From NCBI GenBank assembly GCA_016931655.1, contig JAFGEJ010000131.1, positions 1-38,675 on the forward strand: a stretch of DNA of 38,675 nucleotides. Direction: 5' to 3'. Source of the stretch: Phycisphaerae bacterium (GTDB lineage Bacteria; Planctomycetota; Phycisphaerae; SM23-33). This document shows, one piece after another, positions 1-38,675 of the stretch (position 1 is the stretch's first letter; every line of letters begins with the position of its first letter). The translations under genes and the position numbers were made by a program. The notes beneath the pieces are model-generated. The model was given only the letters and a program-made list of their open reading frames with translations. It had not been told where the DNA came from and searched no databases.

Positions 1-313
1 TGGTACGGCGGGGACGCCTTTTTCGGCAGACATACGTAGCCCACCACGTCCGCGCCGGGCTCGGCCCGGAAAGCGATTTTTTCGATTCGGCCGTGTTTGT
101 GCTCCCGCGTCCAAAGCGTTTGTGCGTTCAGTTTGCACCGTTCGTTCGGCCTGGGCATGGCGTCAAAACCGGTCAACTCCGCGATTTTTTTTCGCAGCCT
201 GCGCCGCCAGGTTTTCAAATCGCCGCCGTCAAACGACAGGGCGGGTTTGGCCTTCATCAGGCGACGATGAAATACGGACGGAGAAAGATCAAGTTTGCTT
301 TTCCCGGACATGA
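1..313 (-). CDS. Partial CDS (N-terminus only; continues beyond window start): probable alpha/beta hydrolase / acetyl-xylan-esterase-like protein
   Basis: ATG at 313 on minus strand; the frame is open to position 1 (MSGKSKLDLSPSVFHRRLMKAKPALSFDGGDLKTWRRRLRKKIAELTGF...IEKIAFRAEPGADVVGYVCLPKKASPPY), resembling the N-terminal region of planctomycete-type esterases. Absent from the ORF track because no stop lies in the window. Confidence 0.6.
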
Positions 314-334
314 ATAAAACTCCTGTTTTCCGAT

Positions 335-349
335 GGTATTATACCATAT
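335..349 (-). promoter_or_regulatory. Candidate extended -10 promoter element (TGGTATAAT) within palindrome ATGGTATTATACCAT, upstream of the partial hydrolase
   Basis: Minus strand reads ATATGGTATAATACCAT..aacaggag..ATG; consensus TGnTATAAT about 25-35 nt upstream of the start at 313. Confidence 0.5.
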
Positions 350-439
350 TTGTCTTTTTATAAAATGGAACGTGGCGGAACGGGTCCTTCGGAATGCTCT
401 CGATGTGCTCGGCTGCGCGAAGAGTAATGGGAATGCGTA

Positions 440-1180
440 TTATTTCACTAATTTGCCGTCGGTGAGGTAGAGGCTTCGGCCGACCTGTTGGGCAAGCTCC
501 TCGTCGTGGGTGACCATCAGGATCGTCTGCTTGTGGTTCCGGTGTAATCGCAGCAGCACGTCGATGATCTTTTTCCCGGTCTTGCTGTCGAGGTTTCCCG
601 TGGGTTCGTCGGCCAGCAGGAGTTTGGGCTGATTCACCAGCGCCCGTGCGATGGCCGTCCGCTGTCGCTCGCCGCCGGAGAGTTCCTTGGGCCGATGTTT
701 CATCCGGTCGCCCAGGCCAAGCTCCGCGAGCAATTCCTCCGCCCGCTGTCGCAGCGCCTTGTTTTGGCCTGGCCAGGCGAGTGTCGAATGCTCCACCATC
801 GCGGGCAGGAGCGTGTTTTCCAGCACGGTCAGTTCCGGCAGGAGGTAATAGAACTGGAAGACAAACCCCACGTCGCGGTTTCGGACGGCATTGCGATGAT
901 TTCGTGAAAAGCTCGATGTGTCGGTCTGTTCGAGAAACACCTGCCCGCTTGTGGGTTCGTCCAGCAGGCCCAGCAGGTGCAGCAGCGTGCTCTTTCCGCT
1001 GCCGGAATGGCCGTAGATCGTGATGAATTCCCCCGGCTGCACGTCGAACGACACGCCGCGCAGCACCTCCAGCGACACCTTGCCCATGCGATAGGTTTTA
1101 TGCAGATCGCGGGCGGAAACCAGACCCTCCGGAAGGGTCGGCGTAGTTTCCGTCGTCGTTTTTTCCCGGTGTTTACTCAT
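440..1180 (-). CDS. lolD: ABC transporter ATP-binding protein (LolD/MacB-type)
   Basis: Walker A GHSGSGKST, signature LSGGERQRTAIARAL, Walker B LLLADEPTGNLD. Start chosen at MSKHREK; the longer ORF start overlaps the permease more extensively. Confidence 0.88.
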   Translation of the reverse strand: MSKHREKTTTETTPTLPEGLVSARDLHKTYRMGKVSLEVLRGVSFDVQPGEFITIYGHSGSGKSTLLHLLGLLDEPTSGQVFLEQTDTSSFSRNHRNAVRNRDVGFVFQFYYLLPELTVLENTLLPAMVEHSTLAWPGQNKALRQRAEELLAELGLGDRMKHRPKELSGGERQRTAIARALVNQPKLLLADEPTGNLDSKTGKKIIDVLLRLHRNHKQTILMVTHDEELAQQVGRSLYLTDGKLVK

Positions 1181-2918
1181 AGCGCAGCGCCTCCACCGGC
1201 TGCATTCGGGCGGCGCGGATCGCCGGGAGCAGCGCACCGAGCAGTCCCGCGAGAATGGAACTGGCGAGGATGAATATCGCGGCGTTCCAGTCCACCTCGT
1301 TGGGGATCAGGTCGAACATGAACTGGTCGCGCGACCAGACGCGATAGCCGAACACATCGGCCACCCAATCCTGGATGGCGTTGATGTTCTTTACAAATAC
1401 CCAGCCGCCCAGCGTGCCAACGACCGAGCCGATCAGTCCGACCACCGCGCCGTAGCCCAGGAACACGCCCGCCACGCCCCAGCCGCTGGCGCCGACGGCC
1501 TTCAGGACGCCGATCTCTCGCGTCTTCTGCGTTACGATGGTGTAGAAGATCACGAAGATCAGTACCACCACGACCACCCAGATCACGGCGATGACGATAA
1601 TCACCAGCGTTCGCTGCTTCTCCAGCGGTTCGACCACCTGTTGTTGTCTCTGCCGCCAGGTTTCGATTCCCACGTCGCTGACGGCCGCGTCGGGATGGCG
1701 CTTCAGAAAATCCCCCCAGAGTTCCTGAATCTTCGCCGCCGTGCGACGCAGGTCGGGTTCGGTGAGATTTTCACCGCGCACCTTCACGTGAATCTGGCTG
1801 CATCGTTTTGGCTCAACCACCTTCGAGGGATCGTCGGGGGAGACTTCCTCGTACATATTGTTGAGCGTTTGGAGTGTATCGAAGGGTATGTACACCATTT
1901 TCGAGTCGATACTGTGCACGCCGGAGAGGTTGTCGTCGATGATCGTGAATTTTCCGATATTGGGCTGAATTCCCTCGGAGGTAAACCGCCGCCCCAGCGG
2001 CACGACGTATAAAAAGATATTGTGGCCGGGCATGAGATAGCGAATCGTTTCGCCCTTGTCCGTGCGGAAGGTCAGGCCCGGAATTCCCAGGCCGAGGATT
2101 ACGCGATTCCCGGCGGGGTGGATGCGAACGGCGTCGGTGATGTCCTCGATTTTTTCTTTCAGATCGAGTTGTTCGTCCGCCGTCGCGCCGCGCTGCTTTG
2201 CCTGGGCGAGTTCGTCCCGCAGGGCGGCCAGTTCCCCCGCCCGAAGCTGCGCCTGTTCCAGGCGCGTTTTTGCTTCATCCAGGTTTCGGTACGCGCTGCT
2301 GAGCCGGCGCAGCAGTTGCCGCTTCCCGGCGGACTGTTCGTCGCGGGTGAGGTAATGTTCCATGAGAATCCCGCTTTGGAAACAGGCCTGGCGGCGTTCG
2401 GGCGTCAGTGTCGCCAGCTCGGCGGCGAATTCGCGCTCGACAATGGCGCGAAGGAATTTTTGATACACTTCCAGCCGAGCGACGGCTTCATTCAGCGGAA
2501 CGTCGAACGTCGGATTCGCCGTCCCTTCCTGTACGAACAGGCCTTCCTCGAAATCCGTTACGCGCGCCCGGCTGGGCAGGCGGATGCCCGCGATCTGCAC
2601 CGTCTGGCGGTAATGGCTGTCGCCTTCCACGGACAGGACGCCCAGCCCGAGGATAAACGGATCGGCGGCTTCGACATCGGGAATTTTCGTTATTTCGGCG
2701 ATGAACTCGTCGTAATGCGCCAGGCCGCGCTCGCCGTAGGGTTCGATGACGATGTCCCCGAACAGTCCCTTGGCGGCCTTCTCGATCTTGTTCAAAAAGC
2801 CCGTAAAGACGCTCACGGAGATCAGCATCAGGCAGACGCTCAACGCCACGCACAACATGCCGAAGTACGCGAACGCCTTGCTGCGCAAGTATCGAAGGCA
2901 GAGGAATAGTTTATACAT
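1173..2918 (-). CDS. ABC transporter permease, LolC/LolE/FtsX-like, with a large periplasmic insertion
   Basis: N-terminal TM followed by periplasmic domain; C-terminal FtsX-type core (IVTQKTREIGVLKAVGASGWGVAGVFLGYGAVVGLIGSVVGTLGG ... ILAGLLGALLPAIRAARMQPVEALRYE); adjacent to lolD-like ATPase. Confidence 0.85.
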   Translation of the reverse strand: MYKLFLCLRYLRSKAFAYFGMLCVALSVCLMLISVSVFTGFLNKIEKAAKGLFGDIVIEPYGERGLAHYDEFIAEITKIPDVEAADPFILGLGVLSVEGDSHYRQTVQIAGIRLPSRARVTDFEEGLFVQEGTANPTFDVPLNEAVARLEVYQKFLRAIVEREFAAELATLTPERRQACFQSGILMEHYLTRDEQSAGKRQLLRRLSSAYRNLDEAKTRLEQAQLRAGELAALRDELAQAKQRGATADEQLDLKEKIEDITDAVRIHPAGNRVILGLGIPGLTFRTDKGETIRYLMPGHNIFLYVVPLGRRFTSEGIQPNIGKFTIIDDNLSGVHSIDSKMVYIPFDTLQTLNNMYEEVSPDDPSKVVEPKRCSQIHVKVRGENLTEPDLRRTAAKIQELWGDFLKRHPDAAVSDVGIETWRQRQQQVVEPLEKQRTLVIIVIAVIWVVVVVLIFVIFYTIVTQKTREIGVLKAVGASGWGVAGVFLGYGAVVGLIGSVVGTLGGWVFVKNINAIQDWVADVFGYRVWSRDQFMFDLIPNEVDWNAAIFILASSILAGLLGALLPAIRAARMQPVEALRYE

Positions 2919-2919
2919 A

Positions 2920-3026
2920 GTAGTCAGTAGTCGGTAGCCGGTAGTCAGTAGTCAGTAGCCGGTAGCCGGTAGCCAGGTTAAGGCGACAGCCTCTTTTCCG
3001 ACTACTGGCTACTCGCTACCGGATAC
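2920..3026. repeat. Heptad tandem repeat with inverted arm: eight GTAGYCR units (2920-2975) facing four degenerate complementary units (2999-3026)
   Basis: gtagtca gtagtcg gtagccg gtagtca gtagtca gtagccg gtagccg gtagcca ... cgactac tggctac tcgctac cggatac read directly. Confidence 0.85.
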
Positions 3027-4697
3027 CACCTCGGGTTTTAATAATGGGAATAAAATCACGTCGCGGATGCTGGCGGTGTTGGTCAGCAGCATAATCACGC
3101 GGTCGATGCCCACGCCCATACCGCCGGCCGGCGGCATGCCGTGCATGAGGGCCGTGACGAAATCCTCGTCCATCACGCGCATCGTCTCGTCGCCCTCGCC
3201 GTGCAGTTGCTGGGTGAGGGTGTTTTTCTGGATGGCCGGGTCGTTCAGTTCGGTGTAGGCGTTGGCGATTTCCATCTGCGCGATGAACAGCTCGAACCGC
3301 AGGGCCGTGTTCGGGTCGTTCGGATCGCGGCGCGTCAACGGGCAAAGTTCCGCGGGGTAATCGCAGACGAACGTCGGCTGGGTCAGTGTCGGTTCCGCCG
3401 TCGCCTCGAACACTTCATTGATCACGACGGCGTCGGCCATCTTGTGCTCGGCGATGCCCAGTTGGCGGGCCTTTTGGCGGACGGCGGGCACGTCGTCGAT
3501 TTTCACGCCGGCATGGGCTTCCAGCAGGTCGGCGTATTTCGCCCGCCGCCAGGGCGTGGTGTAGTCGATGACCGTGTCGCCGTAGGGCAGGGCGACGCGG
3601 CCCTTTGCCACGAGTTCGGCTGCCTGGCGGTAGACAGCGGCGGTTTTGCGCAGTTCGGCTGCCTCGGCCTGACGACGCTCGTTGGCGTGCCGGGCGGCCT
3701 CGGCGTCGACTTTGCCCGCCGCGACTGCTTTGTCGGCTGACTGGCAGGCCGCGTCCAGGCGGGCCGCGTCGGCTTCCATGCGGTCCGCTTCCGGGCCGAC
3801 CTGTTCGGCGTAGGGCGCCGCGGCGGTGGAAATCACGTCCTCGGCAATTTCCATCATCACGTTGTAGTCCGCGTAGGCCTCGTAGAGTTCCAGCAGTGTG
3901 AATTCGGGATTGTGGCTGGCGTCGATGCCCTCGTTGCGGAAATTGCGGCTGAATTCGTACACCCGCTCCATACCGCCCACGAGCAGGCGCTTGAGGTACA
4001 GCTCCGGGCTGATCCGCAGGAACAGGTCGCAGTGCAGCGTGTTGTGGTGCGTGGTGAAGGGCCTGGCGGCCGCCCCGCCGTAAATGGACTGAAGGACGGG
4101 CGTTTCGACTTCGAGGTAGTTTCGCTCGTTGAGCTTCCGGCGGATGTGTTCGATGATCCGCACGCGCTTGCGAAAGCGGGCCGCCGAGTCGGGATTGGTC
4201 ATCAGGTCGAGGTAGCGCTGTCGCGTGCGGGTTTCGATGTCGCTAAGGCCGTGGAATTTTTCGGGCATGGGCAGCAGGCCTTTGCACAGGATCGTGATTT
4301 CCTCAGCCCAGATCGTCACCTCGCCCGTGCGCGTCGCCTGGACGGGGCCTTGGACGCCGATCACGTCGCCCAGGTCCAGCAGCTTCGCGAGGCCCCAGTT
4401 CGCCTCGGACAGCGCGTTTTTTCGCAGTGCGATCTGCATTTGTCCTTCGGCGTCGCGCAGGTGGGCGAAGATCATCTTTCCCATGTCGCGCAGCAGGACG
4501 ATGCGCCCGGCGGTCCGGGCGGGGGTGGGCATGGGTTCCTCCGCGTTCGCGTCTTTGCCGGCTGCGAAGTCCTCGTGTCGTTTCAGAATGGACGGAATCG
4601 GCTCGACGTTATCGTACCGCCAGCCGTAGGGATCGATCCCCATCGCGCGAATCGCGTCCAGCTTCGCCTGCCGATCAGCCTGTACTTTTTCCAGCAT
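3009..4697 (-). CDS. lysS: Lysyl-tRNA synthetase, class II, with an Ala-rich insertion
   Basis: Class II motifs: motif 2 FRNEGIDASHNPEFTLLELYEAYADY, motif 3 GMGVGIDRVIMLLTN; N-terminal OB-fold (GRIVLLRDMGKMIFAHLRDAEGQMQIAL). Confidence 0.95.
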   Translation of the reverse strand: MLEKVQADRQAKLDAIRAMGIDPYGWRYDNVEPIPSILKRHEDFAAGKDANAEEPMPTPARTAGRIVLLRDMGKMIFAHLRDAEGQMQIALRKNALSEANWGLAKLLDLGDVIGVQGPVQATRTGEVTIWAEEITILCKGLLPMPEKFHGLSDIETRTRQRYLDLMTNPDSAARFRKRVRIIEHIRRKLNERNYLEVETPVLQSIYGGAAARPFTTHHNTLHCDLFLRISPELYLKRLLVGGMERVYEFSRNFRNEGIDASHNPEFTLLELYEAYADYNVMMEIAEDVISTAAAPYAEQVGPEADRMEADAARLDAACQSADKAVAAGKVDAEAARHANERRQAEAAELRKTAAVYRQAAELVAKGRVALPYGDTVIDYTTPWRRAKYADLLEAHAGVKIDDVPAVRQKARQLGIAEHKMADAVVINEVFEATAEPTLTQPTFVCDYPAELCPLTRRDPNDPNTALRFELFIAQMEIANAYTELNDPAIQKNTLTQQLHGEGDETMRVMDEDFVTALMHGMPPAGGMGVGIDRVIMLLTNTASIRDVILFPLLKPEVVSGSE

Positions 4698-4776
4698 CGC
4701 TTTCTGAATCCTTACAAAGCCATAAAATCATGAAAGAAGAGGATATTATGTATTTCGCGGAAAAACAATCATTAGT

Positions 4777-4893
4777 TGTCATCCTGAGCGTAGTCGCATG
4801 CGAGTGAAACGAGCATAGCGACGAAGTCGAAGGATCTTACGCATTCTTTCGCATGAGATCCTTCGACTCCGCTACGCTTCGCTCAGGATGACA
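4777..4893. repeat. Dispersed inverted repeat of the 'GTCATCCTGAGCG...GAAGGATCT' (CHPERS..ESKDL) type
   Basis: TGTCATCCTGAGCG (4777-4790) / CGCTCAGGATGACA (4880-4893) and AGTCGAAGGATC (4825-4836) / GATCCTTCGACT (4857-4868). The spurious ORF 4837-5073 reads SCHPERSVAESKDL. Confidence 0.85.
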
Positions 4894-4906
4894 GGATTGG
4901 CTTTTG

Positions 4907-6004
4907 TTATTCAAACACCTTTTCAATGCGCCAAGCCCCCGCGTTTTCGACGCGGAGAGTGGTTTGCGGTTCGGCGACGTCCGTCGCAACGTACGCCATG
5001 GCCAGTGGTCGCTCGTACGTCGGGCTGAACGTCGCACTGGTAATCTCGCCAACGTGACGATCTTCCTTCCCAATCACATTCGTTCCCATCAAAGGAATAG
5101 AGGTGGTTACCGGCTTGCCGCTCGGCGCTGTTTTTCCCCCAACCATCAGCACCCTTCTTCGGGACGGCCCCTTTTTTAAAACATTCTTCAGCGCCTCGGC
5201 GCCGAGGAAATCGTGATCGAAGCTCACGGAACTGCGCAAGCCCGCGGTGATCGGATCGACGGCTTCGTGGAGTTCATGTCCGTAGCGACATCGGCCGGCC
5301 TCGATGCGAAGAACGTCCCACGCGGCCATTCCCGCCGGCGCGAGCGCGTTCTCGCCGGTCTGCTTCATCACGTAGTCCCACGCACGGGCCAGGAACATCG
5401 TCGGGACCATTACCTCCAGGCCCCAGCCGCCGGCGAGGCTCGTTCGCGCGGCGATGTAATTGGCGATCATCAGCGAGCCCATTTTCGCCTGGCCCGGCTG
5501 AAGATTATCCACGGAAATCGGCAGGACGTGATTTAAAATTTTTTGTGCCGTCGGCCCGAGCACCGCCAACTGTCCCACTTTGAAAGTCTGATCGTCCACG
5601 CGGGCGTCGGGAATTTTTTGAAACAGGAGATGTTCAAGCAGCTTTTCACGATTCATTGCGTTGCACGTTAAAACCCAGAAATTCACCAGGCGGATGAGGC
5701 GGCACTCGTCCAGAATCCCGCCGCGTTCGTTGCACAGCAGCGTGTGCAGCACGGTGTCGTCCTCCTGCCGCGCCACGTCGGCGGTGCAGACGCGCTGGAG
5801 CAGTTCCAAAGCCCCGTCGCCGCGAATGCGAATCCGCCCCAGGTGCGACAGGTCGAACAACACCGCCGCCTTATGGGCCAGGGAGGCTTCTTCCAGCGCG
5901 CCGGAATAACTCATCGGCACGGCCCAGCCGCCTTCTTCGCCCATCACCGCCTCGGCGGCGACGTGCTTGTCGTGCAACGATGTTTTGAGCAGATCGTTAT
6001 CCAT
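4907..6004 (-). CDS. gcvT: Aminomethyltransferase (glycine cleavage T-protein-like)
   Basis: LHDKH...GGWAVPMSY, AAVLFDLSHLGRIRIRG, NERGGILDECR, C-terminal GEITSATFSPTYERPLAMAYV typical of the GcvT family. Confidence 0.8.
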   Translation of the reverse strand: MDNDLLKTSLHDKHVAAEAVMGEEGGWAVPMSYSGALEEASLAHKAAVLFDLSHLGRIRIRGDGALELLQRVCTADVARQEDDTVLHTLLCNERGGILDECRLIRLVNFWVLTCNAMNREKLLEHLLFQKIPDARVDDQTFKVGQLAVLGPTAQKILNHVLPISVDNLQPGQAKMGSLMIANYIAARTSLAGGWGLEVMVPTMFLARAWDYVMKQTGENALAPAGMAAWDVLRIEAGRCRYGHELHEAVDPITAGLRSSVSFDHDFLGAEALKNVLKKGPSRRRVLMVGGKTAPSGKPVTTSIPLMGTNVIGKEDRHVGEITSATFSPTYERPLAMAYVATDVAEPQTTLRVENAGAWRIEKVFE

Positions 6005-6028
6005 AGTTGTTTAGATTCGCTTTTTGAT

Positions 6029-6193
6029 AGTAGCCACGGGCGCAAGCCCGTGGAAAACGGACGAGGATAAAATAAGAAGAGCCCCATAGGGGCGATTGAA
6101 TTTTTGGTCATTCTGAGATTTTCATTCGCCCCTACGAGGCTCTGGGGGGAAAATATACGTTGCGTTAACCACGGGCTTGCGCCCGTGGCTACT
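6029..6193. repeat. Composite inverted-repeat element: 25-bp perfect outer inverted repeat, each arm itself a hairpin, plus an inner GCCCC(ATA)GGGGC inverted repeat
   Basis: agtagccacgggcgcaagcccgtgg (6029-6053) is the exact reverse complement of ccacgggcttgcgcccgtggctact (6169-6193). Confidence 0.9.
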
Positions 6194-6233
6194 GTCAATT
6201 GACGCGTTTGCGTCTGATATCCATCTGCGAAAA

Positions 6234-8456
6234 TCATTTTCGCTTCTTTCTCCCCGTTTTTCCCTTCGATTTCGTTTTTTGTTTTGATTCTTTTTCCCGC
6301 TTGCGGTTCGGCGCTGTTTGGTTTTCGGTTTTTCCACCCTTCACCGGAAGCAGGTTGAGTTGCCGCCGCGCCACGTCCACGCCGAGTACCTGCACACGGA
6401 GCCGGTCGCCCAGGCGGAAGGTCCTGCCCGTCGCCTCGCCGCGAACCGTTCCGGTTTTCGCGTCCACCTGCCACCAGTCGTCGCCGAGGTCTTCCAGGCG
6501 GATCAAACCCTCCGCGAGGTACTTGGGCCACTGCACAAACACGCCGAAATTCGCCACGCCCGTAAGTACGCCGTCGAATGTTTCGCCCTGTTTTGTCGCG
6601 AGGAACTGGAGCGTGAGCACCTGGCGCAGTTCGTTCTCGGCGGCTTCGGAACGTTTTTCGGCTGCGGTGCAGAATCGGCCCAGTTCCACCAGTTCGGAGA
6701 CATCCTCTTTCGGTTCATTGTCAAGCCGGCCTCGACAATACTCCGCCATCAGCCGATGCACCGTCAGGTCCGGGTAGCGGCGGATGGGACTGGTGAAGTG
6801 GGCGTAGCAATCGCTCGCGAGTGCGAAATGGCCGATCTCCAGCGGGGAATACTCGGCGGCCTGGAACGTTTTGAGCACCGCGAGATTGACCGCGTAGCTT
6901 TCGGGCCTGCCCTTGACGCTTGCCAGCAAGGCCTGGATGTCCTTCGGCGTCATGGATTTCGGCAGCTTTTGGCCGCAGGCCTTCACGAAGGCCGACAGGT
7001 CGTTGCCCGCGACGGCGTCCGGTTCCGGGTGGATGCGCCGCAGGAATCCGCGTCCCTCGGCCCGGAGTGTGCGGGCGACGGCTTCGTTGGCTTCGACCAT
7101 GAACATTTCGATAATCGTGTGGGAGTAGGAGGTGTCTTCCGGCACGGCGTCGATCACTTTGCCGTCGTCATCAAGGACGAGTTCGACGGCGGGTAAGTCG
7201 AGGTGGATCATGCCGGCCTTGCGCCGCCGGGCCTCGATCTTCCGCGCGAGAGTTTCCATGTCCTTCACGAGTTCCACGACGGCGGGGTCGTATCCGCCGG
7301 TTTTGCCGTCGCACATATTCTGGGCCTGCTCGTAGGTCAGGCGTTTCATCGAGCGGATGATTGTCTCAGCCAGGCGGGTTGAGACGACGTTGCCGTCGGC
7401 GTCGTAGGTGATGAAGGCGCTTTTCGTGAGGCGTTTTTGGCCTTCCTGGAGGCTGCACACACCATTGGAGAGCACTTCCGGCAGCATGGGCAGGACGCGG
7501 CGGGGAAAGTACGTGCTCGTGCCGCGTTGTTTCGCTTCGGCGTCGAGGGCGGAGCCGGGCCTGACGAAGTGAGCGACGTCGGCGATATGCACGCCGAGCG
7601 TGGTTGTGCCGTCGGCGTTGCGTTCGAGGCTGATCGCGTCATCGTAGTCGCGTGCGTCGGCTGGGTCGATGGTGGCGATGCGGACGGCGGTGACGTCTTC
7701 GCGCGGATGGTCGAGGTTGTCGGGGTCGAATTCGGCCGTCACGCGCCGGGCGTTTTGGAGGGTTTCTTCGTCGAAGTGTTCCTTCAGGCCGTGGGCGTGA
7801 ATGACGGCGCGGGTTTCCACCGCCAGTTCGCCTTCCTCGCCGAGAACTTCGACGATCACGCCCGCGGGCAGGTCGCCCCCGCCCCGGCCGTAGTCCACGA
7901 TCTCCACGACGACTTTCATGCCGAGCTTCGGGCCGGCGGCGCCCACGTCGCGCAGGAGGATCGGCTGGGTGAACTTTCGGCCTTCCGGCAGGATGAAGTG
8001 CACGTCGTCGGTTTTCTGCAGCAGGCCGACGAAGCGACTGGAGCCGCGCCGGAGGATTTCGACGATTCGGCCTTCGTACATCGTCCGCCCGTCGCGTTTG
8101 CCTTTTCGCCGCGCGATGGCGCGCACAAGGTCGCCCGTCATCGCGCCGCCCGCGCCGTCGAGGGGAATGAACAAATCGCCGTGGGCGTTGGGATTTTCCG
8201 GGATCACGAACCCGAATCCTTTGGGATTCTGCCGGAAAAAGCCCGTAACGTCGTTTCCCATTTCGGGCAACGTCAGGGCGCTGCCGCCGCCGAGCACCAC
8301 CCGCCCCTCGTCGCGCAATTGTTTGATCGCGTCGCGGAACGTGTTGTAATTCTCGTCGCCGACGCCCAGCTGCCGTGCGAGCTGGCGGGGCTTAAGCGGC
8401 GGGGAACTCCGCTCGGCGAGATACCGTATAATGGCTTCGGCGTATCGTTCAGGCAT
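6234..8456 (-). CDS. rnr: Ribonuclease R (RNB-domain 3'-5' exoribonuclease)
   Basis: RNB motif ATIDPADARDYDDAISLE, YFPRRVLPMLPEVLSNGVCSL, FTSPIRRYPDLTVHRLM; S1 domain; Lys/Arg-rich C-terminal tail. Confidence 0.95.
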   Translation of the reverse strand: MPERYAEAIIRYLAERSSPPLKPRQLARQLGVGDENYNTFRDAIKQLRDEGRVVLGGGSALTLPEMGNDVTGFFRQNPKGFGFVIPENPNAHGDLFIPLDGAGGAMTGDLVRAIARRKGKRDGRTMYEGRIVEILRRGSSRFVGLLQKTDDVHFILPEGRKFTQPILLRDVGAAGPKLGMKVVVEIVDYGRGGGDLPAGVIVEVLGEEGELAVETRAVIHAHGLKEHFDEETLQNARRVTAEFDPDNLDHPREDVTAVRIATIDPADARDYDDAISLERNADGTTTLGVHIADVAHFVRPGSALDAEAKQRGTSTYFPRRVLPMLPEVLSNGVCSLQEGQKRLTKSAFITYDADGNVVSTRLAETIIRSMKRLTYEQAQNMCDGKTGGYDPAVVELVKDMETLARKIEARRRKAGMIHLDLPAVELVLDDDGKVIDAVPEDTSYSHTIIEMFMVEANEAVARTLRAEGRGFLRRIHPEPDAVAGNDLSAFVKACGQKLPKSMTPKDIQALLASVKGRPESYAVNLAVLKTFQAAEYSPLEIGHFALASDCYAHFTSPIRRYPDLTVHRLMAEYCRGRLDNEPKEDVSELVELGRFCTAAEKRSEAAENELRQVLTLQFLATKQGETFDGVLTGVANFGVFVQWPKYLAEGLIRLEDLGDDWWQVDAKTGTVRGEATGRTFRLGDRLRVQVLGVDVARRQLNLLPVKGGKTENQTAPNRKREKESKQKTKSKGKTGRKKRK

Positions 8457-8535
8457 GGGGGCATGGTAGACGCTTTATCGGCCGGGAGCAATGATTTCTC
8501 GTGCGCGTTTGCAGGAAAGGTTTTGTTGGAGTGCC

Positions 8536-10977
8536 TTACTTTCGGCCGGCGCTTTTCTTCACTTCTCCGTCGAGGGCGGCGGATAGAACGTCATTGACGG
8601 TCTTGGCGAAGACAAAGTGGAGGTTTTTTTTGGCGTCGTCGGGCACGTCGATGAGGTCTTTGCGATTCCCCGCCGGCAGGATTACGGTCTTGATGCCCGC
8701 CTGGCGTGCGGCGAGCACCTTTTCCTTCACGCCGCCGATGGGCAGCACCAGCCCGCGCAAGGTGATCTCGCCCGTCATCGCGACGTCGGGTTTTACGGTG
8801 CGATCCGTCAGCAGACTCATCAGCGCGGTGAACATCGCCACCCCGGCGGACGGCCCGTCCTTCGGGACGGCGCCGGCCGGCACGTGAATGTGAATGTCCG
8901 TCGGCACGATGCGGCGCTCATCGACGTGTTTTTTCCGGGCGATGGTTTTCACGAGGCTCAGGGCGGCCTGGGCGGACTCCTTCATCACGTCGCCGATGTG
9001 GCCGGTCAGCAGGAGTTGCCCCTTTCCGGGATAGGCCGCCGCCTCGACGAACAGGATCGTTCCGCCCACGGGCGTGTAGGCCAGTCCCGTCGCGACGCCC
9101 GGTTCGGCCGTCCGCTGGGCCAGTTCGTTTTCGTAGAGTCGCGGGCCGAGCAGTTCGCCGATCAGGCGCGGCGTGACGGTTCGCCCGCGGCTGCGCCCGG
9201 CGGCGACTTTGGCGGCGATGCCCCGGCAGACCGTGCCGATCTGGCGCTCCAGTTCGCGCACGCCCGCTTCGCGCGTGTAGTCCCGGATGATTCTCGTGAC
9301 GGCGGCTTCGTTCCATTTCGCCTGGGAGGGCTTCAGGCCGTTCTGCTTCAACTGGCGAGGCACGAGATATTTCACGGCGATGTGCAGCTTCTCGCGCTGC
9401 GTGTATCCGGGCAGTTCGATCACCTCCATGCGATCGCGCAGCGCCGGCGGCACGGCCCCCATGTAATTGGCCGTCCCGATGAACAACACGCCGGACAGGT
9501 CGAACGGCACGTTGAGGTAATGGTCCTGGAAGGTGTTGTTCTGTTCGGGGTCGAGGATTTCCAGCAGGGCGCTGGTGGGGTCGCCGTGGAAGTCGGCCCC
9601 GAGCTTGTCGAGTTCGTCGAGCATGAAGACGGGATTGTTCGAGCCGGCCTTTCGGATTTCCTGGATAATTCGGCCTGGCATCGCGCCGACGTAGGTGCGG
9701 CGGTGGCCTCGCAGCTCGGCTTCGTCGTGCATGCCGCCCAGGCTCATGCGGATGAACTTTCGCCCCAGCGCGCGGGCGATGGATTGGCCGAGGGAGGTTT
9801 TGCCCACGCCGGGCGGCCCGACGAAGCAGAGGATCGGCCCGCGCGACCGCGGCGCGAGCTTGCGGACGGCAAGGTATTCCAGGATGCGACGCTTGACCTT
9901 TTCCAGGTCGTAGTGGTCTTCGTTGAGTATTTTCTCCGCCCGCCGCACGTCCAGCAAATCCTCCGTGGAGGCGTCCCAGGGCAACTCGAGGATCACGTCG
10001 AGATAGGTGCGGATCACGCTGTATTCGGGCGAGGCGGAGGGAACCTTGTCCAGGCGGTCCAGTTGCAGCAAGGCCTCGTCCCGGACGACGGTGGGCATGC
10101 CGGCTTTGGCGATCCGGGCGCGCAGGTCCTGGATTTCCGCCTGGCGCTCGTCCACCTGACCGAGCTCCTTGCGGATGGCCTTGAGCTGCTCCTGCAGAAA
10201 ATACTGGCGCTGCGTCTTGTCGATGTTGGCGCGGACCTGGGTGTGAATTTTGTGGGACAGCTCCAGGATTTCCACCTGCTGCTGCAGGTCCTCGCTGATG
10301 GTGCGCAGGCGCCTGGTCACGTCCGTTTCTTCCAGCAGCACCTGACGGTGGTCGAGTTCCATTTCGAGGTTGGAGGCCAGAAAGTCCGCCAGCGCGCCGG
10401 GCGGCTTGATGTTGTTGAGCACGACGAGCGCCTCGTCCGGCACGTTCGGCGACAGCTCGATCACCCGCCGGGCCATCGCGCGGACGTTCACCATCAACGC
10501 TTCGGTTTCCTGATCCTGCGCGACGAATTCGTGCACCGGCTCAATTCGCGCCCGCAGGTACGGTTCGGTGGCCAGCCACTCGGTTGTCCGGATGCGCGAC
10601 AGCCCCTGTACGATGAGGTTCAGGCTGTCATCCTCCATGCGCAGCAGTTTCAGGACCATCATAGCCGTGCCGACCTGGTACAGTTCCTGGGGCGCGGGGT
10701 CGTCGTTTTCGGGGTCTTTTTGGCAGAGGGTGGCGATGATTTTCTGATCGGGCAGCAGCGCCGCCAGCAGGCGTCGCGATTTTTCGCGCCGGATGGACAG
10801 GGGCACGATGGTTCCCGGAAACGTGACCTGATTGCGAACAGCCAGGACGGGAAGTTCATCGGGCAGATCGAAGGCGTCCTTTTCCCCGTCGCGGCACGAA
10901 GGATTTGCCGAAACGACGACCGACTGGGTCTCGTCGGCGGGAATGATGTCGGGCTTTTTGGCTGTGGAGTAGTCCAT
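8536..10977 (-). CDS. lon: ATP-dependent Lon protease
   Basis: Walker A GPPGVGKTSLGQSIARALGRKFIRMSLGG; catalytic region HVPAGAVPKDGPSAGVAMFTALMSLLTDRTV ... GEITLRGLVLPIGGVKEKVLAARQAGIKTVILP. Confidence 0.97.
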   Translation of the reverse strand: MDYSTAKKPDIIPADETQSVVVSANPSCRDGEKDAFDLPDELPVLAVRNQVTFPGTIVPLSIRREKSRRLLAALLPDQKIIATLCQKDPENDDPAPQELYQVGTAMMVLKLLRMEDDSLNLIVQGLSRIRTTEWLATEPYLRARIEPVHEFVAQDQETEALMVNVRAMARRVIELSPNVPDEALVVLNNIKPPGALADFLASNLEMELDHRQVLLEETDVTRRLRTISEDLQQQVEILELSHKIHTQVRANIDKTQRQYFLQEQLKAIRKELGQVDERQAEIQDLRARIAKAGMPTVVRDEALLQLDRLDKVPSASPEYSVIRTYLDVILELPWDASTEDLLDVRRAEKILNEDHYDLEKVKRRILEYLAVRKLAPRSRGPILCFVGPPGVGKTSLGQSIARALGRKFIRMSLGGMHDEAELRGHRRTYVGAMPGRIIQEIRKAGSNNPVFMLDELDKLGADFHGDPTSALLEILDPEQNNTFQDHYLNVPFDLSGVLFIGTANYMGAVPPALRDRMEVIELPGYTQREKLHIAVKYLVPRQLKQNGLKPSQAKWNEAAVTRIIRDYTREAGVRELERQIGTVCRGIAAKVAAGRSRGRTVTPRLIGELLGPRLYENELAQRTAEPGVATGLAYTPVGGTILFVEAAAYPGKGQLLLTGHIGDVMKESAQAALSLVKTIARKKHVDERRIVPTDIHIHVPAGAVPKDGPSAGVAMFTALMSLLTDRTVKPDVAMTGEITLRGLVLPIGGVKEKVLAARQAGIKTVILPAGNRKDLIDVPDDAKKNLHFVFAKTVNDVLSAALDGEVKKSAGRK

Positions 10978-10993
10978 GTCGCTCCATGCTTCC

Positions 10994-11413
10994 TCAGGTC
11001 CGTTTGGGAATCGTCACGAGCAGTTGTCCCGTGCGGTAGATCGCCGTAATGCCGTCGGGGTCCGCGTCGGCGGGCAGTTCCAGCACGCGTGAAAACCGCC
11101 CGTGGTCGATTTCCATGTGCAGCAGTTTCAGTTTTCCGTGCACTTCCGGCGGCGGGGGGGTCGGGCGATGGCCTGTGAGAATCAACTGCCCCTCCCGGCA
11201 TTCCAGGTCGATGGCCTGCGTGCCCGTGCCCGCGAGGTTCGCCACCACGTAGTAGTTGCGGTCGTCCTCATAGATATTCAGGTGCGGCTTCCACGTTTCG
11301 CCGGGACAGTATGTGCAATACCCCGTGCGGAAAACCGTGTCGGTGGCCAGACGAAGCCGCCCCATTGTCAAGGTCTCATCCCGATATTCCAGATCGTCCC
11401 GCGATTGGCCCAT
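10994..11413 (-). CDS. Small heat-shock protein, Hsp20/alpha-crystallin family
   Basis: PHLNIYEDDRNYYVVANLAGTGTQAIDLECREGQLILTGHR ... GRFSRVLELPADADPDGITAIYRTGQLLVTIPK; start MGQSRDD preceded by AAAGGA; 16 bp upstream of lon. Confidence 0.85.
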   Translation of the reverse strand: MGQSRDDLEYRDETLTMGRLRLATDTVFRTGYCTYCPGETWKPHLNIYEDDRNYYVVANLAGTGTQAIDLECREGQLILTGHRPTPPPPEVHGKLKLLHMEIDHGRFSRVLELPADADPDGITAIYRTGQLLVTIPKRT

Positions 11414-11666
11414 GGCGATCCGTCCTTTCCGCGTCCTGTCGGCGAGGGTCCGTCTTGATGAATTTCCGAACGTCTTCACAAAACCCCCGCGGACTCGCTC
11501 CAATGTATTGTACCGCCCGGCCGGGTATTTTCCAAGACGCGATTCGTTTCCCGTAAAATTCGCTTTTCTTTATTACATTTTTACGGGTATGTGTCTACAA
11601 TGCGTCACGTGGGCGATGGATTGTCTTGTCACGTTCCTGTGGGTCCATTGGGAAAGGAGACCTGCC

Positions 11667-13088
11667 ATGAATCCGATCAAGATGCTGCGAAAACTGGGCG
11701 CCGCGATTCGCGGAGGCGCCTCGTCGCGACAAATTTATCTGGGTGTGTTTCTGGGATTCGCCGTGGGCATGACGCCCGGCGTGAATCTCACCATGATCGC
11801 TTTCTTGTTGTTGCTGTTGCTGCTCAATACGAACGGTTTCTTCGCGGGCGTTTCGCTGATTCTGGGAAAGGTGTTGTGTCTGCTGCTGGCGCCGGTGACG
11901 TTTCACCTGGGATACGCCATGATTCATTCCATGGGCCTTTCCGGGCTGGTTCGCGCCCTGGCCGATACCCCCGTCCTGGCGCTGCTGGACTGGCAGGTGT
12001 ACTGCGTGATCGGTTCGCTGCCGCTGACCATCGTCGGCGGCGTGGCGCTGGCGATTGCCGCCACGCTCGCGATGCGGAAAGTCCGCCTGGCCGTCATCGC
12101 CGTCCAGGGCGACCACGAAAAACTTCGCGCCGCGACGCAAAAGATCTGGATGCGATTCCTCCTCTGGCTGGCGCTGGGGAAATCCAAAGCCACGCTCACC
12201 GAAGCCCTGAAAAAGAAAACACCACTGTTTCGCAAGGGGCGGCTGATCGGCGGGATCATTGTCATGGCGATATTGATGATCCCGTGCATTCTGTACCTCG
12301 ACGCCGCCGTCAAGAGCGGCATCGAGGGCGGCGCGGGATTCGCCAACGGCGCGGAAGTGAACCTGGATTCCGCCGGCCTTTCGTTGCGGGAAGGCATACT
12401 CACGCTGGAAGGCCTGCAGGTAACCAACCCCGCCAAGCCGGAAGAAAACCGCGTGCAGGCGAAGAAAATCGTCGCCGACGTGAGCATCGCGGCGCTGCTG
12501 ACCCGCCGGCTGGAAATCGACCTGATCTCCTGCGATGAGATGAAACTCGACGCGCCGCGGGAAAAACCCGGCGAGGTATACCGCAAGCCGGCCGAGGAAA
12601 AAAAGCCGGGCGAGGGTTTGCTGGCGAAACTGCCCGGCGACGTGGGGCAGCTCAAGGAATACTACGAAAAGGTGAAAAACTTCAACGAGAACCTTAAGAA
12701 AGTTCAGGAATACCTCAAAGGCGACGGCGAAAAACAACAGCAACAGCAGCCGGACCCGGAAGAACTCAAGCGCCGCGCCGAGGCCGAGGGATACTTCCGC
12801 CTTTCCGCGCAGGACGTGCTGGCCGAACGCCCAAGCTGGCTGATACGACAACTGGAAGTGTTGCACGTGGAAATTCGCGAAGGTCTGCCGACGTTTAACA
12901 TCGAAGGCAAAAATCTCTCCAGCAAGCCTTCGCTGGTGGAAGAACCCATGAGCTTGAAGGCCGAACCGGATAAGAAAGCCATTGAGGAATGGAAGTCCAA
13001 ATTGACCGGCAGGAACACCGGCGAGCCGAAGGAAGAAACAAAAGGCGAAAAAAAGAAAGGCCTTCTGGACGGTGTGCTGGGAAAATAA
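11667..13088 (+). CDS. Fusion of a TIGR03546-like (DUF2062-like) membrane domain to a TIGR03545-like (AsmA-like) domain; uncharacterised
   Basis: ATG at 11667 with GGAAAGGAG SD. N-terminus MNPIKMLRKLGAAIRGGASSRQIYLGVFLGFAVGMTPGVNL; C-half TM then VKSGIEGGAGFANGAEVNLDSAGLSLREGILTLEGLQVTNPAKPEENRVQAKKI. Confidence 0.8.
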   Translation: MNPIKMLRKLGAAIRGGASSRQIYLGVFLGFAVGMTPGVNLTMIAFLLLLLLLNTNGFFAGVSLILGKVLCLLLAPVTFHLGYAMIHSMGLSGLVRALADTPVLALLDWQVYCVIGSLPLTIVGGVALAIAATLAMRKVRLAVIAVQGDHEKLRAATQKIWMRFLLWLALGKSKATLTEALKKKTPLFRKGRLIGGIIVMAILMIPCILYLDAAVKSGIEGGAGFANGAEVNLDSAGLSLREGILTLEGLQVTNPAKPEENRVQAKKIVADVSIAALLTRRLEIDLISCDEMKLDAPREKPGEVYRKPAEEKKPGEGLLAKLPGDVGQLKEYYEKVKNFNENLKKVQEYLKGDGEKQQQQQPDPEELKRRAEAEGYFRLSAQDVLAERPSWLIRQLEVLHVEIREGLPTFNIEGKNLSSKPSLVEEPMSLKAEPDKKAIEEWKSKLTGRNTGEPKEETKGEKKKGLLDGVLGK

Positions 13089-13144
13089 AACGCGATCTTT
13101 CGGTTATTCCATTGCTCTGTTGAAATCATGAAAAACAAAGAAAA

Positions 13145-13232
13145 TCAGCCACAGAGGACACAAAGGTCACAAAAGAAGAAGAAATCAAAACCATTTTGTT
13201 GTTTTTCCTTCGAGACCTTTGTGTTCGTAGTT
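13145..13232. repeat. Low-complexity dispersed inverted repeat (cacagaggacacaaaggtc ... gagacctttgtgttcg)
   Basis: GGACACAAAGGTCaC...AAGAAG opposed by CTTCGAGACCTTTGTGTTCG between convergent genes. Confidence 0.6.
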
Positions 13233-13272
13233 TACCCCATAGGGGTGGCAAAAAAATCTTTTCAACAAAGCA

Positions 13273-15555
13273 TTATTCCATCATTTCCAGGTGGGTGAGG
13301 CGCAGGACGAGGCGTTTTTGGCCGGCGTCGTGGAAGAGCACGTCCGCGCGGGTTTCGGGCCAGGAGCGGGAGAGCTTCACGAGCTTTCCGACGCCGAACT
13401 TCGGGTGATGCACCATGCAGCCGGGCCGCAGATGCTCGTATTCCGGCGGGAAGGGCATCTGATCGTCGTCCGAAAAAGAGGAAAGTGCGTCGTCGGCTTT
13501 CAGGGCGCGCTGGACGGCTGCGTCCTCGCGTTGGGCGAACGTTTCGATGGCGGATCGCTCATGCGTTTCGGCGTAGAATCCGCCGCGCTGCTTCGGCCGG
13601 CGAAGACCTTCGGGCGCGAGCGTGGCGAGATCATCGACCTCGACGGCCTCGGCGCCGATTTCCGTCAGGAAGCGGGATGCCGTCTGGGCCTCCTGCACGC
13701 CCCGGACGCGCCGCGAGCGGGCCGACAGCAGCGTCAGGTGGTCCTTCGCCCGCGTCATGCCCACGAACGCCAGGCGACGCTCCTCCTCCAGTTGAAACAG
13801 GTCCTCGCTTTCGCCGAACTTCCTCGCGCCGCGTTGCCAGGGCAGGACGTTTTCCTCGCAGCCGACGATAAACACCATCGGAAACTCCAGGCCCTTGGCG
13901 GCGTGGAGGGTCATAAGTGTCACCGCGCCCTGATCGCCGGCGAAGTGGTCGGCGTCGCTGACGAGCGAGACCTGCTGGAGATATTCCGCGAGGGGATGTT
14001 CATGTTCTTCCTCGTCGAACTCAGCCGCGTCGCTGATGAGTTCGTCCACGTTCGCGCGGGCCTGCTGGGTTTCCTCGTCTTTCCTGTCGAACATTTCCTC
14101 CAGGCCGGTGCGTCGGAGCACCTCTTCCAGGATTTCTCCCACGGGTCGTGAGAGGTCTTTTTCCAGTTCCGTCATCACGTCGGCGAAGGCCTTGACTTTT
14201 TTCCGCGTGGCGGCGCCCAGGTTCACTTCCTCGACGCGCCTGGCCGCCTCCAGCAGCCCGATGCGCCGATCGGCGGCGAACAGGCTCAGCTTGTTTACCG
14301 TCGTGGCGCCGATGCCGCGGGCGGGCGTGTTGATGATCCGCGCACAGCTCAGGTCGTCGGCGGGATTGGCCAGCAGCTTCAGATACGCCAGCACGTCCTT
14401 GATTTCCTTGCGGTTGTAGAACTCCACGCCGCGCGCGACGCGGTAGGGGACGCCCACGTGTCGCAGGCCTTCTTCGATCACGCGCGAGATGCTGTTGACG
14501 CGGTAGAAGACGGCTACGTCGCTGTAGGCGCCGCCGGCGATACGGTGGTCTTCGATGCGCCGGGCGACCTGGCGGGCCTCGGCGTGTTCGTCGTTGACGT
14601 ACACCACGCGGACCTTCCGGTCGCCGGGGCGATGGGTGAACAGGGCCTTGCGCTTGCGCATCGTGTTGTGCTGGATCAGCCGGCTGGCGGCCGTCAGGAT
14701 CGGCTGGACCGAGCGATAATTTTCCTCCAGGCGGATTACGCGGGCGTTGGGGTAGTCCTGCTCGAAGCCCAGGATGTTGTTGATGTCCGCGCCGCGCCAG
14801 GCGTAGATGCTCTGGTCCGGGTCGCCGGTGGCGCAGAGGTTTTCATGGTCCAGGGCAATGGCGTGGGCGATGAGGTACTGGGCGCGATTGGTGTCCTGGT
14901 ATTCGTCGATCAGGACGTAGCGGTATCGTTCGCCGAGGCGTCGGCGGACGTCGGGATGGTCGCGAAGCAGGCAGGCCATGTGCAGCAGCAGGTCGTCGAA
15001 GTCCAGCGCGTTGTTCCGGCGGAGGAGTTGTTCGTACTTTTTATACACCTCAGCCACCTGGCGGTCGAAGAATTCCCCGGCCTGGCCGGCGAACGCGTCG
15101 GCGGACTTCAGATCGTTTTTCGCGTTGGAAATTCTCGCGTGCACGCGGGCGGGCGTGAGATACGCCCCGGCGAGATTCAGTTCGTTGATGGCGGCCTTGA
15201 CGACCTTCAACTGGTCGTCGCGGTCGTAGATCGTGTAATTTCCCGACAGGCCCCGGCGGTCGGCGAATTGCCGCAGCAGGCGGGCGCAGAGGGAATGAAA
15301 CGTGCAGATCGTGGCGCCGCGCGGCGTGCGCAGGTCGATTACGCGTCGGCGCATTTCCTCGGCGGCCTTGTTCGTGAAGGTGATCGCCAGGACGTGATAC
15401 GGCTCGACGCCCCGTTGCACGAGATAGGCGACGCGTCGCGTGATGACGCGCGTTTTTCCGGACCCCGCGCCCGCGAGCACCAGCAACGGTCCGTCGATAT
15501 ACGTAACCGCCTCGCGTTGCGGGGCGTTCAGATCGGCCAGGAGATCCGACATCAT
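13273..15555 (-). CDS. pcrA: ATP-dependent DNA helicase UvrD/PcrA
   Basis: LNAPQREAVTYIDGPLLVLAGAGSGKTRVITRRVAYL, VLIDEYQDTNRAQY, TGDPDQSIYAWRGADI, VTLMTLHAAKGLEFPMVFIVGCEE. Start at MMSDLLADLN (Met codons at 15555 and 15552). Confidence 0.95.
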   Translation of the reverse strand: MMSDLLADLNAPQREAVTYIDGPLLVLAGAGSGKTRVITRRVAYLVQRGVEPYHVLAITFTNKAAEEMRRRVIDLRTPRGATICTFHSLCARLLRQFADRRGLSGNYTIYDRDDQLKVVKAAINELNLAGAYLTPARVHARISNAKNDLKSADAFAGQAGEFFDRQVAEVYKKYEQLLRRNNALDFDDLLLHMACLLRDHPDVRRRLGERYRYVLIDEYQDTNRAQYLIAHAIALDHENLCATGDPDQSIYAWRGADINNILGFEQDYPNARVIRLEENYRSVQPILTAASRLIQHNTMRKRKALFTHRPGDRKVRVVYVNDEHAEARQVARRIEDHRIAGGAYSDVAVFYRVNSISRVIEEGLRHVGVPYRVARGVEFYNRKEIKDVLAYLKLLANPADDLSCARIINTPARGIGATTVNKLSLFAADRRIGLLEAARRVEEVNLGAATRKKVKAFADVMTELEKDLSRPVGEILEEVLRRTGLEEMFDRKDEETQQARANVDELISDAAEFDEEEHEHPLAEYLQQVSLVSDADHFAGDQGAVTLMTLHAAKGLEFPMVFIVGCEENVLPWQRGARKFGESEDLFQLEEERRLAFVGMTRAKDHLTLLSARSRRVRGVQEAQTASRFLTEIGAEAVEVDDLATLAPEGLRRPKQRGGFYAETHERSAIETFAQREDAAVQRALKADDALSSFSDDDQMPFPPEYEHLRPGCMVHHPKFGVGKLVKLSRSWPETRADVLFHDAGQKRLVLRLTHLEMME

Positions 15556-15569
15556 TTCGATCCTTCGTT

Positions 15570-16169
15570 TCAGGTCTCCACGACGGTTCTGAGCGCGTCG
15601 AGGAACGTTTTCGGCTGCGTGGGCGTCAGCAGGAGCGGGCGGCGGTTCTTCAGGCGAAGGTACACCAGTCCGTCGTTTCGAGTGACGTAGGCGTCCACGT
15701 TGCCCATGTATTCCGAGGTGAACCAGCCGAAGCATCCCAGCACGCCCCGCAGTCCGAATCGGCGCGTCAGTCGCCCCAGGTCGGTTCCGGTCACGGGGCG
15801 CATTTCCGCGAAGGCGGCCTTGGGCAGTTTGCGCGAGCGTCCCGGCCAGACGATGCGCATCCCCTCGGCGGAGATCGCGAAGTATTTCGGGCGGGAGTAG
15901 AGATGAATCAGTCCCACACTCGCGGCGCTAAGAATCGCTATGACGACGCCCAGGGCGATCAGCCATCCCGTTTCGATGTTCGACAGCCAGAGGTCCACCA
16001 GCATCAACCCGACGGCCACCACCCCCAATAGCGCAAGCACCATCACCGTGGAAAATTTCATTGCGACGTCCATCGGCGCGATGGGAAAGATCGCCTCTTG
16101 ACTCTCCGCCGGTTCGTCGGGTTCCGGGTTCGACGCGGGAGACGACACATTGTCCGACACAGCAGCCAT
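15570..16169 (-). CDS. Membrane protein with C-terminal bacterial PH-like domain
   Basis: Two TM segments followed by YFAISAEGMRIVWPGRSRKLPKAAFAEMR ... LGCFGWFTSEYMGNVDAYVTRNDGLVYLRLKNRRPLLLTPTQPKTFLDALRT (bPH pattern). Confidence 0.6.
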   Translation of the reverse strand: MAAVSDNVSSPASNPEPDEPAESQEAIFPIAPMDVAMKFSTVMVLALLGVVAVGLMLVDLWLSNIETGWLIALGVVIAILSAASVGLIHLYSRPKYFAISAEGMRIVWPGRSRKLPKAAFAEMRPVTGTDLGRLTRRFGLRGVLGCFGWFTSEYMGNVDAYVTRNDGLVYLRLKNRRPLLLTPTQPKTFLDALRTVVET

Positions 16170-16207
16170 GATCGGCGATTATATCCCCTCTTGCCCGCCG
16201 GTGCGCC

Positions 16208-18673
16208 CTATTTTCGCGCCGCCGCGGAACGGCTGGCGTATCCGACGTTCCCGAACGCGTCCGTCGCCCGCACGGTGATCTGGTGCGCCCCGGACGAGAG
16301 GCGGGGAACCTCCGCCCGAAACGCCTCGCGCGACGAATCGCAGATGCCGTCGGCCGGCAGGAACGTCCGCCACTTCGTCGCGCTGTCCACGGAATATTGC
16401 AGCGAGACGATCCGAGTCAGCGCGTCGGACGCCTCGCCGTGCAGAACCACCCGGTCCTCAGTGACCACGACGGTGAACTTCTCAAATCGCGGCGGCGTGT
16501 TATCCACCGTTACCGGTTCGCTGATGCGCGAACTCCGCATCGCGTCGGAGGCCGTGTTGGACGGCTCGTCGGAGGCGATCACGCGCAGGCGATACTCGCC
16601 GTCACCGACGGTGCGGGTGTCCCAGAGATAGCTCGGTTGCTTCAGGTTCTTCGCCGCCGTGATCCATACCTTCGAGCCGTCCCTGCGAAACTGCACCTTG
16701 AACTTCAGTTTGTCCTTGTTGGGGTCGGCGGCCTGGATCGTCACGAGACGATAAAGCTCCGTGGGCGTCTTCGGGGCGGGTGGCTTGGGCTGGTTGGTCG
16801 CCGTGACGCGCACGCCGGAAACCACCGGCGCGAGATTCGCCACCTGGTAAATCGTCTCGACGCTCTCCAGCACAGGCTCTTCCAAATCGCGCGAGGTCAT
16901 GGTGACGCGATACTGCAGGAACCGCGCCGCCGGGGCGCCGATGGGCGTGAAGCCTTCCTGCAGGGGCGTTTCTTTCGTCCAGGCGCTCCAGACGCCGTCG
17001 GTGGCGGGGGTGAGGTTTCCGCTGCGCGTCGCGACGGTCAGGCGCGATCCGTCCGGCGCCCGGCCCGCGAGTTTCAGCGTGCCCCACTGGGCGATCTGTT
17101 TGGCGTCCAGCGGCGGGCTTGTCAGTGTGCCTTCCTCGGCCGGTTTCGTGCCGATGCTGCCGACTGAGCCGGCGTTGCTCGTGGCAAACAGCAGCGCGTC
17201 GTCCGAGCCGGGTGCAAGGGCGGTGACCTGCTTGGCGTCGGTGTCGACGACCTCGCCGGAGAGCGTTCCGTCGAGCGTGACGAAGTACACGCTTCCTTCG
17301 TCGCCGGCGGCCAGGAAGAGGCGGTTGCCTCGTCGGACCATCGCCTGAATGGTTCCGGGGCGTCGGAAGATCGGGTGGATCATGCCGGCGGCGTCCACGT
17401 GATACACCGCGTTTCCTTCCCCGGCGGGCGTGGGGGGCGTCGCGCCGCGAGCGGGTGGAGAAGGCGGCGTCGGGGCGGCTGTGACGGACGGCGGAGCATC
17501 TGCCGCCGAGGCTGGGGAATGTTTCACGCGCACGTTTTCCGCGGGGATCGCTCGCACCTTGCCTGTCGTGAGGTCCTGGATCATCACGACGCGCCGGCCT
17601 TGGCGCACGAGCACGGGCAGATTGCGTCCCGCCGGTAAGGTGATCGTGACGCTTCCGTCGGCGGCGTGGGAGGCCTGGGCGTGGATGTCCCGTCCCGCCG
17701 GAGCGGGCGCCGGCTGGGGAACGCGGGTGAGAACCGGTTTGCCCATCCCCGAAGGCGGCGTGGACGGCTGGGCCGGCGGTTCGGTCGGCTGATCTTTCGG
17801 TCCGGCGGGCACCGCCGGCTGGGTGGTCGGTGCGGACGAAGCGCCGGGCGTGTCGGCCCGGCCGTCTTTTGCGCCGTTGTGAGGCTGACTGCGGGCGGAG
17901 GCCTTCTCGGCGTCGCTGGTGGCGGCGTAAAATCCGCCCGACCCGTCGGGCAGAAGTACGGAAATTTCCTTCTCCTCTGCGTCGAGCACAACGCGGGACG
18001 TCTTGGCCTTCGGATCGATTTCGAAGACAAGGCCTTTTTCGTCCGTGCCGGCCAACAGCATGCCGTCTTTTCGGACGGCCAGGCACAGCAGATGTTTGGC
18101 CAGTGAGGCGTCGGCCTGGAAGATCATTTCGCTTTTTCCGGTCGCCGCCAGACGCCAGAGTTTTGCCTCCGGACCGGTCGCCAGGTACAGCGATTCGTTC
18201 GGGCCGGGCGCGACGGCCCAGATATATTTCACGCTCGGATCGTCGAAGAGTTTTTTGACGGTCTTGTCGGGATTGATTTCATACAGCCCGGCCTGTTCGC
18301 CGCCGCCGCCGGCCAGCAGCGTGTCACCGCGGGCATACAGGCAGGTCACAATCGTTGCCGGCAGCGTGGCGACGACTTCGCTCTTGCCGTCGGCAAGGCG
18401 GAGCACCTCGCCGTTGACGCCCGAAGCGGCGTAGATCGCGTCCTTGACGACCGCCAAAGCCGAGACGACCGGCGGGGCCTGGTCGGACGGCAGGAGAACG
18501 TCGATCTTGCGGGCGAGGGTCACGTCGCCGTGTGAATCGATCACGGTGTTCTTCCGCTGCGCCTTGGCGAAGTCGCTTTGGCTTTCCTGCCGCCACACGC
18601 CGGGCGTCACGCCCGACGCGGCCGCCGCGAGCAGCGTCACCACCGATCCCAGAATCATCCATGCATGCTTCAC
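16208..18673 (-). CDS. Exported beta-propeller / Ig-like-fold protein with Pro-rich linker
   Basis: Candidate GTG start at 18673 after AAAGGACG; signal peptide MILGSVVTLLAAAASG; repeated propeller-like blades (VVKDAIYAASGVNGEVLRLADGKSEVVATL); linker TTQPAVPAGPKDQPTEPPAQPSTPPS; C-terminal Ig-like repeats (VTVDNTPPRFEKFTVVVTEDRVVLHGEASDALTRIVSLQYSVD). Confidence 0.65.
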   Translation of the reverse strand: MKHAWMILGSVVTLLAAAASGVTPGVWRQESQSDFAKAQRKNTVIDSHGDVTLARKIDVLLPSDQAPPVVSALAVVKDAIYAASGVNGEVLRLADGKSEVVATLPATIVTCLYARGDTLLAGGGGEQAGLYEINPDKTVKKLFDDPSVKYIWAVAPGPNESLYLATGPEAKLWRLAATGKSEMIFQADASLAKHLLCLAVRKDGMLLAGTDEKGLVFEIDPKAKTSRVVLDAEEKEISVLLPDGSGGFYAATSDAEKASARSQPHNGAKDGRADTPGASSAPTTQPAVPAGPKDQPTEPPAQPSTPPSGMGKPVLTRVPQPAPAPAGRDIHAQASHAADGSVTITLPAGRNLPVLVRQGRRVVMIQDLTTGKVRAIPAENVRVKHSPASAADAPPSVTAAPTPPSPPARGATPPTPAGEGNAVYHVDAAGMIHPIFRRPGTIQAMVRRGNRLFLAAGDEGSVYFVTLDGTLSGEVVDTDAKQVTALAPGSDDALLFATSNAGSVGSIGTKPAEEGTLTSPPLDAKQIAQWGTLKLAGRAPDGSRLTVATRSGNLTPATDGVWSAWTKETPLQEGFTPIGAPAARFLQYRVTMTSRDLEEPVLESVETIYQVANLAPVVSGVRVTATNQPKPPAPKTPTELYRLVTIQAADPNKDKLKFKVQFRRDGSKVWITAAKNLKQPSYLWDTRTVGDGEYRLRVIASDEPSNTASDAMRSSRISEPVTVDNTPPRFEKFTVVVTEDRVVLHGEASDALTRIVSLQYSVDSATKWRTFLPADGICDSSREAFRAEVPRLSSGAHQITVRATDAFGNVGYASRSAAARK

Positions 18674-18706
18674 AGCCGTCGTCCTTTCACGTGGCACTTT
18701 TCACAC

Positions 18707-18819
18707 GTGGCACCTTCAACGTGAGTTCCGATCCCATCGGAATTCACGTTGTGGGTGCTCGTTTACATTGTTTTGTTCTCAGACACCCACAAGCTCGAAG
18801 ACGAGCTTGAAGGTGCCAC
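18707..18819 (+). repeat. Four-way-junction repeat element, copy 1
   Basis: Outer stem GTGGCACCTTCAA (18707-18719)/TTGAAGGTGCCAC (18807-18819); arm A hairpin 18720-18748; inner stem TTGTGGGTG (18749-18757)/CACCCACAA (18784-18792); arm B hairpin 18793-18806. Confidence 0.9.
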
Positions 18820-18822
18820 GAA

Positions 18823-20931
18823 TTATTTCTCCCGCAGGAGGGTTTCGTTGGTTTCCCGCCGGACGGTAATCGTCGCGGCGACCCTGCCGCTGGGGACGTA
18901 GTCCATGTTCTCCTCCCGCAGGAGCGACGCGGTGAAGGATCGCACGTCCGGCAGGTCCGCCTGTTGCAGTGTGCGGGATTTTCCGCCGGGCAGGTCGGGC
19001 AGTTTTTCCGTTCCGACGGCCAGTCCGCCGCGATGGATCGGAACGTGCAGATACAGCCGGTCGCCGCGCGGCTCAACGCTTTTTTGCAGCGCCGTCAGCA
19101 GTTCCGGCACGCTGCGCGGCGCGAAGTCCTGCGGCTGTTCGCGGCGATGCAGTTCTTCCGCGAATCGCACGTCGCCGGCCGTCAGGGGATACGAACCGTC
19201 CGGCAGGTTCGCGGGGAGCTTCAGGGAAATCGGAACGCGGCGGCGTTTCTGACGATACGGTTCGATCAGGACCGTGCCCGTGACGGTCTGCCCCGGCTGC
19301 CAGATCGCGCCGTTGAGTTTCACGTCGAGGAGTTTCGCCCGGAGACTGCCCTTGTAGATGGACAGGTTCACGTCGATTCGTTTGACCTCCGGGGCCGGTC
19401 CGAACGGATTGTTCAGCAGGGCGAAGATCGGCCTGGCGGTGTCGGAAATCACGGCGTAGATTTCATCGTCGCTTGTGACGTTCACGGCGTGGTACTCGCC
19501 CAGCTCGCCGAAGTCGATTCGCACCTCGTAGCGGACGTAATGTTCCACGGGCGGCATACGAAGAGCGTAGGCCGACACGTCCACCATCGCCGCCGCGAGG
19601 CGGGGGGTGTAATACCGCTGGCGGGCCAGTTGGTAGCGAAAGGTCTGTTTTCGGGCGTCCTCGGCCTGGTCCACGCGGACGGTCATGGGGATCATTTCCA
19701 CCATTGGCCCGACGCGCCCCGCGACGGCGACCTCTTCGTCGCGCGTCAGGGCGCCGACGGGACGAATCGCCGAGCCGAGCTTGAAGCTCGTTCGCAGCGT
19801 GCGGATAACCTGGTGGATATAGGCGGTTCCCATCGGCAGGCGGACGTTGCCCTCGCCGAACATACTGTGCCCGAAGGCCAGCACCGTATCGCCCAGCACG
19901 TCGGTGACCGTGCCGACGCCCGTCCAGTCCTGATCGCCCGTGACCAGCGCGACGGAGACAGCCGAGCCGGGCTGGAGCGTAACTTCCTCCAGTTGCCTGC
20001 GGTTCATTCCGCCGAAGCCCGCCTCGGCGGGCAAGGCCCCAGCCGCCACGGGGCGAAGCCCCATCGGTTCCATCTGCTGGCTGAGCCGATCCAGAATATC
20101 CGCGTCGCAACCCGAAACGCAGATCGGAACGGCCAGCGGGCAAAGTCGCCCCCTTCCCGGTGCGGGGCGCGGCGGCGAGGATAACTCGTAAAACGTTCCT
20201 TTTCCGGGCTTTAATGCGATGTTCAGAAACGCCTTCGGCGACATTCGTCCCACGGTCTGGGCGCCCCAGGCCGACGGCGGGGAATCATTGTCCTCCGGGC
20301 GAGATTCATGCGTCGGGCGGGTCGAAGGCTGTGTTGCCGGCTGAGTTGCCGGCTGCGTTGCCGGCTGCGTCGAAGTTGTGGAACCTGGCGGAGCGGGTGC
20401 TCCGCCAGGCAGATTTTCTGCTCCGCCAGGCAAATTTTCCGTGGTGGTTTTTGTTTCTTCGGGCAGCACGCCGGGCATGGCGAGCATTTGCGTGATCGGC
20501 TGCAGGCCGCACTGCGGCTCGGTCGCCAGCGACCAGCCGAACGCCACCGCCCCGATGAGCTTGTCCTTCCCGTCGCGCGGGTCCTTCACGTACACCGGCG
20601 AGCCGCTCATGCCCTCCACGACCCGGCTTTTCTCCAGACCCTGGCCGGAGAGCTTCGCCAGGATCACGTCCCGCTGGGGCATGTACGGAAAGCCGCGAAC
20701 GACGGAAATGATTTCCACGTCGAATCGTTCGATTTTCGTGCCGGAAAAGACGCTCAGGCCGTAGCCTTTCATTCCCCGCTGCAGGTGGCGGTGGTGGAGA
20801 TATTTATCGGAATGTTCGACGAACGCCTCGGCCCGCGCCATGGCGAGGTCGGACGGTACATCCCCCGCGCGGGTCCATCCGCACCAGCCGCACGTCATCA
20901 CAGCCGCCATGCCGAACGTGAACCACCGCAT
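18823..20931 (-). CDS. Exported SpoIVB-like peptidase S55 domain protein with permuted motif order
   Basis: Signal peptide; MKGYGLSVFSGTKIERFDVEIISV...GMSGSPVYVKDPRDGKDKLIGAVAFGW; later GTVTDVLGDTVLAFGHSMFGEGNVRLPMG. Confidence 0.75.
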   Translation of the reverse strand: MRWFTFGMAAVMTCGWCGWTRAGDVPSDLAMARAEAFVEHSDKYLHHRHLQRGMKGYGLSVFSGTKIERFDVEIISVVRGFPYMPQRDVILAKLSGQGLEKSRVVEGMSGSPVYVKDPRDGKDKLIGAVAFGWSLATEPQCGLQPITQMLAMPGVLPEETKTTTENLPGGAENLPGGAPAPPGSTTSTQPATQPATQPATQPSTRPTHESRPEDNDSPPSAWGAQTVGRMSPKAFLNIALKPGKGTFYELSSPPRPAPGRGRLCPLAVPICVSGCDADILDRLSQQMEPMGLRPVAAGALPAEAGFGGMNRRQLEEVTLQPGSAVSVALVTGDQDWTGVGTVTDVLGDTVLAFGHSMFGEGNVRLPMGTAYIHQVIRTLRTSFKLGSAIRPVGALTRDEEVAVAGRVGPMVEMIPMTVRVDQAEDARKQTFRYQLARQRYYTPRLAAAMVDVSAYALRMPPVEHYVRYEVRIDFGELGEYHAVNVTSDDEIYAVISDTARPIFALLNNPFGPAPEVKRIDVNLSIYKGSLRAKLLDVKLNGAIWQPGQTVTGTVLIEPYRQKRRRVPISLKLPANLPDGSYPLTAGDVRFAEELHRREQPQDFAPRSVPELLTALQKSVEPRGDRLYLHVPIHRGGLAVGTEKLPDLPGGKSRTLQQADLPDVRSFTASLLREENMDYVPSGRVAATITVRRETNETLLREK
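20334..20440. repeat. In-frame tandem repeats and palindrome within the S55-protein CDS
   Basis: ~12-bp gttgccggctg(c/a) tandem (TQPA repeats) and CCTGGCGGAGC(gggt)GCTCCGCCAGG perfect hairpin (20384-20409) followed by a 21-bp direct repeat (ENLPGGA x2). Confidence 0.85.
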
Positions 20932-21004
20932 CCGTGTCCTCTCCGATCCTTCGGGGAGATATCCTACCCGCTGAAGAAGGGCGTCATCAAGGAGAAATCC
21001 TGGC

Positions 21005-23146
21005 TTACAGCGCCTTGACGATCACGAGTGTGATGTCGTCTTCCTGCGGGCCTGCGCCTTCGTGGAAGGCGACCACCGCCTCGACGACGGCCTGGTGGAT
21101 TTCGGCGGCCGATTTGTCGGCGTTGGCGAGAATCACGTCGAACATCCGCCGGCGGGTGAACATGTCCCCGGCGGAATTTTTCGCCTCCCAGATTCCGTCC
21201 GTGCCGACGGCAAGGATATCGCCCGGTTCCAGCGTGATCGGCCCGGAACCTTTATAGGGCACGTCCTCCAGGACGCCGAGCACCATTCCGCCGCCGGTCT
21301 GGAGTTCCTCGATTTGCCCGGTCGCCCCGTGCAGCCAGACGGCCGGGTCGTGCCCGCCGGAAACCCAGCGGAGCGTGCGGTGTTTCGCGTCCAGCAGGCC
21401 GTAGAACAGCGTGAGAAACCGCTCGTCGCCGGTGTCGCGCACGAGGTGCACGTTGATGTCCTCGAACATCTTTCCCAGGTCGTCGCCGTGGGTGGCGACG
21501 TGGCTCCTCAGCACGGCCCGGGCCGAGGCCATCAGCAGCGCCGCGCCGATGCCGTGCCCGGTGATATCGCCCACGGCGATCCCCACTTTTCCGTCCCCCA
21601 GCTCCGCCAGGTCGATGAAGTCGTAGTAGTCGCCTCCGGTTTCGTCGCTGTATCGGCTGGCGCCGGCGATGTCGAACCCTTCCAGCTTCGGCGGGGTGTG
21701 GGGAAGAAGATGCTGCTGCACTTCCATCGCCAGGGCGAGGGATTCCTTCATTTTTTCGCGTTCGCGCAAGGCCGGGCCTGTCGCGTTGAACACGTTGCCG
21801 AGTTCCTCCAGTTCATCGCGGGTGTGAATCTCCACGCGGGCGTCGAAATCGCCGCCGGTGAGTTTTTTCGCCCCGTCGGCCAACTGGCGGATCGGCTGGG
21901 TGAGCATCCGGCTGCGACGGAACGCCAGCAGAACCACCAGCACGATCACCCACAGGAGAATGAAACCGGTGATCCCCAGGGCCTCGCGGGTGATTTTCTC
22001 AATGACCGCGTCCACTCGCCGGGCGCCGGCGACCACCTGCTCGTACGGCACGAGGATTACGGAAACCAGTTCTCCGTCGCCGTAGACGCTGTAGGCCCAG
22101 AGCATGTCCCGTCCCTGATAGCCCATGCGTCGCACGCCGGGTCTTCCCTCGGCCACGTCCTGCAGCAGGGCGATCATTTCCTTCGGGTTGTCCGAGCGAA
22201 GCGTTTCGAAGTCCAGTTGTTTCTTCCACTTGAGTCCCTGGTATTCGTAGCTTTTCTGGTTGAAGACCGTCAGGCGGATGGCTTCGTCCCGGTCGGCCGG
22301 CTGAACCAGCGCGTGAAGAACCCGCGACGATTTTTTCCACTCCGTCGGCAGGTGAAGTTCGTTCAGCACACTTGCCAGCGGCACGTCGATGGCGGTCACG
22401 CCGGCAAAGTCTCCGTTGGGACGAAACACGCTCATGGAACAGGTCAGCGTCACCGTGCGCGTGGAAACGTCCGGGAAAATGGTCCAGACCGGTTCGAGTG
22501 TATCCTGCTGTTTGGCCTTGCGATACCATTCCCGCACGCGGGGATCGTAATCGCCCGGGTATCCGCCGTGGCCGGGATAGGACGAATGAAACCCGCTCTC
22601 CAGGGCGGTGTACATCCAGGTTTTCATGCTTGGGTCGAACTGGTACAGGCGGGCATAGGCTTCGGGCATGGTGCTCAGGCGTGCCATGTCCTGTTGGACG
22701 GATTCGGGATTCACACCGGGGGCGATCACAAACACCTGTTCTCGAAACGACACGGGGATGGGGTGTTTCTTCTGGTTCGCGTCCAGGCGGAAATACTTAT
22801 CCAGCGTCTGCATGTCGTCGGGCAGGCGGTCCTGTTTGTCATAGTTGACGTTCAGAAAGACGGGGGATGGTTTCGGCGGCGGGGCGCAAAGGCGGTTTTC
22901 CACCTCTCTCGCCTGGGCCAGTACCGTCATGGCCACCAGTTCCCGGTCCCGCTCGACGATGCGCACGTAATCTCCGACCAGCCCCTGGAGATAATTCCTC
23001 GCGTCGTTTTCGAGGCTTTCGAAGGCGATGTTTTCGACCCGGCTCTGGATGCGCCGCGTCGAGAGATGATGGTCCAGCGCCACCAGGAGCATGGGCGCCA
23101 GGGCGATAACCAGCATGACGCGGAGAAGTCGAACGCGGATCGTCAT
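21005..23146 (-). CDS. Sensor-type PP2C serine phosphatase (Cache-like + HAMP + SpoIIE/RsbU domain)
   Basis: Two TM segments flanking a large extracytoplasmic domain, HAMP-like [45 protein letters not shown], SpoIIE domain [37 protein letters not shown]...[16 protein letters not shown]. Confidence 0.9.
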
Positions 23147-23227
23147 AATTTCTTTCTACCCGGAATTCTCCCGGCAAAGCAAGTCCCAATCCGCGCGCCT
23201 ACAATGGTTCGTGCGGAGAAAGACGCG

Positions 23228-23764
23228 ATGAAACGGGTTTTGTTCCCATTGCGAATCTTCGGGACGGCCTTGGCGATTCTGCAGGCCGTCGGATGCGACA
23301 CCGCCCCACCGCCGGGCGGGGAGGAAACCTCCGTGAACCCGTCGAAACCGAAAATCGTCAAATCGGACGCCGAATGGAAACGCACCCTCACACCGGAGGA
23401 ATATCGCATCACACGGCAGTGCGGCACCGAGGCGCCTTTTACCGGGAAGTACTGGAATACCAAGGAGAAAGGAACGTACCTCTGCGTCGCCTGCGGCCAG
23501 CCGCTGTATTCCTCCGGGACGAAATTCGATTCGGGCACGGGCTGGCCCAGCTTCTGGGCGCCGCTGGAGGAGGAACATATCGAAGTGCGCACCGACACGT
23601 CGCACGGGATGGTCCGCCGGGAATTGCTCTGCGCCCGTTGCGGGGCGCACCTGGGGCACGTCTTCGACGACGGGCCGGCCCCGACGGGCCAACGCCATTG
23701 CATCAACTCCGCCGCCCTTCGCCTGCAACGTACGGAGGAAAACGCTCAGACCACCAGGCCCTGA
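23228..23764 (+). CDS. msrB: Peptide-methionine (R)-S-oxide reductase, predicted lipoprotein
   Basis: [62 protein letters not shown]; CxxC pairs; N-terminal lipobox-like QAVGC. The long ORF 21062-23764 start is an artefact. Confidence 0.9.
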
Positions 23765-23768
23765 CGGA

Positions 23769-23794
23769 ATCGCCGCGAGAAGAAGCGCGGCGAT
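23769..23794. terminator. Hairpin between convergent msrB and PPDK-like gene (ATCGCCGCG...CGCGGCGAT); possible transcription end signal without a U-tract
   Basis: 9-bp perfect stem 23769-23777/23786-23794, 8-nt loop. Confidence 0.35.
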
Positions 23795-23818
23795 CCGTCG
23801 CCGGCGGGGTTTGGTGTA

Positions 23819-26419
23819 TTATTCCGCCTGCTTCCTTTCGCGGTAGAGCATCACGTCCTGCTGGAGGAAGTCGGCGTGCAGAACGAGGGCCGCATCAGGG
23901 AAGTCGTCAGCATTCTTCACGTGGATGACGTTCTCCAGGCCTTTCGCCTCGGGCAGCAGGTCCGCCAGGCGATTGGGGGCCGAGCGGAACGCCTCCTTCC
24001 GCAGCAGACTGTCGGGCCGGCTGGGGAACAGGGCGAAGTAAAGAACGTCGGACTCCACCAGGTCGTTGAAGAAATGCGTTCCCAGGCTCACGTCCGGGAC
24101 AAGATCTTCGCGCATGGCGACCACTTCGCAGAGCACCGCCACCCGGCTGATTTCCGCGAACGTCACCGGCACGCCCAACTCCGGGCTTCTCGTGCCCCAT
24201 CGGCCCGGGCCGATGAGCATCTGCACGACCTGGGGCGTCTCGTCACACGCGTGCACGAGTTGTCCCACGCGGCGGGCGATGGTGTGGCGGTCGTTTAGGG
24301 GCAGCCGGCCATATTCCGCCGGGTCGATGAAGATCACGCGATCCACGTTGCAGGTGCGACGCTGGCCGATCACCGCGCCGCGGGCGCGCAGGAGACATTG
24401 CTCAGGCTCGACGGTCGGCGTTTCGGCGGCCGGCCCCTGCCGCTGCACCTGCAAAGGGCGACATTGCAGGAGATTGATCTTGTATCCGCGGTCCTCTTCC
24501 GGGAAGTTGGCGGCGAATTCGATGTCCACGGGATACGCGTAGGCCTTCTGGAGGGTTTGCAGCAGTTCACGCATGTCGCGCACGAAATCCGTCTCGTGCA
24601 GCAGATTCTCGAACGTCAGCACGCCGGAGGCTTCCCCGCCGACGGCGCCGTCGGATCGGCCGGCGAACAGGTCCATCGGCAGGTCGCTGCTCTGTTGCGC
24701 AACTTCGCCGAATCGCTTTGCGACGAGTTGATTGGCCTCCAGGTCCAGCACGTCCACGCGCCGCTGGGAGAATTTCCGCACCTCGTCGAAATTGCACTCC
24801 GGTCGAACGTCCGGGGCGTTGAGAGCGACGATGCGGGTGTAGTCGTCGTCGCTGCGGTCCACCGCGCGCGTGCCCAGGCCGAACACCAGCCGCAGCAGGC
24901 CGGCCTGCGGATCGATCTTCGGATTCCACACGTAGGGATTGAAGCTGAACCCCACCCCGGCGATCGGCGGGAAGAACAGATGCTCGTGCATGCGCCCGCT
25001 GACGCGCTGCACCAGCAGGGCCATCTGCTCGTCGCATTCCAGCAGGCCCCGCTCGTGGCGATAACTCAGCGCGGAATCGCCCATCGAACTGGCGTAGATC
25101 GTCAGCACCGCGGCCAGGAAGTCGTCCAGCCGCTGGCGGCGCGGGCCCTGATTCGCGCAGAAGACGCTCTCGTACTTGCCCGCGAAGGCGTTGCCGAAAT
25201 TGTCCTCCAGCAGGCTGGAGGAACGGACGATGATCGGCGACTGGCCGAAGTAGTCCAGCACGTCCTCGAACTGCCGCAGGATATCGTCGGGAAACGTGCC
25301 CATGAGAATGCGATGCCTTCCCCGCACCGCGCCTTCCAGCAGCGTTTTGGGGTCGCGCAGCGAGGTGCGAATCCACCACAGGCCGTTGCGCACCATGAAC
25401 GAGAAAAACACGTCCGAACCGATGTAAAACGAGTCGTGCGGTTCGAGCTTCTCGCCCAGGCGGGGATGGTCCTTGCGCAGAATCGCCCGCGAAAGCAGCA
25501 TGCCCACGCTTTTGCCGCCGATGAGTCCCGAACCGACCAGCCGCCGCCCGATAGTCACCACGTCCTGGAGCGTGAGGTATTTCTCCGCCAGCGCCAGGAC
25601 GCGCGGGTCCCGGCTGACGATCATGCGCAGCAGCCCGTGGAGACATTCCCGTTCTTTTTCTTCGTCGCGATGGCCTTGCTTCCGGTTTCGCAGGATTTCC
25701 TCGGCCTTCTGGAACGTGGTGTTCCACACGCCGATCTCCCGGCTGCCGGATTCCAGGCGCGACCAGGATTCATCGGCGTGGATTGCCCCGATGACCGCGC
25801 TTTCCGTGACGGGGCGGAAGTCCTCGCCCTTGCGGACGTGCAGCAGGTTCATCGTCGGGCTGTGCCTGGCCAGCACCTTCAGCGGATGCACGTACGTCGC
25901 GCCGCCGTGCGTGTAGACGTTCATGAAAATCTGCGTGGTTTCCAGAATCGCCGACGTGGCGTGGTAGGAATGGCGATTCCGCAGGATGCCGAAAAACGCC
26001 AGCGCCTCCACGTCGTAGAGATATGGGCAGGTGAGCATGAAGAAGTTGCCCAGCATTCGGTCGGAATACCAGTGTTCCGCCAGGCCGCTGAGGCAGTCGA
26101 ATACGTACGCCCCGCCGCGCCCGTGCCGGTCGATCACGCGATGGATGGCGGTCACGAACGACTCGAAGCCTTCCGAGGCGTCGAGTGTGTGGATGTCCAC
26201 GTCCGGGCCGGGTTCAAGCAGCGGCGGATGGTCCGCGAAGCGGAGATAGATCAGCCGGGTTCCGATCCGACGGGCGGCCTGGCAGTAGGGGGGGACGAAC
26301 TGGGCGTAATCCTCCACCTTTTCCACCTGCCAGACGATGTTGTCACCGGGGATCAGGCCCTTAAGCACCCGGTCCAGCCCCGCCAGGCCCGTACTGAGTT
26401 TGGCGTCAATCTGCGGCAT
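23819..26419 (-). CDS. Degenerate KaiC-like domain fused to PEP/pyruvate-binding (PPDK_N) domain
   Basis: N-term STGLAGLDRVLKGLIPGDNIVWQVEKVEDY (KaiC-like without GxxxxGKT); C-part IGGKSVGMLLSRAIL, IIVRSSSLLEDNFGNAFAGKYESVFCANQG, VDIEFAANFPEEDRGYKINLLQCRPLQ typical of PPDK_N. Confidence 0.8.
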   Translation of the reverse strand: MPQIDAKLSTGLAGLDRVLKGLIPGDNIVWQVEKVEDYAQFVPPYCQAARRIGTRLIYLRFADHPPLLEPGPDVDIHTLDASEGFESFVTAIHRVIDRHGRGGAYVFDCLSGLAEHWYSDRMLGNFFMLTCPYLYDVEALAFFGILRNRHSYHATSAILETTQIFMNVYTHGGATYVHPLKVLARHSPTMNLLHVRKGEDFRPVTESAVIGAIHADESWSRLESGSREIGVWNTTFQKAEEILRNRKQGHRDEEKERECLHGLLRMIVSRDPRVLALAEKYLTLQDVVTIGRRLVGSGLIGGKSVGMLLSRAILRKDHPRLGEKLEPHDSFYIGSDVFFSFMVRNGLWWIRTSLRDPKTLLEGAVRGRHRILMGTFPDDILRQFEDVLDYFGQSPIIVRSSSLLEDNFGNAFAGKYESVFCANQGPRRQRLDDFLAAVLTIYASSMGDSALSYRHERGLLECDEQMALLVQRVSGRMHEHLFFPPIAGVGFSFNPYVWNPKIDPQAGLLRLVFGLGTRAVDRSDDDYTRIVALNAPDVRPECNFDEVRKFSQRRVDVLDLEANQLVAKRFGEVAQQSSDLPMDLFAGRSDGAVGGEASGVLTFENLLHETDFVRDMRELLQTLQKAYAYPVDIEFAANFPEEDRGYKINLLQCRPLQVQRQGPAAETPTVEPEQCLLRARGAVIGQRRTCNVDRVIFIDPAEYGRLPLNDRHTIARRVGQLVHACDETPQVVQMLIGPGRWGTRSPELGVPVTFAEISRVAVLCEVVAMREDLVPDVSLGTHFFNDLVESDVLYFALFPSRPDSLLRKEAFRSAPNRLADLLPEAKGLENVIHVKNADDFPDAALVLHADFLQQDVMLYRERKQAE

Positions 26420-26450
26420 GGGGTAAAGTTACCTGCAGAATGTGAGAATG

Positions 26451-26663
26451 TTAAGCGAAGGCCAATCGACGGCCTTTGGGTTGAGGAATGGGGTCGTTGC
26501 ATTCTTTGGCCGTTTCCAGCCAAAGTGCAATGGCGTCCTTGGCGTTGGCCAGTGCGGCTTCCTGCGTATCCCCGTGGGCCATGCAACCCGGAAGTTCCGG
26601 AACATCCGCGACAAAGGCGTCATCTTCCTCGCTCCAGAATATAATGATTTCATACCGAGTCAT
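26451..26663 (-). CDS. HicB-like antitoxin family protein
   Basis: MTRYEIIIFWSEEDDAFVADVPELPGCMAHGDTQEAALANAKDAIALWLETAKE - typical HicB-like partial RNase-H fold. Confidence 0.85.
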   Translation of the reverse strand: MTRYEIIIFWSEEDDAFVADVPELPGCMAHGDTQEAALANAKDAIALWLETAKECNDPIPQPKGRRLAFA

Positions 26664-26702
26664 TATTCATCTCCGGCAGGCAATCCTTTCTACGAAATGA
26701 TT

Positions 26703-26935
26703 TCCTTGTCCCGAAGGGACAAAAAGCGTTTAGCCGGGGGTGTCAACCCCCGGAACCGGTTTTCAATACCTTTGAGTCCCAAAGGGACGACAGCAGTTTT
26801 GCGCAATTGATGAAATATATCGAATCGCTGCCGTCCCTTCGGGACTCAAATCATTATACTTTCTTCCGGTGGTTCGCTTCGCTCACCACCGGCTAAATGC
26901 TGTCCAGCCCTATCGGGCTTCAAAACCGATCCAAT
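26703..26935. repeat. Cluster of palindromic hairpin repeats (GTCCC-GAA-GGGAC; CCGGGGGT-GTCA-ACCCCCGG; GAGTCCCAAAGGGACG...CGTCCCTTCGGGACTC; CCGGTGGT...ACCACCGG; AGCCC-TATC-GGGCT)
   Basis: Read directly from sequence; no ORF between hicB-like and the HD gene apart from spurious ones. Confidence 0.8.
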
Positions 26936-26978
26936 CGGAATCACAAATATATTAATAACTTGTTTCGATAAACGCTAT

Positions 26979-27587
26979 TTAGAAAACTCCGTCCATCTCT
27001 TGAGCGAAGCGGTCGTAAAAATCCCGCTCGAAAGTGATTTTTTCGTCCAGGATGGATTGAGAGACTTCGAAATTCAAAGACTCCTGTGCTGCCGCGAGCC
27101 ATTCTTTATTTCGATTGCTATGGTAATACTCCAGGGATTGCTGCGGTGTTTCATCATGCAGGGCATTCCAGTGAAACGCCAGCCAGATGCATTGCGCGCC
27201 GAAATGATCGAGAATATCCGCGTCCTGGTGTATTCGGACCGCCATCGTGCATTCGGCTGCGCGATGACGCTGGTTGTGCTCCCGAATGATCCGCGTGATC
27301 GCGTCGATATCCTTCGGCGAGCATTGGCCGGCAAGAACCTCCCCCGCCATGGCGGCACCGATTTCGTTGTGTGGATCGCTCCCCTTGCCGATATCGTGGA
27401 ACACCGCCGCCGCAAAAAGGATATCCCGATCCACCACCGGCGAAGGATCCACAAGGTCCACCAGCTTCATTGCAATCCCGGCCGTCCGAAGCCCGTGATG
27501 AAAAACATACCCCTTTTCCCGCGTTTCCATCGGTTTGAGGTTCACCATGTGCGAGCGTGCAATTTCAATAATTTCATTTCTGTCCAT
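26979..27587 (-). CDS. HD-domain phosphohydrolase
   Basis: FHHGLRTAGIAMKLVDLV...DRDILFAAAVFHDIGKGSDPHNEIGAAMA...IIREHNQRH...DADILDHFG - HD superfamily motifs. Confidence 0.85.
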   Translation of the reverse strand: MDRNEIIEIARSHMVNLKPMETREKGYVFHHGLRTAGIAMKLVDLVDPSPVVDRDILFAAAVFHDIGKGSDPHNEIGAAMAGEVLAGQCSPKDIDAITRIIREHNQRHRAAECTMAVRIHQDADILDHFGAQCIWLAFHWNALHDETPQQSLEYYHSNRNKEWLAAAQESLNFEVSQSILDEKITFERDFYDRFAQEMDGVF

Positions 27588-27712
27588 GTAACAATCTTAT
27601 ATCCCGCCCGGATTAGGTTCCAGACGATTCCTTCGACATGGCAAGTCCATCAAAAGGCGGCGGGGTACGATATTCTAACCGATGATTCCCGGTATTAGTA
27701 TTTCTAATTTTT

Positions 27713-27734
27713 ATATCATTAAACTTTATGATAT
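27713..27734. promoter_or_regulatory. Dyad ATATCAT-N8-ATGATAT in the intergenic region between the divergent HD gene and gdhA
   Basis: Perfect 7-bp inverted repeat 27713-27719/27728-27734 in an AT-rich region; function unknown. Confidence 0.35.
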
Positions 27735-27736
27735 GA

Positions 27737-29194
<1,458 letters not shown>

Positions 29195-29233
29195 AAGAGA
29201 TCGTATTTCGGAATTCGGGGAAAAATAATTGCG

Positions 29234-29268
29234 TGGCGGGGTTCTTAAGGAACTCCGCCATGTTTTTT
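29234..29268 (+). terminator. Rho-independent terminator of gdhA
   Basis: TGGCGGGGTTC-TTAAG-GAACTCCGCCA stem (11 bp, one G-U) followed by TGTTTTTT. Confidence 0.85.
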
Positions 29269-29286
29269 ATGCAAATAATGCGGATT

Positions 29287-29404
29287 GTGGCACCTTCAAG
29301 AATTGGTAGGTTCGATGAACCTACCGATTCTTGTGGGTGTCTTTTAATGAGTAAAGAAGCACCCACAAGCTCGTTTTTTCAAAAAACTCGCTTGAAGGCG
29401 CCAC
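29287..29404 (-). repeat. Four-way-junction repeat element, copy 2 (opposite orientation to copy 1)
   Basis: Outer stem GTGGCACCTTCAA (29287-29299)/TTGAAGGCGCCAC (29392-29404); arm hairpin 29300-29330; inner stem TTGTGGGTG (29331-29339)/CACCCACAA (29360-29368); arm hairpin 29369-29391. Confidence 0.9.
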
Positions 29405-29452
29405 CTGCGGAAGGGTCTTGTGATAGAGGTCTAAAAAGCATGACAGGGGGAG

Positions 29453-30352
29453 TCATTGCTTCCGTCGGGTTGCCAGCCAGGCGAAGGCGGCGGCGGGATC
29501 GAATTCATGCCCGCCCTCAAAGATCGTCACTCGGGCCGGCCCCGCCTGCCGGCGGAAGAGGATCGCGTGTTTTCGATCCGTTTCCTTGCCGCGGTAGGCG
29601 ATGTTCAGGGGAACACACTCCTTCTCGGCCATGTGGCGGATATCGGCCTGGGGGATTTGCTTTTCCTTCTTGCCATTGGCGGCGGCCAGTACATTGAACG
29701 CCAGCAGTGAATGCAAAATCGGCACGGACCCGGTGTGCCCGTCGTGAATGCCGGCGTTGATGTCCATCGGCAGGCCTGCCGCCTTGCGAAGATAGGTTCG
29801 CGGGCTGCGATGCCTGTATTGTGCATCGATGGTCCTGGACTTACCAGGCGGTCCTCCGCAGACGGCTTCGAGCATCTTCCAATATATCCGCCCCGCAAGT
29901 TTGGTTTCCGCGTGCCATTTTACGAGGTCGAAAATCGGCACCCACACGCTGGCCGCCGCCCAGAGTTTCGGGGCTTTGGAGACCATCATCAACGTCATGT
30001 GGCCGCCGCCGGAGACGCCCAGGAGGTAGATTCGCTTCGGATCGACGCTGGCGTTGGCGCGGGCAAAGGCGACGGCGTCGAGCACGTCCTGAACCGCCAG
30101 GTCCGACGCGCAGGCGAGGGGATTGTCGTTTCGGCCTCGAAAGTGAGGATGAATGAACACCCAGCCGCGTTTGCGAACCTCCGAGAGATAATCCCCCTGA
30201 ACGGAGGGGATATCGAATCCGTGGCTCCATTGATGCAGCGCAACCAGCAACGGTGCGGGTTTGGCCTTCGGGCCGAGAGTACCGCGCGGAGCGTAAAACA
30301 TCGCCGGCTGGATTTTGCCGTCCGCGGAACTGGAGATGTGCACTTCACGCAT
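29453..30352 (-). CDS. Alpha/beta hydrolase (prolyl-oligopeptidase/esterase-like)
   Basis: LLVALHQWSHGF, nucleophile elbow LLGVSGGGHMTLM, C-terminal FEGGHEFDPAAAFAWLATRRK. Confidence 0.8.
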   Translation of the reverse strand: MREVHISSSADGKIQPAMFYAPRGTLGPKAKPAPLLVALHQWSHGFDIPSVQGDYLSEVRKRGWVFIHPHFRGRNDNPLACASDLAVQDVLDAVAFARANASVDPKRIYLLGVSGGGHMTLMMVSKAPKLWAAASVWVPIFDLVKWHAETKLAGRIYWKMLEAVCGGPPGKSRTIDAQYRHRSPRTYLRKAAGLPMDINAGIHDGHTGSVPILHSLLAFNVLAAANGKKEKQIPQADIRHMAEKECVPLNIAYRGKETDRKHAILFRRQAGPARVTIFEGGHEFDPAAAFAWLATRRKQ

Positions 30353-30358
30353 GATACG

Positions 30359-31636
30359 TTACTTTGCTTTTTTTCGGGTGGATTTCTTCGCCGCCTTTTT
30401 CGCGGGCTTTTTCCTGGCGGGCTTTTGGATTCCCAGGCCGAACGCGTCGTGCACGACGCGCAAGGCCTTTTTGCCCTGCGTGCGGTTGATGAGGCAGGAA
30501 ATTTTGATCTCACTGGTCGTGATGTTCTGGATGTTGATCCCCTCGGCTGCCAGGGAGGCGAACATCTTTTCCGCCACGCCCGTGTGGGTGCGCATGCCCA
30601 CGCCCACGACCGATACCTTCGCGAGGTGATCCTCGTACCGGGCAGAGCACTTCAGCTCTTTGCGGAGAATATCGACGGCCTGTTTGCATTCGGGCAGTTC
30701 GGCCATCTCCACGGTAAACGAGACCGTCGCCTTGCCGTTATCGGCGATGGTCTGGATGATGTCGTCCACGACGACGTTTTCGCGGGCGACCTGGTGGAAG
30801 ATGCGAGCGACCACGCCCGGATGATCGGGCACGCTGCTGAGGGTGACGCGCGCCAGGCCTTCCTTCAGGGCCGCCCCGCGCACCACGATGCGTTCCATGG
30901 ATTCCGTTTCGTGCACGATGAGGGTTCCTTTCCTGTTGTGTTCGCTGTTGCGCACGTGCAGGGGCACGTCGTACTTTTTGGCGAACTCGACGGCCCGGTG
31001 GTGCAGCACGCTTGCTCCGAGACTTGCCAGTTCCAGCATTTCGTCGTAGCTGACGGCGTCCAGTTTCCGGGCCGTCGGCACGATGCGCGGGTCCGCGGTG
31101 AAGATGCCGTCCACGTCGGTGAAGTTTTCGCACAGGTCCGCCTTCAGGGCCGCGGCAATCGCCACCAGCGTGACGTTGCTGCCGCCGCGCCCCAGCGTGG
31201 TAATCGCGCCGCTTTCGGTGACGCCCTGGAAGCCCGCGACGATCACGACTTTGCCGGCGTCGAGTTCATGGTGGATTTTCTCCGCGGCGATGGACTTCAG
31301 CCGGGCCTTCGTGTGGGCCTCGTCGGTGACCATGCCGATCTGCCCAGCCGTGAAGCTGATCGCGGGGCAGCCCATTTCTTCCAGCGACATCGCCATCAGG
31401 GAGATCGTCACCTGCTCGCCCGTGGCGAGCAACTGGTCCATTTCCCGGTGCGGCGGGGTTGGGCTGATCTGCCGGGCCAGGTCCACCAGGCGGTCGGTTT
31501 CCTTGCCCATCGCCGAGACGACCATGACGACCTGCCGGCCCTGCTTCTGGGCGCGAATCGCTCGCCTGGCAGCGGCGCGAATCTTCCGGGCGTCCGCGAC
31601 GCTCGTCCCGCCGAATTTCATCACGACAATGCTCAT
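30359..31636 (-). CDS. lysC: Aspartate kinase with ACT domains
   Basis: MSIVVMKFGGTSVADARKI, GRGGSNVTLVAIAAALKADLCENFTDVDGIFTADPRIVPTARKLDAVSYDEMLELASLGASVLHHRAVEFAKKYDVPLHVRNS; C-terminal ACT repeats. Start at 31636. Confidence 0.95.
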   Translation of the reverse strand: MSIVVMKFGGTSVADARKIRAAARRAIRAQKQGRQVVMVVSAMGKETDRLVDLARQISPTPPHREMDQLLATGEQVTISLMAMSLEEMGCPAISFTAGQIGMVTDEAHTKARLKSIAAEKIHHELDAGKVVIVAGFQGVTESGAITTLGRGGSNVTLVAIAAALKADLCENFTDVDGIFTADPRIVPTARKLDAVSYDEMLELASLGASVLHHRAVEFAKKYDVPLHVRNSEHNRKGTLIVHETESMERIVVRGAALKEGLARVTLSSVPDHPGVVARIFHQVARENVVVDDIIQTIADNGKATVSFTVEMAELPECKQAVDILRKELKCSARYEDHLAKVSVVGVGMRTHTGVAEKMFASLAAEGINIQNITTSEIKISCLINRTQGKKALRVVHDAFGLGIQKPARKKPAKKAAKKSTRKKAK

Positions 31637-31769
31637 GCACACTCCGTTAAAACCCGATATCGGGTTGCAATACCGTAGCGAATTCTTCCAAAAACGCAAT
31701 AAAAAAGGCGGGAACAGCTTCGTTCGGTGAGTGACCGGATTTTTTGAAATCAAGACAAAACAAAATCCG

Positions 31770-31856
31770 ACACTGAGGTACTGAAAAACAGAGAAGATGA
31801 TTTTGGATATCTCTTTTTCCTTTTTCTTCTCAGTTCCTCTGTCTCTCTGTGTCGCG
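31770..31856. repeat. Dispersed imperfect inverted repeat (cactgaggtactg..acagagaag / cttctcagttcctctgtctctctgtgtcgcg)
   Basis: Left arm imperfectly matches the reverse complement of the right arm; same low-complexity 'cacagaga' style as at 13145. Confidence 0.5.
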
Positions 31857-31921
31857 TTTTTTTTGTACTATTGCGGGATTTGTATCATTGCCGGTGATAT
31901 CACTCGCTCCGTCCGAAATGG

Positions 31922-33307
31922 TTACATGCGTGTTTCCCACGGGGAAAGGACGCCGGGTTCGTCGCCTTCCTCACTCGGCTGGGGGACGATCCCCAGCCGG
32001 ATATAGATCGGGTGGACGAGTTTTCCCAGCAGCGGCAGGCGCGTGGCGAAGACGGCGGCGCCGAGAACGCATCCCGCCCCGCCGATCATGACCGCCGTCG
32101 GCGCGCCGAATTGCCTCGCCAGCCAGCCGCCCAGCAGCGCCCCGAACGGACCCATGCCCATGAAGGCCATCACGTAAAAACTCATCACCCGTCCCCGCTT
32201 GTCGTCGTCGGCGAGGGTCTGGAGCAGCGAGTTGCTCGCGGCGAACTGGATCATCATACCAAACCCCGCCGCCGCCAGCAGTGCCAGGGACAGCCAGAGA
32301 TTGCGGGAGAATCCGAAGGCGATCAGCGCCGCCCCGAAGAACGCGCTCGCCGCCGCCATCACGCGTCCCAGGCCTCGAACGCTCTTTCGCGTCGCCAGGA
32401 AAAGCGTTCCGCCAATCGCGCCGATGCCCACCGCCGCCATCAGCAGGCCCAGCATTCGCGGGCCGCCGTGGAGAATATCCCGCGCGAAGACGGGCATCAG
32501 CGTGGTGTACGAGACGCCCAGCAGACTCACCGTCGCCAGCAGCAGCAGGATCGCGCGGATCGGCGCGAAACCGAACGTGTATACCAGGCCTTCGTGCAGA
32601 TTGTGCAGTGGGTGGTGATGACGGGCGGGGTGATGCGCTTCGAAGATGCGCATTTTCAGCAAGGCCGCGATGACGGCCAGGAACGTCGCCCCGTTGAGAA
32701 GAAAGCAGACGCCCTCGCCGAATCCCGCCACCAGAAACCCCGCCAGCGACGGGCCGATCAGTCTTGCGCCGTTGACGAGAAACGAGTTCATGGCAATGGC
32801 GTTGGGCAGTTCCTCCCGTGAGCCGAGCATCTCCACGACGAAGGATTGGCGGATCGGGATGTCAAAGCCGTTGATCACGCCCAGCAGGCCGCTTAAAACG
32901 AGAATCTGCCACGGCTGAATTACACCACCCAACGTCAGGCCGGCCAGCAGAAACGCCTGCACCATCGCCAGCGTCTGCGTCGCCACCAGCAGCGTACGAC
33001 GGGCGGTGCGGTCCGCCAGCACCCCCGCGAACGGCGCGAGCAGAAAGGTGAAGATCTGACTGGCGAATCCCACCGCCCCCAGCATCAGCTCCGAACCCGT
33101 CAGCCGATACACCAGCCACGCCAGCGCCACCCGCTGCGTCCAGGTTCCCACCAGCGACATGCCCTGCCCGAAAAAAAACAGGCGATAGTTACGATGCTTC
33201 AGCGCCCGGCCGGCCGGGCGCAGGCGATCCATGAAAGACGCCTTTACTGATCTTTTCCGAGGTGCGTCGGCGGAGGAAACGTCATTGTCACGGAGGGGGG
33301 TGTTCAT
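31922..33307 (-). CDS. Major facilitator superfamily transporter (EntS/MFS_3-like)
   Basis: ~12 hydrophobic segments; ALKHRNYRLFFFGQGMSLVGTWTQRVALAWLVYRLTGSELMLGAVGFASQIFTFLLAPFAGVLADRTARR. Confidence 0.88.
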   Translation of the reverse strand: MNTPLRDNDVSSADAPRKRSVKASFMDRLRPAGRALKHRNYRLFFFGQGMSLVGTWTQRVALAWLVYRLTGSELMLGAVGFASQIFTFLLAPFAGVLADRTARRTLLVATQTLAMVQAFLLAGLTLGGVIQPWQILVLSGLLGVINGFDIPIRQSFVVEMLGSREELPNAIAMNSFLVNGARLIGPSLAGFLVAGFGEGVCFLLNGATFLAVIAALLKMRIFEAHHPARHHHPLHNLHEGLVYTFGFAPIRAILLLLATVSLLGVSYTTLMPVFARDILHGGPRMLGLLMAAVGIGAIGGTLFLATRKSVRGLGRVMAAASAFFGAALIAFGFSRNLWLSLALLAAAGFGMMIQFAASNSLLQTLADDDKRGRVMSFYVMAFMGMGPFGALLGGWLARQFGAPTAVMIGGAGCVLGAAVFATRLPLLGKLVHPIYIRLGIVPQPSEEGDEPGVLSPWETRM

Positions 33308-33334
33308 ATTTTTTATGAGACGACTACCGGAACG

Positions 33335-34027
33335 CTACGTTTGCCCGTAATAGGCGTCGGGGCCGTGTTTGCGGAGAAAGTGTTTTTCCTGCAGCTCGCG
33401 AGGGATGGGGCGGGGGGATGGGTCGATCCGCAGCGTTTCGCTGGCCAGGCGGGCGACCTGCTCGAGCGTGACGGCGGCGGTGACGGCCTCGTCAGGCCCG
33501 GCGCCCCAGGCGAACGGCCCATGCTCCGCCACCAGCACGGCGGGCGTATGCTTCAGGTCCAGCGAGGCGAATCGCTCCGCGATGACCTTGCCGGTGTTGG
33601 CTTCGTAGTCTTCGGCGATCTCCTCGGGCTTAAGCTGGCGGGTGCAGGGGATCGGGCCGAAGCAGAAATCCGCGTGCGTCGTGCCGAGGCAGGGGATTTC
33701 CCGGCGCGACTGCGCCCAGGCGGTGGCGTACAGGCTGTGCGCGTGCACCACGCCGCCGACGCCCGCCAGGGCGCGGTACAGCACGCGGTGCGTGGGCGTG
33801 TCGCTGCTGGGGCGCAAATCTCCTTCGGCCACCTCGCCCGTTTCGAGGGAAACAACCACCATGTGCTCCGGCTTCATCTCGTCGTACGGCACGCCGGAAG
33901 GCTTGATCACGACGAATCCGCCGTCGCGATCCACGCCGCTGACGTTGCCCCACGTCTGCATGACCAGTCCCTCCGCCGCCAGACGAAGGTTCGCGCGACA
34001 CACCTGTTCTTTCAATTCTTCCAGCAT
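33335..34027 (-). CDS. araD: L-ribulose-5-phosphate 4-epimerase / class II aldolase family
   Basis: LVMQTWGNVSGVDRDGGFVVIKPSGVPYDEM, SSDTPTHRVLYRALAGVGGVVHAHSLYATAWAQ, VLVAEHGPFAWGAGPDEAV, C-terminal HGPDAYYGQ. Confidence 0.92.
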   Translation of the reverse strand: MLEELKEQVCRANLRLAAEGLVMQTWGNVSGVDRDGGFVVIKPSGVPYDEMKPEHMVVVSLETGEVAEGDLRPSSDTPTHRVLYRALAGVGGVVHAHSLYATAWAQSRREIPCLGTTHADFCFGPIPCTRQLKPEEIAEDYEANTGKVIAERFASLDLKHTPAVLVAEHGPFAWGAGPDEAVTAAVTLEQVARLASETLRIDPSPRPIPRELQEKHFLRKHGPDAYYGQT

Positions 34028-34262
34028 GGTTTTATTCGCCTTGTCCCCCCGGGGAAAATCATTCCGCGGCTTTTACCATATCGTTTCGGCGGCGATTCCG
34101 CAAATGGGGATTCTTTCGGGAATCGGGCTTCACGGCGGCGAAGGCGGGAGGCGGGAAAACGGCTCAAGATTTTCCTTGCCGTTGGGCGATTTTATGGTAC
34201 ACTCTTATATTCTTTTCCGCTCGTAAGCTCAGGGTGTAAGAGAGGGAGTTCGCTATAAACCC

Positions 34263-34415
34263 ATGAAGGACACGCCGGGCGTGTCGGTGGACGTGTTGTC
34301 CGCCGCGGCGGGCGGGAAAAGAAAACGCAAAGAAAGTAGAACGCTGAAAGCAAGAGCAGACGATTATGAAGCGACGCAACAACATTCGGAACATCGGGAT
34401 TTCCGCCCATATTGA
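34263..34415 (+). CDS. Candidate upstream ORF (50 aa) overlapping the fusA start out of frame
   Basis: ATG 34263 with upstream GAGAGGGAG; MKDTPGVSVDVLSAAAGGKRKRKESRTLKARADDYEATQQHSEHRDFRPY, stop at 34415; fusA ATG at 34366 in another frame. Confidence 0.25.
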   Translation: MKDTPGVSVDVLSAAAGGKRKRKESRTLKARADDYEATQQHSEHRDFRPY

Positions 34416-36459
34416 TTCGGGCAAGACCACGCTTTCGGAGCGGATTTTATATTACGCCGGCCGGATTCACCGCATGCAGGAAGTGCGCGGCCGCGACGGC
34501 GGCGCGACGATGGACTTTATGGACCTCGAACGCGAGCGGGGCATTACGATCACCTCGGCCGCCACGCAGGTGGACTGGGGCGAGAACGTGATCAACCTTA
34601 TCGACACGCCCGGGCACGTGGATTTCACCGTCGAGGTCGAACGGTCGCTGCGCGTCCTGGACGGCGGCGTGATGGTGCTCTGCGCCGTGGGGGGCGTGCA
34701 AAGTCAGTCCGTCACCGTGGACCGCCAGATGAAGCGATACCGCGTGCCGCGCATCGCGTTCGTGAACAAAATGGACCGCACCGGCGCCGACCCGCGGCGC
34801 GTGACGATTGAACTGCGGGAAAAGCTCGGGCTGAACGTCGTTCCCATTCAGATCAACATGGGCGAGGGCGATTCCTTCCTCGGCGTGATTGATCTGGTGA
34901 CGATGGAGGCGATCACGTTTGACGGCGACAACGGCCAGGACGTTATTCGCTCCGCCGTGCCGGCGGAATACCTCGCCGCCGCGGAAGACGCCCGCCACGA
35001 AATGCTCGACGCCCTGAGCCTGTTCAGCGACGAGATGACGGAACGGCTGCTGGAGGAAAAACCCGTCTCCGAGGAAATGATCCGCGAGACCATTGCCGAG
35101 GAGACCATCAACTGCCAGCTCGTCCCGCTGATGATGGGCACGGCCCTGGGCAACAAGGGCATTCAGCCGCTGCTGGACGCGGTGTGCGAATATCTGCCCA
35201 ACCCACTGGACCGCCAGGCCTTCGCCCGCGATCACGACAACGAAGGCGCCGAGACGCCCCTGGAGTGCAACCCCGACGCGCCGATGGTGGGCATGGTCTT
35301 CAAGATCGTTGATGAGACGTTTGGCCAGCTGAGCTACACCCGCGTCTACCAGGGCCGCATTGTCCGCGGACAGTCGTATCGCAACGCGCGCACAAACAAA
35401 ATGATGCGGATCGGACGCATCGTGAAAATGCACGCCGACGACCGCGAAGACGTAAACGAAGCGCTCGCCGGCGATATCGTCGCCCTTCTCGGCGCGGATT
35501 GCGCCAGCGGCGACACCCTCTGCGGCGAGGGCGTGAACTACTCGCTGGAGTCGATCTTCGTAGCCGAGCCGGTCATCAGCCTGTCGGTCATTCCCCGCAG
35601 CAGCCAGGACCAGGATCGAATGGCCAAGGCGCTGAACCGCTTTATGAAGGAAGATCCCACCTTCCGCGTTTCCACGGACCCCGAAACGTCCGAAACACTG
35701 ATCGCCGGAATGGGCGAGCTGCACCTGGACGTGTACGTCGAGCGGATGAAACGGGAATACAAAGCCGACGTCACCGTCGGCGCGCCGAACGTCAGCTACC
35801 GCGAAGCGCCCACCGTCGAAACGAGCTTCGACTACCGCCACAAAAAGCAGACCGGCGGATCGGGCCAGTTCGCCCACGTTGTGGGACGCATCGTTCCGCT
35901 GGAGGATTCCGCCGAGTCACCCTACGACTTCGAGGACAACATCACCGGCGGGCGGATTCCCCGCGAGTACATCCCCGCGATCAGCAAGGGCTTCGCCGCG
36001 GCCATGAAGGAAGGCCCCCTGGCGGGATATGAAATCGTCGGCTGCAGGATGTGCCTCGACGACGGTTCGTTCCACGCCGTCGATTCCAGCGAGATGGCCT
36101 TCCGCATCTGCGCCACGGACGCCTTCCGGCAGGCCTTCCCGAAAACCAAACCCTGCCTGCTCGAACCGATCATGCTCGTGGAAGTCGAAACGCCCACGGA
36201 ATACCAGGGTCCGATCGTCGGCGATCTGAACAGCCGGCGCGGCGTGATCCTCGGCACGGAAAACAAGGACAACTACGCCGTTGTGCGGGCCGAGGTTCCC
36301 CTGGCGAACATGTTCGGATACGCCACGATCATTCGAAGCCTCTCCAAGGGGATGGCCACCTTCACGATGGAAATGGCGAAGTATTCCCGCGTGCCGCAGA
36401 AAATCGCCGAGGAGATCATCGACCGCCGCCGCCGGCAGAAGGCCGAGTCGAAAAAATAA
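34366..36459 (+). CDS. fusA: Translation elongation factor G (spdEFG1/mtEFG1-like subtype)
   Basis: IRNIGISAHIDSGKTTLSERILYYAGRIHRMQEVRGRDGGATMDFMDLERERGITITSAAT, DTPGHVDFTVEVERSLRVLDG, FVNKMDRTGADP; domains II-V present. Confidence 0.95.
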   Translation: MKRRNNIRNIGISAHIDSGKTTLSERILYYAGRIHRMQEVRGRDGGATMDFMDLERERGITITSAATQVDWGENVINLIDTPGHVDFTVEVERSLRVLDGGVMVLCAVGGVQSQSVTVDRQMKRYRVPRIAFVNKMDRTGADPRRVTIELREKLGLNVVPIQINMGEGDSFLGVIDLVTMEAITFDGDNGQDVIRSAVPAEYLAAAEDARHEMLDALSLFSDEMTERLLEEKPVSEEMIRETIAEETINCQLVPLMMGTALGNKGIQPLLDAVCEYLPNPLDRQAFARDHDNEGAETPLECNPDAPMVGMVFKIVDETFGQLSYTRVYQGRIVRGQSYRNARTNKMMRIGRIVKMHADDREDVNEALAGDIVALLGADCASGDTLCGEGVNYSLESIFVAEPVISLSVIPRSSQDQDRMAKALNRFMKEDPTFRVSTDPETSETLIAGMGELHLDVYVERMKREYKADVTVGAPNVSYREAPTVETSFDYRHKKQTGGSGQFAHVVGRIVPLEDSAESPYDFEDNITGGRIPREYIPAISKGFAAAMKEGPLAGYEIVGCRMCLDDGSFHAVDSSEMAFRICATDAFRQAFPKTKPCLLEPIMLVEVETPTEYQGPIVGDLNSRRGVILGTENKDNYAVVRAEVPLANMFGYATIIRSLSKGMATFTMEMAKYSRVPQKIAEEIIDRRRRQKAESKK

Positions 36460-36464
36460 GCCCT

Positions 36465-37424
36465 TTAGCTACCCCGCGGCGCCGATTCGGAAAAATACGC
36501 CACCAGCTTCTCCGCCGCCCGGGCGTAGGCCATCTCCTGGGCCTCGTGGGTTACTCCCCCGACGTGGGGCGTGATAATCAGGTTTTCATGGGTTCGGGCG
36601 TATTCCACCAGCGGGTGGTTTCCGATCTGCTCGTCCCATTCCCCCTCGATGACATCCAGGCCGGCTGTGAGATTCCCGGTCTGCAACGCCTCCAGGAGGG
36701 CCGATTCATCGAGAATTGCGCCCCGGCTGGTGTTGATGAGAACCGCACCGGGTTTCATCCGTTTCAGCACGTCCCGGTCGATCAGCCGGCGGTTCTCCGG
36801 CGTCAGGTGGATGTGGATGGACAACACGTCCGACCGGGAAATCAACTCGTCAAACGAGACCATCCGAACTCCGGGCAGATTCACCGGCCTGACATCGTTG
36901 CCGATGACGTTCATCCGAAACGCCAGGCCATATTGGGAAACGATCGTCCCCAGCCGGCCGCAACCCAGAATTCCCAGTGTCTTTCCCGTCAGTTGCCTGC
37001 CTCGATATCGGTCCCGCCCCCATTGTCCTTCTCGGACGGACGCAAAGGCTTCGGGAATTCTTCGGACGCAGGCCAGGAGCAATCCCCAGGCCAGCTCGGC
37101 TGTGGAGGTTATGCGATCCAGGAATTCCCGGTCGTCCTTAAGCCCCAGGACTGCGATTCCGCGATCTTTTGTGGCCTGTATGTCAATGTGGTCCAAACCG
37201 GTTGAGGGAGTGGCGATGGCCTTGAGTCGGGGCGATTTTTCTATAAGCTCTTTTGTAAGCTGCACATGAAGCGAAGCAAGATAGGCGTCGGCTTCCGGGA
37301 GATGCTCCTGAAGCGCTTCGGGAGTAGCCGGGGTATACAGAACCTTGCAGGCATTCTCCAGGATTTCCCTGGCTTTCGGCGAATGGGCCAGGTCGGCGGC
37401 GCAAAGAACAACAGGTCGAGTCAT
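36465..37424 (-). CDS. D-isomer-specific 2-hydroxyacid dehydrogenase
   Basis: GKTLGILGCGRLGTIVSQYGLAFRMNVIGNDV, NTSRGAILDESALLEALQTGNLTAGLDVIEGEW, NLIITPHVGGVTHEAQ. Start at MTRPVVL (37424); MYFIM at 37436 is an alternative. Confidence 0.9.
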   Translation of the reverse strand: MTRPVVLCAADLAHSPKAREILENACKVLYTPATPEALQEHLPEADAYLASLHVQLTKELIEKSPRLKAIATPSTGLDHIDIQATKDRGIAVLGLKDDREFLDRITSTAELAWGLLLACVRRIPEAFASVREGQWGRDRYRGRQLTGKTLGILGCGRLGTIVSQYGLAFRMNVIGNDVRPVNLPGVRMVSFDELISRSDVLSIHIHLTPENRRLIDRDVLKRMKPGAVLINTSRGAILDESALLEALQTGNLTAGLDVIEGEWDEQIGNHPLVEYARTHENLIITPHVGGVTHEAQEMAYARAAEKLVAYFSESAPRGS

Positions 37425-37478
37425 TATGAAATACATCGTTTTGTGTTTTTGATAAGGATAAAAAGGAAAATACAGCCT

Positions 37479-37491
37479 TGACAGACTGTCA
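37479..37491. promoter_or_regulatory. Palindrome TGACAG-A-CTGTCA between the dehydrogenase and GntR gene; candidate operator
   Basis: Perfect 6-bp arms around a central A, in the divergent intergenic region; overlaps a TTGACA -35-like hexamer. Confidence 0.4.
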
Positions 37492-37584
37492 GATGTCGTC
37501 AAAATATCTATAGCTATCGATAGTTTGAAACGACATTACTTTACCGTATTGGTCAACGCGGAGGATATGGAAAAATAAAAAAAA

Positions 37585-37619
37585 TAGAGCAAGCTGAAGT
37601 TGCCGGTTCGCTTGCTCTA
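37585..37619. promoter_or_regulatory. 10-bp perfect inverted repeat TAGAGCAAGC-N15-GCTTGCTCTA ending 11 nt before the GntR start codon
   Basis: 37585-37594 / 37610-37619; ATG at 37631. Confidence 0.5.
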
Positions 37620-37630
37620 GGGAAAAAACC

Positions 37631-38311
37631 ATGCCGAAGACCCTTAAGAAAAAAACCAGGTCGAAAAGTCGGGTTTCCCGACACGTAGTACGCGAGGCCA
37701 TCCAGCAGAAAATCCTGCGGGGGGAATATGCTCCCGGTACTCGTCTGGGACAGGTTCAATTGTCCAAAGAATTCGACGTGTCTCAGAGCGTCGTGCGGGA
37801 GTCGCTGCTGGAGTTGCGGGCGATGGGGATGGTGGAATTGAAGGATCAGCTCGGCGCGTTCGTTCGGGAGGTGGATACCAACCGTTTGCAGCAGGTGTAC
37901 ATGATTCGTGAAGTGCTGGAGGGTCTGGCGGCCCGGATGTGCTGCGAGCACATCAGCCGGGGGGAATTGCGGGAGCTGGAACGGCTCGTCAAACGCATAG
38001 AAGCTCTTACCCCGTCGCAAAACGAGGATCACGTTCGCCTGGATCGGGAATTCCATCAGCGGATCCTTCACCTGTCCCGCTGCGACATGCTCATTCAGCT
38101 TGCGGAAAGTTACCAGATTCTCGGAAAGGTCTTGAAAGTTCGTGACGAACAGGACTTCAAGCCCGACCGCCATTTCTTTCTTCTTGAGCCGATCCGGAAA
38201 AATCAACCCGACGAGGCCGAACGGCGAATGCGGGAACATATCCGCAATGGTTGGCGGGAAATGGAAGAGAAAATCAATGCCGGCACGTTCAAGCTGCAGT
38301 GGATCGAATAA
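37631..38311 (+). CDS. GntR-family transcriptional regulator with FCD ligand-binding domain
   Basis: VREAIQQKILRGEYAPGTRLGQVQLSKEFDVSQSVVRESLLELRAMGMVELKDQLGAFVREV wHTH; FCD domain DREFHQRILHLSRC ... RHFFLLEPIRKNQPDEAERRMREHI. Confidence 0.92.
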   Translation: MPKTLKKKTRSKSRVSRHVVREAIQQKILRGEYAPGTRLGQVQLSKEFDVSQSVVRESLLELRAMGMVELKDQLGAFVREVDTNRLQQVYMIREVLEGLAARMCCEHISRGELRELERLVKRIEALTPSQNEDHVRLDREFHQRILHLSRCDMLIQLAESYQILGKVLKVRDEQDFKPDRHFFLLEPIRKNQPDEAERRMREHIRNGWREMEEKINAGTFKLQWIE

Positions 38312-38527
38312 GAGCCTATCCCAATAACCCCTCGTCGGCCCGAGACCGTGCGAAACGTCGAGATGCAAGGAGTGCGACTCGTGCTTCGTAGCGAAGGCTA
38401 CTTCGCAGAGTAGCAAGCAGGCAACCTCTGCAGGTTGCCGAACTGCCTGCCGGCAGGCAGGTGCAGCACGACGCAACAGATTGACGTTGCAGCCGGTCGA
38501 AGCCAGAGGGTTATTGGGATAGGCTCT
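38311..38527. mobile_element. MITE-like non-coding element with 20-bp perfect terminal inverted repeats
   Basis: AGAGCCTATCCCAATAACCC (38311-38330) and exact reverse complement GGGTTATTGGGATAGGCTCT (38508-38527); interior has internal palindromes (GCAACCT-CTGC-AGGTTGC, CTGCCTGCCGGCAGGCAG) and no ORF. Confidence 0.8.
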
Positions 38528-38616
38528 AAAGAAAAATCTCACGAAATCTCTTTTTCTGACACGCTCGAGTCGGAGTCGAACAATGGGGTAGCAGCCCGTT
38601 TAGAAAGTCTTTATTC

Positions 38617-38663
38617 GTGTCGCGGGCGTCTCGCCCGCGCGTGTCGCGGCCATCTTGGCCGCG
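38617..38663. repeat. Tandem 24-bp-period GC hairpins with TCT loops at window end (possibly truncated)
   Basis: GTGT CGCGGGCG-TCT-CGCCCGCG C GTGT CGCGGCCA-TCT-TGGCCGCG: two perfect 8-bp stems, identical loop and spacer, different stem sequence. Confidence 0.85.
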
Positions 38664-38675
38664 AAAACAAGGCAA

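Follow-up and report, generated by a model that had tools for sequence, protein, structure and literature searches.

A dispersed family of REP doublets with a conserved hairpin foot and hypervariable, self-complementary arms in Phycisphaerae

The intergenic repeat at 29287..29404 (unstranded) of the window, the whole stretch of 38,675 nucleotides analysed here, is a REP doublet of the BIME/REPIN type, in which two inverted REPs carry GTGG tags facing outward. It belongs to a family dispersed through the window's own assembly (G000) and that of a relative of the same genus (G001), in which the tag and the lower stem of the hairpin are retained and the arm above them is distinct in most copies and still self-complementary. 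Very probably these are non-autonomous elements moved, now or formerly, by a RAYT (HUH/Y1) transposase acting on single-stranded DNA, which would read the tag and the lower stem and for which the arm would be a structural prop.

Anatomy and folding of the repeated unit

The initial annotation drew the repeat as a four-way junction present in two copies. Its conserved blocks in copy 2 were recovered as described, namely GTGGCACCTTCAA (29287-29299) and TTGTGGGTG (29331-29339) on the left and CACCCACAA (29360-29368) and TTGAAGGCGCCAC (29392-29404) on the right. The repeated unit is half of that drawing and consists of GTGG, a hairpin lower stem GCACCTTCAA/TTGTGGGTGC of ten pairs including one T.G and one T.T, and then the variable arm; the supposed junction is two such units, inverted and with tags outward. 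The left REP unit of copy 2 (29287..29339, + strand) has the tag GTGG and the lower stem CACCTTCAA/TTGTGGGTG with the T.T mismatch, and encloses the arm GAATTGGTAGGTTCGATGAACCTACCGATTC (29300..29330, +), which was found once in the genome. An unstranded spacer without conservation (29340..29359) separates it from the right REP unit (29360..29404, - strand), which as read on the - strand is GTGGCGCCTTCAA and carries the arm GCGAGTTTTTTGAAAAAACGAGC (29369..29391, -) of the form GC-GA-G...C-GA-GC with tandem G.A mismatches on that strand. The single G-T pair ascribed to the 14-bp arm reads as C.A on the - strand, which was the one quoted; G.T applies to the + strand. Copy 1 (18707..18819, unstranded) carries CGTGAGTTCCGATCCCATCGGAATTCACG as one arm and GCTCGTCTTCGAGC (- strand) as the other, and directly 5' to it lies a truncated extra REP start, GTGGCACTTTTCACAC (18691..18706, +). 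Since the element consists of one unit present twice, inverted, the opposite orientation reported for the two copies says little. Both copies are intergenic by the positions of the window's open reading frames. Copy 2 adjoins a gene at 27740..29194 (+), which we take from its sequence to be a putative glutamate dehydrogenase, and lies in the gap before a gene at 29453..30352 (-), presumably encoding an esterase/hydrolase-like protein. Four occurrences of the block TTGTGGGTG were counted in the window (0.27 expected), all of them inside the two copies.

REPs are defined by a 5' GT[A/G]G tag and a palindrome (PMC3686654), a definition within which GTGG tags fall (PMC3686654; PMC6006769), and they are arranged as REPINs/BIMEs (PMC3116915). 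The tag stands directly at the foot of the palindrome here, with GTGG and GCACCTTCAA/TTGTGGGTGC in 58 half-units, and the inverted pair with outward tags and a predicted hairpin has the REPIN/BIME layout. The earlier statement that no described family matched was therefore not upheld at the level of anatomy, which fits the published definition (PMC3686654) and arrangement (PMC3116915).

In computed folds, the whole of copy 2 as single-stranded DNA reached -35.0 kcal/mol (z = -8.9). For the halves folded alone, the GTGG strand gave -19.0 kcal/mol (left) and -11.6 (right), and the complementary strand -16.5 and -8.2, respectively. Each half folds singly with T.T as the sole mismatch, so that the four-way junction has a competitor in a pair of separate hairpins. 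The GTGG strand was the better folder for 38 of 44 unique arms in G000, for 17/26 in G001, where the bias is weak, and for 48/48 in genomes of genus g9. The strong fold and the intergenic position would also suit a cis-acting RNA such as a terminator, an attenuator or a four-way-junction regulator conserved for its structure. Such a role is very improbable, as the window scan returned no Rfam family above the gathering score (nor any tRNA or tmRNA), the copies lie between unrelated genes in variable number, single REPs stand alone and others surround transposase genes; it is disfavoured in particular because orthologous sites are empty, as described below.

Distribution and arm diversity

Copies were sought with the half-unit pattern GGYRCCNWCAA-N(6-36)-TTGTGGGTG, with the reversed pattern as control. 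G000 (2.82 Mb, 289 contigs, 90% complete) contained 58 exact half-units spread over many contigs against 0 for the reversed pattern, and GTGGCRCCTTCAA with up to one mismatch gave 77 matches against 4 for its reversed control. Half-units numbered 91 in G001 and 31, 23, 34 and 6 in four genomes of genus g9, and the other relatives, of 60 searched by this pattern, had no match except one stray in G048. Among the matches listed in a scan of named genomes, most were from Planctomycetota MAGs, many of them Phycisphaerae. The few single matches in Paraburkholderia, Bacteroidales and Patescibacteria have unpaired arms and look like chance. A match in a Smithella sp. MAG (JAAZHX, L181) has the arm GCCGTAGGC, the same as in the Planctomycetota MAG VRUI, and reflects either misbinning of the contig or a transfer. 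Dispersal of this order is what is expected of a REP, the extragenic position being read for the two window copies, and a dispersed element with a conserved scaffold, proposed from two copies, was borne out by these counts. The contig number of G000 and the closeness of several copies to contig ends could point to an assembly or binning artefact of a fragmented MAG; this is scarcely credible, since the family occurs in independent assemblies from several projects and sits between conserved flanks in two species.

In the G000 and G001 loci 53 doublets were counted, with lengths from 84 to 214 nt, and the outward-facing doublet was the predominant arrangement. Spacers are unrelated in sequence and length among doublets, and lone half-units were seen at L021, L028, L038, L041 and L048, because of which the half-unit is regarded as a unit in its own right. 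These two features would be compatible with the single REP as the unit of movement and doublets arising by repeated insertion. We consider this improbable, as outward doublets dominate, g9 doublets combine a 17-nt arm and a 27-nt one at an almost invariant spacing, and singlets are decayed REPINs in the literature (PMC3116915). Tandem truncated REP starts were also observed 5' of a full REP (L023:1709-1760, L015:1489-1514, L033 at about 1666, L038:1735-1747 and G001:C68:1980); they run from GTGG through the hairpin loop plus about four bases, with a period of 20-27 nt, and look like slippage at the hairpin. Another palindromic repeat, CTGCGTAGCGGCTACGCAGAGCAGGG and similar, was noted within or beside the spacers of L015, L035 and L036 and after L042.

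The arms were expected from the two window copies to be hypervariable and yet palindromic, and both properties were confirmed. Distinct arms made up 44 of the 60 in G000. When pairing was scored between positions i and n+1-i with no bulges against 2000 shuffles, the 44 unique arms had 384/469 Watson-Crick pairs (shuffle mean 126, maximum 160) and the G001 arms 164/205 (mean 57, maximum 79). The g9 arms are runs of YGNAR pentamers, to which 312/318 pentamers conform, and consist of 1, 3 or 5 pentamers with three exceptions having 2; of the 223 closing pairs that join mirrored pentamers, 218 are Watson-Crick (null mean 201, maximum 211). By analogy with known DNA structures rather than from a computed fold, the central pentamer could form a C-GNA-G triloop and the mirrored pentamers would pair through G.A. 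The shortest arms are GCGAAGC, GCGCAGC, GCGGAGC, GCGATAGC and GCGCAAGC. They have the GNA/GNNA form of DNA mini-hairpins such as d(GCGAAGC), which are reported to be exceptionally stable (PMC4686876), with the difference that here they are natural and lie within a REP, and that most of the longer arms are built of an odd number (3 or 5) of YGNAR pentamers.

REP-flanked RAYT genes in relatives

A RAYT gene on the - strand of G032:C39 (L138:1243-1854) is bracketed by GTGGCACCTTCAAGCGTAGCGCAGCGAAGCTTGTGGGTGC and its inverted partner, 22 and 11 nt away, so that the locus is a doublet with an intact RAYT gene exactly filling the spacer. The protein has the motifs of a RAYT, with the HUH motif EHVHLL and the catalytic-Tyr motif GGGYDRN; it scored 101 bits, above the cut-off, with NCBIfam REP_Tyr_transpos (NF047646) and matched TnpA_REP 4ER8 with E = 1.6e-8. 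In JAGGWF (L192) a broken RAYT has the same REP to either side, and in JAAYQH (L222) a RAYT has it on one side. The association with a RAYT that the initial annotation had proposed to look for was thus found in three other Planctomycetota genomes, in two of them with the REP on both sides as in a REPtron. The JAGGWF gene is in two pieces with an insertion (L192:515-1212).

Within the clade of the L138 RAYT, GGTG-tagged hairpins were present at up to 500 nt in 21 of 22 members, in 16 of which they stand inverted on both sides, with a lower stem particular to each member. This combination is the published pattern of RAYT-REP pairing. REP, BIME, REPIN and REPtron are all established categories, and the present element is of a kind already known because the same REP adjoins RAYTs and tagged hairpins accompany these relatives.

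A cognate RAYT was found neither in G000 nor in G001 despite the many copies in both, and a search of G001 for RAYTs of the L138 clade returned none. The family may be orphaned in these genomes, or the gene may be absent from the fragmented assemblies; a missed gene in G000 is possible because that assembly is 90% complete. The G000 copies would accordingly be a population whose transposase was lost or was not assembled. Together with the rarity of target duplications and the fact that no transposition has been observed, this absence weighs against the RAYT explanation.

Two RAYT genes of G000 were considered as the cognate gene and rejected. The one on C74 (L017:2117-2671; 166 bits with NF047646) lies between two family copies and is bracketed by GTAGGGCGTGCAAC...GTTGCACGC repeats of its own; it was ruled out by these GTAGGGCGTGCAAC REPs and by having no homologue in G001, which holds 91 half-units. 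The one on C253 was ruled out by its flanking REPs, which are GGTGCCGTGG. A second REP family, GGTGCCGTGGTTCGCG-arm-AACCACG, which matches 106 times in G001 and 11 times in G000, flanks the C253 gene and carries CGNAG-type arms like those of the present family. The IS200-like Y1 genes that were checked had no family copy nearby.

A Y1/RAYT-like domain with H-x-H and the Tyr kept was also observed in frame inside valyl-tRNA synthetase at L399 (G001:C90), L401 (G000:C245), L396 (G021:C12), L397 (G028:C52) and L395 (G007:C211), the synthetase hosts being identified by motif reading alone. The insert is just 5' of the TTRPET motif in G001, G021 and G028 and nearer the C-terminus in G007; in G000 (L401) the frame is open across the insert and ends ahead of the TTRPET motif. 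A leucyl-tRNA synthetase of G000 (L400, G000:C242) has a similar insert before TTRPDT. The inserts of L399 and L397 are flanked by inverted GTGGC-tagged repeats that are translated through as protein.

The tag, the mismatch and two lower-stem bases matter to TnpA_REP of E. coli, and exchanging the upper stem for its complement is tolerated, whereas its removal abolishes binding; the upper half of the REP is a sequence-non-specific structural part in vitro (PMC8266576). These requirements predict a fixed tag, a fixed mismatched lower stem and a free, always-folded tip in the present family. A RAYT would recognise the GTGG tag and the T.T-mismatched lower stem on one strand only, and the arm above would need only to be a folded prop, so that its sequence could drift or be replaced freely while remaining self-complementary.

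Orthologous sites, known systems and the variable tip

The flanks of G000 copies were compared with the G001 element loci and with about 1.15 Mb of further G001 sequence (of 4.2 Mb). Empty sites, which had likewise been proposed as a check, were found: at least four orthologous places in G001 (those of L016, L022, L034 and L040) have no element, and that of the singlet L048 has none less cleanly. Copy 2 is probably also missing from its G001 site: no element follows the homologue of the putative glutamate dehydrogenase gene there, although the gene on the opposite flank has been relocated. Direct repeats of 28 and 24 nt flank L016 and L034, respectively. The 28-nt repeat flanking the copy at L016:1678-1798 is present once in the empty G001 site. 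A general target-site duplication was rejected, as only 2-3 of the 53 doublets show a long direct repeat. At L037 the left flank lies beside one G001 copy and the right flank beside another, as recombination between copies would give; an assembly join is also possible.

Doublets are present in both species at four sites (G000/G001 contigs C18/C51, C43/C166, C74/C102 and C138/C126), where the scaffold is kept and all the arms differ. Both insertion edges align at C74/C102, and therefore one ancestral insertion is likely; there a single compensatory pair separates the left arms, and the right arms are unrelated. Such sites raise the possibility of an active process, gene conversion between copies or hairpin-tip processing, that exchanges or regenerates the arms of standing copies, the scaffold being a docking frame for a changing tip. 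The unchanged arm of the singlet REP at C210/C51 in both species and the recurrence of the pentamer arm type in the second REP family, whose lower stem is different, would also accord with exchange. Against it, the sites are few, some changes are single compensatory pairs (GCGATTCTTATCGC vs GCGAGTCTTCTCGC), and independent insertion into the same gap, which is unlikely only at one of the four doublet sites, is possible at those other than C74/C102. We hold this explanation to be possible but not probable. It is slightly more doubtful that the hairpin tip is an exchangeable module, its arm replaced or rebuilt as a self-complementary sequence on a standing element during the RAYT cycle or by conversion, with arm turnover outpacing that of the scaffold.

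The features shared with known REP/BIME/REPIN and RAYT (TnpA_REP) systems are GT[A/G]G at the hairpin foot, a mismatched imperfect palindrome, one favoured strand, outward inverted doublets, singlets and a RAYT gene between inverted REPs. The present family differs from them in an upper stem that is hypervariable within one genome (44/60 distinct) rather than of a few types, in a REP consensus not found in the literature searched, and in having no cognate RAYT seen in its own genome. In E. coli, REPs y, z1 and z2 of TnpA_Ec similarly have a conserved lower stem with a mismatch and an upper stem-loop varying in length and sequence by type (PMC8266576), but these are three types, each fairly conserved within, whereas most copies here have a private arm. 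Variable or modular REP loops have already been described (PMC3733652). Like the present family, GTAG-3, GTAG-14 and GTAG-20 have modular loops with alternative complementary termini; the self-complementary inner region of GTAG-14 reaches 27 bp and GTGG replaces GTAG in Verrucomicrobial GTAG-20, but their stems differ and their loop variants are of two or three types (PMC3733652). TIRtrons/TIRYTs and integron attC sites resemble it in having inverted repeats around a Y1 transposase or a folded single-strand substrate; the GGGGWSAS TIRs and attC R/L boxes are absent here, where the tag is GTGG. An integron attC was rejected on inspection, there being no GTTRRRY/RYYYAAC R/L boxes and the conserved ends being GTGGCACC/GGTGCCAC. 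Neither this REP nor any REP family with mostly private arms was found in the literature searched, and the family, like the extreme diversity of its arms, appears to be unrecorded.

The family is a natural counterpart of the in vitro result that a RAYT heeds the hairpin foot and that the tip need only fold. Its naturally varying tips, dozens in all and with mini-hairpins and tips that would require G.A pairs among them, are ready substrates, and the age and the route of tip replacement can be tested on orthologous copies whose tips differ. Similarly, the Planctomycetota RAYT clade with GGTG hairpins provides a series of cognate tag-stem-protein combinations for work on specificity.
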